Source: Kineosporiaceae bacterium SCSIO 59966 (GTDB lineage Bacteria; Actinomycetota; Actinomycetes; Actinomycetales; SCSIO-59966). From it: a DNA stretch of 64,000 nucleotides. Positions 1-64,000 of this stretch are shown here, piece by piece; positions within the stretch are counted from its first letter, which is position 1; every line of letters begins with the position of its first letter. The stretch lies in assembly GCA_020881835.1 (NCBI GenBank), contig CP052876.1:124001-188000 (forward strand). Direction: 5' to 3'. The notes under the pieces were generated by a model, which was given only the letters and a program-made list of their open reading frames with translations, made no database searches and had not been told where the DNA came from. Both the position numbers and the translations under genes were made by a program.

Positions 1-795
1 ATGGTCTGGATGTCCTTTGGTGACGTGCGGCTCTCCGCAGGGGACCTCGTGTGGGAGTTCGCGGGCCTGGCCAACTACCAGCGGATGCTCGAGGACGAGA
101 CCTTCCGGGTCTCGCTGTGGAACTCGCTCGTCTTCATCTTCTTCACCGTCCTGATCACGGTAGTGCTGGGCGTGGCGCTGGCCCTTGCCGCGGACCGTCT
201 GGTCCGCGGTCAGAGGCTGATCCAGAACGTGCTCCTGTGGCCCGCCATCGTCGCGCCGGTCGTGATCAGTGTCGCGTGGCTGCTGATTCTCAGCCCGCAG
301 GTGGGCCTGCTGAACAAGATCCTGACGTCGGTCGGCGCGTCCCCGCAGACCTGGCTGGGCGAGCCTGTCGGTGCGATGGCCAGCGTCATCGTCGTCGACG
401 TCTGGCACTGGACGCCCATCGTCTTCCTGCTCATCTACACCGCGCTGCGTTCTCTGGACTCCTCCGTGCTCGAGGCGGCGAGCATCGACGGGGCGAGCTA
501 CCTCGCCACCGTTCGCTACATCGTCCTGCCGCTGCTCACGCCGGCGATCCTCGGCGCGGTGGCCATTCGCGTGCTGATGGGAGTGAAGGTGTTCGACGAG
601 ATGTACCTGCTGACCTTCGGGGGTCCGGGCACCGCGACGACCGTGATCAGCATCTACCTCAGGTCGGTGTTCTTCGAGTCCTTCCAGTACGGGTTCGGCT
701 CCGCGCTCAGTGTCACCGTGGTCGTCCTCGTCCTCGTGACGCTGCTCGCCGTGCTCCTGGTCCGCCGCGTGGTTCGAGGTGTCCGTCATGCCTGA
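1..795 (+). CDS. Sugar-type ABC transporter permease, MalF-like (5' partial)
   Basis: Inner-membrane permease of a carbohydrate-type (CUT1) ABC importer. The 264 visible residues hold several hydrophobic spans and the cytoplasmic EAA loop that contacts the ATPase (EAASIDGASYLATVRYIVLP, about residues 158-177). The frame is open to the first base and the usual N-terminal membrane helix is missing, so the true start probably lies upstream of the window. It overlaps the second permease by 8 nt. The binding protein and ATPase are not in the window. The adjacent sulfatases suggest a sulfated sugar or similar ester as cargo, which is inference. Confidence 0.88.
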   Translation: MVWMSFGDVRLSAGDLVWEFAGLANYQRMLEDETFRVSLWNSLVFIFFTVLITVVLGVALALAADRLVRGQRLIQNVLLWPAIVAPVVISVAWLLILSPQVGLLNKILTSVGASPQTWLGEPVGAMASVIVVDVWHWTPIVFLLIYTALRSLDSSVLEAASIDGASYLATVRYIVLPLLTPAILGAVAIRVLMGVKVFDEMYLLTFGGPGTATTVISIYLRSVFFESFQYGFGSALSVTVVVLVLVTLLAVLLVRRVVRGVRHA

Positions 796-1630
796 TCAGA
801 CCGTGCACAACCGTCATGGCTCGTGGCTCGTGCGCATTCTCCTCGGAGCTGCGGTCGTCTGGACCGTCGTCCCGATCCTGTGGCTGCTGCTCATCGCCTT
901 TCAGCGCCCTCGGGCGATCGTCTCGCCGGGCTGGACCTTCGACTTCTCGCTGGCCAACTTCGAGGAGGTGTTCGGCCCGCGCGAGGTGTACGGCGCGCAG
1001 GTCCTCAACAGCGTCATCCTGGTGGTGGTCTCAACCTCAGTCACGCTGGTCATCGCGGCCTTCGCCGCCTACAGCCTCAGCCAGCTGCACTGGTCTCGGC
1101 GGACAGTCGCGCTCGTTCTCGCGGGCGCCGGTCTGCTCCAGGTGATCCCGCCGATGACACTGGTCCCGGGGTTGTTCGCGACCCTGCAGACCATCAACCT
1201 GAACGGCACGCTCACCGGCTTGATCCTGCTGAACATCGTGTTCAACCTGCCGTTCGCCGTCATCCTGATCAAGTTCTACTTCGACACGTTGCCCGGCGAG
1301 CTGCGGGAGTCGGCCGCGATCGACGGTGCCAGCGAGTTCATGACCTTTCGCAAGATCATGCTCCCTCTCGCGGCGCCCGGAGTTGCGTCCGTGGCGGTGT
1401 TCACCGCCATTCAGGTCTGGAACGAGTTCCTCTTCGGTCTTGTGTTCACCGCCGGCGGGCGGGAGGCCCCGATCACCGTGGGCATCGCCACACTGATTCA
1501 GCCGCAGGAGATCAAGTTCGGGCCCATGGCTGCGGTCGGTGCCGTCACCGCCATCCCCATCATCCTTCTCGCAGTCATCGCGAACCGCCAGATCGTCGCC
1601 GGGCTGACACGCGGCGCGGTCAAGGGCTGA
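788..1630 (+). CDS. Sugar-type ABC transporter permease, MalG-like
   Basis: Second permease of the importer, 280 aa, with six or so predicted membrane spans. The EAA loop reads ESAAIDGASEFMTFRKIMLP (about residues 178-197). I chose ATG 788 over the in-frame GTG 779 because a GAGG-type ribosome site lies about 8 nt upstream. The start overlaps the first permease, so the two are translationally coupled, as is usual for MalF/MalG pairs. The sulfatase gene begins 22 nt downstream and probably shares the transcript. Confidence 0.9.
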   Translation: MPDQTVHNRHGSWLVRILLGAAVVWTVVPILWLLLIAFQRPRAIVSPGWTFDFSLANFEEVFGPREVYGAQVLNSVILVVVSTSVTLVIAAFAAYSLSQLHWSRRTVALVLAGAGLLQVIPPMTLVPGLFATLQTINLNGTLTGLILLNIVFNLPFAVILIKFYFDTLPGELRESAAIDGASEFMTFRKIMLPLAAPGVASVAVFTAIQVWNEFLFGLVFTAGGREAPITVGIATLIQPQEIKFGPMAAVGAVTAIPIILLAVIANRQIVAGLTRGAVKG

Positions 1631-1652
1631 CTACCACTAGCCAGGAGAGTTC

Positions 1653-2954
1653 ATGACGAACCCGCTGCCGAACGTCGCCCTGATCCACTGCCACGACCTT
1701 GGCGACTGGCTCAGCTGCTACGGGTGGGACGGGGTGCCCAGTCCTCACCTTCAGGAGTTCGCCGACAACGCGATCGTGTTCGACAAGGCCTTCGCCACGG
1801 CCCCGCTGTGCACGCCGGCGCGCGCCTCGCTGTTCACCGGCCGCTTGCCGCACTCCAACGGGCTCATGGGGCTCGCCCATCAGGGCTGGCGGTACCGCAG
1901 CGGCGTCGTCACCCTGCCGGAGCTCCTGTCGAAGGCCGGCTACCGCACGACCCTGCTGGGCCTGCAGCACGAGGACCTGGACGCTCGCGTGCTCGGCTAT
2001 GACGAGGTCCACGGGCTGGGCTTCCTGCCCCGCGCCCTGGAGGTCGCACGGCTCACCCAGCGGTGGATGGACGGCAGCAAGCCGGGTGCCGACCAGCCCT
2101 ACTTCGCCGTGATCGGTCTGTGGGAGGTTCACCGACCGTGGCCGGCCGAGGACTACGAGCCGGTCGATCCGGCGTCAGTGACCGTGCCTCCCTACCTGCC
2201 GGACAACGAGCACAGCCGGCGCGACATCAGCGCGTTCTACGGGGCCATCCGGCAGATGGACGAGGCCGTCGGCAGGATCGTGCGCACTCTGCGGTCCGGG
2301 CCTGACGGGGACAACACCCTGATCATCTTCACGACGGATCACGGGGTGCCGTTCCCGCGGGCTAAGAGCACGTTGTACGACGCCGGCGTCAAGGTCGCGC
2401 TGATCGTGAGTCCACCTCCGGCCTGGGGCGTCCCTCCAGGGCGCCACGCGGGTCTCGTGAGCCACCTCGACATCACCCCGACACTGATCGAGCTGGCCGG
2501 GGTGGAAGCGCCGGACGACCTCGAAGGTGTCAGCATCCTCGACCAGATCAGGGGCGGCTCTGAAGGTGAACGCAGCCGGGAGCTCTTCCTCGAGAAGACC
2601 TACCACGACCGCTACGACCCCATTCGGGCTGTCCGAACCGAGTCGACCAAGTACATCCGCAACTTCGTGGCCGGCCCGCGCCTGCCGCTGGCGCAGGATC
2701 TCGAGGAGAGCGAGACGAGAAAGGGCATGGGGGACGCGCACCTGGCCCCACGACCGGAGGAGGAGCTCTACCTTCTGGAGAGCGACCCGTGGGAGCTGGA
2801 CAACCGCGCCGAGGACCCACAGTGCGCGACTCTCCGCCAGGAGATGGCAGCTCGACTCCTGGAGCACCTCCAGCGAAGCGACGACCCCGTGCTGTCCGGT
2901 GCCGTCCCGCCGCCGGAACCCCCACTGAATCCCCGGGCCGCGCCCAACGCGTAA
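1653..2954 (+). CDS. Type I sulfatase (formylglycine-dependent)
   Basis: Predicted sulfate-ester hydrolase of the alkaline-phosphatase superfamily, 433 aa. Cys53 lies in CTPAR, matching the C-x-P-x-R signature whose cysteine is oxidised to formylglycine, the catalytic nucleophile. An N-terminal HDLGD motif (about residues 14-18) supplies metal ligands, and FTTDHG near residue 228 supplies the central Asp-His metal ligands. No signal peptide is visible, so it probably acts in the cytoplasm after import by the preceding permeases. AGGAG lies about 9 nt before the ATG. No formylglycine-generating enzyme is encoded in the window. The substrate is unknown. Confidence 0.9.
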   Translation: MTNPLPNVALIHCHDLGDWLSCYGWDGVPSPHLQEFADNAIVFDKAFATAPLCTPARASLFTGRLPHSNGLMGLAHQGWRYRSGVVTLPELLSKAGYRTTLLGLQHEDLDARVLGYDEVHGLGFLPRALEVARLTQRWMDGSKPGADQPYFAVIGLWEVHRPWPAEDYEPVDPASVTVPPYLPDNEHSRRDISAFYGAIRQMDEAVGRIVRTLRSGPDGDNTLIIFTTDHGVPFPRAKSTLYDAGVKVALIVSPPPAWGVPPGRHAGLVSHLDITPTLIELAGVEAPDDLEGVSILDQIRGGSEGERSRELFLEKTYHDRYDPIRAVRTESTKYIRNFVAGPRLPLAQDLEESETRKGMGDAHLAPRPEEELYLLESDPWELDNRAEDPQCATLRQEMAARLLEHLQRSDDPVLSGAVPPPEPPLNPRAAPNA

Positions 2955-2985
2955 GCCTCAACTGCTGCAGGAAGGTGACGTCCCT

Positions 2986-4836
2986 GTGCGCGCCATCGTC
3001 GTCATGTTCGACAGCCTCAACCGCCGGTACCTGCCGCCGTACCACCCCGACTGCGGGATCGCCGCTCCGAACTTCGAGCGGCTGGCTCGTAACAGTGTTC
3101 GCTTCGAGAACGCCTACGCCGGGAGCATGCCGTGCATGCCGGCTCGCAGAGAGCTGCACACCGGCAGGTACAACTTTCTTCATCGTGGCTGGGGCCCGCT
3201 GGAGCCGTTCGACGACTCCGTCCCTGCACTGCTGGGCGACGCGGGCGTCACGACTCACCTGGCGACCGACCACATGCACTACTGGGAGGACGGCGGCGCC
3301 ACGTACCACACGCGGTACGGCACGTGCTCGCTGATCCGTGGCCAGCAGGGCGACCCGTGGAAGGGCCGCGTCGCGGACCCTCCCGTTCCCGACAGCCTGC
3401 GGGTCAACCGAAGCGGCACCTGGCGACAGGACCGCGTCAACCGCCTGTACCTGAACGGGGTGCCGGACCATCCCCAGACCCGCACCTTCGACGCCGGCCT
3501 GGAGTTCGTCCGCGACAACGCCAGCGAGCAGGACTGGTTCGTGCAGATCGAGACGTTCGACCCGCACGAGCCGTTCTTCAGCGATCCCTCCTTCCTGGCG
3601 ATGTACGGCGGAAACGACACATCCGTGCCCGAGTACGACTGGCCCGACTACGCGCAGGTCACCGAGAGTGAGGACGTGCAGGCAAACGTCCGGCGACACT
3701 ACGCGGCGCTCGTCTCCATGTGCGACGCCTCCCTGGGGCGAGTGCTGGACGCGATGGACGAGCTCGAGCTGTGGGACGACACGCTGCTCGTCGTCTGTAC
3801 CGATCACGGGTTCCTGCTGGGTGAGCAGGGCTGGTGGGGCAAGAGCGTGCAGCCCTGGTACGACGAGACGATCCACACGCCGTTGTTCGTGTGGGACCCC
3901 CGTACCGGCGTGCGCGGTGAGCGTCGTGACGAGCTGGTCCAGACGATCGACCTCGGTCCCACGTTGCTGGAGTTCTTCGGCGTCGACCGGACGCCCGCGA
4001 TGCAGGGCGTCCCCCTGCGCGAAGTGATCGAAGCCGGCCGACCCGTGCGCGAGTACGCCCTCTTCGGAGCCTTCGGCGGCCATGTCTCCGTCACCGACGG
4101 CCGGTACGTGTACATGCGCGCCTGCCGGGAACCGGGAAACCGCCCCCTGTACGAGCACACGCTCATGCCCACCCACATGCGCGGCTTCTTCAGCCACGAC
4201 GAGCTGGCCAGCGCGAGCCTCCACCAGGGGTTCTCCTTCACCAAGAACGTGCCTGTACTGCGCACCGAGGGCCACGTCTTCAACGACCCCTACGCCTTCG
4301 GGACACTGCTCTTCGACCTGGACGATGATCCCCGGCAACAGCATCCGCTCGTCGACGACGAGATCGAACGCCGGATGGCTACGGCGCTGGTGCAGTTGCT
4401 CCGCGAGAGCGAGGCGCCGGAAAGTCAGTACGAACGTCTCGGCCTGCCCAAGGTCGGCCCGGTTGCTGACGACCACCTCCTGTGCGCCGACCAGCATGAC
4501 CAGGTGCAGGCGTCGCGGAGAGGAGCGCCGCCGGTCGACGAGTTCCCGGACTCTCCCTTCGGGGTCCGCACTCGGGTCAAGGACCTGCTCGCCCACCCGC
4601 CGTCCGCTGACGTCCTGCGTCGTCACTGCAAACCGGTCGCGGTCGGCCCCTTCGGTCGGGTCTGCGGCGAGATCTCGCTGTACCGGGCGGCCACCAGCCT
4701 GATCGGAGTGCTGCCGTGGGACGTCCTGCGCACGATCGCTGCGGAGTTGGCCGAGCTGCCTCCCGCCGAGGCAATCAACCGGGACGCAGACCCGGCGGAG
4801 CAGCTGAGCGACCGCACACGCCCGACATGGTCCTGA
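2986..4836 (+). CDS. Second type I sulfatase, long form
   Basis: A 616-aa sulfatase-family protein. Cys50 lies in CMPAR (C-x-P-x-R), and an FDSLNR metal motif sits at the N-terminus. VCTDHG near residue 268 is the central metal site. About 110 extra residues at the C-terminus (from roughly residue 500) are not part of the usual sulfatase fold and look helical. The GTG start is supported by AGGAAGG about 10 nt upstream. It is cytoplasmic by the absence of a signal peptide. It may work in series with the preceding sulfatase on a multiply sulfated substrate. A phosphodiesterase or phosphonate monoester hydrolase role cannot be excluded, since those enzymes share the motif. Confidence 0.87.
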   Translation: MRAIVVMFDSLNRRYLPPYHPDCGIAAPNFERLARNSVRFENAYAGSMPCMPARRELHTGRYNFLHRGWGPLEPFDDSVPALLGDAGVTTHLATDHMHYWEDGGATYHTRYGTCSLIRGQQGDPWKGRVADPPVPDSLRVNRSGTWRQDRVNRLYLNGVPDHPQTRTFDAGLEFVRDNASEQDWFVQIETFDPHEPFFSDPSFLAMYGGNDTSVPEYDWPDYAQVTESEDVQANVRRHYAALVSMCDASLGRVLDAMDELELWDDTLLVVCTDHGFLLGEQGWWGKSVQPWYDETIHTPLFVWDPRTGVRGERRDELVQTIDLGPTLLEFFGVDRTPAMQGVPLREVIEAGRPVREYALFGAFGGHVSVTDGRYVYMRACREPGNRPLYEHTLMPTHMRGFFSHDELASASLHQGFSFTKNVPVLRTEGHVFNDPYAFGTLLFDLDDDPRQQHPLVDDEIERRMATALVQLLRESEAPESQYERLGLPKVGPVADDHLLCADQHDQVQASRRGAPPVDEFPDSPFGVRTRVKDLLAHPPSADVLRRHCKPVAVGPFGRVCGEISLYRAATSLIGVLPWDVLRTIAAELAELPPAEAINRDADPAEQLSDRTRPTWS

Positions 4837-4879
4837 CCCACCGACGCGGCGCTGAGCTGGTTGACGCGAGACCCACCTC

Positions 4880-5614
4880 GTGACAGCGCTCCTCGTCATC
4901 GCTGTGCTCGTCGCCTCCGCCGTCCAGCGACTCACTGGGATCGGGTTCGCCATGCTCGTGGCCCCCTTCGCCGTCCTAGCCCTTGGCCCCGGCCCCGGAG
5001 TGGTCCTGGTGAACGCTCTGGGTATCGTCTCGGCCGTCCTCGTGATGGTGCGGGTCCGGCAGGACATTCACTGGCCGGCAGTCGGTGGGCTGCTGCCGTC
5101 CGCCGCGGTCGGCGTTCTGCTCGGTGTGGTCATCACTCGAGCCCTTTCCGTGGCGGCAGCCCAGATCGCCGCCGGAGCAGTGATCATGCTCGCTGTCGGC
5201 ACGTCCGTCCTCGTCGTCCGCACGACGTCGGTCGCCCGGACTACCACGGTCACGGCGGTGGCGGGGACCGCGTCGGGTCTGATGGGTGCGCTCGCAGGCG
5301 TGGGAGGGTCCGCCATGGCCGTGCTCGCCATCCTCACACGCTGGGAGGCGAAGGACTTCGCCGCGACGATGCAGCCGTACTTCGCTCTCCTGGGCGTCAT
5401 CACCATCACCGGGCGACTCCTCGCCGATCCCCGCACCTGGCCAGGACTCAGCCTCCCGGTGTGGGCCTGTCTGGCGACAGCCATGGTGGTGGGCCTCGTC
5501 CTCGGTGAACGGGTCGTACCGTCCCCAGCGCTCGCCCGCAACGTGGTGGTGCTGCTCGCCGGTGCCGGCGGTCTGCTGGCAGTGGTCGACGGCGCGCGAA
5601 CCCTCATTGGGTAG
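4880..5614 (+). CDS. TauE/SafE-family anion exporter
   Basis: Membrane protein of the TauE/SafE (DUF81) family, 244 aa. It has the paired N- and C-terminal hydrophobic repeats and the family-like GIGFAMLVAPF and GALAGVGGSAMAVL loops. Members move sulfite, sulfoacetate or related organosulfur anions out of the cell. It lies 43 nt after two sulfatases, so sulfate or sulfite removal is the simplest role, though this is inference. The GTG start at 4880 has no strong ribosome site, and an in-frame start slightly downstream cannot be excluded. Confidence 0.8.
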   Translation: MTALLVIAVLVASAVQRLTGIGFAMLVAPFAVLALGPGPGVVLVNALGIVSAVLVMVRVRQDIHWPAVGGLLPSAAVGVLLGVVITRALSVAAAQIAAGAVIMLAVGTSVLVVRTTSVARTTTVTAVAGTASGLMGALAGVGGSAMAVLAILTRWEAKDFAATMQPYFALLGVITITGRLLADPRTWPGLSLPVWACLATAMVVGLVLGERVVPSPALARNVVVLLAGAGGLLAVVDGARTLIG

Positions 5615-5876
5615 CCGGTCGTCGGGCAGCCGTGTCGTTGCAGCGTGCCCGAAGGTCGCCGCCGGACGGGCCTCAGGACGCCGGAGTGTGCGCCGTCCGT
5701 GACCTTCTTCCGCGAGCCCGGCGTCCCGGTCGTCGTCCATCCCCGCAGCGGTCCAGTGCCTGGCGGACTCACCGGGCCGGAGCCACTCGTCGGGGTGCTG
5801 TGCCGGCACCCGACGCTCACCGCCGAGCCGACCGTGGGCGCCTCCAACGTGGGCCGGGACGAGGTTGGGACGCAGG
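5615..5876. other. Convergent intergenic region without a recognised gene
   Basis: This stretch separates the convergent exporter and HxlR genes. Open frames run through it on both strands, but they are extensions or shadows of neighbours with no recognisable domain. I see no clear T-tailed terminator. Confidence 0.4.
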
Positions 5877-6230
5877 TCACGCCCGGTCGTAACGCAGCTG
5901 AGCCGCATGCACTTCGTGGAGGTGCTTGCTGTTCCAGTCGGTGAGCTGGCGGAAGATGGGCACCAGCGTGTCGGCCAGCTCGGTCGCCTCGTACTCCACC
6001 CTCGGCGGCACCTCCGCATGGTACGTGCGCGTCACCAGCCCATCGCGTTCCAGACGGCGCAGCCGCTCGGTGAGGACCTTGGGTGTCACGCCGGGCAGCA
6101 GAGCGCGCAACTCACTGAAGCGCAGCCGGCCGTGCTCGCCCAGCACCCACAGGACGTGCGCCGTCCACTTGCCGAACACGATCTCCGCCATCGGCGCGAA
6201 CGGGCACGGGTCTTCCACCATGGCCGCCAT
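5877..6230 (-). CDS. HxlR-family winged-helix regulator
   Basis: A 117-aa MarR-like HxlR regulator. The typical N-terminal Cys (VEDPCPFAP) precedes GKWTAHVLWVL, and a winged helix follows (FSELRALLPGVTPKVLTERL, recognition helix about residues 47-60). HxlR proteins respond to aldehydes, quinones or other electrophiles, often through that Cys. ATG 6230 is fixed by an AAGGAG site 7 nt upstream. A much longer open frame continues upstream on this strand, but it is antisense to the oxidoreductase gene and is rejected. The gene is divergent from the oxidoreductase operon, which it probably controls. Confidence 0.9.
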   Translation of the reverse strand: MAAMVEDPCPFAPMAEIVFGKWTAHVLWVLGEHGRLRFSELRALLPGVTPKVLTERLRRLERDGLVTRTYHAEVPPRVEYEATELADTLVPIFRQLTDWNSKHLHEVHAAQLRYDRA

Positions 6231-6242
6231 GGGTATCTCCTT

Positions 6243-6270
6243 GGTAACCAGTATCCCGAGCATACTAACG
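6243..6270. promoter_or_regulatory. Candidate HxlR operator
   Basis: An inverted repeat in the 48-nt divergent gap: AGTAT (6250-6254), 7-nt spacer, ATACT (6262-6266), with partly symmetric flanks (GTAACC left, AACG right). HxlR/MarR-type regulators bind such AT-rich palindromes over divergent promoters. Direct control is inference. Confidence 0.55.
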
Positions 6271-6278
6271 TGGCCCAC

Positions 6279-7319
6279 ATGGAGCTCGGCATCTACTCCT
6301 TCGGCGACATCCTCGACCCGGACGACCCTCATGCACCACAGAGGCGACTCGACGCGCTCGTCCGCCACGCGCGACTCGCTGACGCAGCCGGACTGGACGT
6401 CTTTGCGGTCGGAGAGCACCACCGGCCCGACTACGTCGTCTCCGCCCCGGAAGTGGTGCTCGCGGCGGTTGCGGCCACGACGACCCGGATCCGACTGACG
6501 ACGTCCGTCGTCGTGGTGTCGACGGCCGACCCGGTTCGCCTCATGGAGCAGTTCGGCACCCTCGACAACCTCTCGCACGGCCGCGCCGAGATCACCGTCG
6601 GTAGGGGCGCGTTCCCCGAGTCCTACCCGCTGTTCGGGTACGACATGCGGGACTACGAATCTCTCTTCGACGAGAAGGTGCGCCTGCTCATCCAGCTCCG
6701 GGACGACCCCACCCGGCCGTGGCACGGCCAGCACCGGGCGCCCCTGCGCGACGTGCACATCGGGCCCCGCCCAGTGCAGGAGCGACTGCCGATCTGGATC
6801 GGCGTGGGCGGGACTCCGCAGAGCGCCGTCCGCGCCGGCCTCCTCGGTCAGCCCATGTTCCTGTCCTTGTTCGCCGGCCCGCACAGTGGCATTCGCCTGG
6901 TCGAGCTGTACCGCCGGGCGGGTGAGCAGGCCGGCCATGACCCGGCGACGCTGCGACTGGCGACCGGCGGCCACGTCTTCGTCGGCCGCACCTCCCAGGG
7001 AGCACGCGACGAGTTCTTCCCGCACTACTCCCAGTACCTGTCCGTGCATCCCAGCTTCCGCGGTGGGATGCCCCGGACCGTCTACGACCAGTGGATCACC
7101 TCCGGTTTGCTGGTCGGCAGCCCGCAGCAGGTCATCGAGGGCATCTTGTCCCACCGTGAGGTGCTCGGCGCCGACCGGTTCGTCGGACAGTTCGATCCCG
7201 GCATGACCGAGGCTCTGACTGAGCAGAGTCTCGAGCTGTACCTCACCGAGGTGCTTCCGGTGATCCGGCGGGAGACTGCCGCCGACGCCGCTGCCGACGA
7301 GGAGGTGCCCGCTTCATGA
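6279..7319 (+). CDS. LLM-class flavin-dependent oxidoreductase
   Basis: Luciferase-like TIM-barrel oxidoreductase, 346 aa, using FMN or F420. The N-terminus MELGIYSFGD, GEHHRPDY (about residues 44-51) and the region around RAEITVGRGAFPESY (about 106-120) are typical of the family. The start is the ATG that opens the family fold. The longer upstream frame crosses the HxlR operator and is not used. The stop overlaps the next gene by ATGA, coupling it to an F420-reductase-like protein, which hints at F420 rather than FMN. The substrate is unknown, and the HxlR regulator suggests a reactive carbonyl or quinone. Confidence 0.88.
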   Translation: MELGIYSFGDILDPDDPHAPQRRLDALVRHARLADAAGLDVFAVGEHHRPDYVVSAPEVVLAAVAATTTRIRLTTSVVVVSTADPVRLMEQFGTLDNLSHGRAEITVGRGAFPESYPLFGYDMRDYESLFDEKVRLLIQLRDDPTRPWHGQHRAPLRDVHIGPRPVQERLPIWIGVGGTPQSAVRAGLLGQPMFLSLFAGPHSGIRLVELYRRAGEQAGHDPATLRLATGGHVFVGRTSQGARDEFFPHYSQYLSVHPSFRGGMPRTVYDQWITSGLLVGSPQQVIEGILSHREVLGADRFVGQFDPGMTEALTEQSLELYLTEVLPVIRRETAADAAADEEVPAS

Positions 7320-7897
7320 GGATCGGGATCATCGGGGCCGGCAAGCTCGGCACAGCCGTCGCCCGCCGAGCCGTCGCCGCCGGGCATGAAGTGCTGATCG
7401 CGGGGCGGCCAGGAGCCGTCGGGACAGATCTCGTCATCGAGGTCATGGTTCCCGGTGCCACTGCCGCCCCTGTCACCGAGTGGGACGCCGTCGACCTGGC
7501 GATCCTCGCCGTTCCGTTCTCGACTGCCCTCACCCTCGACCTGCCCCTGCGGCCAGGCACCATCGTCATCGACCCGACCAACCACTGGGAGCCCGTCGAC
7601 GGGCCGCGCCCGGACCTGGACGGGCTCAGCACCAGTGAGGCCATCGCCGCGAACCACCCCGCGCTCGTCTGGGTGAAGACCCTCAACCAGATCGGCTACC
7701 ACGACCTCGAGGAGAGCCCGGAGCGGCCTCAGCCCATGGACGTCGCCACGGACTCCGCCGAGGCGGCCCGCACCGTCGCGAGCTTCCTGAGGACGATCGG
7801 CCTGGCCCCGACGGTCATCGGCTCTCTCGCGGACGGGTCCCTCCTCGAACCTGGCGGCGAGCGGTTCGGGTACCAGAGCGAGTCAAAGGCCTCCTGA
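7316..7897 (+). CDS. NADPH:F420 reductase-like NAD(P)-binding protein
   Basis: A 193-aa Rossmann protein starting MRIGIIGAGKLG (GxGxxG-type dinucleotide site). The overall layout resembles F420-dependent NADP reductase: the central DPTNHW stretch and the VKTLNQIGY segment match the NADP_Rossmann/F420_oxidored family. It could supply or use reduced F420 for the coupled upstream oxidoreductase, with which it overlaps by 4 nt. Other family members act on unrelated substrates, so the specific reaction is tentative. Confidence 0.75.
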   Translation: MRIGIIGAGKLGTAVARRAVAAGHEVLIAGRPGAVGTDLVIEVMVPGATAAPVTEWDAVDLAILAVPFSTALTLDLPLRPGTIVIDPTNHWEPVDGPRPDLDGLSTSEAIAANHPALVWVKTLNQIGYHDLEESPERPQPMDVATDSAEAARTVASFLRTIGLAPTVIGSLADGSLLEPGGERFGYQSESKAS

Positions 7898-7952
7898 CCC
7901 CGTCGCGACCTGGTGTGCTGGCGTCAGTCGGTCTCGTCATGGACCCTTCACG

Positions 7953-7972
7953 ATTGTTGAGCCGTCAACTAT
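7953..7972. promoter_or_regulatory. MarR-type inverted repeat upstream of the dioxygenase gene
   Basis: ATTGTTGA, 4-nt spacer GCCG, TCAACTAT: arms match at 7 of 8 positions. The core GTTGA/TCAAC is perfect. It lies 44 nt before the dioxygenase start, in the promoter area. The form resembles MarR-family operators. No MarR gene is adjacent, so the regulator would be encoded elsewhere. Confidence 0.45.
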
Positions 7973-8015
7973 CATGAGCATCCAGGTTGGGGGACCACCG
8001 AGCCGGAGGACCGCC

Positions 8016-8945
8016 ATGTCCAGTGAGAACGCGTCTAGTGGTAACGCGTCCAGCCGTACCGCACTCGCCGACGCCCGCATCCCCGCCTCGCACCCGTTCG
8101 CCCAGCACCTGCGGCGGGTCGCCGAGCTCGACGCGCAGCGGCCGCACCGCCGGTGGACGCCCGAGGACGGGCCGCTGCCCAGCCTGTTCCTCTCCCACGG
8201 CGGCGGGCCGATGCCGTTCGCCGACCCGGCGTGGTTGGACCCGCTGCTGGCCTGGGCGCGCTCGCTGCCCCGGCCCCGCGCCGTCCTCATCGTGTCGGCG
8301 CACTGGGAGTCAGCTCCCCTGGCGCTCAGCGCGCCCCGGCCGGCGGGGCTCGTCTACGACTTCGGCGGGTTCGACCCGATGTACTACGCGTTCCGGTACG
8401 ACACCCCGGACGCCGCCGGGCTGAGCCGCCAGGTGCGGGCCCTGCTGCCGGACGGTCACGACGTCCACGAGCACACCAGCCGCGGTCTCGACCACGGCTC
8501 CTGGGTGCCGTTGAAGATCATGTACCCGGAGGCCGACGTCCCGGTCCTGCAGCTCAGCCTGCCCACCGACGACCCGGAGGAGCTGCTGGCGCTCGGTCGG
8601 CGACTACGCCCGCTGCGCGAGCAGGGCGTCCTCGTCGTCGGGTCTGGCCACATGACCCACGGGCTGCCGTTCCTGACCAGGGAGGTGTTCACCGGGAAGG
8701 TCGTCCCGGGCTGGTCCGCCGACTTCGACGCGTGGGCGGCCGACGCCCTGGCCCGCGGCGCCGTGGACGAGCTGGCCCGCTACCGGACCGCGGCGCCGGG
8801 GATGCCCTACGCCCATCCGACGGTCGAGCACTTCATCCCGCTGTTCGTGGCGCTGGGCGCGGCCACCGACCCGTCGGCACCGGTGACGACGACCCTCGAC
8901 GGCTACGGCCTCGGCCTGTCCCGCCGGTCCTTCCAGGCGGCGTGA
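8016..8945 (+). CDS. LigB-type extradiol dioxygenase (DODA/YgiD-like)
   Basis: Class III extradiol ring-cleaving dioxygenase family, 309 aa, related to 4,5-DOPA dioxygenase (YgiD/DODA). It uses non-heme metal. Motifs are SHGGGPMPFADP (first His ligand), SAHWES, a central DHGSWVPLKIMYP and GSGHMTHGL (conserved His residues). ATG 8016 is chosen over the in-frame ATG 7974 because GGAGGA lies 6 nt upstream. The gene stands alone and converges on a membrane protein gene. The natural substrate, a catechol-type compound, is unknown. Confidence 0.87.
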   Translation: MSSENASSGNASSRTALADARIPASHPFAQHLRRVAELDAQRPHRRWTPEDGPLPSLFLSHGGGPMPFADPAWLDPLLAWARSLPRPRAVLIVSAHWESAPLALSAPRPAGLVYDFGGFDPMYYAFRYDTPDAAGLSRQVRALLPDGHDVHEHTSRGLDHGSWVPLKIMYPEADVPVLQLSLPTDDPEELLALGRRLRPLREQGVLVVGSGHMTHGLPFLTREVFTGKVVPGWSADFDAWAADALARGAVDELARYRTAAPGMPYAHPTVEHFIPLFVALGAATDPSAPVTTTLDGYGLGLSRRSFQAA

Positions 8946-8966
8946 CACAGCGTCTCACTCGCGGTC

Positions 8967-9716
8967 CTACTCGGCGCCGAGGACGGTGACGGCCACGAGC
9001 AGGACGCCGTAGATCACCAGTCCGGCCGCGAACCAGCCGAAGCTGCCGCGGCGCTCCGAGGGGACCTCCTCCTTGACCACGTTGAGCAGCACCGCGCCCC
9101 CGAGGAGGGCGGTGAGCAGGGACACCACGAGCGTGCTCGTCGGCGCCAGCAGCACCGACGCCACCCAGCCGGCGACCAGCGCGCCGGTGAGCAGTAGCCG
9201 GCCGCTGTGCCGGAACCGCCGCGGGTAGTCCTCCGACAGGCCCCGGTCGGTGAGCACGAAGTGCAGACCCATCGCGACGGTGAACAGGACGGCGAAGCCG
9301 AGCCCGGTGCGGATCCTCAGGGCCATCGTGTAGGTGATGAGCCCGTTGTAGACCATGAACGCCCCGAGGTGCACCCAGTACACCCCGGCGCCCGGTTCGT
9401 GCGCCGTCCGGGCGGCCAGCCGCTCCAGCCCGTAGAACACGGTGAACCCGGTCAGCGCGACGCCGAACACCGCAAGCTCCAGCAGCGGGGTCGGTTCGAT
9501 GACGTCGTGGAGCGCCTCACCGATGGCCTCGTTGCCCGCCGCGATCTCCGGGAGCAGGTGCAGGAAGACGTAGGACACTGCGATCCCGCCGGCGAAGGAC
9601 GCCATCCGGCGCTCCGGCACCAGCGGCAAGCGCCTCAGGTGCGGGGCTGACAGGTGCAGTGCGGCGAGCACGGCCGTCGCGACGAGGGCGCCGACGAGGG
9701 AGGCGGTGACCGACAC
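8967..9716 (-). CDS. ZIP-like polytopic membrane protein
   Basis: A 249-aa membrane protein with about seven or eight hydrophobic spans. ASFAGGIAVSYVFLHLLPE (about residues 39-57) resembles the helix of ZIP metal transporters carrying the HLLPE metal site. A late NVVKEEVPSE segment is reminiscent of their later helices. The canonical ZIP HEhPHEhGD motif is not evident, so transport is not established. It could be a diverged ZIP-like permease or an unrelated membrane protein. It stands alone between convergent and repeat-bearing neighbours. Confidence 0.6.
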   Translation of the reverse strand: MSVTASLVGALVATAVLAALHLSAPHLRRLPLVPERRMASFAGGIAVSYVFLHLLPEIAAGNEAIGEALHDVIEPTPLLELAVFGVALTGFTVFYGLERLAARTAHEPGAGVYWVHLGAFMVYNGLITYTMALRIRTGLGFAVLFTVAMGLHFVLTDRGLSEDYPRRFRHSGRLLLTGALVAGWVASVLLAPTSTLVVSLLTALLGGAVLLNVVKEEVPSERRGSFGWFAAGLVIYGVLLVAVTVLGAE

Positions 9717-9773
9717 GCGGACGATCCTCGCCCGCCCCCCGGCACGGCGCGCGGTGACCCACGCCTACCTGCA

Positions 9774-9843
9774 CCCCACGTCGTGCGGGCTTGACGTGGG
9801 GCCGAGACCCCGTCACCCCACGTCGTGCGGGCTTGACGTGGGG
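9774..9843. repeat. Two direct copies of a hairpin-forming repeat
   Basis: Each copy has perfect 9-bp arms CCCCACGTC / GACGTGGGG around a 10-nt loop GTGCGGGCTT (9774-9801 and 9816-9843), with a period of 42 bp. They sit at the 3' end of the acyltransferase-fusion gene and could act as terminator-like stems, though no T-tract follows. The second copy encodes the last residues of that protein. Confidence 0.8.
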
Positions 9844-12479
9844 CCGGCGCCGCCCCGCCGGAGCCGGAGCCGGTCCCGGACCGCCCGCCAGCGGTGCACC
9901 GGACGGTCCGCGACCGCCCAGTACGCGGCTCCGGCCAGCAGCGACGCCACGACCCCGACGGCCGGGTGCAGGTGGTCCAGCGCCGGGTAGACCAGCCAGT
10001 GGGTCAGGTAGATGTACAAGGACGCCGCGGCGAGCAGGCCCGCGACCCGGTTGAGCCCCGGCAGCACCGGAAGTGCCGGGACCCAGGCCAGCAGGAGCAC
10101 CCCGCCGAGGACGAGCAGCTCGCGCTGCGGGTCGCCGAAGAACCCCGGGACGGTCACGACCGCCGCAGCGGAGGCGGCCAGTCGGTGCCACGTCGTCCGG
10201 GAGCGGGCGACGAACCAGCCCAGGGCGAACAACCACAGCACCGGCATGGTGTGCGGCACGCCCGGGTCGACGACGTCGTAGCGGACCAGCAACCCGACTC
10301 CGAACAGGACCGCCGGGACGACGAGCGGGTGCCGTCGTTCCAGCCTCGCCACCGGCGGCAGGGCGAGCAGCGCGGCGACGGCGACGAGGACGTAGACGAG
10401 CACCTCGATGAACCAGAAGTGCCACTGCTCCGTCCACGTCGGCGGACCCACGATGGCGTTGAGCAGCAGCACGTTCGCGAGCGTGTACCGGTCGGTGACG
10501 AGGGCGGCGACGGCGATGAAGGCGACCGACGGCACGACGACGCGGGCGATGCTGCCCAGGTGCCGGCGCAGCCGGGCCAGCACGTCGCCCCCGCCGAGCT
10601 GGAACCGGGCGAAGTTGAACCCCGCCACCGCCATCAGCACGTGCGCGCCACCCGGTAGGGCCAGCAGCTTCGCATGGGTCGCCACGATGAGGACGATCGC
10701 CACCGCGCGCAGGACGACGCTCGTCTCCACCGTCGCGATCCGCCGGCGCCGGCGGCCCGCGGTGGTCCGCGCCGACCGCGGCACCAGGTCCCGGACCGGG
10801 GTGACGTGCCATCCCTCGGGAAGGTGCCCGAGGACCTGCTCGAGGCGGATGGAGGTCTCGACGTAGGACAGGGAGTCTCCGCCGAGACCGACGAACGTGT
10901 CCTCGTCCCGGACGTCGTCCCGGTCCAGCAGGACGCCGAACAGGCGCCGCAGGTCCTCGGTGCCCCGGACCTCGGCGGGCACCTCCTGGGTCGTCCACGT
11001 CCCGTCCGCGACCGATGCCTCGGGCGCCTCGGCCAGCGCCGCGACCGCCCGGTAGTCGGTCTTGCCGTTCCCGAGCCGGGGCAGGTCCCGGACGGCGCGG
11101 GCCACCACCGAGCGGGCCGGCAGACCCAGGTCCGCGGCGACGGTCCGGGCGAGCAGGTCGACGTCCGGGTGAGAACCCTCGACGGCCGCGACGATCCGCT
11201 CGTCGGTCGACGCGCAGGCCGCGCGCACCCCGAGGCCGGCGAACAGGTCCTCCACCCGGTCGAGGTCGATCCGCAGCCCGAAGAGCTTGGCGAACCGGCT
11301 CAGCCGGCCGACGATCTCGTACAGCCCGTCCGGGTGCCGGCGGGCCACGTCCCCGGTGCGCAGCTCGGTCACCGTGGCGCCCAGCGCCAGGTCGTGCGGG
11401 CCGTGGGCGTACCCGAGCATGACGTTGGGGCCGGTGTAGACCAGCTCCCCGACGTCGGGGTCCTGTTGGTCTCGAGCGCCGGGTTCGGCGCCGGACCCGG
11501 CGTCCGGGGCCAGCGGACGCAGGTGGAACGTCCCGCCGGGAATCGGGACGCCGATGGTCTGCGGCCGCTGCGCTGCCAGGTCCGCCGGCAGGCACGCCAT
11601 CCGCGCGGTCGCCTCGGTCTGCCCGTACATGACGACGAGGTCCCAGCCGCGGCGTCGTCCGAGCTCGGCGAACTGCCGCACCCGCTCGGGGGCGAGCCGT
11701 CCCCCGGCCTGGGTGACGAGCCGCAGCGACGGCAGGTCCCGGTCGGCGAAGCCGGCACGGTCGAGCAGCTCGAAGGTGTGCGGGACCCCGGGCAGGGTCG
11801 TCACGCGCCGGGCGGTGAACGCCTGCCAGAAGCACGGGTCGACCACGGACAGGTCCGTGAGCAGCAGGCTGGCGCCGACGGCCAGGTGGCTGTTGAGCAC
11901 CGACAGCCCGTAGGAGTACGACAGCGGCAGTGTCGTGACTGCGACGTCGGTGCTGCGGATCCCGAGGGCCTCGACGATCGACTCGGCGTTCGCCTGCAGG
12001 TTGGTGGCGGAGAGCCGGACGAGCTTGGGGGAGCCGGTGGTCCCGGACGTGCTGAGCAGCAGGGCGAGGTCCGGGTGCAACCGGTGCGCCGTGCCCTCGC
12101 GCCGGACGTCGAGACGCGGCAGGTCGTCCTCGCCCGGGACGACGACGACGTCCGGGTCGTAGGCCGCGCCCAGTGAGGTGACGGCGTCCGCCTTGTCGTG
12201 CGGGACGAGGACGACGGGGTGGCCCCCGGCGAGGGCGGCGAGGTAGGCCACGACCGTCGGCACGTCGTTGCGGGCCGGGACGAGGACGAGGCGGCGGGTG
12301 GTCCCGAGGGCGGCCAGGGTGGTGCCGACGAGGTCCGCCAGCTCGGCGTAGCCGACGGCGCGGTCCGGGGTGAGCAGCGCCGGGCGGTCGCCGAAGCGTG
12401 CCAGGCCGCTCGCGAACGGCACGCGGTTGAGCAGGAGGGCCGGCGCGGCGGCACGGGGGGGCGTCGACACCCGGAGCAC
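9813..12479 (-). CDS. Adenylation-carrier-acyltransferase 3 fusion protein
   Basis: An 888-aa three-domain protein. Residues about 10-505 are an acyl/aminoacyl-AMP ligase: STSGTTGSPK (P-loop), YGQTEAT and GNGKTDY carrying the A10-type lysine. A carrier domain follows, with GLGGDSLSY holding the Ser for phosphopantetheine (about residue 544). The C-terminal third is an integral-membrane acyltransferase 3 (OafA-like) with about ten spans, opening with LRAVAIVLIVATHAKLL and its typical His. In principle it activates an acid, loads it on its own carrier and transfers it across or at the membrane. An iron box overlaps its promoter. GTG 12479 may be leaderless, and GTG 12470 is an alternative. The substrate is unknown. 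Confidence 0.85.
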   Translation of the reverse strand: MLRVSTPPRAAAPALLLNRVPFASGLARFGDRPALLTPDRAVGYAELADLVGTTLAALGTTRRLVLVPARNDVPTVVAYLAALAGGHPVVLVPHDKADAVTSLGAAYDPDVVVVPGEDDLPRLDVRREGTAHRLHPDLALLLSTSGTTGSPKLVRLSATNLQANAESIVEALGIRSTDVAVTTLPLSYSYGLSVLNSHLAVGASLLLTDLSVVDPCFWQAFTARRVTTLPGVPHTFELLDRAGFADRDLPSLRLVTQAGGRLAPERVRQFAELGRRRGWDLVVMYGQTEATARMACLPADLAAQRPQTIGVPIPGGTFHLRPLAPDAGSGAEPGARDQQDPDVGELVYTGPNVMLGYAHGPHDLALGATVTELRTGDVARRHPDGLYEIVGRLSRFAKLFGLRIDLDRVEDLFAGLGVRAACASTDERIVAAVEGSHPDVDLLARTVAADLGLPARSVVARAVRDLPRLGNGKTDYRAVAALAEAPEASVADGTWTTQEVPAEVRGTEDLRRLFGVLLDRDDVRDEDTFVGLGGDSLSYVETSIRLEQVLGHLPEGWHVTPVRDLVPRSARTTAGRRRRRIATVETSVVLRAVAIVLIVATHAKLLALPGGAHVLMAVAGFNFARFQLGGGDVLARLRRHLGSIARVVVPSVAFIAVAALVTDRYTLANVLLLNAIVGPPTWTEQWHFWFIEVLVYVLVAVAALLALPPVARLERRHPLVVPAVLFGVGLLVRYDVVDPGVPHTMPVLWLFALGWFVARSRTTWHRLAASAAAVVTVPGFFGDPQRELLVLGGVLLLAWVPALPVLPGLNRVAGLLAAASLYIYLTHWLVYPALDHLHPAVGVVASLLAGAAYWAVADRPVHRWRAVRDRLRLRRGGAGPTSSPHDVG

Positions 12480-12485
12480 TCTAAA

Positions 12486-12501
12486 GTAAGGCTAGCCTTA
12501 C
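12486..12501. promoter_or_regulatory. Candidate IdeR/DmdR iron box
   Basis: GTAAGGCTAGCCTTAC is a perfect 16-bp palindrome, embedded in AGGTAAGGCTAGCCTTACT on the minus strand. This closely follows the DtxR/IdeR/DmdR consensus (AGGTTAGGCTAACCT-like). It lies 7 nt before the fusion-protein start and overlaps a possible -10 TACTTT, so iron-loaded repressor would block transcription. It may also affect the divergent small gene. Confidence 0.75.
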
Positions 12502-12561
12502 CTTCAAGGCGTGCTGGCGGCCGGTCACCGCAGGCAGCAGACCGGGACTACGCTCCCCGCC

Positions 12562-12798
12562 GTGCCAGAGAAGATCGTCCTGCGTCTGGACAGCCGGACG
12601 CCGCCGCCGCCCCCGCACCTGCGCGTCCTGCTCGGCACGCCGGTGGTCCCCGAGCTGCTGAGCCTCGACGCCGGGGACGACGGACTGCGGCTCGGTGAGT
12701 ACGTGGCAGTCCCGACCGGGCAGGCGGTCACGGCCCAGGGCGAGACGGCGGACCTGTACCTGCTGCGGCTGCGCACGGACCACTCGGCGGCCTCCTGA
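12562..12798 (+). CDS. Small hypothetical protein
   Basis: A 78-aa protein starting VPEKIVLRLDSR, with a Pro-rich segment and no membrane span or known motif. The GTG at 12562 is chosen because TACGCT (12549-12554) lies 7 nt upstream, the leaderless layout seen repeatedly here. A longer frame from ATG 12511 would run into the iron-box region. It is divergent from the acyltransferase fusion and lies 41 nt before the beta-glucosidase. Function is unknown. Confidence 0.5.
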   Translation: MPEKIVLRLDSRTPPPPPHLRVLLGTPVVPELLSLDAGDDGLRLGEYVAVPTGQAVTAQGETADLYLLRLRTDHSAAS

Positions 12799-12839
12799 CC
12801 CGGTGAGCCGTGTCGGCTCTCCGCCCTAGAGTGCCGGGC

Positions 12840-14252
<1,413 letters not shown>

Positions 14253-14253
14253 C

Positions 14254-14850
14254 TCAGCCGAGGTCGCGGGTGTCCCGGCGAAACAACCGAAGCTGCAGCG
14301 ACAGCGTCGTGTAGTAACCGACCAGCGCGGTCACCTCGAACACGCCGCCGGCGCCGATGACGTCGCGTACCGCCGCGAACTCATCGTCCTCGAGGTCGCC
14401 GTGGGTCATCAGCGCCAGCGCCGTCCGCGCCGCGGCGACGTCCGCGGGCGCCCCCCGCGTCGGCGCGCCACCGGCCCGGACCGTCTCGACGTCCGCCGGG
14501 TCGACGCCCGCGGCCAGGGCCAGCGGCTCGTGCACCCGCCACTCGACGTCGCTCCCGTGGTGAGCCGCGACGCAGAGGATGACGAGCTCACGCGCGGAGT
14601 CGGGGAGCCGACCCCGGTACCGCAGGGTCGCGCCGAGCTCCTGCAGCGCGTCCCCGATCGGGGGGTTGAGCAGCATCGGCCCGAACGGGCCGGAGAGCTG
14701 CCCGTCGGGGCCCACGAGCGGCACTCCGCCCTGCGGCGACGATCCGCGCGGACCGGCGGCGATCCGGTCGTACAGAGCGCGCTGCTCGTCGTCCAGGACG
14801 TCCGGAGTGAGCGGAGGCAACCGGGGCTCGTCCCCGGACGGCGTCGTCAT
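14254..14850 (-). CDS. Carboxymuconolactone decarboxylase / AhpD-like protein
   Basis: A 198-aa all-helical protein of the CMD/AhpD superfamily, with RELVILCVAAHHGSDVEWRVHEPLA at the core (about residues 88-112). The typical CxxC is replaced by CVAAHHGSD-EW..H, placing it with CMD-like proteins lacking the AhpD redox pair. The start overlaps the stop of the upstream AsnC-type regulator gene by ATGA, so the two form an operon. The role is unknown and may be linked to keto-acid or aromatic metabolism. Confidence 0.75.
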   Translation of the reverse strand: MTTPSGDEPRLPPLTPDVLDDEQRALYDRIAAGPRGSSPQGGVPLVGPDGQLSGPFGPMLLNPPIGDALQELGATLRYRGRLPDSARELVILCVAAHHGSDVEWRVHEPLALAAGVDPADVETVRAGGAPTRGAPADVAAARTALALMTHGDLEDDEFAAVRDVIGAGGVFEVTALVGYYTTLSLQLRLFRRDTRDLG

Positions 14851-15392
14851 GCCCGCGAGTCTGCCTGCGGACGGGCCCACGTGGGACGGGGGATGTCGAA
14901 CTCCTCGAACACCAGCCAGGTGCGCGTCGACAGGACGCCAGGCACCGACTGCACCCGGTCGAGGACGAGCTCGCGCAGGGCGGCGTTGTCCGGTGCCCGA
15001 ACCAGGGCCAGGACGTCGTGGTCGCCGGCCACCAGCGCGGCGTGCACGACGAACGGGATCTCCCGCAGGGCGGTCGAGACCTCTCGCCACGTGTTCTGGG
15101 TGATGCCTATCGAGATGTAGGCCGAGGTGCCGAACCCCGCCCGCTCCGGGTTCAGCTGCGCCCGGAACGCCGTGATGACGCCATCGGCCAGCAGCCGCTC
15201 GATCCGGGCGTAGGCGTTCGTGCGCGAGACGTGCACCTGCTCGGCCACTCGGCGCACCGACGTCCGGGCGTCGTCGACGAGCAGCTCCACGATCCGCCGG
15301 TCCACCTCGTCGAGAGGACGAGCCGAACGTCCCGGCGCCGGCCCGGCAGCGGGCGTGACCTGGGACACGTGTGCTCCCAATCTGTCGTTCAC
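14847..15392 (-). CDS. Lrp/AsnC-family regulator
   Basis: A 181-aa feast/famine regulator. The N-terminal helix-turn-helix spans LDEVDRRIVELLVDDARTSV through VAEQVHVSRTNAYARIERL (about residues 27-65). The C-terminal AsnC ligand domain follows, including GDHDVLALVRAPD. It is divergent from the 2-oxoacid dehydrogenase genes, the classic arrangement of BkdR-type activators that respond to branched-chain amino acids or their keto acids. GTG 15392 is my choice, since the longer frame to 15461 would enter the candidate operator. Its stop couples to the CMD-like gene. Confidence 0.85.
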   Translation of the reverse strand: MNDRLGAHVSQVTPAAGPAPGRSARPLDEVDRRIVELLVDDARTSVRRVAEQVHVSRTNAYARIERLLADGVITAFRAQLNPERAGFGTSAYISIGITQNTWREVSTALREIPFVVHAALVAGDHDVLALVRAPDNAALRELVLDRVQSVPGVLSTRTWLVFEEFDIPRPTWARPQADSRA

Positions 15393-15438
15393 GAGCCAAG
15401 TGTCCCGCAATTCCGGAGCGGGTTGAGCCAGGTTCGTG
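15390..15438. promoter_or_regulatory. Nested inverted repeat, candidate AsnC operator
   Basis: Outer arms CACGAGCC (15390-15397) and GGTTCGTG (15431-15438) match at 7 of 8 positions. Inner arms CCCGC (15404-15408) and GCGGG (15418-15422) are perfect and share nearly the same centre. It lies between the regulator start and the E1-alpha gene, where an Lrp/AsnC regulator should bind. Confidence 0.4.
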
Positions 15439-15491
15439 GTCGCCGCACGATGGTCTGCCAAAGCGTCCAGAGGTCCCTGCAGGAGGCCCGC

Positions 15492-16640
15492 ATGACGACG
15501 ACGTCAGAGTCCGATCTGTCCACCCGCGGGGCCACCCGGCTCCTGCCGAGCACGGACCCTGTCCGGCTGCTGGACGAGCAGGGCCGACGCACCGGCGACG
15601 ACGATCGCTACCCCGCGCCGTCCGACACCGACCTGCTGGAGATGTACCGGCGGATGGTCGTCGGCCGCCGGTTCGACGTCCAGGCCACCGCCTTGACCAA
15701 GCAGGGCAGGCTGGCCGTCTACCCCTCGGCCCGCGGCCAGGAGGCCTGCCAGGTGTCCGCCGTGATGGCGGTCCGCGACGACGACTGGGTGTTCCCGACC
15801 TACCGCGAGTCGATGGCCCTCGTCGCCCGGGGCATCGACCCGGTGCAGGTGCTCACCCTGCTGCGCGGCGACTGGCACTGCGGGTACGACCCGGTCGCCA
15901 CCCGCACCGCCCCGCAGTGCACCCCACTGGCCACCCAGACCGTCCACGCGGCCGGCCTGGCCTACGGCGAGTCGCTGCAGGGCCGGGACACGGTCGCCGT
16001 GGCGTTCATCGGCGACGGCGCGACGAGCGAGGGCGACTTCCACGAGGCGGTGAACTTTGCCGCCGTCTTCAAGGCCCCCGTCGTCTTCCTCGTGCAGAAC
16101 AACCGGTACGCGATCAGCGTGCCGCTGGCCAAGCAGACCGCCGCTCCGTCCCTGGCCTACAAGGGCGTCGGCTACGGCGTGGAGTCCGAGCAGGTCGACG
16201 GCAACGACCCGGTGGCCATGCTCGCCGTCATGCGCCGGGCCGTCGAGCACGCTCGCAGCGGGCACGGGCCGTTCCTCGTCGAGGCGCACACCTACCGGAT
16301 GGACGCGCACACCAACGCCGACGACCCCACCCGTTACCGCGACGCCGCCGAGGTCGAGGCGTGGGCGGGACGCGACCCGCTGACCCGGCTGGAGGCGTAC
16401 CTGCGCTCCGCCGGCGTCCTGGACGACGCCGGCGCCGAGGCGGTCCGGGCCCAGGCCGAGTCCTTCGCCGCGGACCTGCGGACGCGGATGAACACCGACC
16501 CCGATCTTGACCCGCTGGAGCTCTTCGAGCACGTGTACGCGACCCCGACGACCCAGCTGCTCGAGCAGCGGGAGCAGGTCCGGGCCGAGATGGAGGCCGA
16601 GCCGGACGCCGAGGGCACGGCCGAGGAGGACCACCGGTGA
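15492..16640 (+). CDS. 2-oxoacid dehydrogenase E1 component, alpha subunit
   Basis: Thiamine-diphosphate-dependent E1 alpha subunit, 382 aa, of a pyruvate or branched-chain 2-oxoacid dehydrogenase. The ThDP motif starts GDGATSEGDFHEA and ends in QNN (about residues 173-203). It decarboxylates the oxoacid and passes the acyl group to E2. AGGAGG 5 nt before ATG 15492 fixes the start. The AsnC regulator next door and the similarity of the layout to bkdABC favour branched-chain oxoacids, but pyruvate is possible. It overlaps the beta-subunit gene by 4 nt. Confidence 0.92.
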   Translation: MTTTSESDLSTRGATRLLPSTDPVRLLDEQGRRTGDDDRYPAPSDTDLLEMYRRMVVGRRFDVQATALTKQGRLAVYPSARGQEACQVSAVMAVRDDDWVFPTYRESMALVARGIDPVQVLTLLRGDWHCGYDPVATRTAPQCTPLATQTVHAAGLAYGESLQGRDTVAVAFIGDGATSEGDFHEAVNFAAVFKAPVVFLVQNNRYAISVPLAKQTAAPSLAYKGVGYGVESEQVDGNDPVAMLAVMRRAVEHARSGHGPFLVEAHTYRMDAHTNADDPTRYRDAAEVEAWAGRDPLTRLEAYLRSAGVLDDAGAEAVRAQAESFAADLRTRMNTDPDLDPLELFEHVYATPTTQLLEQREQVRAEMEAEPDAEGTAEEDHR

Positions 16641-17683
16641 GCACGACCTTCGCCAAGGCGCTCAACACCGCACTGCGCGACGCGATGAGCGAGGACGAGC
16701 GGGTGCTCGTCCTCGGTGAGGACGTCGGCCGGCTCGGCGGCGTGTTCCGGGTGACCGACGGCCTGATGGACCAGTTCGGGGAGAAGCGCTGCTTCGACAC
16801 CCCGCTCGCCGAGGCCGGCATCGTCGGGTTCGCCGTCGGACTCGCGATGTCCGGCATGCGCCCGGTGGTCGAGATGCAGTTCGACGCGTTCGCCTACCCA
16901 GCCTTCGAGCAGATCACCTCCCACGTCGCCAAGCTGCGCAACCGCACCCGGGGCGCCGTCGGGATGCCGATCGTCGTCCGGGTGCCCTTCGCCGGCGGCA
17001 TCGGCGGGGTGGAGCACCACAGCGACTCCAGCGAGGCCTACTACGCCCACACCCCGGGGCTCAAGGTCGTCACCCCCGCCACCGTCGAGGACGCCTACTC
17101 GTTACTGCGGGAAGCCATTGCCGACCCCGACCCGGTCGTGTTCATGGAGCCCAAGAGGCTCTACTGGTCCAGCGCGGACGTCGAGCTGCCCGCGGCCGCG
17201 CCGCCGTTCGGGCAGGCCGTCGTCCGCCGGCGGGGGAACGACGTCACCCTGGTCGCGTACGGCCCCACGGTCCCGGTCGCGATCGAGGCCGCCGAGGCCG
17301 CCCGCGAGGAGGGGTGGGACGTCGAGGTCGTCGACTTGCGCACCGTCGTCCCCTTCGACGACGAGACCGTGCTCGCGTCGGTGCGTCGCACCGGTCGGTG
17401 TGTCGTGCTGCAGGAGGCTCAGGGCTTCGCCGGGGTCGGCGCGGAGATCGCGGCCCGGGTGCAGGAGCGGGCGTTCCACTCGTTGCACGCCCCGGTGCTG
17501 CGGGTCAGCGGCTTCGACATCCCCTACCCGGCGCCGAAGCTCGAGCACGTCCACCTGCCGGACGTCGACCGCGTCCTGGACGCCGTCGCCCGGCTGCAGT
17601 GGGACGACGAGCCCGACACCCGCTGGACCCGTGGCCTGGACGGGCACGGACTCACCGGTGCCGGCCTGGGCGGTGTCGCGTGA
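16637..17683 (+). CDS. 2-oxoacid dehydrogenase E1 component, beta subunit
   Basis: E1 beta subunit, 348 aa, pairing with the alpha subunit in an a2b2 heterotetramer. The N-terminus shows VLGEDVGRLGGVFRVT, the transketolase pyrimidine-binding half. The C-terminal transketolase domain includes VVDLRTVVPFDDE. GTG 16637 overlaps the alpha stop (GTGA), and its own stop overlaps the E2 start, so all three are co-translated in fixed order. Confidence 0.93.
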   Translation: MSTTFAKALNTALRDAMSEDERVLVLGEDVGRLGGVFRVTDGLMDQFGEKRCFDTPLAEAGIVGFAVGLAMSGMRPVVEMQFDAFAYPAFEQITSHVAKLRNRTRGAVGMPIVVRVPFAGGIGGVEHHSDSSEAYYAHTPGLKVVTPATVEDAYSLLREAIADPDPVVFMEPKRLYWSSADVELPAAAPPFGQAVVRRRGNDVTLVAYGPTVPVAIEAAEAAREEGWDVEVVDLRTVVPFDDETVLASVRRTGRCVVLQEAQGFAGVGAEIAARVQERAFHSLHAPVLRVSGFDIPYPAPKLEHVHLPDVDRVLDAVARLQWDDEPDTRWTRGLDGHGLTGAGLGGVA

Positions 17684-19014
17684 GCGCCGTCTTCACGCTG
17701 CCCGACCTCGGTGAGGGGCTCACCGAGGCCGAGATCGTCGCCTGGCGGGTCGCCGTCGGGGACCAGGTGGAGACCGACCAGGTCGTCGTCGAGGTGGAGA
17801 CCGCCAAGGCCGCCGTCGAGGTGCCCTGCCCTCACGCGGGCCGCGTCGTGGCCCTGCACGCCGAGCCGGGTGAGGTGCTCCCGGTCGGCCGCCCGCTCAT
17901 CACCATCGAGCCGGTCGCCGGTGGCACCGGCGGCGAGCAGGAGCGGGCCGAGCCGCCCGCCCACGCCACCTACCGCGAGGAGGAGCGGGCCGGGTCCGGC
18001 AACGTCCTCATCGGCTACGGCACCGGCGCCGCCGGCGGGACCCGGCGACGGCGTCGCCTCGGTCGTCCGCAGGTGTCCCAGAACGGAGCATCGGTCGCCC
18101 CGCGCGAGTCCGCGCCCGTCGCTGCGCGGCAGGCGGTCCGGGTGATCTCCCCAGTCGTGCGCCGGCTCGCCCTCGAACGCGGGGTCGACCTGCACACGCT
18201 CACCCCGACCGGCCCGGGCGGGGTGATCCGCCGCCGGGACGTCGAGGCCGCGGCCGCCGCGGCGCCGCACGGGGTCAGCCACGGCGGGGCGGGCCGCGAC
18301 GGGGTTGGCCGCGACGGGGCCGGCCCCGGTGAGGAACGCATCCCGCTGCGCGGGCTGCGCCGTGCGGTCGCGGAGAAGGTCACCCGCTCCCGCCGGGAGA
18401 TCCCCGACGTCACCATCTGGGTGGACGTCGACGCCACCGGGCTGCTCGAGGCGCGCCGGGCGCTGCAGGCGGCCTACCCCGACCACCGGATCAGCGTGCT
18501 GGCCCTCGTGGCCCGGTTCTGCCTGGCGGGGCTGCGCCGGTACCCGGAGCTCAACGCGCGCGTCGACGGCGACGACATCGTCCGCTCCCGCGCGGTGCAC
18601 CTCGGCTTCGCCGCGCAGACCGACCGCGGCCTGCTCGTGCCCGTCGTCCGCGACGCGCACGCCCTGACGACCGTCGAGCTGGCCGACTCGCTCGCCGAGA
18701 CGACCGCGCAGGCCCGGGCCGGCACGCTGCCTGCGGAGCGGCTCGCCGGCGGCACGTTCACGCTCAACAACTACGGCGTGTTCGGCGTCGACGGGTCCAC
18801 GCCGATCCTCAACCACCCCGAGGCCGCGCTCGTCGGCCTCGGACGGATCGTCGACAAGCCGTGGGCCGTCGACGGCCGGCTCGAGGTCCGCGCGGTGACC
18901 CAGGTGAGCCTGACGTTCGACCACCGGGTCTGCGACGGCGGCGTGGCCGGCGGCTTCCTGCGCTACGTCGCCGACTGCATCGAGTCCCCCACCGTGCTGC
19001 TCGGTGCGGTGTAG
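17680..19014 (+). CDS. 2-oxoacid dehydrogenase E2, dihydrolipoamide acyltransferase
   Basis: E2 core of the complex, 444 aa. One N-terminal lipoyl domain (DLGEGLTEAEIVAW, lipoyl Lys in VETAKAAVEV, about residue 44), a Pro/Ala/Gly-rich linker, a peripheral-subunit-binding domain (about residues 150-190, SPVVRRLALERGVDL) and the catalytic domain ending with the active-site His motif DHRVCDG (about residue 413). Only one lipoyl domain is present. No E3 gene follows, so dihydrolipoamide dehydrogenase must come from elsewhere in the genome. Confidence 0.93.
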   Translation: MSAVFTLPDLGEGLTEAEIVAWRVAVGDQVETDQVVVEVETAKAAVEVPCPHAGRVVALHAEPGEVLPVGRPLITIEPVAGGTGGEQERAEPPAHATYREEERAGSGNVLIGYGTGAAGGTRRRRRLGRPQVSQNGASVAPRESAPVAARQAVRVISPVVRRLALERGVDLHTLTPTGPGGVIRRRDVEAAAAAAPHGVSHGGAGRDGVGRDGAGPGEERIPLRGLRRAVAEKVTRSRREIPDVTIWVDVDATGLLEARRALQAAYPDHRISVLALVARFCLAGLRRYPELNARVDGDDIVRSRAVHLGFAAQTDRGLLVPVVRDAHALTTVELADSLAETTAQARAGTLPAERLAGGTFTLNNYGVFGVDGSTPILNHPEAALVGLGRIVDKPWAVDGRLEVRAVTQVSLTFDHRVCDGGVAGGFLRYVADCIESPTVLLGAV

Positions 19015-19023
19015 CCGCCGAGC

Positions 19024-19036
19024 GGACCTTCGGCCC
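19024..19036 (+). promoter_or_regulatory. DosR/DevR-like box
   Basis: GGACCTTCGGCCC (with a following T) matches the DosR primary-box pattern GGGACTTTNGGCCC apart from the first G. It lies about 65 nt before the alcohol dehydrogenase start. In mycobacteria the RafH-type hibernation factor, whose relative lies downstream here, belongs to the DosR hypoxia regulon. A looser GGGAC...GCCC element sits at 20150-20165. Confidence 0.45.
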
Positions 19037-19100
19037 TGCCCGTCGGCGCACAGGAGGCGTTGGCTTCTCCTCAGCAGGCACCGAACCTGAGGAGGACACG

Positions 19101-20150
19101 ATGAGGGCCTTGCGCCTGGAGAGCTGGAAGTCCGAGCCCAAGCTCGTCGAGGTCCCGGACCCGACACCCGGCCCCGGGGAGGCCGTGATCCGGGTCGGCG
19201 GCGCCGGCGCCTGCCACTCGGACCTGCACCTCATGCACGACTTCGACGCCGGGGCGGTGCCCTGGCAGCCCCCGTTCACCCTCGGGCACGAGAACGCCGG
19301 CTGGGTGCACGCCCTCGGTGAGGGTGTCGCGGGCTTCGAGATCGGCCAGGCCGTCGCCGTCTACGGACCGTGGGGCTGCGGCCGCTGCCGGCGCTGCCTC
19401 GCCGGCGTGGAGACGTACTGCGAGAACCCCGCCGAGGCACCCGCCCCCGGTGGTGGCGGCGGTCTGGGCGCGGACGGCGGGATGGCCGACTACATGCTCG
19501 TCCCGGCCGCCGAGCGGCACCTGCTCCCGCTGCCCGAGGGCCTGGAGCCCGCGTACGCCGCGCCGCTCACCGACGCTGGTCTGACGCCGTTCCACGCTGT
19601 CGCCCGGTCGTGGGGCAAGCTCGGCCCGCGAGCCACCTGCGTCGTCATCGGCACCGGCGGCCTGGGGCACCTCGCCGTCCAGATCGCCAAGCAGACCACC
19701 GGCGCCCGCGTCATCGCGGTCGACGTCCGGGACGAGGCGCTCGAGGTCGCCCGGTCGATGGGAGCAGACCACCTGGTCACCGCCGACGCCGCCGCGGCCG
19801 ACCGGATCCGCGAGCTCACCGGGGGTCGTGGCGCGGACGTCGTCATCGACTGCGTCGGCAACGACTCCACCCTGGCCCTGGGCGCGCAGACGGTCACCGT
19901 GCTCGGTGACCTCACCATCGTCGGGATCGGCGGCGGCACCCTGCCGGTCGGCTTCTTCTCGGTTCCCTACGAGGCCAGCGTCCAGACGACGTACTGGGGC
20001 TCCAGCCCCGAGCTCGCCGACGTCCTCGACCTCGCCGCCCGCGGCCTGCTCACCCCGAAGGTGACGACGTACTCCCTCGACGACGCCGTCCAGGCCTACC
20101 ACGACCTGGCCGAGGGCAAGGTCGAGGGCCGGGCGGTGATCGTCCCGTAG
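19101..20150 (+). CDS. Zinc-dependent alcohol dehydrogenase (MDR family)
   Basis: Medium-chain NAD(P)-dependent alcohol dehydrogenase, 349 aa. The catalytic zinc ligands lie in GACHSD (Cys, about residue 38) and LGHENAGWV (His-Glu, about residue 61). The structural zinc loop is CGRCRRCLAGVETYC (about 92-106). The Rossmann site is GTGGLGHLAVQ. GAGGAGG upstream fixes ATG 19101. The hibernation-factor gene follows within 70 nt. Together with the DosR-like box this suggests a hypoxia or fermentation role, which is inference. Confidence 0.9.
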   Translation: MRALRLESWKSEPKLVEVPDPTPGPGEAVIRVGGAGACHSDLHLMHDFDAGAVPWQPPFTLGHENAGWVHALGEGVAGFEIGQAVAVYGPWGCGRCRRCLAGVETYCENPAEAPAPGGGGGLGADGGMADYMLVPAAERHLLPLPEGLEPAYAAPLTDAGLTPFHAVARSWGKLGPRATCVVIGTGGLGHLAVQIAKQTTGARVIAVDVRDEALEVARSMGADHLVTADAAAADRIRELTGGRGADVVIDCVGNDSTLALGAQTVTVLGDLTIVGIGGGTLPVGFFSVPYEASVQTTYWGSSPELADVLDLAARGLLTPKVTTYSLDDAVQAYHDLAEGKVEGRAVIVP

Positions 20151-20219
20151 GGACGCTTCGCGCCCGGCCGTCCGTCGGCAGCACCTGCCCTGACCGTCCT
20201 GACCCGAACAGGAGGACTC

Positions 20220-20990
20220 ATGTCGGTCCAGCCCGTCGCGCACGAGACCCGGCCCGAGGACGTCGACGTGCTGCTGCGCGGCGACATGCCGCTCGGCGTC
20301 GAGGAGTACACCGCCGAGAAGGTCGCCCACACGACCCGCCTCGCGGGCCGACCCGTCCGACGGGTCCGTGCCGTCGTGACGCACCTGCCCGACCCGTCGA
20401 TCCCGGAGCCGTTCCGTGTCGAGGCGTCGATGGACGTCGGGCACACCTCGGTACGGGCGGTCGGGCAGGGGGAGCGGCCGCGTGAGGCGGTGGACGCCGT
20501 CGTCGAACGGATCGAGCGGCGGCTGGTACGGCTGACCGACCGCTGGCAGGACCGGTCCCGGTGGACCGGCCCGCCGGCACCAGAGCCGGGGAGCCGCCCC
20601 GGGACCGTCGAGCGACCCGTCGAGGAGCGAGAGGTGCTGCGTCGCAAGACGTTCGCCGTCGCCCCGCAGAGCGTCGAGGAGGCCCTCGCCGACATGGACG
20701 TGCTCGACCACGACTTCTACCTCTTCGTCGACGCAGTGAGCGGGCAGGACGCGGTGGTGTACCGGCGGGAGGATGGCGGCTACGGCGCCATCGGGCTGCC
20801 GGTGGACGCCGAGCTGCCGGCGGGTGTCGTCCTGCGCCCGGGACCTGCGGATCTCGACGAGGCCGCCGCCCGCCGCCGGCTCGACGACGGTGGGGAGCGG
20901 TTCGTCTTCTACCGGGACACCAGCAGCCGGCGCGGGCACGTGGTCTACCGCCGTTACGACGGCCACTACGGGCTCATCACCCCGGCCTGA
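20220..20990 (+). CDS. Ribosome hibernation promoting factor-like protein, RafH-like
   Basis: A 256-aa protein with an N-terminal S30AE-like part (about residues 1-105) and two copies of the sigma-54 modulation C-terminal ribosome-binding domain. The first includes VLRRKTFAVAPQSVEEALADM and YLFVDAVSGQDAVVYRREDGGYG, the second FVFYRDTSSRRGHVVYRRYDGHYG. The duplicated C-terminal domain and length resemble the mycobacterial hypoxia factor RafH rather than ordinary long HPF. It would stabilise idle ribosomes under stress. GGAGGA lies 5 nt before the ATG. Confidence 0.82.
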   Translation: MSVQPVAHETRPEDVDVLLRGDMPLGVEEYTAEKVAHTTRLAGRPVRRVRAVVTHLPDPSIPEPFRVEASMDVGHTSVRAVGQGERPREAVDAVVERIERRLVRLTDRWQDRSRWTGPPAPEPGSRPGTVERPVEEREVLRRKTFAVAPQSVEEALADMDVLDHDFYLFVDAVSGQDAVVYRREDGGYGAIGLPVDAELPAGVVLRPGPADLDEAAARRRLDDGGERFVFYRDTSSRRGHVVYRRYDGHYGLITPA

Positions 20991-21014
20991 GACGGCGGGC
21001 CTAGACTCGCGCCT

Positions 21015-22214
21015 ATGCCCACGGCCCTGCTGCTGGAGAACGTCCACCCGGTCGCCGAGCAGGTGCTCGCGACCGCGGGCTGGCAGGTGCGCACCGTCCC
21101 CCGTGCCCTCGACGAGGTCGAGCTCGCCGCCGCCCTGGACGGCGTCGAGCTCCTGGGCATCCGGTCCAAGACCCAGGTCCCCGCGACGGTCATCGAGAAG
21201 GCGCCCCAGCTGGTTGCGCTCGGCGCCTTCTGCATCGGAACCAACCAGATCGACCTGCGCGCTGCCGCAGCGAACGGCACAGCGGTGTTCAACGCCCCGT
21301 TCAGCAACACCCGCAGTGTCGTCGAGATGGCGATCGCCGAGATCATCGCGTTGACCCGGCGGCTCACCCAGAAGGACCGGGCCCTGCACGACGGGGTCTG
21401 GGACAAGTCGGCCAACGGCGCCCACGAGGTCCGTGGCCGGACCCTGGGGATCGTCGGGTACGGCAACATCGGCAGCCAGCTCTCCGTCGTCGCCGAGGCG
21501 CTCGGGATGCGGGTGCTGTTCTACGACACGGCCGACAAGCTGGCCCTGGGCAACGCGCGGCGGTGCGCGACGCTCGACGAGCTGCTCGCCGAGGCGGACG
21601 TCGTGACCCTGCACGTCGACGGCCGTCCCGGGAACGCGGGAATGTTCGGCGACGCGCAGCTGCGCCGGATGCGGCCGGGCTCGATCCTCATCAACCTCTC
21701 CCGCGGGTTCGTCGTCGACCACGAGGCGCTGCGCGAGCACGTCCTGAGCGGTCACCTCTCCGGCGTCGCCGTCGACGTCTTCCCCACGGAGCCGAAGGCC
21801 CAGGGCGAGCCGTTCGACTCCATCCTGCGGGGCCTGCCCAACGTCATCCTCACCCCGCACATCGGCGGGTCCACCGAGGAGGCCCAGGAGCACATCGGCA
21901 TGTTCGTCGCGTCCAAGCTGCGGGACTACTGCGCCACGGGGACGACGACGCTCAGCGTCAACCTGCCGACGCTGGACCTGCCGCACCGGCCGGAGAACCA
22001 CCGGCTCGCGCACCTGCACCACAACATCCCCGGCGTCCTGGCCCGGGTCAACGGGGTGCTGGCCGACCACGGCGTCAACGTCGAGGGCCAGCTGCTCGCC
22101 ACCCGGGGTGACCTCGGGTACGTGCTCACCGACGTCGACCTCGCCTACGCCCCGGACGTCGTCGCCGAGCTCGCCGCGCTCGAGGAGACCGTCCGGCTGC
22201 GGGTCCTGTCCTGA
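21015..22214 (+). CDS. serA: D-3-phosphoglycerate dehydrogenase
   Basis: First enzyme of serine biosynthesis, oxidising 3-phosphoglycerate to 3-phosphohydroxypyruvate, 399 aa. The NAD site is GIVGYGNIGSQ (about residues 148-158) and the catalytic His lies in TPHIGGSTEEAQ (about 281-292). A single C-terminal ACT domain (from about residue 330, HHNIPGVLARV) should mediate serine feedback. The length is that of the E. coli-type enzyme, not the long actinobacterial type with an ASB domain. TAGACT lies 7 nt before the ATG, a leaderless start. A D-2-hydroxyglutarate-dehydrogenase-like gene follows after 8 nt. Confidence 0.92.
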   Translation: MPTALLLENVHPVAEQVLATAGWQVRTVPRALDEVELAAALDGVELLGIRSKTQVPATVIEKAPQLVALGAFCIGTNQIDLRAAAANGTAVFNAPFSNTRSVVEMAIAEIIALTRRLTQKDRALHDGVWDKSANGAHEVRGRTLGIVGYGNIGSQLSVVAEALGMRVLFYDTADKLALGNARRCATLDELLAEADVVTLHVDGRPGNAGMFGDAQLRRMRPGSILINLSRGFVVDHEALREHVLSGHLSGVAVDVFPTEPKAQGEPFDSILRGLPNVILTPHIGGSTEEAQEHIGMFVASKLRDYCATGTTTLSVNLPTLDLPHRPENHRLAHLHHNIPGVLARVNGVLADHGVNVEGQLLATRGDLGYVLTDVDLAYAPDVVAELAALEETVRLRVLS

Positions 22215-22222
22215 CCGGGCCG

Positions 22223-23632
22223 ATGGTGGCGTCCGTCCCCGGGGGTCGTTCCGGCCCGACGGACCTCGAGAGCCGGCTGCGCGTCGTCGTCGGCCGACCC
22301 AACGTGCTGACCGACCGGGACGTCACCGCCTCCTACGAGACCGACTGGACCCGCCGGTTCTCCGGCCACGCCCGCTGCGTCGTGCGGCCCGGTAGCACCG
22401 AGGAGGTCGCCGCCGTCCTGCGCGCCTGCAGCGCTGCCGGCGCGCCGGTCGTCGTCCAGGGCGGCAACACCGGGCTCGTCGGAGGCGGCGTCCCGGCCGG
22501 CGGTGAGGTGCTGCTGAGCACCACCCGGCTGCGTGCCCTCGGCGACGTCGACCCGGTCGCCGCCCAGGTCACCGTGGGGGCCGGGGTGACGCTGGCCGCC
22601 GTGCAACGGCACGTCCGCCCGCACGGCCTCGACCTCGGGGTCGACCTCGCCGCCCGCGACTCGGCCACCATCGGCGGCCTCGTCGCCACCAACGCCGGCG
22701 GGGAGAAGGTGATCCGGCACGGCAGCATGCGCGCCCAGGTCGTCGGCCTGCAGGCGGTGCTTGCCGACGGCGCCGTGCTGACCCGGCTCACCGGGCTGCC
22801 CAAGGACAACACCGGCTACGACCTCGTCTCGTTGCTGGCCGGTAGCGAGGGGACGCTCGCCGTCGTCACCGCCGTCCGGGTGCGGCTCGTCCCGGTGCTC
22901 GCCGCCCGCACCGCCGCCCTGCTCGCCGTCGACGGCACCGCCACTGCGCTCGCCGCGCTCGCCGTCCTGCGCGAGCAGCTGCCGGCGATCGAGGGCGCCG
23001 AGCTGTTCCTCGCGGCGGGGCTCGACCTCGTCCGCCGGCACACCGGCCTGCCGGCCCCGGTGCCGGGCGAGCACCCCGCCTACCTGCTCGTCGAGGTCGC
23101 CGGACGCACCGACCCCACCGACGAGCTGCTCGTCGCACTCGAGGAGGTCACCGGGCTCGACGGCGTCCGGGACGTCGTCCTGGCCAGCGACGGGCCCGGC
23201 CGTGAGCGGCTGTGGCGCTACCGTGAGGCGCACACCGAGGCCGTCAGCGCCGAAGGGGTGCCGGTCAAGCTCGACGTCGCCGTCCCGGTCGGCCGGCTCG
23301 CGGACGTCGTCGCGGTTCTGCCGGACGTCGTCACCGCTGCCGCTCCCGGCGCGCGCACCGTGGTCTTCGGGCACCTCGGCGAGGGCAACCTGCACGTCAA
23401 CGTCCTCGGCGTCGCCGGTGACCCGGTCGCCGAGCACGCGGTCGAGGAGGCCGTGCTGCGCGCGGTGGCCGCCGAGGGCGGGTCGATCAGCGCCGAGCAC
23501 GGGGTCGGCCGGGCCAAGGTGGAGTGGCTGTCGCTCACCCGCTCCGACGCCGAGATCGCCGTGATGCGGGCGGTCAAGGGCGCCCTCGACCCGGCCGGTC
23601 TGCTGAACCCTGGCGTGCTCCTGCCGCGCTGA
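22223..23632 (+). CDS. FAD-linked 2-hydroxyacid dehydrogenase (D2HGDH/GlcD-like)
   Basis: A 469-aa FAD-linked oxidase. The PCMH FAD-binding domain includes VVVQGGNTGLVGGGVP (about residues 73-88) and LLAGSEGTLAVVT. The C-terminal domain ends with the metal/substrate motifs HLGEGNLHVNV and SAEHGVGRAK. The family covers D-2-hydroxyglutarate, D-lactate and glycolate dehydrogenases. Position directly after serA favours D-2-hydroxyglutarate, since SerA is known to make it by reducing 2-oxoglutarate. No clear ribosome site precedes the ATG, so the start is less certain. Confidence 0.83.
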   Translation: MVASVPGGRSGPTDLESRLRVVVGRPNVLTDRDVTASYETDWTRRFSGHARCVVRPGSTEEVAAVLRACSAAGAPVVVQGGNTGLVGGGVPAGGEVLLSTTRLRALGDVDPVAAQVTVGAGVTLAAVQRHVRPHGLDLGVDLAARDSATIGGLVATNAGGEKVIRHGSMRAQVVGLQAVLADGAVLTRLTGLPKDNTGYDLVSLLAGSEGTLAVVTAVRVRLVPVLAARTAALLAVDGTATALAALAVLREQLPAIEGAELFLAAGLDLVRRHTGLPAPVPGEHPAYLLVEVAGRTDPTDELLVALEEVTGLDGVRDVVLASDGPGRERLWRYREAHTEAVSAEGVPVKLDVAVPVGRLADVVAVLPDVVTAAAPGARTVVFGHLGEGNLHVNVLGVAGDPVAEHAVEEAVLRAVAAEGGSISAEHGVGRAKVEWLSLTRSDAEIAVMRAVKGALDPAGLLNPGVLLPR

Positions 23633-23705
23633 GCCGACGTGGAGTGCTCCAGGCCGAGGCACGGTCCCCGTGCCACCGCGCCGGATCACCGTCAGAATGG
23701 CCGTC

Positions 23706-25652
23706 ATGACCTCACTGCAGACGGACACCAACGCGGCCCCGTCGTTCGTCGAGCCCCCCTCCCCCGAGTCGCTGCGGCGGGTGCTGGACGGACGGTGGGC
23801 CGATGTGCGCGCCGAGGCCCGTGACCTGATGCGGAGCACCACCCGGCCGTCGGCCGTGGGACTCGGCACGCAGGAGCACCGCGACCAGGTGCTGCGGGAG
23901 CTGCACGCGCTGAGGGACAGCGGCCTGCACCGTCGCGGGTTCTCCAGGGACTACGGCGGGCTCGACGACATCGGGGGTAGCGTCACCTCCTTCGAGATGC
24001 TGGGCTACGGGGACCTGTCCTTGTCCGTCAAGGCGGGTGTGCAGTGGGGACTGTTCGGTGGGGCCGTCCAGGCACTCGGCACGAAGACCCACCATGAGCG
24101 GTACCTCCCCGCGATCATGGATCTCGACCTGCTCGGCTGCTTTGCGATGACCGAGACCGGTCACGGGTCGGACGTGCAGAACCTGCGCACGACGGCCACG
24201 TACGACCCGGACCGTCGCGAGTTCGTCGTCCACACCCCGGACCCGTCCGCCCGCAAGGACTACATCGGCAACGCCGCCCGGGACGGGCGGATGGCGGTGG
24301 TGTTCGCCCAGCTGGTGACCCAGGGACGCGGGTACGGGGTGCACGCCCTCCTCGTCCCGCTGCGCGACGACGCGGGCCAGCCGCTGCCGGGCATCACCAT
24401 CACGGACTGCGGCCACAAGGCCGGACTCAACGGTGTCGACAACGGCCGGATCGTCTTCGACCAGGTCCGGGTTCCGCGCGAGGCACTGCTGGACCGCTTC
24501 GCCTCCGTCGCTGAGGACGGCAGCTACTCCAGCCCCATCGAGAGTGAGTCACGCCGGTTCTTCACCATGCTCGGCACGCTGGTCCGCGGCCGGGTCAGCG
24601 TCTCCGGCAGTGCGCTCGCCGCCACGCAGGTCGCCCTGACCATCGCCGTCCGCTATGCCGAGCAGCGCCGCCAGTTCGCCGACCCGGACACCGGCGGTGA
24701 GGTGCCGCTGCTCGACTACCTGACCCACCAGCGCCGGCTGCTACCAGCCCTCGCGCGGTCCTACGCCCTGCACTTCGCCCAGTCCGAGCTCGTCGCGACC
24801 CTCCACGAGGTCCAGTCCGCCGAGCACCCGGACGACGCGCGTCAGCGAGAGCTGGAGTCCCGGGCCGCAGGACTCAAGGCGGCCGCCACCTGGCACGCCA
24901 CCCGGACGATCCAGACCTGCCGCGAGGCCTGCGGCGGAGCCGGGTACCTGTCCGTGAACCAGCTGCCCGCTCTCAAGGCCGACACGGACGTCTTCACGAC
25001 GTTCGAGGGCGACAACACCGTTCTGCTGCAGCTCGTCGCCAAGGGCCTGCTGACGAGCTACCGGGACCACTTCGGCGACCTCGACGTCCTGGGCACCGCC
25101 CGGTTCGTCGCGGACCAGTTCGTCGGCACGGTGATCGAGCGGACCGCCGCTCGCGCGCTGCTGCAGCGGCTCGCCGGGGCGCGCCGGGGCCCCGACGCCG
25201 ACCTGCGCGACCGGGCGTGGCACGTGCAGCTGTTCGAGGACCGGGAGAAGCACGTCCTGGACTCCCTGGCCCGGCGACTGCGGGCCGCTGGACAGGACGG
25301 GGTCAGCGCGTTCGAGGTGTTCACCGCCGCGCAGGACCACGTGCTGCGCGCAGCACGGGCGCACGTCGAGCGGGTCGTCCTGGAGGCCTTCGTCGCCGCC
25401 GTGGACGCCTGCGACGACCCCCGAACCGCAGCCCTGCTCGACCGGGTCTGCGACCTGTACGTGCTGAGCAACGTCGAGGAGGACCTCGACTGGTTCACCG
25501 CTCACGGCCGGCTCACGCCGGCGCGCGCCAAGGCGGTCACCCGGGCGGTCAACGACCTGTGCCGCGAGCTGCGACCGCACGCGCGGCTGCTCGTCGACGG
25601 CTTCGGCATCCCGGAGGAGTCGATCACCGCGGAGATGCTGCGACCGGTCTGA
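23706..25652 (+). CDS. Acyl-CoA oxidase / long acyl-CoA dehydrogenase
   Basis: A 648-aa flavoprotein of the acyl-CoA oxidase type, longer than ordinary acyl-CoA dehydrogenases because of the extra C-terminal domain. It shows CFAMTETGHGSDVQNLRTTA (FAD/substrate region, about residues 138-157), CREACGGAGYLS and FEGDNTVLLQLVAKGLL near residues 405-445. The catalytic Glu is expected in EGDNTV. It oxidises acyl-CoA to the 2-enoyl-CoA, probably passing electrons to oxygen. CAGAAT sits 7 nt before ATG 23706, a leaderless layout. The in-frame ATG at 23670 is less likely. Confidence 0.87.
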   Translation: MTSLQTDTNAAPSFVEPPSPESLRRVLDGRWADVRAEARDLMRSTTRPSAVGLGTQEHRDQVLRELHALRDSGLHRRGFSRDYGGLDDIGGSVTSFEMLGYGDLSLSVKAGVQWGLFGGAVQALGTKTHHERYLPAIMDLDLLGCFAMTETGHGSDVQNLRTTATYDPDRREFVVHTPDPSARKDYIGNAARDGRMAVVFAQLVTQGRGYGVHALLVPLRDDAGQPLPGITITDCGHKAGLNGVDNGRIVFDQVRVPREALLDRFASVAEDGSYSSPIESESRRFFTMLGTLVRGRVSVSGSALAATQVALTIAVRYAEQRRQFADPDTGGEVPLLDYLTHQRRLLPALARSYALHFAQSELVATLHEVQSAEHPDDARQRELESRAAGLKAAATWHATRTIQTCREACGGAGYLSVNQLPALKADTDVFTTFEGDNTVLLQLVAKGLLTSYRDHFGDLDVLGTARFVADQFVGTVIERTAARALLQRLAGARRGPDADLRDRAWHVQLFEDREKHVLDSLARRLRAAGQDGVSAFEVFTAAQDHVLRAARAHVERVVLEAFVAAVDACDDPRTAALLDRVCDLYVLSNVEEDLDWFTAHGRLTPARAKAVTRAVNDLCRELRPHARLLVDGFGIPEESITAEMLRPV

Positions 25653-25669
25653 CCCTGCGCAGTCCAGGC

Positions 25670-26584
25670 TCAGTCCAGTCGGACGCCCCAGCGGGCCGTG
25701 GCCGTGGCGCCCGGCTCCAGCCGGACGACGTCCTGGCCGCTGCGGAACGCGTCGGGCGGACACGTCATCGGCTCGGCACCCAGCCCGTGCCGGGCCCGGC
25801 CAGGGGCGAGGGTGTCCCCGGTGAACACCTCCAGGTAGCGGTACGACCCGTCCACCCACAGCGACGCCGTCCGCCCGTCCGGGCCGGTCAGCCGCACCCA
25901 CGCCCGCCCGGCGTCGTCCCGGACGAGGTCACCGAAGGCGTAGTCGACGGCCAGACCGCCGAGCCGCCGTGGGCTGCGGAAGTCGTACAGGGTGCCCTCG
26001 ACCGGGACGACGCCGGTCGGCAGCTGCCGCTCGTCGTCGGTGTCCACCCGGGTGGTGGCGGTGACCTGCACGTCGCAGTCGTCGACGAGCCCGTCGCCGG
26101 GGGACAGGTACGGGTGGTGCCCGGTCCCGTAGGGGGCGGGCCGGTCCCCGGTGTTCACCGCCGTGGTCGTCACGGCCAGCCCCTCGTCGTCCAGCTCGTA
26201 GCGGACGGTGACGTCCAGGGAGAACGGGTACCCCTGCTGGGGGACGACGCGTGCGGCCAGGACCACCGAGGCGTCGGCGCGCTCCCGTACCCGGAAGGGG
26301 ACCCAGCGCAGCAGGCCGTGGATCGCGTTGCGCTTGTCCGGCTCGGTCAGTGCGAGGTGGTGCTCCTCGCCGTCGAAGGTGTAGACGCCGTCGCCGAGGC
26401 GGTTGGGCCAGGGCACCAGCGTCGCCCCGTGAGCGCCGTCCGCCATCGCGTGGACGTCGTACGGGTCGAGCACCCGGCGCCCGCCGCGCTCGTAGGCGCG
26501 GACGCCGCCGCCGACCTCGACGACCGTGACCTGCTGGTCACCGTGGCGCAGCTCGATCTGCTCACCGGACGGCGGGACTCTCAT
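25670..26584 (-). CDS. Aldose 1-epimerase family protein
   Basis: A 304-aa galactose-mutarotase-like beta-sandwich enzyme that interconverts alpha and beta anomers of aldohexoses. Visible family features are PWPNRLGDGVY (about residues 59-69), NAIHGLLRWVPF (catalytic-type His, about 87-98), TGHHPYLSPGDG and the late substrate Glu region in LEVFTGDT. GGAGGA lies 6 nt before the ATG. It is flanked upstream by an array of dispersed repeats. Substrate specificity is unknown. Confidence 0.85.
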   Translation of the reverse strand: MRVPPSGEQIELRHGDQQVTVVEVGGGVRAYERGGRRVLDPYDVHAMADGAHGATLVPWPNRLGDGVYTFDGEEHHLALTEPDKRNAIHGLLRWVPFRVRERADASVVLAARVVPQQGYPFSLDVTVRYELDDEGLAVTTTAVNTGDRPAPYGTGHHPYLSPGDGLVDDCDVQVTATTRVDTDDERQLPTGVVPVEGTLYDFRSPRRLGGLAVDYAFGDLVRDDAGRAWVRLTGPDGRTASLWVDGSYRYLEVFTGDTLAPGRARHGLGAEPMTCPPDAFRSGQDVVRLEPGATATARWGVRLD

Positions 26585-26630
26585 GCGTCCTCCTCCACTC
26601 TCCGACCCCTCTCGTGACCGGCGAACCCCC

Positions 26631-26911
26631 TGTTGGTGATCATGCAATCCCGCCACCCTGCTGCCCCTGCCAGCCGCCCGCCCCTGTTGGTGATCATGCA
26701 ATCCCGCCACCCTGCTGCCCCTGCCGGCCGCCCGCCCCTGTTGGTGATCATGCAATCCCGCCACCCTGCTGCCCCCACAGAATGCTGGCTCGGGCACAAG
26801 TTCTGCGGCGTGTCGCGCCCACAATCCAGCACTTTGCGGGCGGGCAGCAGGAGCGGGGTGGCGGGATTGCATGATCACGGAGAGACCAGGGTGGCGGGAT
26901 TGCATGATCAC
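26631..26911. repeat. Array of the GGTGATCATGC repeat, three direct and two inverted
   Basis: The 24-bp core GGTGATCATGCAATCCCGCC-ACCC occurs three times on the plus strand with a 54-bp period (26635-26658, 26689-26712, 26743-26766). It occurs twice inverted (26856-26878 and 26889-26911). The segments between the direct copies differ by one base, so this is a tandem duplication. The inverted copies can pair with the direct ones in long stems. This array fills most of the 352-nt gap between the epimerase and iron-redox genes. A sixth copy lies at 36208. Confidence 0.9.
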
Positions 26912-26936
26912 GAAGACCTTGACTCGTTGGCCGAGG

Positions 26937-28013
26937 TCAGGCGGCGGTGGTGGTGGTGCCGGCGGTGGTGGTGGTGGCGGCGGTGGCGGCGATGCGCACA
27001 GGACGGCGCAGCGCGCTGCGACCGGCCTGCCACGCGGCCAGGGTCGCGGCCCCGGCGAGCTCGTCGAGCCCGAGGCAGACCGCGGCCCCGAACAGGACGT
27101 CGCCGGTGAGTGCCGGCTCCGCCGCGACGAGCGAGCCGCACAGGTCGTGCGCGGCCAGCTGCTCGTGCACGGCGTCCGCCTCGACGTGCTCGGTGAAGAA
27201 CTCCGCCGCCTCCGGCGGGAGCCCGAGCCGCTCCATCCCGGCCGCGTAGCGCTTGCACGGCAGTGACGACGTCATCTCGTACGCGGCCAGGTGACCGAGG
27301 TTGGCGCCGCGCCAACGACGGTGCAGCCCGAACAGGTGCATGGCGTTGACCGTTGCGAGCGTGCGGGCCGGGACGAGGTCGACGTAGGCCCCGTAGGCGT
27401 CGTCCAGCCCGACGGCCCGCATCGTCGCGGCGAACAGCTCGGAGTGCATCCTCCCGGGCCGGCCCTCGCCGTACTCGTCGAACTGGATCTCCACGAGTGC
27501 GGACTTCGCGGCTCCGTGCAGCCGGGGGATGGACCAGGTGTGCGGGTCGGCCTCCTTGAGCTGGTACGCCGAGCGGAGCACGCACATCTCGCGAACCTGC
27601 CCGACGGTCGCCTCGCGGGCGACGAATCCGGCCACCGACGGTCCGCCGCCGGAGGAGGTCATCGCGAACAGCTCGGCGGGCACGTCCTCGGGCTCGACGG
27701 TCCGGTCACGGACTTGCCCGAACCGCTGCAGCAGCTCCCGCTCGACGGCGCTCTCCAGGACCCCGCGAGCGGCGATCAGCGACGGCGACCACTCCCACGC
27801 GTCGTCGACCCCGGCCAGCCCGCGGTAGGACAGCTCGTACAGCAGGGTCAGCCCGAGCTGGACGTCGTCGTCGGCGAGCACGCCGTCCCTCGCCGTGGCG
27901 CGGCCGCCGGCGGCGTCGGCCGCCTCGGACAGCGCGGCGGCCTCGTGAGGGCGCTCACCGAGGATGTCGACCAGCGCGGCCGTGAACGGTCCGCGGGCAG
28001 AGGGGATCCGCAT
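26937..28013 (-). CDS. Iron-containing redox enzyme, heme-oxygenase-like fold
   Basis: A 358-aa helical protein of the iron-containing redox enzyme family (heme-oxygenase-like diiron proteins). EIQFDEYGEG (about residues 178-187) and FFTEHVEADAVHEQ (about 272-285) supply the Glu/Asp/His residues expected to bind a diiron centre. Related proteins carry out oxidative N-C or C-C cleavage on small molecules. The reaction here is unknown. The last 20 or so residues are an Ala/Thr tract encoded by triplet repeats and probably lie outside the fold. ATG 28013 is preferred. The 16 residues upstream in frame lack support. Confidence 0.75.
   Translation of the reverse strand: MRIPSARGPFTAALVDILGERPHEAAALSEAADAAGGRATARDGVLADDDVQLGLTLLYELSYRGLAGVDDAWEWSPSLIAARGVLESAVERELLQRFGQVRDRTVEPEDVPAELFAMTSSGGGPSVAGFVAREATVGQVREMCVLRSAYQLKEADPHTWSIPRLHGAAKSALVEIQFDEYGEGRPGRMHSELFAATMRAVGLDDAYGAYVDLVPARTLATVNAMHLFGLHRRWRGANLGHLAAYEMTSSLPCKRYAAGMERLGLPPEAAEFFTEHVEADAVHEQLAAHDLCGSLVAAEPALTGDVLFGAAVCLGLDELAGAATLAAWQAGRSALRRPVRIAATAATTTTAGTTTTAA
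26940..26996. repeat. GGT/GGC trinucleotide repeat tract
   Basis: An imperfect run of GGT and GGC triplets inside the 3' end of the iron-redox gene, read on the minus strand as Thr and Ala codons. Such runs change length by slippage. Because the unit is three bases the frame would be kept. Confidence 0.8.
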
Positions 28014-28057
28014 ACCCGTATCGTCGCCCGCCGCAGGGCCGCTCGCCTCCCGAGCGG

Positions 28058-28816
28058 TCACACCCCGCCGACCGGCGTCTGGCGTCCGCGGGGGTCGCCG
28101 AGCTCACCGACCGTGATCCGCCGCTCGACGACGTCGCGGGCGACGTCGACGAGGCGACGCCCCGTGGCCCGGGCGTGCCCGCGCAGCAGCGCGAACGCTG
28201 CGTCGACACCGACGCCGGTGCTGGCGTCGACCACCCCCTTGGCCTGCTCGATGACGACCCGGGAGTCCAGCGCGGTCTGCAGCTGGCGCACCGTCTCGCT
28301 GTGGCTGCGGACGGTCTCGGCCTGGGCGATGGCCAACGACGCCATGTCGGCGAGCACGACCGCCCGGCGAACGGCGTCCGGCTCGAACGGGCCCACCCGG
28401 TGACGGAAGACGTTGAGCGACCCGATCACCCGGCCCCGCAGACGCAGCGGGACGGCGAGCACCGACTCGATCCCCTGAGCAGTGGCCACCCGGGCGAACC
28501 CGGGCCAGCGTCGGAGCAGCTCCTGCGGGCCGTCGGCCGTCACGGTGGTTTCGTCCTGGACCGCCGCGATGCACGGACCGTCACCCTGACGGACCTGGAA
28601 GGTCTCGACGGTCTCGGTCTCCTCGGACGTCGCCGCCAGCAGGCGCAGCCGGTCGTGGGCGTCGAGCAGGAGGACGCCGGCGCTGTCTGCGTCGACGACC
28701 TCGAGGCAGTGCTGGGCGACCCGGGTCGCGATCTCCACGACGTCGAAGTCCGCAACCAAAGTGTCCGCGAGCTCGGCCACTGCACGGCCGAGCCGACCGT
28801 CCTGCTGCTGCACCAC
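28058..28816 (-). CDS. GAF-ANTAR transcription antitermination regulator
   Basis: A 252-aa protein. The N-terminal GAF domain (about residues 15-160) includes DADSAGVLLLD and GDGPCIAAVQDE. The C-terminal ANTAR domain (about 175-235) has the helix LQTALDSRVVIEQAKGVV and the FALLRGHARATGRRLVDVA helix. ANTAR domains bind paired hairpins in nascent RNA and prevent termination. The GAF domain would sense a small molecule. TACAGT (28824-28829 on the minus strand) is 7 nt before GTG 28816, so I take the leaderless start. The long frame beyond it is rejected. It is divergent from the CDGSH gene. Confidence 0.88.
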   Translation of the reverse strand: MVQQQDGRLGRAVAELADTLVADFDVVEIATRVAQHCLEVVDADSAGVLLLDAHDRLRLLAATSEETETVETFQVRQGDGPCIAAVQDETTVTADGPQELLRRWPGFARVATAQGIESVLAVPLRLRGRVIGSLNVFRHRVGPFEPDAVRRAVVLADMASLAIAQAETVRSHSETVRQLQTALDSRVVIEQAKGVVDASTGVGVDAAFALLRGHARATGRRLVDVARDVVERRITVGELGDPRGRQTPVGGV

Positions 28817-28873
28817 GGCGAGGACTGTAGTGCGCTCGGGTTCGCCAGCCGCCGCCGTGGGTACTGGGCCTGC

Positions 28874-29089
28874 ATGGGTGACACGAAGCAGACGACCATC
28901 ACCGCCTACCCCGACGGTCCGCTCATCGTCCGCGGCCCGGTGGCGCTGCTCGACGAGTACGGCGAACCGGTCCCGCAGCGGCGCCGGGTGATGGCCCTGT
29001 GCCGCTGCGGGCGCTCCACCATCGCCCCCTTCTGCGACGGGACCCACAAGGTCGGACGGCGTCCGAGGGCTGCCGGCGCCGGGGCCTGA
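28874..29089 (+). CDS. CDGSH iron-sulfur domain protein
   Basis: A 71-aa protein with one CDGSH-type motif: CRCGRSTIAPFCDGTH (about residues 43-58), C-x-C-x2-T-x3-P-x-C-D-G-T-H with the three Cys and one His that bind a 2Fe-2S cluster. Here Thr replaces the usual Ser of the name-giving motif. It probably acts in electron transfer or redox sensing. TACTGG lies 6-7 nt before ATG 28874, fitting a leaderless start. Confidence 0.9.
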   Translation: MGDTKQTTITAYPDGPLIVRGPVALLDEYGEPVPQRRRVMALCRCGRSTIAPFCDGTHKVGRRPRAAGAGA

Positions 29090-29201
29090 CCGGTTGCGGA
29101 GGGCGTCGGCCGGTGGTCGACTGGCGGAGCGGTGGTCCAGCAGCAGTCGCCACCACGCCCCTGCCGGAGAGCCCACCGGATGGACCGAGGAGACCTGCCG
29201 G

Positions 29202-30032
29202 ATGACCGCCGACCTGACGACCGTCGAGCCCGCCGGTGCCGCCGAGCCAGCCTCTGCGGTCGCTGACGCCGTGGCCCCGGCGGGGCGGGACGGCGTCACC
29301 GAGGCGCTGCTCCGTCGTGCCCAGGCGGCCCCGCCCACCGAGCGCCGCCGCCTGCTCGACGAGGTCGTGCTCCTCAACATGCCCCTTGCCCGCAGCCTCG
29401 CGGCCCGCTACCGGGACCGCGGTGAGCCGCTCGACGACCTCGTCCAGGTCGCCTGCCTGGCGCTGGTCAAGGCGGCCCACGGCTACTGTCCCGGGCGGGG
29501 GCGCGGCTTCGTCGCGTACGCGGTTCCGACGATCACCGGCGAGCTGCGCCGACACTTCCGCGACCGTGGGTGGCAGGTCCGCCCGCCGCGGCGGCTGCAG
29601 GAGCTGCGGCTGGCCCTCGAGGTGGCTGCTCACGACCTCAGCCAGGACCTCGGGCGGGCGCCGACCGTCGCCGAGCTGGCCGCCCAGCTCGACGTCCCGC
29701 AGGAGGACGTCGTGGAGACGCTCGCCGCGGCGCAGGGCTACTCGGCGACGTCGCTGGACGCCCCGGCGGACGGACCCGACGGGACGCCGCTCGGGGAGAC
29801 CCTCGGCGCCGAGGACGCCGAGCTGGACCGGGTCCTCGACACGCTGGTGGTCACGCCGATGCTCGCCGGTCTGCCGCCGCGGGACCGCCGCATCCTCGCG
29901 CTGCGGTTCTTCCGCGGCTGGACCCAGAGCCAGATCGCCGAGGACATCGGCGTCACCCAGATGCAGGTGTCCCGGCTGCTGGCCAAGGCGCTGCGCCGGC
30001 TGCGCGAGCAGGCTCCCGTCGAGGCCGCCTGA
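29202..30032 (+). CDS. RNA polymerase sigma factor, SigB/SigF type
   Basis: A 276-aa sigma-70 group 3 factor. Region 2 (LARSLAARYRDRGEPLDDLVQVACLALVKAA, about residues 61-91) and region 3 (RPPRRLQELRLAL onward) precede region 4, whose helix-turn-helix is WTQSQIAEDIGVTQMQVSRLL (about 240-260). Such factors direct general-stress genes in actinobacteria. GAGGAGA before ATG 29202 supports the start. No anti-sigma gene is adjacent, unlike the usual rsbW-sigF layout. Confidence 0.9.
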   Translation: MTADLTTVEPAGAAEPASAVADAVAPAGRDGVTEALLRRAQAAPPTERRRLLDEVVLLNMPLARSLAARYRDRGEPLDDLVQVACLALVKAAHGYCPGRGRGFVAYAVPTITGELRRHFRDRGWQVRPPRRLQELRLALEVAAHDLSQDLGRAPTVAELAAQLDVPQEDVVETLAAAQGYSATSLDAPADGPDGTPLGETLGAEDAELDRVLDTLVVTPMLAGLPPRDRRILALRFFRGWTQSQIAEDIGVTQMQVSRLLAKALRRLREQAPVEAA

Positions 30033-30078
30033 CGCAGCCGGCCGGCACGTTACGGCCACGTAGGTTACGCTCCCGTCG

Positions 30079-30849
30079 GTGGAGCTCGTCTACCCCCCGG
30101 TCATCCGCGCCGCGCTCGGCGCCTTCCGTCTGCTCGACGTCCGGGTCACCCTGACCGGCACCGACCGCGTGCCCGCCGTCGGTGGCGCAGTGCTGGCCAG
30201 CAACCACGTCAGCTACCTGGACTTCATCTTCGCCGGCCTGGCCGGCTGGGACTCCCGGCACCGGCTGGTCCGGTTCATGGCCAAGGACTCGGTGTTCCGC
30301 CACCCGGTGTCCGGTCCGCTCATGCGCGGTATGCACCACATCCCGGTCGACCGGACGGCGGGAGCCGCGTCGTTCGCCGCCGCGCTGCGCTCGCTGCGCG
30401 CGGGGGAGGTGGTGGGCATCTTCCCGGAGGCGACGATCAGCCGGTCGTTCACGGTCAAGGAGATCAAGTCCGGCGCCGTCCGGCTGGCCCAGGACGCGGG
30501 CGTCCCGCTGCTGCCGGTCGCGGTCTGGGGCGGACAGCGGATGATGACCAAGGACCACCCGCGGGACTTCTCCCGCGGCCGGTCGGTGGCGATCGCCGTC
30601 GGCGAGCCGGTCCCCGTCGAGGGGACGCTCGAGGAGGCCACCGTCCTGCTGCGCCAGCGGATGCAGGCGCTGCTGGACGACGTCCAGCGCACCCACCCGG
30701 ACACGGTCGCCGACCCGGGGCTGGACGCCTGGTGGCTGCCGCAGCACCTGGGCGGGACGGCTCCGACGCCCGAGCGGGCGCGGGAGATGGACGCCGCCGA
30801 GGCCCGTGCGCGCGCCGCGGCCCGCCGGGCGCGGCCGGCGACGCGCTGA
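30079..30849 (+). CDS. 1-acyl-sn-glycerol-3-phosphate acyltransferase family protein
   Basis: A 256-aa PlsC-type acyltransferase. The catalytic NHVSYLD (H-x4-D, about residues 41-47) and the later FPEATISRSF (variant of the usual FPEGT, about 115-124) are visible, with RGMHHIPVDR between them. It would acylate lysophosphatidate to phosphatidate or a related acceptor at the membrane. The Gly-to-Ala change in the FPEG motif is unusual but not unique in the family. GTG 30079 follows TACGCT by 7 nt, a leaderless start. Confidence 0.87.
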   Translation: MELVYPPVIRAALGAFRLLDVRVTLTGTDRVPAVGGAVLASNHVSYLDFIFAGLAGWDSRHRLVRFMAKDSVFRHPVSGPLMRGMHHIPVDRTAGAASFAAALRSLRAGEVVGIFPEATISRSFTVKEIKSGAVRLAQDAGVPLLPVAVWGGQRMMTKDHPRDFSRGRSVAIAVGEPVPVEGTLEEATVLLRQRMQALLDDVQRTHPDTVADPGLDAWWLPQHLGGTAPTPERAREMDAAEARARAAARRARPATR

Positions 30850-30864
30850 GCGGCCGGTGGACCG

Positions 30865-31134
30865 CTAGCTACCGCTGCTCTCCGGGCCGTCCCCGGATCC
30901 CGAGGAGCGGACCTTCTCGCTCGCCGTCCGGGCCGCCTCCGTGGCCTTGTCCCTGACCACCGGGACCTGCTCCTTGGCGACCTGCTTGGCGTGCTCGACC
31001 TGCTCCTGCACCTTCGGGCTGGACCACAGGTCCTGGGCCTGCTCGCGGAGCCTCTCGTACTGCTGACGCCCGGCGCGGGTGCCGAGGAGGTAGCCGGCCG
31101 CCGCGCCGAGGCCGAAGACGAGCTTGTTCTTCAC
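30865..31134 (-). CDS. YtxH-like small membrane-anchored protein
   Basis: An 89-aa protein with one N-terminal hydrophobic helix (KLVFGLGAAAGYLLGTRAG) and a charged coiled-coil-like tail rich in Glu, Lys and Gln. This matches the YtxH/general-stress type. GTG 31134 has GGAG 9 nt upstream. The longer frame to 31200 has no better site. Function is unknown. Confidence 0.6.
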   Translation of the reverse strand: MKNKLVFGLGAAAGYLLGTRAGRQQYERLREQAQDLWSSPKVQEQVEHAKQVAKEQVPVVRDKATEAARTASEKVRSSGSGDGPESSGS

Positions 31135-31258
31135 GGTGGTGCTCCAGTCGTCGGGGATCAGGACCCTGACAGCATCGGCCGACGTGGCCCAGGCCGCCAC
31201 TCAGCCACCCCGCCACTTAACCGGACAGGACCCGTCAGCGCCTGGCGCCCACCGGCGG

Positions 31259-31894
31259 TCAGACCACCCCGTACAGGCGGTCGCCGGCGTCCCCGAGGCC
31301 GGGGACGATGTAGCCGCGCTCGTCGAGCCGCTCGTCCAGAGCGCCGGTCACGACCGTGACCGGCGCGTCCGGCCCGAACGTCTCCCGCATCCTGGAGATC
31401 CCCTCCGGGGCCGCCAGCAGGCAGATCGCCGTGACGTCGTCCGCGCCCCGGTCGAACAGGAACTGGACGGCGGCCGCCAGGGTGCCGCCGGTGGCCAGCA
31501 TCGGGTCGAGCACGTAGCACTGCCGGCCGGACAGGTCGTCGGGCAGCCGGGTCGCGTAGGTCGTCGCCTGGAGGGTCTCCTCGTCGCGGATCATCCCGAG
31601 GAACCCGACCTCCGCGGTGGGCAGCAGCCGGACCATCCCGTCGAGCATCCCGAGCCCGGCACGCAGGATCGGCACGACGAGCGGCTTGGGGGACGACAGT
31701 CGGACCCCGACCGTCGGGCACACCGGGGTGGTGATGCTCGTCGGCTCGGTCCGCACGTCACGGGTGGCCTCGTACGCCAGCAGGGTGACCAGCTCGTCGG
31801 CGAGCCGCCGGAAGGTGGGGGAGTCGGTGCGCTCGTCCCGCAGGGCGGTGAGCTTGTGGTCGACGAGCGGGTGGTCGGCTACGTGCAGGCGCAT
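31259..31894 (-). CDS. upp: Uracil phosphoribosyltransferase
   Basis: Pyrimidine salvage enzyme making UMP from uracil and PRPP, 211 aa. The PRPP-binding loop is DPMLATGGT (about residues 131-139). [10 protein letters not shown] (about 77-86) and the C-terminal [16 protein letters not shown] uracil site are typical. ATG 31894 is chosen because TAGGTT lies 7 nt upstream (leaderless). The in-frame extension to 31996 overlaps the divergent gene's start region. Confidence 0.95.
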
Positions 31895-31931
31895 GCTGCG
31901 AAACCTATCGGCGGCAGGGCACGATGTCCGC

Positions 31932-32540
31932 GTGTCGTACTTCACCGCAGTGATCGCCGGGGACGGGCGCGGATGGCGTGCCCGGGACGTGGACATCGAG
32001 GACGCCGGGGGGATGGACGACCTCGCGGACCTGCTCCGTGCGGCGTCGTACCGGGACGGGCCGGTGCTCGCGGTGATCGAGCACGAGGACGAGTGGTTCG
32101 CGATCGTGCGGGTCGACCCGGACGGCGATCCTCGGGTGTTCGTGTCGGACCTCGCGGCCGCGGCCCGCAGCCCCTACGCCGAGCTCTTCGCCCCGGCACT
32201 GGAGGAGGACGAGCGGGCGGCCCTGCCGACGGCGACACGGCAGGACCCCGACGAGGACGGTCCGGAGGAGGACCAGGCCGATCGGCAGGAGGAGGAGCAC
32301 GACCCGGACGACGACCACGAGCCGGACGTCGCCGAGCTGGTCCAGGATGCCGACCCCGGCGGCCCGGTGGCCTCCGACGTGGACCCCTGGGCCGGCGAGC
32401 CCGACCTGCTCGCGGACCTGGGCTGTGGTGGCGGTGTGCTGCGCCGGCTGGTCACCGAGGACGGGGACGACCCCGCCGCCGCGCTCGCCGAGGTCGGAGA
32501 GCTCTGCGGGTTCGGCGAGCTGCTCGACGCCCTGCGGTGA
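31932..32540 (+). CDS. tRNA adenosine deaminase-associated protein
   Basis: A 202-aa actinobacterial protein that begins with a compact domain ([23 protein letters not shown]). It continues through a very acidic, Asp/Glu-rich linker (about residues 100-140) and ends with a short helical domain. Proteins of this description are found directly before tadA in actinobacteria, and here GTGA overlap couples it to tadA. The role is not established: it may aid TadA folding or activity. The GTG follows CACGAT by 6 nt. Confidence 0.8.
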
Positions 32541-33055
32541 CGCGGTCCCCCGCGGACGACGAGCGGCTCGTGCGCCGTGCGCTCGCCGAGGGCCGCTCGG
32601 CGCTCGCCACGGGCGACGTCCCGGTGGGCGCGCTCGTCGTGTCCTCGGACGGGGACGTCGTGGGCTGGGGGCACAACGCCCGGGAGCGCGACGTCGACCC
32701 GACGGCCCACGCCGAGGTGCTCGCCCTGCGGGACGCCGCACGACGGCTGGGGCGCTGGCGCCTCGAGGGCTGCACGCTCGTGGTCACCCTGGAGCCGTGC
32801 ACGATGTGCGCCGGCGCCGCCGTGCTGGCCCGGGTCGACCGGGTCCTGTTCGGCGCCTGGGACCCCAAGGCGGGGGCGGCCGGGTCGTTGTGGGACGTCG
32901 TCCGGGACCGCCGGCTCAACCACCGTCCCGAAGTCGTCGGCGGGGTCCTCCAGGAGGAGTGCGCCCAGGTGCTGCAGGAGTACTTCGCCGGCCACCGGGA
33001 CGCCGGGGGCGGCGGCGGTCGCGGTGGTTTGGGGCGCTCGGCGGGCGCCTTGTAG
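32537..33055 (+). CDS. tadA: tRNA-specific adenosine deaminase
   Basis: Zinc deaminase converting A34 to inosine in tRNA-Arg(ACG), 172 aa. The zinc and catalytic motifs are HAEVLAL (His-Ala-Glu, about residue 57) and PCTMCAGA (P-C-x2-C, about residues 86-93). GTG 32537 overlaps the upstream stop. The last 25 residues are Gly-rich and follow the fold's final helix. A tRNA-Ser gene starts 10 nt after the stop. Confidence 0.94.
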   Translation: MTRSPADDERLVRRALAEGRSALATGDVPVGALVVSSDGDVVGWGHNARERDVDPTAHAEVLALRDAARRLGRWRLEGCTLVVTLEPCTMCAGAAVLARVDRVLFGAWDPKAGAAGSLWDVVRDRRLNHRPEVVGGVLQEECAQVLQEYFAGHRDAGGGGGRGGLGRSAGAL

Positions 33056-33065
33056 CCTGTGCGGC

Positions 33066-33155
33066 GGTGGCGTGTCCGAGCGGCCTAAGGAGCACGCCTC
33101 GAAAGCGTGTGAGGGGGCAACTCCTCCGTGGGTTCAAATCCCACCGCCACCGCCA
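33066..33155 (+). tRNA. tRNA-Ser(CGA)
   Basis: Type II tRNA of 90 nt with CCA encoded. The acceptor stem is GGTGGCG / CGCCACC with discriminator G. The anticodon stem is CACGC / GCGTG around the loop CTCGAAA, giving anticodon CGA (33100-33102) for UCG codons. The long variable arm GAGGGGGCAACTCCTC identifies it as serine. The T arm is GTGGG-TTCAAAT-CCCAC. Confidence 0.95.
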
Positions 33156-33201
33156 CGGGCCGCGCCACACGGCAGCCCACCGCGTGACGGCCCACCGCAT
33201 G

Positions 33202-33242
33202 ACGACCGAGGGACCGGCAGCAGTTGCCGGTCCCTCGGTCGT
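33202..33242. terminator. Perfect 18-bp hairpin downstream of tRNA-Ser
   Basis: Left arm ACGACCGAGGGACCGGCA (33202-33219) and right arm TGCCGGTCCCTCGGTCGT (33225-33242) are perfectly complementary around the loop GCAGT. It lies between the tRNA and the convergent katG 3' end, so it can end transcription from both sides. There is no long T-tract, as is common in high-GC actinobacteria. Confidence 0.8.
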
Positions 33243-33265
33243 GTCGGCGGTCTCGTCGTGTCAGC

Positions 33266-36190
<2,925 letters not shown>

Positions 36191-36207
36191 TCACCCGCCA
36201 CCCCCTC

Positions 36208-36231
36208 GGTGATCATGCAATCCCGCCACCC
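36208..36231 (+). repeat. Single copy of the GGTGATCATGC dispersed repeat
   Basis: An exact copy of the 24-bp core found in the array at 26631-26911, here alone. It lies 16 nt from the 3' end of the LytR_C gene and upstream of furA. Presence at two distant loci shows this is a dispersed element, not only a local duplication. Confidence 0.9.
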
Positions 36232-36246
36232 TGTCCCCCGGTGGGA

Positions 36247-36906
36247 TCAGCTCGTCTGGCCGGCCTCCAGCGTCGGGACGACGCACCCGGCGCGGGACTC
36301 GACCGGGGTGGGCCGGGTCAGCTCGGCGGCCTCCTCCGGCGGGCGAAGGCCGGCGAACCCGGCACCCAGGGACAGCTCGACCGCCGTCCCCTCCCGTCCG
36401 TCGTCCACGAGCTCGGCGCCCTCGATCTGGGCGGCGACGGTCCGGGCGTGCAGCAGCCCTTCGGGGCCGTGCCGGACGAGCGCGACCTGCTCGACCTGGC
36501 TGGTGTCGTTGCCGATCGACCCGACGGTGAACCCTCGGGCGGTGAGGGCCTCCGCCGTCGCGGCAGCCAGTCCGGGCCGCCGGGTGCCGTTGAGGACGAC
36601 GAGGACGACGTCAGCGACCGGTGCGGCGGTCACCTCGGGGGTCGGGCAGGCAGCCGCGGACGTCGCGGTGGCCACCGGACTGCCCGGCTCGTCCTGCCCG
36701 CCCCACGGGGGCCAGGCCCACCAGCTCTGGTAGACACCGGCGGCGGTGACACCGGCCCCGAGGACGACGAGGACCAGGGCCGCGAAGAACGAGGTCTGCG
36801 CCCGCCGGACCCTGGCCGCTCGGCGCTCGGCGGCGCGGCGTGCCTGGTAGCGGCGCTCGTCCTCCTCGGTCCACGTGCCGTCGGGGCCCCACCCAGGGTC
36901 AGTCAT
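36247..36906 (-). CDS. LytR C-terminal domain membrane protein
   Basis: A 219-aa protein. A charged cytoplasmic N-terminus (about residues 1-37) is followed by one membrane helix (SFFAALVLVVLGAGVTAAGVY), a Pro/Ala linker and an extracellular LytR_C domain (about 98-185, VVLVVLNGTRRPGLAAATAEAL). Such proteins are cell-envelope factors in actinobacteria. Their biochemical role is not settled. It overlaps the preceding small gene by 8 nt, so the two form an operon. Confidence 0.82.
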   Translation of the reverse strand: MTDPGWGPDGTWTEEDERRYQARRAAERRAARVRRAQTSFFAALVLVVLGAGVTAAGVYQSWWAWPPWGGQDEPGSPVATATSAAACPTPEVTAAPVADVVLVVLNGTRRPGLAAATAEALTARGFTVGSIGNDTSQVEQVALVRHGPEGLLHARTVAAQIEGAELVDDGREGTAVELSLGAGFAGLRPPEEAAELTRPTPVESRAGCVVPTLEAGQTS

Positions 36907-37198
36907 CGAGGACCAGCACCCTGGCGTGCAGGACCGGCCGCTGCTGCAGGGCGGCGCGGACCGCCCGGTGCAGTCCGTCCTCGAGGTACATCACCCCGCG
37001 CCACTGGACGACGTGAGCGAACAGGTCCCCGTAAAAGGTCGAGTCCTCGGCGAGAAGGTGGTCCAGGTCCAGCGCGCTCTTCGTCGTCACGAGCTCGTCC
37101 AGGCGCACCTGACGCGGCGGGACCGCCGCCCAGTCGCGGGGCGTGCTGAACCCGTGGTCCGGGTAGGGCCGCCCGTGGCCCACCGCCTTGAAGATCAC
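36899..37198 (-). CDS. Conserved small actinobacterial protein (often labelled VapB-like antitoxin)
   Basis: A 99-aa protein beginning VIFKAVGHGRPYPDHGFS, with conserved PPRQVRLDELVTTK and LAEDSTFYGDLFAHVV stretches. From memory, close relatives occur across actinobacteria and are often auto-annotated as VapB-type antitoxins. No toxin gene is adjacent here, so that label is doubtful. TAGACT (37206-37211) is 7 nt before GTG 37198, a clear leaderless start. It leads an operon with the LytR_C gene. Confidence 0.8.
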   Translation of the reverse strand: MIFKAVGHGRPYPDHGFSTPRDWAAVPPRQVRLDELVTTKSALDLDHLLAEDSTFYGDLFAHVVQWRGVMYLEDGLHRAVRAALQQRPVLHARVLVLDD

Positions 37199-37336
37199 CC
37201 CTCCCAGTCTAGGTGGCGGGCGCTCGCGGCGGCGGTCCTCAGAACCACACCTCTTTCGCGATTCGGGCATTTTGCCTATCGTCCGTGTGACCCAGACCAC
37301 GACCACGGGTGGAGTGACAACGACGAGGAGGCTTTG

Positions 37337-38851
37337 TTGCGCACACGACGACGCACCTGGGCGGCGCTGGCCGCCGCTGGTGGACTTGTGCTCGCTGGGC
37401 TTGCGCCCGCTGGAGCGGCTGCCGCAGGCAACCCGAACAACCCCCGCAAGCTCGCCCAGAGCGTCGAGGTCGACGCTGTGTGGGAGCACCTGGAGGCACT
37501 CCAGGAGATCGCCGACGCCAACGGCGGCAACCGAGCAGCCGGGACGTCGGGGTACGAGGCGTCGGCTGAGTACGTCGAGCAGGTCCTGCAGGACGCCGGT
37601 TACGAGACCGAGCGGCAGTACTTCCCGTTCACCTACGAGGAGGTGCTCGCCAGCTCCCTCGTCGTCGGCGGCGTGATGTACGAGAGCCGGATCATGTCCT
37701 ACTCACCGAACACCGACGGACCACTGACTGCTGGCCTGTCCACGCCGGCGACCGCGACCGGGTGCAGCGCCGAGGAGTGGGGCGGGGTGGACGCGACCGG
37801 CACGATCGCCCTGGTGAGCCGCGGGGTGTGCCCCTTCGCGGCGAAGTCGCTCGCGGCGGCCGCAGCGGGCGCCGAAGCGGTGATCGTCTACAACAACGCC
37901 CCGGAACCGCTCAACGGGACGCTCGGCACCCCGGACGACGGGTACGTCCCGACCACTGGCATCTCCGGGGTGGACGGGCAGACCCTGCTGGCCGCACTCG
38001 AGGAGGACCCCGGCCTGCAGGCGACGCTGGAGATCGAGGTGCTCGTCGAGGAGCGGCAGACGTTCAACGTGCTCGCGGAGACCGAGGCCGGTCGTGACGA
38101 CAACGTCGTCATGCTCGGTGCCCACCTCGACGGGGCGATGGAGGGTCCCGGCATCAACGACAACGGCACTGGCTCAGCCGCGATCCTCGAGGTCGCCGTC
38201 CAGCTCGCGGAGGCCAAGAAGCTCAACAACACGGTGCGCTTCGCCTGGTGGGGCGCCGAGGAGGTCGGCCTCGTCGGCTCCTGGCACTACGTCGAGGACC
38301 TTGCGGCCAACGACCCGGCCGGGCTGGACGAGATCGCCACGTACCTCAACTTCGACATGGTCGGCTCGCCCAACTACGTCATCGGGGTCTATGACGCCGA
38401 CCAGTCGACGTACGAGGCGCCGGTCGACGTCCCGGAGGGCTCCGCGGCGACCGAGCAGGTCTTCACCGACTACTTCGACTCCATCGGTCAGCCGTGGGTG
38501 GACACCGAGTTCAGCGGACGGTCGGACTACCAGCCGTTCATCGTCCACGGCATCCCGGCGTCCGGACTGTTCACCGGGGCGGACGGGGTGAAGACCGACG
38601 AGGAGGTCGCGACGTTCGGCGGCACCGCCGGACTGGCCTACGACCCCAACTACCACACCGCCGAGGACGACCTCGACAACGTCGACAGGACCGCACTGGA
38701 GACCATGTCCAAGGCGATCGCCGCGGCGACGATGTCGCTCGCGACGGACACCTCGGAGATCAACGGCAAGCGCAGCGCCGGCAAGTCCGGCAAGCCCCAT
38801 CCAGCCAAGGACGCTGCGGACGCGCACGAGGTGGTGCCCGCCGTCGCGTGA
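37337..38851 (+). CDS. Secreted M28 aminopeptidase with PA domain
   Basis: A 504-aa zinc peptidase. A signal peptide (RTRRRTWAALAAAGGLVLAG, cleavage near AGAAAAG) shows export. A PA insert (about residues 130-225, TGTIALVSRGVCPFAAKSLA) splits the fold. The di-zinc ligands are in HLDGAMEGPGINDNGTG (His, Asp), WGAEEVGLVG (Glu-Glu), NFDMVG (Asp) and YHTAEDD (His). It should remove N-terminal residues from peptides outside the cell. TTG 37337 is chosen because GAGGAGG lies 5 nt upstream. TTG 37334 is too close. The tail is Lys/Ala-rich. Confidence 0.9.
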   Translation: MRTRRRTWAALAAAGGLVLAGLAPAGAAAAGNPNNPRKLAQSVEVDAVWEHLEALQEIADANGGNRAAGTSGYEASAEYVEQVLQDAGYETERQYFPFTYEEVLASSLVVGGVMYESRIMSYSPNTDGPLTAGLSTPATATGCSAEEWGGVDATGTIALVSRGVCPFAAKSLAAAAAGAEAVIVYNNAPEPLNGTLGTPDDGYVPTTGISGVDGQTLLAALEEDPGLQATLEIEVLVEERQTFNVLAETEAGRDDNVVMLGAHLDGAMEGPGINDNGTGSAAILEVAVQLAEAKKLNNTVRFAWWGAEEVGLVGSWHYVEDLAANDPAGLDEIATYLNFDMVGSPNYVIGVYDADQSTYEAPVDVPEGSAATEQVFTDYFDSIGQPWVDTEFSGRSDYQPFIVHGIPASGLFTGADGVKTDEEVATFGGTAGLAYDPNYHTAEDDLDNVDRTALETMSKAIAAATMSLATDTSEINGKRSAGKSGKPHPAKDAADAHEVVPAVA

Positions 38852-38907
38852 GGACCACCTGGCCGGCCCGCCCGCCGGTCAGGACGGCCGGGACTGGCCC
38901 CGTTCGG

Positions 38908-39108
38908 TCAGGCGCTGCGGCGCTGGCCGAGCGGGGCCGGTCCGACGACCAGGACGGTCCCGCAGCCGACGCACACCCGGTCCGGGCAGTCCTCGCCGTG
39001 ACCGTCGACGCAGTCGACGAGCTCGAACGGCATCGTTCGGCCGCAGGTCACGCAGTCGCGGGTCTCCAGCGCCGCCCACTCCCACGTCAGGTCCGTCGTG
39101 CTCGACAT
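38908..39108 (-). CDS. Small zinc-ribbon-like hypothetical protein
   Basis: A 66-aa protein with paired Cys motifs (CVTCGR and CVGCG, plus CVDGHGEDC between), suggesting one bound zinc. GGGGAGG 6 nt before ATG 39108 supports the start. It is not recognised further and stands alone, convergent with the M28 peptidase gene. Confidence 0.65.
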   Translation of the reverse strand: MSSTTDLTWEWAALETRDCVTCGRTMPFELVDCVDGHGEDCPDRVCVGCGTVLVVGPAPLGQRRSA

Positions 39109-39678
39109 GTCGTCCTCCCCGTCCACTGCCCGGCAGGTCCCGGGTCGTCGTCTCATCGTGGACCGCACCACTGACAGTGCCATCTGCGCGGCGGGCTCCC
39201 GCGGTGCCACGCCGTCACGCACCGGCAGACGGCATTGGTCATGGGCGGACTCACCCGCGCCGAGGTCTGCTGGCACGACGCACTCTTCCGTGGTGACGTT
39301 GCGGACGTGACCGCCTGCCCCTTTTGGTCGTAAGTGACCCGAGATTCCCGTTTCGCTCCGCAATACCCTGACCGCGCGCGTTGGGAACCCGGTGCCGCCA
39401 CGGTTTTGCCCGGGCGGGAGCCAGGCTCTCGAACTGGTGCAACGTCGAGACGTCCCAGCTCCACCCGCCCGGTGGCGGTGGCATGGCGCGGTGCTCCTCC
39501 CGACTCACGACGGGCTGCACGCCGTACTCGGCATGCGCACCTGGGCAGCCCCCTGCCGCCGCTGGCGCCTTCTGCGCCGCTGGCGAGGCGCAACGTGCCC
39601 GAAACCCTTGCGCAACCTGACGTGGTCCCCGCATACTTCTGCGTCAGACGGTAGAGTCGAAAATCATCCGAGGAGTTG
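39109..39678. other. Intergenic region before the Liv operon
   Basis: 570 nt with no supported gene. Short frames exist on both strands without motifs or ribosome sites. The last 60 nt hold the candidate promoter of the Liv operon, listed separately. The region marks the change from the very GC-rich core to the second catabolic block. I see no tRNA, integrase or att repeat here. Confidence 0.5.
39617..39657 (+). promoter_or_regulatory. Candidate Liv-operon promoter and operator
   Basis: CTGACG (39617-39622) and CGTCAG (39642-39647) form an inverted repeat with a 19-nt spacer, directly before a -10-like TAGAGT (39652-39657). GAGGAG follows at 39670 before the first gene. The layout suits a repressor site. 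Confidence 0.35.
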
Positions 39679-40491
39679 ATGGTGGACCCGGGTCACGACA
39701 CGGCACTCGAGGTGGCCGACGTGAGTCTGCGCTTCGGTGGATTGACCGTGCTCAAGAGCGTGTCGATGACCGCAGGCGCTGGCGAGATCACTGCGCTCAT
39801 CGGGCCCAACGGTGCCGGCAAGAGTTCCCTGGTGAACTGCGTCACCGGGTTCTACCACCCCCAGCAGGGACGGATCAGGCTCTTCGGTCAGGAGATCACG
39901 GGGCGACCCGCTCACCGCGTCGCCGAGCTGGGCGTCGCGCGTACTTTCCAGCACATCGAGCTGTTCCAGGGCTTGAGCGTCATTGAGAACTTGATGCTGG
40001 GACGGCATCGGTATCTCAAGGCTGGCGCGCTGTCCAACGGCATCTTCTACGGCCGCACGCGACGCGAGGAGCTGCAGCAGCGTGCGGTGGTGGAGGACCT
40101 TATCGACTTTCTCGATATGCCGCACATTCGCAACACACCGGTTGGCCTCCTTCCGTACGGGCTGCAGAAGCGTGTCGATCTCGGCCGAGCGCTGGCGCAG
40201 GAACCGAGGTTGCTGATCCTCGACGAGCCGATGGCTGGCATGAACGTCGAAGAAAAGGAAGACATGGCGCGCTACATTCTCGAGCTCCGCCAGGAGCGAC
40301 CGACCAGTGTCATCCTCATCGAGCACGACATGGGTGTCGTCATGGACATCTCCGATCGGGTCTCGGTCCTCGACTTCGGACAGTTCATCGCTCACGGCCC
40401 ACCAGACCAGGTGCGGACGGACCCAGCAGTGATCAGCGCCTACATCGGTGCGTCTACCGAAAGCCTGACCGGCGAGGCCAGCGCCCGATGA
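39679..40491 (+). CDS. Liv-type ABC transporter ATPase (LivG-like)
   Basis: ATP-binding subunit, 270 aa, of a branched-chain-amino-acid-type importer. Walker A is GPNGAGKSS (about residue 42). The signature loop is the degenerate LPYGLQKRVDLGRALA, usual for LivG. Walker B is LLILDEPMAG and the switch His is in EHDMGVV. A neighbouring LivF-like ATPase completes the pair. ATG 39679 or GTG 39682 could be used. The gene overlaps the next (ATGA), an acyl-CoA ligase. The cargo is probably a carboxylic acid rather than an amino acid, judged by context. Confidence 0.9.
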   Translation: MVDPGHDTALEVADVSLRFGGLTVLKSVSMTAGAGEITALIGPNGAGKSSLVNCVTGFYHPQQGRIRLFGQEITGRPAHRVAELGVARTFQHIELFQGLSVIENLMLGRHRYLKAGALSNGIFYGRTRREELQQRAVVEDLIDFLDMPHIRNTPVGLLPYGLQKRVDLGRALAQEPRLLILDEPMAGMNVEEKEDMARYILELRQERPTSVILIEHDMGVVMDISDRVSVLDFGQFIAHGPPDQVRTDPAVISAYIGASTESLTGEASAR

Positions 40492-42428
40492 CCGAGTCGA
40501 TAACCTACCCCACCGAGACCATGCCGCAGCTGCTGCTGCAACGTGTTGGCGACACTCCTGACACGGTCGCGTTGCGCGTGAAGGACCGCGGGATCTGGAA
40601 GCCGATGACGTGGCGGGAGTACGGCGAGCGTGTCGAGCGCCTTGCGCTCGGTTTGTTGGAGCTGGGTCTCCGCCCGGGTGAGAACGTGGCAATCATCGGG
40701 GACAACTGGCCGCAGCATCTGATCGCGGACATGGCCGTGCAGTCCCTGCAGGGTGCCGGCGTGATCCTCTACCCGGAGTCGTCTCCCGACGAGGTCGCCT
40801 TCATCGTTCGCCATGCCGAGTGCCCGGTCGTCGTGGTCCGCGACCAGGAGCAGGCTGACAAGCTGTTCGCGGTGCAGCATGACCTGCCCGGGCTCCGGCG
40901 CATCATCTACTGTGACCCGCGCGGCATGTCGCTGTACGACCCCGAGATGGCGACCTTCTTCGACGAGGTCCTGGCGATGGGTGCTCGCCGGGCGGAGCAG
41001 CATCCGCAGGAGTACCGCGAGATCGTGTCGAGGGGCAAGAACTCCGACGTCGCGATTCTCATGTACACCTCGGGGACGACCGGGCAGCCCAAGGGCGCGA
41101 TGATGACCCACCTCAACGTCATCGCAGGCGTCAAGAACTTCTTCCTCGCCGAGCCGATGAAGCCCGACTACGAGCGCCTCGTGTTCCTGCCGCTGGCCTG
41201 GGCGGGGGAGCGCTACTTCTCCACTGCAGGCCATATCCTCGAGGGTTACCGGCTCAATTTCGCCGAAGGGCCCGAGACCTTGCGGAACGACATCCGTGAG
41301 ATCGGCCCGCACCAGCTTCTCGGATCGCCACGGATGTGGGAGGACTACCTCTCCTGGATCGAGGTCCGGATCAGCGAGGCGACTCGGCTGAAGCGGCGCA
41401 TCTACCACTGGGGCATCAACGTCGGGCAGCGGCGTGCCGAGCGCTTCTACCGTGGGCAGAGAGCGGGGTTATGGACGCGCGTCCAGGTCGCAATCGCGGA
41501 GTTTCTGGTGTTCCGGCCGTTGCGAGACCATCTGGGTCTCCTCCGGGCCGAGAGGGTCTACTCGGGTGGAGCCGCCCTGGGAGTCGACGTCATGAAGTAC
41601 TTCCACGCCCTCGGTATCCCGTTGAAGCAGGTGTATGGCCAGACCGAGGTCGGCATCACCACGACGCACTGGGACAAGATGAAGCCCGAGACCATGGGCC
41701 GTCCGGTCCCCGGTGTCGAGATCGTGATCACCGAGGATCGCGAGATCGCGCACCGTTCGGCGAGCGTGTTCGCGGGCTACTACAAGAACGAGGCGGCCAC
41801 CGACGCGGCCTTCGTCGGGGACCTGCTGCGCTCGGGGGATGAAGGGTATCTCGACGACGACGGCCACCTGGTGGTGGTCGACCGGTCCAAGAACGTTGCG
41901 ACGTTGACGTCGGGAGAGCGCTTCAGTCCCACCTTCATCGAGAACAAGGTGAAGTTCTCCCCATACGTGCGAGAAGCAGTGTGTTTCGGTGATGGGCGCG
42001 ACCACCCGGTGCTACTGATCAATATCGATGGCGAAGTCGTCGGTAAGTGGGCCGAGGCTCGAAGGATCCCGTACACGACGTACACAGACCTCTCCCAACG
42101 GCCGGAGGTGATCGACCTGATCCGCGCGGAGACGGAGCGAGTCAACTCTGAGATGCCGCCGTTCATGCGCGTACCCCGGCTCGCCATCCTGCACAAGGAG
42201 CTCGATGCTGACGACGCGGAGATGACTCGGACCCGCAAGGTGCGCCGTGCTCAGGTCGAGCAGAACTACGCCTTCATCATTGACGGTCTGTACTCCGATC
42301 GCAACGAGGTCGAGGTCGATGCCGAGGTGACCTACCGGGACGGCCGAAAAGTGCAGATCCACACGAAGCTGCACCTGGTCGACGTTCCCATCGGCGCAGT
42401 GCAGCCCAAGGAGGTTCCGGCCGGATGA
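40488..42428 (+). CDS. Long-chain-type acyl-CoA synthetase
   Basis: AMP-forming acyl-CoA ligase, 646 aa, of the FadD15-like long-chain type. The ATP loop is MYTSGTTGQPKGAMMTH (about residues 188-204), with QVYGQTEVG (about 381-389) and the hinge region YLDDDGHLVVVDRSKN. It lies inside the Liv operon between the LivG and LivH genes, overlapping both by ATGA. This suggests activation of the imported acid to CoA on entry. The substrate is unknown. Confidence 0.9.
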   Translation: MTESITYPTETMPQLLLQRVGDTPDTVALRVKDRGIWKPMTWREYGERVERLALGLLELGLRPGENVAIIGDNWPQHLIADMAVQSLQGAGVILYPESSPDEVAFIVRHAECPVVVVRDQEQADKLFAVQHDLPGLRRIIYCDPRGMSLYDPEMATFFDEVLAMGARRAEQHPQEYREIVSRGKNSDVAILMYTSGTTGQPKGAMMTHLNVIAGVKNFFLAEPMKPDYERLVFLPLAWAGERYFSTAGHILEGYRLNFAEGPETLRNDIREIGPHQLLGSPRMWEDYLSWIEVRISEATRLKRRIYHWGINVGQRRAERFYRGQRAGLWTRVQVAIAEFLVFRPLRDHLGLLRAERVYSGGAALGVDVMKYFHALGIPLKQVYGQTEVGITTTHWDKMKPETMGRPVPGVEIVITEDREIAHRSASVFAGYYKNEAATDAAFVGDLLRSGDEGYLDDDGHLVVVDRSKNVATLTSGERFSPTFIENKVKFSPYVREAVCFGDGRDHPVLLINIDGEVVGKWAEARRIPYTTYTDLSQRPEVIDLIRAETERVNSEMPPFMRVPRLAILHKELDADDAEMTRTRKVRRAQVEQNYAFIIDGLYSDRNEVEVDAEVTYRDGRKVQIHTKLHLVDVPIGAVQPKEVPAG

Positions 42429-43309
42429 GCGAGTTCATGCAGCTGGCGGTCAACGGCGTCTTCGTCGGGATGCTCTACGCGCTGCTGGCGATCGGGTTCG
42501 TCGTGGTCGTCAAGGGCAGTGGTGTCATCAATTTCTCGCAAGGCGAGGTGGTGCTGCTAGGAGCCTTCATGGTGGCATGGCTCCTCACGGACCTGGGGAT
42601 GCCCTTCTGGATCGGGATACCCGTCGCGGTCCTGGCCATGGTCGTCGTCGGCATGCTCATCGAGCGGCTGGCCCTGCGACCACTGGAGAACGAGTCGATG
42701 CTCGCTCTGGTCATGGCCACCATCGCTCTCGGCTCCGTCATCCGCGGACTGGTGCCGATGATCTGGGGTGATGGTCTTCGCTCGATCCCGCCCCTCATCG
42801 ATCAGGCGCGGTACGAGTGGCTGGGTATATCCATCCCCACGACCACCTTCTGGTCGGCGGTCATGGTGCTGCTGCTTCTGGGAGCATTTGGCCTCTTCTT
42901 CTCCCGAAGCCGCCTCGGACTTGCCATGCAGGCGATCTCCGACGATCGCGTGGCCGCTCAGTCACTCGGCATCAACATTCGCCTGGTCAATGCTGTCTCG
43001 TGGGCGATGGCCGGCGGGGTCGCCGCACTTGGCGGGTTCGTGTGGGGGTCCCTGCTCGGGGTGGAGAGTCGACTCGTCGTCCTTGGCGCACTCATCTTCC
43101 CTGTGGTCATCCTCGGCGGCCTGGAGTCCATCGTCGGCGCAGTCGTGGGGGGGATCGTGGTGGGCGTGGTGGAGAGCCTGTCCGCGGGTTACCTCAACGT
43201 CTACCTCGGGGCCGGGTTCAGCACCGTAGCACCGCTGATACTTCTGCTTCTCGTGCTGTTCGTCCGTCCCCACGGCCTGTTCGGCCGGCCCCAGATCGAG
43301 AGGGTTTGA
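42425..43309 (+). CDS. Liv-type ABC transporter permease (LivH-like)
   Basis: Membrane subunit, 294 aa, with about eight hydrophobic spans. INFSQGEVVLLGAF (about residues 36-49) and the late GGLESIVGAVVGGIVVGVVE cytoplasmic loop are LivH features. It overlaps the ligase stop and is followed by LivM after 3 nt. It forms the translocation pore with LivM. Confidence 0.92.
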   Translation: MSEFMQLAVNGVFVGMLYALLAIGFVVVVKGSGVINFSQGEVVLLGAFMVAWLLTDLGMPFWIGIPVAVLAMVVVGMLIERLALRPLENESMLALVMATIALGSVIRGLVPMIWGDGLRSIPPLIDQARYEWLGISIPTTTFWSAVMVLLLLGAFGLFFSRSRLGLAMQAISDDRVAAQSLGINIRLVNAVSWAMAGGVAALGGFVWGSLLGVESRLVVLGALIFPVVILGGLESIVGAVVGGIVVGVVESLSAGYLNVYLGAGFSTVAPLILLLLVLFVRPHGLFGRPQIERV

Positions 43310-43312
43310 CAG

Positions 43313-44371
43313 ATGGCACTCATCGCCATGGAGACCGGGCGGTTCCACGAGACGTACTCAGAAGAGATTGCGATCTACGACACCTCCTATCGCAAGGTGT
43401 GGATCCTGTCTGTCATCGCAGCGGCATTCGTCGCGGTTCCACTTATCGCGTCGCAGTACTGGCTGACGGTGCTGACGCTGGTCGGTATAGCAGCGATAGG
43501 GGCGACCGGCCTGAACCTGCTCGTTGGCTACGCAGGTCAGATCTCGCTCGGACACGCGGCGTTCGCGGCTGTAGGGGCCTACACCAGCGGGCTGCTGATC
43601 TCGCGGGCTGAGGCGCCGTTCTGGGTCGCCATCCCCGTTGCCATGGTGGCGGCAGGCGTCTTCTCGCTCATCTTCGGCGTCGCCTCACTTCGAGTGAAGG
43701 GCCTCTACCTGGCGATCGCGACGCTGGCCGCCCAGTACATCGTGCAGTGGATTCTGACGAGCTGGACCTTCATCACCGGCGGGCATCAGGGCATTGTCAT
43801 CTTCGACCCCATCCAGATCGGCCCCTTTGACACGCTGACGCCCGTGGGCAAGTACCTGCTGGTGCTCACTGCCCTCGCGCTCGTCGTCATGTTCGTGGAG
43901 AACCTTGTGCGCTCGCGAACCGGTCGCGCGATGATAGCGGTTCGAGACCAGGACATCGCTGCCGCCGGATCGGCGGTCTCGCCGCTGCGGTACAAGTTGC
44001 TGGCGTTCTTCATCTCCTCGGCGATCGCCGGGTTGTCTGGGGTGCTGTACGGCTACAACGCCGGTCTCATCTCCACGGAGGTGTTTACGTTTGCGCTGTC
44101 AGTGCAGTACCTGGCGATGATCCTCGTGGGTGGTCTCGGCTCGATCCCTGGGTCCATCCTTGGGGCCGCTTTCATCACTTTGCTGCCGATCTGGCTGCGC
44201 GACATGCTGCCCGCCGTTGGCATTGACCTTTCGCCAAGCATTGAGGTGCATCTGCTCACGCTGCTTTTCGGAGTTGCCATCCTGCTCTTTCTTATTCTGG
44301 AGCCGCGAGGGCTCTACGGCCTGTTCCGGAACATCAAGGACTACTTCCGGATGTGGCCCTTCTCCTACTGA
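43313..44371 (+). CDS. Liv-type ABC transporter permease (LivM-like)
   Basis: Second membrane subunit, 352 aa. GLNLLVGYAGQISLGHAAFA (about residues 65-84) is the LivM hallmark, and the late GGLGSIPGSILGAAF loop contacts the ATPase. About ten spans are predicted. It follows LivH directly and precedes the binding-protein gene. Confidence 0.92.
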   Translation: MALIAMETGRFHETYSEEIAIYDTSYRKVWILSVIAAAFVAVPLIASQYWLTVLTLVGIAAIGATGLNLLVGYAGQISLGHAAFAAVGAYTSGLLISRAEAPFWVAIPVAMVAAGVFSLIFGVASLRVKGLYLAIATLAAQYIVQWILTSWTFITGGHQGIVIFDPIQIGPFDTLTPVGKYLLVLTALALVVMFVENLVRSRTGRAMIAVRDQDIAAAGSAVSPLRYKLLAFFISSAIAGLSGVLYGYNAGLISTEVFTFALSVQYLAMILVGGLGSIPGSILGAAFITLLPIWLRDMLPAVGIDLSPSIEVHLLTLLFGVAILLFLILEPRGLYGLFRNIKDYFRMWPFSY

Positions 44372-44429
44372 CGGCGTGGCGGGCTCACAGAAGTCTCGGA
44401 CTACCGATGAACCGATGATTGGAGAGGTT

Positions 44430-45677
44430 ATGAAGCGCAGATTTGCGAGGAGCGTCTCGGGGGTCCTCGGCTTGGTCCTGTTAGTCAGCGCCTGCGGTGC
44501 GGACTCGGGCGGCGGGAGCGAAGGGGAAGGGTCCGGCGAGGACATCGTGATCGGTGTTGCCGGTGCCCGGGTGGGGGCCATTGCCAATGTTGGCGAGGGC
44601 GTGGGTGAGGCCGTCAACGACTGGTTCGAGATGGTGAACGCCAACGGTGGCATCAACGGGAGGACGGTGCGGGTCGAGGAGATCGAGACCAGGTACGAGG
44701 TGCCGCCGGCCCTGGAGGCTTTCGCCCAGTTCCAGCAGTCCGGCGCCGTCCTGGTCGCGGTGGAGGGCACCGCGACCAGCGATGCCTTGACGCCGGTGTC
44801 AGAGCAGTCCAAGATCCCGATCATCTTCCCGGGCCAGGGGAACCTCCAGACAGTGGACGGTGAGCAGTTCCCCTATGCCTTCCCCGCTGGTCCGTTGTAC
44901 GCGCACCAGGCAACGGCCATGGTGCAGCAGCAGGTCGAGGAGCTGGGCAGCGACATCAGCATCGGCTGCGTCGCGTGGGAGCCGCCGCCGGGCCGGGAGT
45001 ACTGCACTGGCGTGCAGAACGCAGCCGAGCAGCTCGGTGCTGAGTTCGCCGGCGAAGTGGTCATTCCGGCCGCCGCAGCGAATGTCGATGCGCAGGTGCG
45101 TGACGCCGTCGCTCTGGACGCCGACGTGCTGCTGCACGCTGCCATCTTCGGGCAGGCGGTGCTGTTGCTCAAGGGACTCTGCGAGCAGGCACCTGACCTG
45201 CCGGTCGGCGCCTGGCACTGGGCCATCACCCAGAACGAGATCGAAGGCGCCGGGGCCGAGTGCATGGAGGGGAAGTTTGGTACATCGATGTCCAAGCTGC
45301 CGAGCGACGAACCCGAGGCCGTGACGATGCTGAGGGACTACTGGGAGGAGAGTGGCACCGAGCCCAATCCCGTCCTCGAGAGCAACTCCTTGTACGGCAA
45401 CGGCCTCTACATCGCCACGGTGATCGAGGAAGCGATCCGTCAGGCTCTGGGGATCGTCGGTGACGACGGCGAGGTGACCGGTGAGGTGATGAAGCAGGCG
45501 TTGGAGTCGATCGAAGGATTCGAGGGGTACGGCGTGACGTGCCCGATCACGATCACCGAGACGGATCACTCCGGCAATCGTGCGGTGAACATCTACGAGA
45601 TCCGCGACGGCGGCTGGGAACGGACAGCCGACTGCGTCACCGGACCCCCCGTCTCCGACGAGCCGGACGTTAGCTGA
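44430..45677 (+). CDS. Liv-type ABC transporter substrate-binding lipoprotein
   Basis: A 415-aa extracytoplasmic binding protein of the Leu/Ile/Val family (type I periplasmic fold). A lipoprotein signal ends in LLVSACGAD, with the lipobox Cys at about residue 22, followed by a Gly/Ser linker. The core starts EDIVIGVAGARVG. It would capture the substrate and deliver it to LivHM. GGAGAGG lies just before ATG 44430, and the upstream frame extension is not used. Confidence 0.92.
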   Translation: MKRRFARSVSGVLGLVLLVSACGADSGGGSEGEGSGEDIVIGVAGARVGAIANVGEGVGEAVNDWFEMVNANGGINGRTVRVEEIETRYEVPPALEAFAQFQQSGAVLVAVEGTATSDALTPVSEQSKIPIIFPGQGNLQTVDGEQFPYAFPAGPLYAHQATAMVQQQVEELGSDISIGCVAWEPPPGREYCTGVQNAAEQLGAEFAGEVVIPAAAANVDAQVRDAVALDADVLLHAAIFGQAVLLLKGLCEQAPDLPVGAWHWAITQNEIEGAGAECMEGKFGTSMSKLPSDEPEAVTMLRDYWEESGTEPNPVLESNSLYGNGLYIATVIEEAIRQALGIVGDDGEVTGEVMKQALESIEGFEGYGVTCPITITETDHSGNRAVNIYEIRDGGWERTADCVTGPPVSDEPDVS

Positions 45678-45704
45678 CGGATCGCGCTTCGAGGAGGCCT
45701 GAGA

Positions 45705-46499
45705 ATGCTGAAGCTGGATGGCGTCGAAGTCGTCTACAACCGTGTCGCCCTGGTGCTGAAGGGAGTGTCCTTCAGCGTCCCAGAGGGTCAGATCGTTGCT
45801 CTGCTCGGGAACAACGGTGCCGGCAAGACGACGACGCTACGAGCAGTCTCAGGCCTCCTCGCTCACGAACGGGGCGAGGTGGTTCGAGGCCGGATCACCT
45901 GGCAAGAGGACTCCCTGGACGGGCGTACGCCCGACTACATCGTTCGGAAGGGCATTGTGCAGGTGCTCGAAGGACGCCGTGTCTTCGAGCACCTCACCGT
46001 CGAGGAGAACCTTCTCACCGGCGGATACACCGTCGGCTCTATGCACAAGAGTCGCACCGACCTGAACATGGTCTACGGCTACTTCCCCCGACTCGCTGAC
46101 CGTCGCAACCAGCGGGCCGGCTTCCTGTCGGGGGGCGAGCAGCAGATGCTTGCCATCGGGCGGGCCCTGATGGCGCATCCGCGGGTGATGCTGCTCGACG
46201 AGCCGAGCCTGGGCCTAGCGCCCGTCCTCGTGGAGGAGATCTTCCAGATCGTCGCACGGCTGAACGGCGAGGAAGGCGTGACCATCGTGCTGGTGGAGCA
46301 GAACGCGGAGGCCGCCTTGAAGATCGCTGACCACGGCTACGTGCTCGAAGGCGGGCGCATCGTCCTCGAGGGCCCAGCCGACAAGCTGCGCGAGAACCAG
46401 GACGTCGCGGAGTTCTACCTGGGCCTTAGTGGTGTGGGCGAGCGCAAGAGCTACCGAGACGTCAAGACCTACCGGCGCCGAAAGAGGTGGCTCGGATGA
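45705..46499 (+). CDS. Liv-type ABC transporter ATPase (LivF-like)
   Basis: Second ATPase of the importer, 264 aa. Walker A is GNNGAGKTTT (about residues 36-45), the signature LSGGEQQMLAIGRAL (about 144-158) and Walker B MLLDEPSLGL. An unusually basic tail (KSYRDVKTYRRRKRW) extends past the normal end. GAGGAGG lies upstream of the ATG. Its stop overlaps the next ligase gene. Confidence 0.92.
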   Translation: MLKLDGVEVVYNRVALVLKGVSFSVPEGQIVALLGNNGAGKTTTLRAVSGLLAHERGEVVRGRITWQEDSLDGRTPDYIVRKGIVQVLEGRRVFEHLTVEENLLTGGYTVGSMHKSRTDLNMVYGYFPRLADRRNQRAGFLSGGEQQMLAIGRALMAHPRVMLLDEPSLGLAPVLVEEIFQIVARLNGEEGVTIVLVEQNAEAALKIADHGYVLEGGRIVLEGPADKLRENQDVAEFYLGLSGVGERKSYRDVKTYRRRKRWLG

Positions 46500-47725
46500 C
46501 CCCTTCGTCCCTCCACGATGACCCCGACGAGACCCGCACCCCGGAGCAGCGCCGCGAGGACCAGCGACAGAGGATCGGTGCACTGCTCACCCGGTTGTGG
46601 GACGCAGCGCCCGCGTGGCGAAACCGGCTGGAGCAGGCTGGCCTGACGCCGTCGGAGCTCGGCACCGTGGACGCCCTGAGCCGTCTGACACCGATCGCCA
46701 AGAGCGACCTGGTGACCTTGCAGGCGAAGGAGCCGCCCTTCGGGGGCTTCTTCATCGGTGACCTGACGGCCAGTTCCCGGATCTTCATGTCGCCAGGTCC
46801 GATCTACGACGCGCAGCTGGGCACCACGGACATCGGGGGCTTCGCCCGAGGCCTACGGGCCGGCGGGCTGACGCGCGGCGACATCGTCCTCAACACCTTC
46901 GCCTACCACCTCACCCCGGCCGGGCACGCCTTCGAGTCCGGAGCGTTGTCACTGGGCTGCGTCGTCATCCCAGCGGGCACAGGCAATACCGAACAGCAAG
47001 CGAGGCTGCTCAAGGACGTACCGGTCACCGGTTACATGGGAACTCCGTCGTTCTTAGCCACTCTGGTGGAGCGAGCCGACTGGCACTTCAGAACCGCCTG
47101 CGTGGCCGCAGAGAAGCTCACCGAGGACGAGCGAGCGGTGCTGGAGTCGCGCGGGGGGCATGTCTCCCAGTTGTACGGTACTGCCGATCTTGGGTACTTG
47201 GCCGGAGAGTGTGTCGCCCGCAGTGGCATGCATCTGACCGAGGACAAGGTGGTTGAGATCCTCGATCCGACTACTGGCGATCCGGTGACGGACGGCGAGC
47301 TGGGCCAGGTGACGGTGACCACCTTCTCGCCCACCTACCCATTCCTGCGGTTGGCGACCGGGGACCTCACCCGGATCGTCAGCCGCGAGCCTTGCGCGTG
47401 CGGGCGCACCTCACCTCGGATCGCCGGTGTGCTCGGACGGGTAGGGCCGGGGGTGAAGGTCAGAGGCATGTTCGTCTACGAGCACCAGGTAGGGGCCGCC
47501 CTGTCCCGCTGCGGTCTCGATGCAGGACGACTCGTGATCGGGCGGACGGCGGGGCAGGACACGTTGACGTTGCAGATCGCCGAGCCGCTTGGTGCGCAGC
47601 AGGAGGCGGAGCTTGTGCGCGTCCTGCGGGAGGAGATCAAGCTGCGCGCCGACGTCGAGATCGTCTCGGAGCTCGACCCCCAGTCCCCGCTGCTCGTCGA
47701 CGCACGGGAGATCTGGCAGGCATGA
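46496..47725 (+). CDS. PaaK-like AMP-forming CoA ligase
   Basis: A 409-aa adenylate-forming enzyme related to phenylacetate-CoA ligase (PaaK). It lacks a canonical Gly/Ser/Thr-rich P-loop. MSPGPIYDAQ may be its counterpart. LYGTADLGYL (about residues 226-235) is the Y-G-T-x-E-equivalent motif with Asp in place of Glu, and LRLATGDLTRI plus CACGRTSPRI (about 303-312) is the PaaK-type Cys-rich segment. The substrate may be an aryl or cyclic acid. ATG 46496 overlaps livF by ATGA, which decides it over GTG 46487. Confidence 0.82.
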   Translation: MTPSSLHDDPDETRTPEQRREDQRQRIGALLTRLWDAAPAWRNRLEQAGLTPSELGTVDALSRLTPIAKSDLVTLQAKEPPFGGFFIGDLTASSRIFMSPGPIYDAQLGTTDIGGFARGLRAGGLTRGDIVLNTFAYHLTPAGHAFESGALSLGCVVIPAGTGNTEQQARLLKDVPVTGYMGTPSFLATLVERADWHFRTACVAAEKLTEDERAVLESRGGHVSQLYGTADLGYLAGECVARSGMHLTEDKVVEILDPTTGDPVTDGELGQVTVTTFSPTYPFLRLATGDLTRIVSREPCACGRTSPRIAGVLGRVGPGVKVRGMFVYEHQVGAALSRCGLDAGRLVIGRTAGQDTLTLQIAEPLGAQQEAELVRVLREEIKLRADVEIVSELDPQSPLLVDAREIWQA

Positions 47726-47771
47726 GGCGGCCACTGGCATGGCATGTCCCCTCGCCGGAAGAAGCGCGTTG

Positions 47772-48821
47772 GTGAGCGCTCGCGCGGCTTGGACCGAGCC
47801 GACGGCAGAGCCGGTCGCTGAGGGAGTGTTCCGGATCCCGCTGCCGCTGCCCAACGACGCCCTGCGCGCCGTCAACGTCTATCTCATCCGCACTCCCGCC
47901 GCTCTGGTGTGCATCGACGGTGGGTGGGCGCTTGAGGAGTCACGGAGCGCGTTCGACGCCGCGCTGCGCAGCCTGGGGCACGAGGTCGGTGACGTCACCA
48001 GGTTCCTAGTGACCCACGCGCACCGAGACCACTACACGCAGGCAGTCACTGTGCGCCAGGAGTTCGGCGCCCGGGTGACTTTGGGCATCGGTGACCGCGA
48101 CGCCATCGAGTACTTCGGCGCGGGGCGGAGCGTGGTCGAGTCCCAGTACCGCCGTCTGGTCCAGGCCGGCGCGCGAGACCTGGCTGAAGCATGGCGCACC
48201 GAGTCCGCTGGACACAGCGTCGACCCCAAGCTCTGGCAAGAGCCTGACGACTGGCTGGAGGGAGACGTTGAGATCAGTCTCGGCGCCCGCACGCTGGCTG
48301 CCCTCGCCACGCCGGGGCACACCCGCGGCCACTACGTCTTCGCCGACGTTGCCTCTGGCGTGCTGTTCGCGGGCGACCACGTGCTGCCGACGATCACTCC
48401 GTCAATCGGTTTCGAGCCAGTGCCCTCCCCGCTACCGTTGAGTGACTTCCTCGCCTCCTTGGCCAAGGTGCGTGCGCTGCCCGACATGATGCTTCTTCCT
48501 GCGCACGGGCAGGTGACCACCAGCGTGCATCAACGCGTCGATGAGCTGTTGGCCCACCACGAGGAACGCCTGCATCGGTGCGAGGAGCTCGTCGCGGGGG
48601 GTTGTCGCACCGCCGCAGACGTCGCCACTGAGATCCCCTGGACCCGCCGTGGCCTCGCGCTTGCCGACCTAGACCCCTTCAACGCCATGCTGGCGGTGCT
48701 CGAGACCGATGCGCACCTGCGGCTCCTGGTCGCGCAGCGGCGTCTCAACCAGGGCGCTGACGCGGGTGCCCACTGCTACCAGCTGCCGCAATGGACCCAC
48801 GATGACCCGGAGGCACGATGA
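47772..48821 (+). CDS. MBL-fold metallo-hydrolase (LACTB2-like)
   Basis: A 349-aa metallo-beta-lactamase-fold hydrolase. THAHRDHY (H-x-H-x-D-H, about residues 77-84) and a later GHTRGH plus FAGDHVLP give the di-metal site. A C-terminal winged-helix-like part (from about residue 250) resembles LACTB2 and other thioester or lactone hydrolases. It may hydrolyse a CoA ester or a glutathione-like thioester. GTG 47772 has GGAAGAAG upstream. ATG 47739 is in frame and possible. It overlaps the next gene by ATGA. Confidence 0.8.
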   Translation: MSARAAWTEPTAEPVAEGVFRIPLPLPNDALRAVNVYLIRTPAALVCIDGGWALEESRSAFDAALRSLGHEVGDVTRFLVTHAHRDHYTQAVTVRQEFGARVTLGIGDRDAIEYFGAGRSVVESQYRRLVQAGARDLAEAWRTESAGHSVDPKLWQEPDDWLEGDVEISLGARTLAALATPGHTRGHYVFADVASGVLFAGDHVLPTITPSIGFEPVPSPLPLSDFLASLAKVRALPDMMLLPAHGQVTTSVHQRVDELLAHHEERLHRCEELVAGGCRTAADVATEIPWTRRGLALADLDPFNAMLAVLETDAHLRLLVAQRRLNQGADAGAHCYQLPQWTHDDPEAR

Positions 48822-50014
48822 GCCCCAGCACCGACGACGCCGTGGCCAGGCTGGCCGAGCAGGTCGCCACCTTCTTGGCCAACCACGACCCCATGACCAC
48901 CGACCGCATCGAGTTCCTGCGAGCTCGCTTCGACGCGGGGCTCGCGTGGGTCCACTTCCCGGTGGGCCGCGGTGGACTTGGGCTGCCGCGGGAGCTGCAG
49001 CCCATGGTGGACGCCATGTTCGAAGAGGCCGGTGCGCCCGACAATCATCCGCGGGTCAACGTGATCGGGCTGGGCATGGCGGCGCCCACGCTTCTCGCCT
49101 ACGGCACTGAGGAGCAGCTCGACACCTACCTGCGCCCGCTGTGGACAGGCGAGCAGATCTGGTGCCAGCTGTTCAGCGAACCGAACGCAGGGTCTGACCT
49201 GGCTGCCGTGGCCACGAGAGCCGTGCGCGACGGGGAGGACTGGGTGGTCGACGGGCAAAAGGTCTGGACCTCGTCCGCGCAGAACGCTCACCTCGCCATC
49301 CTCCTGGCACGCACCGACCCCAGTCTGCCTAAGCATGCGGGCTTGACCTATTTCATCTGTGACATGACCGACCCCGGGATCGAGGTGCGTCCCCTTCGTC
49401 AGATCACCGGGGAAGCTGAGTTCAACGAGGTGTTCCTCACCGGTGTCCGTATCCCGGACTCCAACCGCATCGGCGCCGTCGGCGAGGGGTGGAAGGTCGC
49501 CAACGCCACGCTGAACAACGAGAGGATCGCCATCGGCGGCGGTCCGGTGCCGCGGGAGAGCGGCATGGTCGGAGTGGCGGCGGCAGCGTGGCGCTCGAAC
49601 CCGGCTCGGCGACGGCCCGATCTGCACGACCGCTTGATGCAGCTGTGGGTGGAGTCCGAGGCGGCTCGCCTGACGGGTCAGCGACTGCGCCAGAAGCTCA
49701 TGGCAGGTCAGCCTGGACCGGAGGGATCGGCGATGAAGCTGACCTTCGCGCGGCTCGCCCAGCAGCTCAGTGGGTTGGAGCTGGAAGTGCTCGGTGCTGA
49801 GGGGCTGCGCTACGACGACTGGACCTTGCGGCGGCCGGTCGAGGTCGATTTCCTCGGACGCGGCCCTGGGTACCGCTACCTACGGGCGAAAGGGAACTCG
49901 ATCGAGGGCGGCACGTCGGAGATCTTGCGCAACATCGTGGCCGAACGTGTGCTCGGCCTCCCGCCGGAGCCTCGAGTCGACCGTGAGATCCCGTTCAAGG
50001 AGCTGGCGAAGTGA
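48818..50014 (+). CDS. Acyl-CoA dehydrogenase (first of a pair)
   Basis: A 398-aa FAD-dependent acyl-CoA dehydrogenase. The FAD/substrate loop is LFSEPNAGSDLAAVATRAV (about residues 125-143), with the C-terminal KGNSIEGGTSEILRNIVAERVLGLP (about 358-382) typical of the family. It is translationally coupled to the second dehydrogenase, so the two may form a heterotetramer as in steroid-type FadE pairs of actinobacteria. Electrons would go to ETF. Confidence 0.9.
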   Translation: MSPSTDDAVARLAEQVATFLANHDPMTTDRIEFLRARFDAGLAWVHFPVGRGGLGLPRELQPMVDAMFEEAGAPDNHPRVNVIGLGMAAPTLLAYGTEEQLDTYLRPLWTGEQIWCQLFSEPNAGSDLAAVATRAVRDGEDWVVDGQKVWTSSAQNAHLAILLARTDPSLPKHAGLTYFICDMTDPGIEVRPLRQITGEAEFNEVFLTGVRIPDSNRIGAVGEGWKVANATLNNERIAIGGGPVPRESGMVGVAAAAWRSNPARRRPDLHDRLMQLWVESEAARLTGQRLRQKLMAGQPGPEGSAMKLTFARLAQQLSGLELEVLGAEGLRYDDWTLRRPVEVDFLGRGPGYRYLRAKGNSIEGGTSEILRNIVAERVLGLPPEPRVDREIPFKELAK

Positions 50015-51171
50015 GTGAGCTGGACCTGCTGTACACCGACGTCGAGAACGACCTGCGCCGCACGGTCCGCGACGCGCTCCGGGATCGTGTGACTCCGTCT
50101 GCCGTGATCGCCATGTACGACGGTGACCGGACGGTCGTGGAACCGCTCTGGAAGACGATCGCTCAGGACCTCGGACTCGCGGGACTGCTGGTACCCGAGG
50201 CCGAGGGAGGCCTCGGTGCGTCGGCCCGGGAGGTCGCCACTGTCTGTGAGGAGCTGGGCCGAGTGGTTGCGCCGGTCCCGTTCCTCACCAGCGCCGTCGT
50301 CGCGACTGTGGCCGTCATCGGGTCTGGCCACTCCGTGGTGGCCGACCTCGCCACCGGCGGGACGACGGCTGCGCTCGCGGTTCCGTTCACCACTGCTCCC
50401 CACGGCGCGCTGCCCCACCTCTCAGCCACCGGAGGCACTGTGACCGGCGCCGTGCCGAACGTCGCCGGAGCGCTGGAGGCCGACGTCCTGCTCGTTCCAG
50501 TCGACGAGTCCGACGGCTTGGCGATCTACGCGGTACCTGTTGCCGGTGCGAGGATCAATCCCGTTGTCTCCCTGGACATGTCGCGTCAGTTGGCAGATGT
50601 CGTCCTCGAGGCGGCGCCGGGTACACGTGTGCGAGGTGATGGCGAAGGCAGCCTGCGCGCCGCGCTCCGGACCGGTGCCGCGATGCTGGCCTCCGAACAA
50701 GTCGGTATCGCGTCGTGGTGTCTGGCGACCACCGTCGAGTACCTGCGCGAGCGCCGCCAGTTCGGACGGCCGGTCGGCAGCTTCCAGGCGCTTAAGCACC
50801 GCCTCGCCGATCTGTACGTCAGCGTGGAGTCGGGCACCGCGGCGGCCCGGTACGCCGCGGCCACGTTGGCCGTCGGCGACAGTGACGCCGAGGTCGCGAC
50901 CGCCGTCGCCGCCTCATACTGCGGCAATGTCGCCGTCACGGCTGCGGAGGAGGCGCTGCAGCTGCACGGCGGCATCGGCATGACCTGGGAGCATCCCGTG
51001 CATCTTTACCTCAAGCGGGCCAAGACTGATCAGCTCGCATTTGGCCAGCCCGGGGAGCACCGGTCTCGGCTCGCGGAGCTGGTCGATCTGCCGGTCGGTT
51101 CAGGCGAGGCGGATGGAGGGTCCGCCGACGGCGGCCCAGTTGCCGCTCCTCCAGGACGAGAGATCTCGTGA
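50011..51171 (+). CDS. Acyl-CoA dehydrogenase (second of a pair)
   Basis: A 386-aa partner dehydrogenase. The usual TEPxAGSD loop is absent: the middle part is diverged and low in charge, from GTTAALAVPFTT to LEADVLLVPVDESDG. The C-terminal QFGRPVGSFQALKHRLADLY and ALQLHGGIGMTWEHPVHLYLKR are well kept. This is the pattern of a non-FAD or half-site subunit in heterotetrameric dehydrogenases, which is inference. Overlaps of 4 nt join it to both neighbours. Confidence 0.87.
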   Translation: MSELDLLYTDVENDLRRTVRDALRDRVTPSAVIAMYDGDRTVVEPLWKTIAQDLGLAGLLVPEAEGGLGASAREVATVCEELGRVVAPVPFLTSAVVATVAVIGSGHSVVADLATGGTTAALAVPFTTAPHGALPHLSATGGTVTGAVPNVAGALEADVLLVPVDESDGLAIYAVPVAGARINPVVSLDMSRQLADVVLEAAPGTRVRGDGEGSLRAALRTGAAMLASEQVGIASWCLATTVEYLRERRQFGRPVGSFQALKHRLADLYVSVESGTAAARYAAATLAVGDSDAEVATAVAASYCGNVAVTAAEEALQLHGGIGMTWEHPVHLYLKRAKTDQLAFGQPGEHRSRLAELVDLPVGSGEADGGSADGGPVAAPPGREIS

Positions 51172-52217
51172 GTACGGCTCCGGGGCTCCTGAGCCGTGCC
51201 GAGCTGGCGGCCATCGCGAAGGTTCTCGAAGGGGCCGGCGAAGCCGTGGCCGGTCCGATCAGTGCCCGCCTGATTACCGGCGGTCGCTCCAACCTCACGT
51301 TCCTTCTCACCGACGGCACCCGTCGGTGGGTGCTGCGCACTCCCCCTCGTGCCGGCCGGACGCCGTCGGCTCACGATGTAGCGAGGGAGTTTCGCGTGAC
51401 ATCGAGTCTGCTGCGGACCGACGTCCCCGTGGCCCGGGCTGTGGCGCTGTGCACGGACGAGTCCCTCATCGGTGCACCGTTCACCCTGGTCGAGTTCGTC
51501 CCGGGACGATCCATCCAGACCCGGGCTGAGCTCGATGAGCTGGACGACGAGGTCGTCTCCACGCTCGCCGACCGCCTGGTGCAGACACTGGCGGCCCTGC
51601 ACAAAGTGGACTACCACGCCATCGGTCTGTCGGAATTCGGTCGGCCAGACGCCTACGCGCAGCGTCAGCTCAAGCGCTGGTCCGGGCAGTGGGACATCGT
51701 CGGAGCCGACGCGCTCGACCCCTTGGCCCGTGAGGTGAGCCGGCGGCTCGCCGCTGCGATGCCGGAGCAGAAGACCAGCAGCATCGTGCACGGCGACTTC
51801 CGCATCGACAACACCATCGTGGACCTCGGCACCGGCTCGCCTGGCTCACAGACTCGGATCGCGGCAGTCGTCGACTGGGAGTTGTCCACCCTCGGAGACC
51901 CGATCGCCGACGTGGCGATGATGTGCGCTTACCGCGACCCAGCGCTCGATCTCATCCTCGGCGCCCCCGGTGCCTGGTCGAGCCCGCGTCTGCCGGACGT
52001 GCCAACACTTGCGGCTCAGTACGAGGCCGCGGGTGGCGTCGCGCTCGCCCACTGGGACTTTCACATGGCTTTGGCCTACTACAAGATCGCCGTGGTCTCC
52101 GCGGGTATCGATCACCGCGTGCGCGCTGCGGGTGAGCTCGGGCAGGCTCAGTACTCGCCGCGGGATGCGGTGCAGTCCTACCTGGAACTGGCCCACCGAA
52201 CACTCACGAGGCCGTGA
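51168..52217 (+). CDS. APH-family phosphotransferase (ACAD10/11-, LvaA-like)
   Basis: A 349-aa aminoglycoside-phosphotransferase-fold kinase. The catalytic loop is VHGDFRIDNTIV (about residues 206-217) and the metal motif VVDWELSTLGDPIADVAMM (about 233-251). Relatives next to acyl-CoA dehydrogenases, such as the ACAD10/11 N-terminal domain and LvaA, phosphorylate 4-hydroxyacyl-CoA. It is co-translated with the two dehydrogenases. It is not an antibiotic-resistance gene by context. Confidence 0.85.
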   Translation: MSTAPGLLSRAELAAIAKVLEGAGEAVAGPISARLITGGRSNLTFLLTDGTRRWVLRTPPRAGRTPSAHDVAREFRVTSSLLRTDVPVARAVALCTDESLIGAPFTLVEFVPGRSIQTRAELDELDDEVVSTLADRLVQTLAALHKVDYHAIGLSEFGRPDAYAQRQLKRWSGQWDIVGADALDPLAREVSRRLAAAMPEQKTSSIVHGDFRIDNTIVDLGTGSPGSQTRIAAVVDWELSTLGDPIADVAMMCAYRDPALDLILGAPGAWSSPRLPDVPTLAAQYEAAGGVALAHWDFHMALAYYKIAVVSAGIDHRVRAAGELGQAQYSPRDAVQSYLELAHRTLTRP

Positions 52218-52302
52218 CGATGGACTATGCCGTTGTGGGACGCCCTGCTCCTGGCTCGAGCATCGTCCCGTCCTCTAACCACAACCCTGCGGAAGGTGTC
52301 GT

Positions 52303-53070
52303 ATGACCACAGCCACCACCACGAGCCGGACAGCAGTTGTGACCGGCGCAGCGCGAGGTATCGGTGCCAGCATCGCCCGGCGTCTCGCAGCCGATGGCCT
52401 CGCCGTCGCCGTAGCCGACCTCGAGGAGTCGGCGTGCTACTCCGTGGTCGAGGAGATCCAGGCGGCAGGTGGCCGGGCCCTGGCGGTCCGCGTCGACGTC
52501 CGTGACGAAGACGCCGTGCACGACGCCATCGAGCGGATCGTCTCAGAACTCGGTGAGCCGACGGTACTGGTGAACAACGCTGGCATCATCCGGGACAACC
52601 TGCTCTTCCGCATGACGGTCGAGGAGTGGGACGCCGTGATGGATGTGCATCTGCGAGGCTCGTTCCTCATGGCTCGCGCCACCCAAGGATTCATGACAAA
52701 GGCCGGCTGGGGGCGCATCGTCAACCTCTCAAGCACGTCCGCGCTCGGCAATCGCGGGCAGGTCAACTACTCCGCCGCCAAAGCGGGCCTGCAGGGGTTC
52801 ACGAAGACCTTAGCCCTCGAGCTGGGCAAGTTCGGCGTCACCGCCAACGCCATTGCGCCGGGATTCATCGAGACCGACATGACTGCCGCGACAGCAGCCA
52901 GGATCGGCCTCTCGTTCGAGGAGTTCAAGACCGCCGCAGCCGAGGAGATCCCGGTCGGCCGGGTCGGCGTACCGGAGGACGTGGCGAACGCCGTGTCGTT
53001 CTTTGTCAGCGACCGTGCCGGCTTCGTCTCCGGTCAAGTCCTCTACGTTGCTGGAGGACCGAAGGCATGA
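52303..53070 (+). CDS. Short-chain dehydrogenase/reductase (FabG-like)
   Basis: A 255-aa classical SDR. The NAD(P) site is TGAARGIGAS (about residues 14-23), NNAG follows at about 88, and the catalytic Ser, Tyr and Lys lie in NLSSTS and YSAAKAG (Tyr about 156). It would oxidise a 3-hydroxyacyl-CoA or reduce a ketone. It lies 86 nt after the kinase gene with its own GGAAGG ribosome site and faces the convergent SDR gene. Confidence 0.9.
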   Translation: MTTATTTSRTAVVTGAARGIGASIARRLAADGLAVAVADLEESACYSVVEEIQAAGGRALAVRVDVRDEDAVHDAIERIVSELGEPTVLVNNAGIIRDNLLFRMTVEEWDAVMDVHLRGSFLMARATQGFMTKAGWGRIVNLSSTSALGNRGQVNYSAAKAGLQGFTKTLALELGKFGVTANAIAPGFIETDMTAATAARIGLSFEEFKTAAAEEIPVGRVGVPEDVANAVSFFVSDRAGFVSGQVLYVAGGPKA

Positions 53071-53102
53071 GGACGTTGCGCCGTCATGGATGGCCGTCAG
53101 CA

Positions 53103-53864
53103 TCACCAGGTGGCCGACAGGCCCCCATCGACGACGAGGGTCTGTCCAGTCATGAACGCCGCCCCAGGGCCGGACAGGAAGACCGCCGCGGCAGCCATGT
53201 CGGCCGGCGTCCCCCAGCGACGGACGGGCGTGCGCCGGACGACGCGCTGCTCGAACCGCTGGTCGGAGCGTAGGCCGCTGACCAGGTCCGTCTCCACCCA
53301 ACCCGGGCACAGAGCGTTGACGGTGACCCCGCCACGGCCGAGCTCGGCCGCGAGGGAGCGAGTCATGGCGATCATTCCGCCCTTGCTGGCGGCGTAGGCA
53401 CTGGAGTGGGTGTCGCCGACCAGGCCCATGACGCTCGCCACGTTGATCACGCGACCCCAGCCACGGTCCACCATGGGCGGCACGAGCTCCCGGGTGAGGA
53501 TGAAGGCAGCGGTGAGGTTGGTCTGGATGGTGCGCGCCCAGGTCTCGTCGTCCACGTCGCCGAGGGCTTCGTTCCAGGATCCACCGGCGTTGTTGACGAG
53601 CACGTCGATGGTGCCTGCGGCGGCACGGGCCTCGCGGGCCAGGGTCGTGGGGCCCTCAGGAGTCTGCAGGTCGGCCGTGAGCACGAGGGGGTTGTTCTGG
53701 AGGGACGCGGCGGCCTGCTCGAGCCGTTGACGGTCGCGGCCCGCGAGGACGACTCGTGCACCGGCGGCGTCGAGAGCCTGAGCCAGCGCTTCACCGATCC
53801 CGCGGCTGGCTCCGGTGATCAGGGCCGTGCGACCCGCGAGGCCGAACAACTCATCGAGCGTCAT
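53103..53864 (-). CDS. Short-chain dehydrogenase/reductase
   Basis: A 253-aa classical SDR, last gene of the minus-strand operon. The cofactor site is TGASRGIGEA (about residues 17-26), with NNAGGSW and catalytic YAASKGG (Tyr about 155). Its end lies 32 nt from the convergent SDR. A glucose/3-oxoacyl-type substrate cannot be told apart by sequence. The operon implies an acyl-CoA or hydroxy-acid intermediate. Confidence 0.9.
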   Translation of the reverse strand: MTLDELFGLAGRTALITGASRGIGEALAQALDAAGARVVLAGRDRQRLEQAAASLQNNPLVLTADLQTPEGPTTLAREARAAAGTIDVLVNNAGGSWNEALGDVDDETWARTIQTNLTAAFILTRELVPPMVDRGWGRVINVASVMGLVGDTHSSAYAASKGGMIAMTRSLAAELGRGGVTVNALCPGWVETDLVSGLRSDQRFEQRVVRRTPVRRWGTPADMAAAAVFLSGPGAAFMTGQTLVVDGGLSATW

Positions 53865-53867
53865 GGA

Positions 53868-54506
53868 TCAGTGCCTCTCAGGGGATGGTCGAAAGATGTC
53901 CAGGATGCTTTCGGTGATCAGATTCAGCAGCCGCACGTCCTCGCGCTTTGACCGCGACCGGAACCAGATCGGCACGTAGTTGATAGCTCCGTGCATGCAG
54001 TGCAAGGCCACCCGTGGGTCGCGGGGCCACAGCTGCCCCGAGGCCACGCCGGCCTCGACAACAGAGACGAAGACGTCGTCGTGCAGCTTGCGCCAGTGGC
54101 GCTGCTCCTCGCGCATCGATGGCGGCCAGTCTTGGTGCTGCAGGAACAGTCGTGCCATGTCGGGGTCGTCGAGCACGAGGATCTTCAACTGCTCTGCCAC
54201 CAGGTCCCGCAATGCGTCGAGGGGCGTAGGCGCCGCGTCGGCGACCGCCGACAGGCGATCGATGGTCCGCTGTGCAACCGCCTCGAAGCAGGCACTGAGC
54301 AGAGCGTCCTTACTGTCGAAGTAGTGGTAGAGCGACGCCTTGGTCAGATCCACCTGTTCGGCGACCATCTCCAGCGAGGTGTGGTGGTAACCGTGCTCGG
54401 CGACTACCCTGGCGGCGACGCGCAAGATGGCGTCGATGCGCTGGTTTCGTTTGCGGCCCACCCGACTTAGCGGCTGCTGCTCGTCGTTGCCGGCCGGGCC
54501 GCTCAC
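53868..54506 (-). CDS. TetR-family regulator
   Basis: A 212-aa TetR regulator. The N-terminal helix-turn-helix is TSLEMVAEQVDLTKASLYHYFDSKDAL (about residues 43-69). The C-terminal ligand domain resembles those of fatty-acid regulators, with WPPSMREEQRHWRKLHDDVF. GTG 54506 overlaps the CoA-transferase stop, placing the regulator inside the operon it probably controls. Acyl-CoA is the likely effector, by analogy. Confidence 0.9.
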   Translation of the reverse strand: MSGPAGNDEQQPLSRVGRKRNQRIDAILRVAARVVAEHGYHHTSLEMVAEQVDLTKASLYHYFDSKDALLSACFEAVAQRTIDRLSAVADAAPTPLDALRDLVAEQLKILVLDDPDMARLFLQHQDWPPSMREEQRHWRKLHDDVFVSVVEAGVASGQLWPRDPRVALHCMHGAINYVPIWFRSRSKREDVRLLNLITESILDIFRPSPERH

Positions 54507-55567
54507 GATTCCACCCCAGGCGCGGACGCCGGTCCTTCGTGGGATGGATTTGTCAAATCTGTCGCGAATCTCACCGGATAAGCGTACCTTGGGCGCGACT
54601 CGCTGCTCCGGATGGCTCCGCGTTCCCGGAAGGGCGCACTGTCGAGCACGTCCACCGGACGAAGCACCATGGCTGCCGGTACGTCGGCGCGGGCCGTGCG
54701 AGCCAGGATGTCCTCGGCTGGAAGCCTTGCGAAGAGGCTCTCCAAGCGGTGCCGCAGACGGTGGTAGTCCTTTTGGCGTGCGGCGAAGGTGGAGTCGCGT
54801 TCGTCGGTGAGGTCGAACTCGTCGCAGAACCGTTCCCAGAAGTGCTGCTCGTGGACGATGCCGAGCGCGATCCGCTGGCCGTTGGCGGTGTCGAAGACTC
54901 CGTAGTGCGGTGTGTGATTGAACAAGTCAACTTCTCCGGCCTCGTGCGGTAGAGCGACGGGGAAGGTCCAGGAGGCCATCACGTCAGCCATGCTCACGTC
55001 AAGATGAGCGCCCTTGCCGCTCGTGGCGCGACCGACCAACGTGGCGCTGATCGTCATGGCCGCCATCAGGCCGGAGGCGAGATCCGCATAGGGGAGCGGT
55101 GGAACGGCCGCGAAGGACGGTACGCCCTGCGCCAAGGTCCCGGCGTCGGCGTGATACGTGAGGTCGTGGCCAGGCTTGTCGGCTCGCTCGCCGTCGTGCC
55201 CGTATCCCGAGATCGAGCAGTAGACCACCCCTGGATTGATCCTGGCCACCGCCTCGTAGCCCACCCCCAGGCGTTCGAGCACACCGGGTCGGAAGCCCTC
55301 CACGAGCACGTCACACTCGCGCGCCAGCCCTAGCACGCGGGCTCGTCCGGCGTCGGACTTCAGATCCACCTGTTCCACCCGCTTGCCGGCGTTGACCTCG
55401 CCGTAGAGGGAGGGAAAGGCGCGGGCGGGGTCTCCGCCGGGCGGCTCGATCCGGTGAACCTCGGCCCCGAGGTCGCAGAGCAGCCGAGTGGCGTACGGGC
55501 CGGGCAGCTGCAGGCTGAGGTCGAGCACCTTGACACCGGTCAGTACCGGTCGCGCCGCCTGCCACAT
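54503..55567 (-). CDS. CaiB/BaiF-family CoA-transferase
   Basis: Class III CoA-transferase or racemase, 354 aa, the short single-domain length of alpha-methylacyl-CoA racemases. The N-terminus VKVLDLSLQLPGPYATRLL, GKRVEQVDLKSDAG and the catalytic Asp in GHDLTYHADAG (about residues 133-143) are typical. It could move CoA between acids or invert a 2-methyl centre, which would suit a branched acid. It overlaps the dehydrogenase by 1 nt and TetR by 4 nt. Confidence 0.88.
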   Translation of the reverse strand: MWQAARPVLTGVKVLDLSLQLPGPYATRLLCDLGAEVHRIEPPGGDPARAFPSLYGEVNAGKRVEQVDLKSDAGRARVLGLARECDVLVEGFRPGVLERLGVGYEAVARINPGVVYCSISGYGHDGERADKPGHDLTYHADAGTLAQGVPSFAAVPPLPYADLASGLMAAMTISATLVGRATSGKGAHLDVSMADVMASWTFPVALPHEAGEVDLFNHTPHYGVFDTANGQRIALGIVHEQHFWERFCDEFDLTDERDSTFAARQKDYHRLRHRLESLFARLPAEDILARTARADVPAAMVLRPVDVLDSAPFRERGAIRSSESRPRYAYPVRFATDLTNPSHEGPASAPGVES

Positions 55568-56727
55568 CAGTACGACCTGGGCAGCTGCAGCACCTGCTGC
55601 GCCACGTGGTTGAGCACCATCTCGCGACTCACGGGGGCCGTCTTGTGCAGGCGCACGAACCCCCAGAGGTCCGCCAGGCCGAACTCCGTGGACAGGCCGT
55701 GGCCGCCGTGTACCTGGATCGCCCGGTCCAGAGCCTCCACCGCGGCGTCCGCGGCAGCGAGCTTCGCGCTGTTGGCGGCGACCCCTGCCTCACGAGGACT
55801 CGTCCCCGCATCCACCAGCCAAGCAGCCTTCTGGGTCATCAGCCACGCCAGGTCCCGGTGGATCCAGGCCTCCGCGAGCGGGTGGGCCAGCCCCTGGTGG
55901 GCACCGATGGGTACGCCCCACACGACGCGCTCCTGCGCGTAGCGCGCCGCCTTGCCCAGCGCGTAGCGGCCCAGCCCGCACGCGTGGGCGGCCGTCATGA
56001 TCCGCTCCGGGTTGAGGCCGGCGAAGATGAGCCGCAGCCCCTCGCCCTCCTCGCCCAGCAGGCGGTCGGCGGGTACCCGCACGTTCTCGAAGCTGACCGT
56101 GAACTGACTCTCCGGGGCGTTGACCTGCATCGAGATCGGATGCCAACTCAGCCCCGCGGCGTCGGTGGGCACCACGAAGAGGCTCAGGCGCCCGCGACCG
56201 GAGTCATCGCGCCCGGTTCGGGCCACGACCAGGATCTCGCGGCTCTCGTCCACCCCGGAGATGTAGTGCTTGGTGCCGTTGAGCACCCACTCTTCCCCAT
56301 CACGACGAGCCTGGGTAGCGAGCTGGTGACTGTTGCTCCCGGCCTCGGGCTCGGTGATCGCGAAGGCCATCTTGGCTGATCCCGAGCACAGGTCGGGTAG
56401 CCATCGTTGCTTCTGCTCCGGGGTGCCGTAGGCAGAGATCACCGTGCCGCATATCGCGGGCGAAACGACGAGGAGCAACAGCGGACAGCCGTGTGCGGCC
56501 AGCTCCTCACCGACGACCGCCAGCTCGCTGATCCCGAGCCCTCCGCCGCCGTACTCCTCGGGCAGGCTCACCCCGACGAAACCGGCGTCTGCAACCTCCT
56601 TCCACAGCTCCTCGCTGTGGGAACCCTCCGCGGCCGCGCGTTGGTAGTAGGCGTGGCCGTACTTCTCGGCGATCGCGTGCACCGAAGCGCGGATGTCGCG
56701 GTGCAGCTCGGATTCGGCGAAGTCCAT
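55567..56727 (-). CDS. Acyl-CoA dehydrogenase
   Basis: A 386-aa acyl-CoA dehydrogenase. FAITEPEAGSNSHQLATQAR (about residues 122-141) is the FAD/substrate loop. The C-terminal IQVHGGHGLSTEFGLADLWGFVR is family-typical. AGGAGG 6 nt before ATG 56727 supports that start over GTG 56730. It shares one base with the GalT-like gene stop. It is separate from the paired dehydrogenases at 48818-51171 and may act at a different chain-length step. Confidence 0.9.
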   Translation of the reverse strand: MDFAESELHRDIRASVHAIAEKYGHAYYQRAAAEGSHSEELWKEVADAGFVGVSLPEEYGGGGLGISELAVVGEELAAHGCPLLLLVVSPAICGTVISAYGTPEQKQRWLPDLCSGSAKMAFAITEPEAGSNSHQLATQARRDGEEWVLNGTKHYISGVDESREILVVARTGRDDSGRGRLSLFVVPTDAAGLSWHPISMQVNAPESQFTVSFENVRVPADRLLGEEGEGLRLIFAGLNPERIMTAAHACGLGRYALGKAARYAQERVVWGVPIGAHQGLAHPLAEAWIHRDLAWLMTQKAAWLVDAGTSPREAGVAANSAKLAAADAAVEALDRAIQVHGGHGLSTEFGLADLWGFVRLHKTAPVSREMVLNHVAQQVLQLPRSY

Positions 56728-57818
56728 CACGATCCTCCTGAGGCGGCACCCGCGAACGGCGGGCGGAACGCGGGTCGTAGCGAGGTGGCGAGTTCTTCCG
56801 GGCTACGTGCCATGTAGGGCTCGCCGAGCTGGAGGTTCAGCGCGCCGATATCGGTGGCGTGCAGCGCAGGGGAGAACGACAGCCGGGGCGTGAGGACGGC
56901 GTGCAGCCGGCCGCCGTCAGCGGCATCGGCCGTGGCGGGAAAGAAGGACATGTTGAAGCTGGAGACACCGGTCTCCCCCAGTGCACGCAGCAGCCGGGAC
57001 ATGACGGCGCAGAAGTCCTCCAGCGCTGCGTCGTCGAGGGTGTCCAGCACCTGGTGGTCGGAGAAGACGATGCGCACGTCCGACAGTGCTGAGAGCGAGA
57101 CGAAGTCGGTGAGAACCGTCACGTGCTCGCTGTCGTGGACCCATCGTTCGCCCACGGCGCGCTCGGTCTCCACCAGATCGTCGAAGAAGGGACGGCCCCA
57201 ACGCTTGAGGTACTCCCGCTGGGCCCCGATCCTTGCCTTGACGTTGGTCCCCGGCTCGTCGGTGACGATCACCTGCAGATGCGGATGGATCTGCGTCGAC
57301 GCCGCGGGCGGCATGTAGTTCCAGCTCAGCAGCGTGTAGGGCAGCGCATGCCCAGCTGCGCGAATGGCCGCCGCATAGTCCCGCGCCAGACTGATGGCGT
57401 CGACGAGAAGCTCGGGGGACCAGTCACCGATCGGCACGAAGTGCTCTGCGCAGATCACCGTGACGGCGCTGAACGCGTCGTAGGGAGAAAGGTTCGGCAC
57501 CAGGGTCGCCTGCCCCCGACGAAGGCGGCCGGCGCCGAAGACGTCGGGAGGCAGCTGCGGGGTCACGACCTCCAGTCGGTCCGGACAGAATGGACAGATC
57601 TCACGCGTGGTGGCGGCGAGTGCCGCGAAGTCCTCCGGCTGAGGTGCGAATCCGACAAAGTGTGCGAGCCGGCCGGTGGTTCCCAGCAGCGGGTCACGCC
57701 GGATCTCGCTGGTGATCTGGGCAGGAGCCCAGTTCTGGGACGGGTCGAGGTACCGGGTCGTGCGGAACGATCGCTCGAAGGCGATCCCCGGGGCGCCAGG
57801 CCGATCATTGTCGCTCAT
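56727..57818 (-). CDS. GalT-like HIT-superfamily protein
   Basis: A 363-aa protein related to galactose-1-phosphate uridylyltransferase. CPFCPDR (about residues 75-81) is the GalT-type zinc Cys pair. The active site is IHPHLQVIV (about 176-184), keeping the H-P-H-x-Q with the nucleophilic His. It should form a nucleotidyl- or phospho-His intermediate. It sits inside an acyl-CoA operon with 2-nt spacing to a thiolase gene, an unusual context for a sugar enzyme. The substrate is unknown. Confidence 0.8.
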   Translation of the reverse strand: MSDNDRPGAPGIAFERSFRTTRYLDPSQNWAPAQITSEIRRDPLLGTTGRLAHFVGFAPQPEDFAALAATTREICPFCPDRLEVVTPQLPPDVFGAGRLRRGQATLVPNLSPYDAFSAVTVICAEHFVPIGDWSPELLVDAISLARDYAAAIRAAGHALPYTLLSWNYMPPAASTQIHPHLQVIVTDEPGTNVKARIGAQREYLKRWGRPFFDDLVETERAVGERWVHDSEHVTVLTDFVSLSALSDVRIVFSDHQVLDTLDDAALEDFCAVMSRLLRALGETGVSSFNMSFFPATADAADGGRLHAVLTPRLSFSPALHATDIGALNLQLGEPYMARSPEELATSLRPAFRPPFAGAASGGS

Positions 57819-57820
57819 GC

Positions 57821-58984
57821 TTATCGGCCCAGGATGTGTACCGCGGCCGCCGCGACATCACCGCCCAGCCAACCACCGGCGTTCTCGGTGATCCCGATCC
57901 GGGCGCCCTCGACCTGACGCCCCCCGGCGCGGCCGCGGAGCTGGTCGGCGACCTCGACCACCTGCGCCACGCCAGTGGCGCCCACCGGGTGGCCCTTGCA
58001 CACCAGTCCGCCGCTGGGGTTCGTCGGCAGGTCGCCACCGACGCTCAACCGCCCCTTGCGCACGGCGAAGACGCCCTCGCCCGGTGCGAGCAGGCCCAGC
58101 TCCTCCAGCGCGATCAGCTCTGCCGGCGCGGTGGCATCGTGCACCTCGGCAAGGTCCACCGCGTCGGGTGAGACATCGGCCTGGCTGAACGCCAACCGCG
58201 CCGCGTGCGTGACAGCCGGTTCGGCGTGCCGTCCTCGGCCAGAGACCAGGCTGGAGGCCAGCAGCCTCACGGGGGTGGCTTCAGGCGAGGGCTCGGTGGT
58301 GAGGACGACCGCGGCGGCGCCGTTGCCGATGGGTGAGCACATCGGGAGGGTGAGGGGGTCGTTGATCAGCCGGGCGTTGAGGACCTCCTCGACGGTCAGG
58401 GGTGCCGCGAACTGGGCCACGGGGTTGTGCGAGGCGTGGCGCCGGTTCTTCACCACCAGTGCGGCGAAGTCCTCTGGGCGGGCGTCGTGGTCGGTCAGGT
58501 AGTCCCGGGCCAGCTGCGCGTAGATGTCCATGAACAGTGAGCCGTCACCCCGGATCTCGGGGGTCTCCTCCTCCAGCCGTTCCTGGTCCACGGCCGCAGC
58601 CAAGGCAGTCATCGGGCGCTGCTTGTCCTCGCTGGCCATCTTCTCCGCACCGACGACGAGTACGGTGCCGGCTCGGCCGGCGCGCAGTGCAGTGTCGGCC
58701 AGGTACAGCGCAGTTGAGCCGCTGGCACAGGCGTTCTCGCAGTTGACGATAGGGGTTCCGTCGAGGTCCAGTCCGCGCAGCAGCACCTGGCCCCGAATCA
58801 TCTCCTGCCCCGTCAGCAGGCCGCCGGCAGCATTGCCGACGTAGACAGCGTCGATCTGGTCCAGACTGACGGCGGCATCGTCGAGCGCCGCGCGGACGGC
58901 GTGCTCGACCTGGTCGGCGGACCGGGTACTGGGGGCGCGGTCGAAGGGGGAGATGCCCGTCCCCACGACGAAGGTGGCGCTCAT
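57821..58984 (-). CDS. SCP2-type thiolase
   Basis: A 387-aa thiolase of the lipid-transfer/SCP2 type. The nucleophile Cys is in NCENACASGS (about residue 87), the later HDATAPAELIA and the catalytic GGLVCKGHPVGATG (His, about 345) are present. It cleaves 3-oxoacyl-CoA, probably branched or ring-derived. It overlaps the upstream thiolase by ATGA. No DUF35 partner, common for this class, is nearby. Confidence 0.87.
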   Translation of the reverse strand: MSATFVVGTGISPFDRAPSTRSADQVEHAVRAALDDAAVSLDQIDAVYVGNAAGGLLTGQEMIRGQVLLRGLDLDGTPIVNCENACASGSTALYLADTALRAGRAGTVLVVGAEKMASEDKQRPMTALAAAVDQERLEEETPEIRGDGSLFMDIYAQLARDYLTDHDARPEDFAALVVKNRRHASHNPVAQFAAPLTVEEVLNARLINDPLTLPMCSPIGNGAAAVVLTTEPSPEATPVRLLASSLVSGRGRHAEPAVTHAARLAFSQADVSPDAVDLAEVHDATAPAELIALEELGLLAPGEGVFAVRKGRLSVGGDLPTNPSGGLVCKGHPVGATGVAQVVEVADQLRGRAGGRQVEGARIGITENAGGWLGGDVAAAAVHILGR

Positions 58985-60141
58985 CGACTGGCGCCCCAGC
59001 GTTCGATGATCGTCGCGTTCGCCTGGCCGCCACCTTCGCACATGGTCTGGAGTCCGTAGCGCCCGCCATGTTCCTCGAGAACCGACATCAGGCTGATCAT
59101 CAGTCGGGCACCGGATCCACCGAGGGGGTGCCCCATGGCGATGGCGCCGCCGTGCAGGTTGACGTGCGCGTCGTACCACTCCTCGGAGATGTTCAGCTCG
59201 TCTCGCCAAGCCAGCACGACGCTCGCAAACGCCTCGTTGATCTCCACCGCGTCGAGGTCGTCCACATCCAGCCCGGCTCGGCCGAGGGCCTTGCGAGTGG
59301 CGGGGGCCGGTGCGGTGAGCATCATCACCGGGTCGTCACCGGCCAGCGCCATCGACACCAACCGCGCCCGTGGTGTCAGCCCGAGCTCCTGTGCCCGGTC
59401 CTCACGCATCAGCAGCAGCGCGGCAGCGCCGTCGGTGATCTGCGAGGAGTTCGCGGCGGTGATCACGCCATCCTCCCGGAAGACCGGCTTGAGAGAGGCG
59501 ATCCGCTCTGGGTCGGGCTCTCGGATCCCCTCGTCGTGCTCCACCAGGGTCTCGCCCACCTTGACCGGGACGATTTCTCGGGCGAACACGCCCGCCTCCC
59601 GTGCTGCGATCGCCCGGCGGTGAGAACGCACTGCCACCGCGTCCAGGTCGGATCGGGAGAACCCCCACTTCTCCGCGATGCGCTCGGCCGACTCGCCCTG
59701 CGAGACCAGCGGATGGGCCGCGAGCAGCTGTTCGCTGTACGGCGACCCCTGGAAGGTCGCAGCGGAGCCGATAGGAATCCGGCTCATCGACTCCACGCCG
59801 CACGCGATGGCGACGTCGTAGCTGCCGGAGGCGATCCCTTGTGCGGCGAAGTGCAGTGCCTGCTGGCTTGAGCCGCACTGCCGGTCGACCGTGACCGCTG
59901 GTACCGAGATCGGGAGTCCGGCAGCCAACCACGCGTTGCGGGTGACGTTGAAGGACTGCTCGCCTACCTGTCCCACGCAGCCGCCGATCACGTCGTCGAC
60001 GGTGGCTGCGTCGATCCCGGTGCGGTCGATGAGCTCGCTCAGCACATGCGCCAACAGGTCAACCGGGTGCACCCCGGCCAGCCCTCCTCCCCGCCGTCCC
60101 ATCGGACTACGCACACCGTCGACGATCACGACCTCGTTCAC
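58981..60141 (-). CDS. Acetyl-CoA acetyltransferase (FadA-type thiolase)
   Basis: A 386-aa thiolase. The acyl Cys is in VDRQCGSSQQAL (about residue 90), the catalytic His in NLHGGAIAMGHPLGGSGAR (about 344) and the second Cys in MCEGGGQ (about 374). It releases acetyl- or propionyl-CoA from 3-oxoacyl-CoA. GTG 60141 has AAGGAG 8 nt upstream, so the longer frame to 60219 is rejected. It heads the seven-gene operon. Confidence 0.92.
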   Translation of the reverse strand: MNEVVIVDGVRSPMGRRGGGLAGVHPVDLLAHVLSELIDRTGIDAATVDDVIGGCVGQVGEQSFNVTRNAWLAAGLPISVPAVTVDRQCGSSQQALHFAAQGIASGSYDVAIACGVESMSRIPIGSAATFQGSPYSEQLLAAHPLVSQGESAERIAEKWGFSRSDLDAVAVRSHRRAIAAREAGVFAREIVPVKVGETLVEHDEGIREPDPERIASLKPVFREDGVITAANSSQITDGAAALLLMREDRAQELGLTPRARLVSMALAGDDPVMMLTAPAPATRKALGRAGLDVDDLDAVEINEAFASVVLAWRDELNISEEWYDAHVNLHGGAIAMGHPLGGSGARLMISLMSVLEEHGGRYGLQTMCEGGGQANATIIERWGASR

Positions 60142-60210
60142 AGCGCTGCTCCTTCGGCTCGCGGTATCGACGCGCGTGGTGGTGCCTCGCGCGAGAGGTG
60201 GCGGGAAGTC

Positions 60211-60235
60211 TACAATCATTCGACCAGCAAGTCGA
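60211..60235. promoter_or_regulatory. Divergent promoter with operator-like inverted repeat
   Basis: A perfect -10 TACAAT (60211-60216) precedes TCGAC (60220-60224) and GTCGA (60231-60235), arms of an inverted repeat with a 6-nt spacer. It lies between the thiolase operon, which carries the TetR gene, and the Nudix gene. A TetR dimer could block both. The sequence GCAAGTCGA recurs at 61097-61105. Confidence 0.5.
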
Positions 60236-60245
60236 TATCCGTCTG

Positions 60246-61055
60246 ATGGGATGGGAGCGTTCGGTGATCGAGGACACGATGGTGGTCCCCCCTCGACGGG
60301 CAGCGAGCGTGGTCGTCGTCCGTGACGGCCGTGACGGAGTCGAGGTGCTGCTGCTGCGCCGGACCTCCAAGGCGGCGTTCGCCCCGGACCGGTATGTCTT
60401 TCCCGGCGGCAGCATCGATCCCAGCGATCAGCACATCCCTGCGCTCGTGACCGGCGAGCATGTCGCGAGTGCCGTCGACGAGGTCACCGTCGCCGCGGTG
60501 CGCGAGACCTGCGAGGAGGCGCTGATTCTGCTCGCCGTTGACCGGAGTGGCGCCCCGGCAAGTGTCGAGCACGCCCGTGAGGTGCGTAGCGAGCTTGCGC
60601 GTGGGGCCTCACTCGCCGCGGCGTTCGAGCAGCGAGCGTTGCGTCTAGACGCGGCGTCGCTCGCCTACCACGACCGGTGGATCACGCCCGAAGGCGCCCC
60701 TCGCCGGTTTGACACCTTCTTCTACTACGCAGTCGCACCGGCGGGTCAGGTATCGGAGCACGACAGCGGCGAGGCGGTCGACTCGGTCTGGGTTCGGCCC
60801 GCTGACGTGCTGCACAGTGAAGAGTGGACGCCGCGCCTGCTGCCGCCGACCCGGTATCACCTGACTCTGTGCCAGCAGACCGACACGGCTGCGGTCCTTA
60901 CGGCGGCACGCACGGGAGCAGTCCGGGAACCGACTCGTGCGCGACTGGTCTCCGACGGCGCCGGAGGCACCAACGTGATCGTCCGCCCGGGCGCCGCGCC
61001 GGTACCGCTGGGGTCGCTGCCGTGGCGAGTGCCTGACGCGGCTGACGGTCGATAG
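60246..61055 (+). CDS. NUDT19-like Nudix hydrolase (probable CoA diphosphatase)
   Basis: A 269-aa Nudix protein. VFPGGSID (about residues 57-64) and AAVRETCEEALIL (about 84-96) give the Nudix box split by an insert, the NUDT19/RP2 arrangement. Those enzymes hydrolyse the diphosphate of CoA or acyl-CoA. This would trim CoA esters or recycle CoA in the pathway, which is inference. A promoter with operator lies directly upstream. Confidence 0.82.
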   Translation: MGWERSVIEDTMVVPPRRAASVVVVRDGRDGVEVLLLRRTSKAAFAPDRYVFPGGSIDPSDQHIPALVTGEHVASAVDEVTVAAVRETCEEALILLAVDRSGAPASVEHAREVRSELARGASLAAAFEQRALRLDAASLAYHDRWITPEGAPRRFDTFFYYAVAPAGQVSEHDSGEAVDSVWVRPADVLHSEEWTPRLLPPTRYHLTLCQQTDTAAVLTAARTGAVREPTRARLVSDGAGGTNVIVRPGAAPVPLGSLPWRVPDAADGR

Positions 61056-61100
61056 CGGGTAGTAGACAACGCGACCGGAGGGACGTAGCCTTCCCGCAAG

Positions 61101-61123
61101 TCGAACTTCAACTAAGTGTTCGA
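61101..61123. promoter_or_regulatory. Inverted repeat upstream of the thiolase-fold gene
   Basis: TCGAAC (61101-61106) and GTTCGA (61118-61123) are perfect arms with an 11-nt spacer. GCAAGTCGA just before also occurs at 60227-60235, so both sites may serve the same regulator. The gene starts 22 nt after the right arm. Confidence 0.4.
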
Positions 61124-61145
61124 GAACGATGAGAGGAAGGCGCAC

Positions 61146-62294
61146 ATGCGCGAGGTCGCCATCGCCGGAGTCGGGTACACGGAGCTGTCCCGCAAGTCCG
61201 GCCGTACCGTTCTCTCCTTGGCTGCCGAGGCCGCCCGCAACGCAGTGGCCGACGCCGGCATGTCCAAGGACGAGGTGGACGGGGTCGCCAGCTTCTCGGT
61301 GCTCAACGACTCGGTGAGCTGTGAGGCGGTCGCGACGGCGCTGGCGCTGCCCGGCCTCCGCTACGTGCTGGACTTTCAGCAGGGAGGCCAGTCGCCGAGC
61401 ATCATCACGTACCAGGCGGCCACCGCCGTGGCGACCGGTCAGGCCGAGGCCGTCCTGGTTTTCCGCGCCCTCAACGGACGCTCTGGCGTTCGCGTCGGCA
61501 GCGGCCGCTTTGCTGGTGGAGCCGCCCAGTTCCGCTACCCCATCGGTTACAACGCCTATCTGATGTACATCGCCATGTGGGCGCGTCGTTACATGCACGA
61601 GGTAGGTGCGACCGAGGCGGATCTAGCGGCGGTGGCCATCGCGCAGCGCGCCTACGCCGAGCTGAATGAGCGTGCGATCCTCCGCAAACCCCTCGACATG
61701 CAGAGCTACCTCGACAGCCCCTGGATCGCGGAACCCTTCCGTGCCGCCGACTGCACCACCGAGGTCGACGGAGCCTGCGCACTACTGGTGACCACGCTTG
61801 ACCGCGCTCGCGACCTCGCGCAACCCCCGGTCCGCATCGCATCGGGTGCCTACGCCGCAGGACCTCGCCCAGGCCTCGACATCGGCGACCAGCTGTTGAC
61901 CGAGGACTTCACCTACAACTACGGCTACCTCCTACGTGAGGACCTGTTCGGGCGCGCCGGCATCGGACCAGGCGACGTCGACGTCGCGGAGATCTACGAC
62001 TGCTTCACCAGCACGGTGCTGATGACCATTGAGGGGCTCGGCCTCGTGGAGCGGGGTGAGGCTGGCAAGTTCATCCGGTCCGGTGCCACCGCTGTCGACG
62101 GGTCACTCCCCATGAACACCCATGGTGGCCTGCTTGCCGAAGGGTACCTGCACGGGATGAACACGGTCACCGAAGCCGTGCTGCAGGTACAGGGTCGGTG
62201 CGGCGAGCGCCAGGCGCCCCGCCACGAGGTCGCCGTGGTCACTTCCGGCGCTCTCAACGACGGCTCGGCCTTGATCCTCACCGCCGACCGCTAG
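61146..62294 (+). CDS. Cysteine-less thiolase-fold protein (Ltp2-like)
   Basis: A 382-aa protein of the thiolase superfamily. The usual nucleophile motif is replaced by QQGGQSPSIITYQ (about residues 78-90), with no Cys. The later CFTSTVLMTIEGLG and SLPMNTHGGLLAEGYLHG (about residues 320-337) are kept. This is the pattern of Ltp2-type lipid-transfer aldolases, which cleave side chains by retro-aldol chemistry with a DUF35 partner. No partner is seen here. AGAGGAAGG lies before the ATG. Confidence 0.8.
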   Translation: MREVAIAGVGYTELSRKSGRTVLSLAAEAARNAVADAGMSKDEVDGVASFSVLNDSVSCEAVATALALPGLRYVLDFQQGGQSPSIITYQAATAVATGQAEAVLVFRALNGRSGVRVGSGRFAGGAAQFRYPIGYNAYLMYIAMWARRYMHEVGATEADLAAVAIAQRAYAELNERAILRKPLDMQSYLDSPWIAEPFRAADCTTEVDGACALLVTTLDRARDLAQPPVRIASGAYAAGPRPGLDIGDQLLTEDFTYNYGYLLREDLFGRAGIGPGDVDVAEIYDCFTSTVLMTIEGLGLVERGEAGKFIRSGATAVDGSLPMNTHGGLLAEGYLHGMNTVTEAVLQVQGRCGERQAPRHEVAVVTSGALNDGSALILTADR

Positions 62295-62324
62295 ACCTTC
62301 TGACCGAAAATCTAGGAGCCGTTC

Positions 62325-63371
62325 ATGTCGTTTCTCGCTACCCGGTACACCGAACTGGTCGGCATCGAGCACCCGATCATCCAGGAGGGCATGGGCCCGT
62401 TCAAGACCGTGGCCCTGGCAGCGGCCGTGAGCAACGCCGGGGGGATGGGCACCGTCAGCATGCCGGGCATGTCGCAGGAACCGAGCGAGGGTGCGGCCAT
62501 CATGCGCCGTCACATCGCCGAGTGCGCCGCCCGTACTGACAAGCCGTTCGCTGTCAACGTGCCGGTCGGCGCCGACGACACCGGCAAGGTGCTTCCGATC
62601 ACGGAGGCGTACATCAACGCCGTCATCGAGGCACGCGAGGCGGACGACAAGGTTGGGCAGCAGCTCAAGGTACTCACCACCAGTGCCGGTTTCCCCGGGT
62701 CGTTCGCTGCACGGATCAAGGACGCTGGCCTGATCCACCAGCACAAGGTCGGTAGTACCCGTCAAGCGATCAAGGCCGAAGAGGCCGGCGCCGACGTCAT
62801 CATCGCCTCGGGGTACGAGATGGGCGGTCACACGCACCAGTCACCCGTGCACACCTTCGTCCTCCTGCCGAACGTCACCGCGGCGGTATCGGTGCCCGTC
62901 CTGCTCTCGGGTGGAGCGCGCGACGGACGGACCCTTGCCGCCGCACTGGCGCTCGGCGCATCGGGCGTCGCCATGGGCACACGGTTCATCGCCTCCACCG
63001 ACAACACCGACTGGCACCCTTCGGTCGCACAGTTCGTCGTCGACGCACAGGAGGGTGACGACGTGGTGTTCCCGGGCGTCTACGGCCCTGCCCGGGGTCT
63101 ACGCACTCCCGCTACGGACCGTCTCCTTGAGATCGTCCGCAACGGGGAGATGACGATCGATGAGCTGACCGAGTGGAAGGACCACGCTCTGCAGCTCGCG
63201 CAGTCCACCGGCGATCTCGAGAACGGCCTGGTCGCAGCCGGACAGGTCTCGAGCGGCATCCACGACGTGATCGACGTGGCCACCTTCGTTCCTCAGATGG
63301 CGCGGGAGGCCAGCGAAGTCCTACAACAACTCGTGCAGGGCATGACGACCGCCAGCGCCGCCACGGTCTGA
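62325..63371 (+). CDS. Nitronate monooxygenase-like FMN protein
   Basis: A 348-aa TIM-barrel flavoprotein of the NMO/2-nitropropane-dioxygenase family. The N-terminus HPIIQEGMGPF and SGYEMGGHTH (FMN phosphate and catalytic-type His, about residues 164-173) are visible, and VPVLLSGGARDGRTLAAALALGA follows. In acyl-CoA clusters such proteins, like IpdC of steroid catabolism, act as FMN oxidoreductases on CoA esters rather than on nitro compounds. TAGGAG precedes the ATG. Confidence 0.85.
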   Translation: MSFLATRYTELVGIEHPIIQEGMGPFKTVALAAAVSNAGGMGTVSMPGMSQEPSEGAAIMRRHIAECAARTDKPFAVNVPVGADDTGKVLPITEAYINAVIEAREADDKVGQQLKVLTTSAGFPGSFAARIKDAGLIHQHKVGSTRQAIKAEEAGADVIIASGYEMGGHTHQSPVHTFVLLPNVTAAVSVPVLLSGGARDGRTLAAALALGASGVAMGTRFIASTDNTDWHPSVAQFVVDAQEGDDVVFPGVYGPARGLRTPATDRLLEIVRNGEMTIDELTEWKDHALQLAQSTGDLENGLVAAGQVSSGIHDVIDVATFVPQMAREASEVLQQLVQGMTTASAATV

Positions 63372-63378
63372 CGATTCC

Positions 63379-64000
63379 GTGGTAGCCGATTCTGCTGGCG
63401 CCTCTGGCAGAGGTCTGGTGCTTCTCGGCGGTGACCTCGACTTCGTCCAGGACGTGACCCGTCGGGCAGAGGCGGTCGGCTTCGACTCAGTCTGGACGAC
63501 CGAGTTCTACGAGCGCACTGCCGTGGTCTCGTTGGCAGCGATGTCCATGGCGTCCTCGAGGGTGCAGCTGGGCAGTGCGATCGCGTACGCGGTCGGGCGA
63601 TCGCCGCTCGTGCTGTCGGCCGAGGCGCGTGACCTCGATGAGCTCAGTCGTGGCCGCCTGATCCTCGGTCTGGGGACCGGCACGCGCACCATGCAGCGAG
63701 ACTGGCACGGCAGTGATCCCACGGCCCCGGCCCGAAGGGTCGAGGAACTGGTGCCGCTGCTGCGCCGACTGTGGTCCATGGACGACACCGGCGTGTCGCA
63801 CGACGGAGACTTCTACCACCTGGCCCTCAGACCTACCGCGGCGGTGCGCCCCCCGTTGCGGGCAGACATCCCTGTCTACCTTGCGGGGGTCAATGCCCGA
63901 ATGGTGCGGGCCGCCGGATCCGTGGCCGACGGCCTGGTGGGTCACCCGATCTTCAGCCGTCGCTACGTGGACGACATCGTGCGACCGGCCCTCCAGGACG
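63379..64000 (+). CDS. LLM-class flavin-dependent oxidoreductase (3' partial)
   Basis: The first 207 residues of a luciferase-like oxidoreductase, cut by the window end. RRAEAVGFDSVWTTEFYE (about residues 29-46), SRVQLGSAIAYAVGRSP and LDELSRGRLILGLGTGT (about 85-101) are family features. GTG 63379 is 7 nt after the NMO stop, so it belongs to the same operon. The substrate is unknown. Confidence 0.87.
   Translation, partial: MVADSAGASGRGLVLLGGDLDFVQDVTRRAEAVGFDSVWTTEFYERTAVVSLAAMSMASSRVQLGSAIAYAVGRSPLVLSAEARDLDELSRGRLILGLGTGTRTMQRDWHGSDPTAPARRVEELVPLLRRLWSMDDTGVSHDGDFYHLALRPTAAVRPPLRADIPVYLAGVNARMVRAAGSVADGLVGHPIFSRRYVDDIVRPALQD

What the first reader, a model, noticed from the sequence alone, without database searches (positions are those of the whole stretch)
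26631..26911. Dispersed repeat in direct and inverted arrays
The core GGTGATCATGCAATCCCGCC-ACCC appears three times with a 54-bp period and twice inverted, and once more at 36208. It lies only between genes. Inverted copies can pair to 23-bp stems with direct ones. It may be a REP-like or mobile-derived element, a transcription barrier or a protein-binding repeat.
Basis: seen in the sequence. Interest (0 to 1): 0.6.

Follow-up and report, generated by a model that had tools for sequence, protein, structure and literature searches.

The report
Dispersed palindromic repeat targeted by IS110
The repeat is one of about 120 sites in this actinobacterial genome where copies of a near-invariant 23-letter sequence, usually pointing at a central hairpin, sit between genes; it resembles the REP elements of other bacteria but lacks their known transposase, and a jumping gene of the RNA-guided IS110 family has landed at the same base of this sequence in all seven of its copies.

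Summary
About 120 sites were read. Typically 1-4 direct cores precede, and 1-5 inverted cores follow, a 59-nt imperfect palindrome H joined to one core by a linker of about 20 nt. 447 of 454 parts are intergenic, enriched between convergent genes and rare between divergent ones, with no bias relative to transcription in tandem gaps (25:25). The core stays about 97% identical while adjacent linkers fall to about 50%.

It works like a REP/BIME element, but no RAYT (Y1) transposase was found in this genome or five related ones, so it is not filed as a REP. Other families of the order carry genome-specific versions.

The linked transposase is an IS110-family element. All seven copies sit at the same GT at the start of a core, and its 3' noncoding region carries, in one predicted internal loop, 7-nt and 8-nt matches to the two target halves, as a bridge-RNA target loop should (chance about 1 in 200,000). 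This IS uses the repeat as landing site; what copied the repeat itself stays unknown. Terminator or protein-binding roles are not excluded.

The parts
26636..26911 (.). Composite repeat site: three direct cores, palindrome H, two inverted cores, in the 352-nt gap between two minus-strand genes
26636..26658 (+). core copy 1, GTGATCATGCAATCCCGCCACCC
   Evidence: exact 23-nt borders from 346 aligned copies
26690..26712 (+). core copy 2 (54-nt unit)
26744..26766 (+). core copy 3 (54-nt unit)
26778..26836 (-). 59-nt imperfect palindrome H (stem CAGAATGCTG/CAGCATTCTG-type arms); on the minus strand it follows the inverted core 26856-26878 in the standard core-linker-H order
   Evidence: genome 150778, orientation H+
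26837..26855 (-). linker between H and the first inverted core
26856..26878 (-). inverted core copy 1
26889..26911 (-). inverted core copy 2
36209..36231 (+). single core copy without H, between the Fur-family gene (35614-36075, -) and the LytR_C gene (36247-36906, -)

Best explanation
The sites belong to one dispersed, mobile-derived family of extragenic palindromic repeats that works like the REP/BIME elements of proteobacteria. The recognised sequence is a 23-nt core. In its fullest form the element reads: outer type-b core, one or two cores, a linker of about 20 nt, a 59-nt palindrome H, and a degenerate tail of about 100 nt; two such units often face each other. Shown: dispersal to about 120 sites, intergenic placement, near-invariance of the core while linker and H-loop drift, genome-specific versions in related families, and exclusive use of the core as landing site by a resident IS110-family IS (7/7 copies at the same GT). 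Inferred: this IS finds the core through a bridge RNA in its 3' noncoding region (left guide CCUUCGU, right guide AUGAUCAC), and convergent gaps are enriched because insertions there do least harm. Not shown: which enzyme copied the repeat itself. No RAYT was found in this genome.
For: Copy number and dispersal; fixed directed unit core-linker-H with cores pointing at H; 32-33 copies share a degenerate tail beyond H. 447 of 454 features intergenic although 84% of the sequence is coding. Occupied gaps 44 convergent, 59 tandem, 11 divergent against 38, 187, 48 in empty gaps (convergent vs divergent P = 2.5e-5). Random orientation in tandem gaps, 25:25. Pairwise identity: core 0.97-0.99, H stem 0.94-0.96, linker 0.48-0.53, flanks 0.36-0.48; in array neighbours with homologous spacers core mismatch 0.6% vs spacer 13%. 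IS110: DEDD_Tnp_IS110 plus Transposase_20 domains; seven copies, all with left junction ...YTC|GT and right junction GT|GATCATGCA[A/G]TCCCGCC; TC before GT in only 33% of cores but in 7/7 targets (P = 4e-4); guides of 7 and 8 nt on the two sides of one predicted internal loop, 1 in 200,000 randomised regions. This is the LTG/RTG layout described for bridge RNAs (PMC11208160), and IS110-family elements with 4/4 to 7/7 copies in REPs are known (PMC1525189).
Against: No transposase that could copy the repeat was found; no empty site or strain comparison shows recent movement, because no member of the same genus or family turned up among the relatives searched. The extreme conservation of the core, also inside arrays whose spacers are no longer alike, is more than neutral debris should show, so a host function or recognition by a factor is possible. 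The stem of H shows no covariation beyond column composition.
Confidence: 0.7

Rival explanations
1. Host-selected bidirectional transcription terminator or insulator between convergent genes: C-rich, G-poor core arrays act as Rho-loading sites and H as a pause hairpin, for transcripts entering from either side.
For: Enrichment between convergent genes and short distance to gene 3' ends, median 30 nt; the sequence before cores is 60% C and 12% G on the core strand; H substitutions are mostly G-T wobble on the core-to-H strand, 98.3% paired against 95.4% on the other; in G032 the hairpins sit right behind stop codons.
Against: In tandem gene pairs cores and H point with and against transcription equally (core 78:80, H 22:26, gaps 25:25). 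No intrinsic-terminator match in the window site. REP-like elements avoiding promoters would give the same convergent enrichment.
Confidence: 0.15
2. Binding-site array for a sequence-specific DNA-binding protein (nucleoid organiser, roadblock, or DNA-uptake or molecular-drive motif) that maintains each core.
For: Exact 23-nt borders; 97-100% identity at nearly every core position in 346 copies; core mismatch 0.6% vs spacer 13% in array neighbours; most frequent spacing 37-38 bp; GTGATCWTGCA kept across several families while the rest of the element differs.
Against: No candidate protein found; redundant tandem copies are hard to maintain by host selection alone; the 37-bp spacing may largely be inherited with a shared ancestral unit, as the same spacer recurs at unlinked sites.
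Confidence: 0.1
3. MITE of a classical DDE transposon, the core being its terminal inverted repeat.
For: Inverted cores flank an internal sequence; full units of about 130 bp occur in tandem at 646.6 and 650.6 kb.
Against: No fixed internal sequence and no evident target-site duplication around the cores. The one ISL3 transposon touching an element has different ends and is a passenger: its 8-bp duplication is CAGAATGC inside H, and its two other copies lie elsewhere. No recurrent transposase in the genes called within the fetched stretches other than the IS110, whose ends are not the core.
Confidence: 0.05

Closest known systems
REP/BIME (PU) and REPIN elements with RAYT transposases
   Same: Short palindromic or paired inverted repeats, hundreds of copies, extragenic, composite arrays, genome-specific versions, landing sites for IS110-family ISs
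   Different: No Y1/RAYT gene found in this genome or in the five other carriers tested; no GTAG tag; the conserved part is a 23-nt core that is hardly palindromic itself and flanks a separate 59-nt palindrome
CGTC-tagged REPs without a dedicated transposase (PMC3733652)
   Same: REP-like family lacking its own transposase
   Different: No CGTC tag at the end; 'actinobact' and 'Streptomyces' do not occur in the main text of that paper
ISPpu9/ISPpu10, ISPa11, ISRm19, IS621: IS110-family elements that insert into REPs
   Same: DEDD/IS110 transposase, all copies at one position of a dispersed extragenic repeat, guide-like matches to both target halves in a noncoding end
   Different: Here the target is the actinobacterial core; core dinucleotide GT; guides lie in the 3' noncoding end (265 nt, IS1111-like place) but in the order described for IS110, and no long subterminal inverted repeat was seen
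Genome-specific GTGATCWTGCA hairpins in other Actinomycetales (G032, G072, G015)
   Same: Shared GTGATCWTGCAnTYnCG arm, inverted pairs, often close behind stop codons
   Different: Simple hairpins (17-nt arms, 6-nt loop in G032; mostly 14-15 nt in G072); no 59-nt H seen in the loci read

Membership tests
REP/REPIN (RAYT-associated) | High-copy, extragenic, palindromic or paired inverted repeats | tested here: met
   about 406 cores; 447/454 features intergenic; inverted pairs
REP/REPIN (RAYT-associated) | RAYT (Y1 transposase) in the genome or in close relatives | tested here: not met
   PF01797: 0 hits in G000 and in five other genomes with the core; rings in 5 of 14 control genomes
REP/REPIN (RAYT-associated) | GTAG (or CGTC) tag at one end of the palindrome | tested here: not met
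   No such conserved tetranucleotide beside H or the core in the alignments of 108 H and 346 cores
MITE | Fixed element with terminal inverted repeats and target-site duplication | tested here: not met
   Core-H unit fixed, but flanks and spacers variable; no duplication evident on inspection
MITE | Autonomous partner with the same ends | tested here: inconclusive
   ISL3 and IS110 ends differ from the core, but only genes in the fetched stretches were screened
IS110-family insertion sequence (the linked element) | DEDD_Tnp_IS110 plus Transposase_20 domains | tested here: met
IS110-family insertion sequence (the linked element) | Insertion at a defined core dinucleotide of a specific target | tested here: met
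   7/7 copies at GT of the core
IS110-family insertion sequence (the linked element) | Bridge RNA / seekRNA with guides to both target halves | tested here: inconclusive
   Guide-like 7- and 8-nt matches in one predicted internal loop, chance 1 in 200,000; RNA expression and function not testable here
Intrinsic transcription terminator | GC-rich hairpin followed by a T run | tested here: not met
   0 matches at the window site

The most novel reading that the evidence does not exclude
A trans-acting factor that is not a RAYT and is shared by several actinobacterial families recognises GTGATCWTGCA and either copies these hairpins or keeps each core under selection, giving a REP-like system with a different engine, on which a bridge-RNA IS110 element depends as its only landing site.
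Probability: 0.25. Interest if true: 0.75.

Novelty: new variant of a known kind. Interest (0 to 1): 0.5.

Why it matters
REP elements are best known from proteobacteria together with RAYT transposases. Here a REP-like system with hundreds of copies, a near-invariant core and genome-specific versions occurs in Actinomycetales without that enzyme, which makes the question of what copies or maintains such repeats directly testable. The seven IS110 insertions at one base, with guide-like matches to both target halves, give a natural candidate bridge-RNA target pair with a GT core that could be tested in laboratory strains.

Tried and rejected
Rfam search of the window: nothing. RAYT/Y1 transposase: absent. 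ISL3-family IS as mobiliser: one of three copies sits in H with an 8-bp duplication, the other two do not, and its ends differ from the core, so it is a passenger. Sense 3'-UTR or terminator role: no orientation bias in tandem gaps. Covariation in H: not above column-shuffled controls, only a strand-asymmetric wobble pattern. Phage or plasmid origin: no match in viral contigs or plasmids. IS110 hits in G015 and G032: no core-like sequence in their fetched flanks. Literature: no paper found describing this repeat.

Full report
Observation. All lie between genes. The stated refuter fails: the genome (one contig, 3,095,448 bp, window = 124001-188000) has 168 + 168 exact 19-mers, 203 + 218 with at most two mismatches and 0 in the reversed control, and 199 + 207 copies of the 23-mer with at most one mismatch.

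Anatomy. I read about 480 kb around 121 sites. The core is exactly 23 nt, GTGATCATGCA[A/G]TCCCGCCACCC; information drops from 1.6 to 0.3 bits at the next base. Core and H form a directed unit: core start to H start 43-45 nt, mirrored in the opposite arm. Extra cores lie on the outer side, most often 37-38 nt apart; a related type-b core (GTGATCAGTCGAAAATCCC) lies about 25 nt further out; 32-33 copies share a degenerate tail beyond H. Full units of about 130 bp are tandemly repeated at 646.6 and 650.6 kb.

Placement. Gene calls are my own codon-usage calls, so approximate, and the 'empty' gaps come from the same stretches. 447 of 454 features are intergenic. Occupied gaps: 44 convergent, 59 tandem, 11 divergent; empty gaps: 38, 187, 48. 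The element lies near gene 3' ends (median 30 nt). In tandem gaps it points with and against transcription equally often (25:25), which argues against a sense-strand terminator and for an element tolerated where it harms least.

Conservation. In units with a core and H, pairwise identity is 0.97-0.99 for the core, 0.94-0.96 for the H stem, about 0.5 for the linker and the second half of the H interior, and about 0.4 for flanks. In array neighbours with still recognisable spacers, cores differ at 0.6% and spacers at 13% of positions. So the core is either selected or constantly renewed. H folds better than shuffles as RNA and DNA; its stem variants are mostly G-T wobbles on the core-to-H strand, hinting at single-strand folding, but there is no covariation above shuffled controls.

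Relatives. Of 149 genomes of the order, the pattern GTGATCWTGCANTYNCG has many copies in four, in genome-specific versions: this genome, G032 (129 copies, 17-nt arms and a 6-nt loop), G015 (35) and G072 (13); three others have one to three. Among other orders of the class only single matches appear. None of the six genomes tested has a Y1/RAYT transposase. No match in viral contigs or plasmids.

The linked transposase. Among genes called in the fetched stretches, a family of three was an IS110-family transposase abutting a core. A family search found seven copies, and all seven have the same junctions...YTC|GT at the left end and GT|GATCATGCA[A/G]TCCCGCC at the right. Rejoining the flanks gives the native core context. 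Of ordinary cores only 33% have TC before GT, against 7/7 targets (P = 4e-4). The 265-nt 3' noncoding end contains CCTTCGT, identical to the target's left half with the GT, and 30 nt later ATGATCAC, the reverse complement of its right half with the GT, on the two sides of one predicted internal loop; 1 of 200,000 randomised regions did as well. This is the LTG/RTG layout described for bridge RNAs (PMC11208160). The 3' place is IS1111-like, but the guide order is the one described for IS110 (PMC11187229). IS110-family elements with all copies in REPs are known (PMC1525189). An ISL3-family IS inserted once in H is a passenger.

Verdict. A REP-like dispersed element, to my knowledge new in sequence and architecture, without the REP transposase, serving as landing site of an IS110-family IS. 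How the repeat itself spreads, and whether the core binds a factor, remain open.

Noticed in passing
G000:C1:1342357-1343780 (L175): ISL3-family IS (three copies in the genome) inserted inside an H palindrome with the 8-bp duplication CAGAATGC.
   Followed up: yes
G000:C1:1395401, 2064.7 kb, 2528.2 kb, 2586.2 kb, 2588.1 kb, 2622.8 kb, 2793.6 kb (L189, L191-L196): All seven IS110-family copies lie on the + strand, although inverted cores would offer targets on the other strand (two-sided P about 0.016).
   Followed up: no
G000:C1:646599-647040 and 650641-651045 (L069, L070): Whole core-H units repeated in tandem with periods of 131 and 129 bp, unlike the usual core-only arrays.
   Followed up: partly
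G032 loci L155-L164, L152: Perfect 17-nt-arm hairpins with a 6-nt loop starting with A and ending with T, often directly behind stop codons; one copy (L152) is broken within the second arm next to what reads like a transposase gene.
   Followed up: partly
window 36118-36165: Short tandem repeat (CCCGGAACT(C/T)TG units) just upstream of the Fur-family gene 35614-36075.
   Followed up: no
window 26940-26996: GGT-rich low-complexity repeat at the 3' end of the Haem_oxygenas_2 gene, giving an Ala/Thr-rich protein tail.
   Followed up: no
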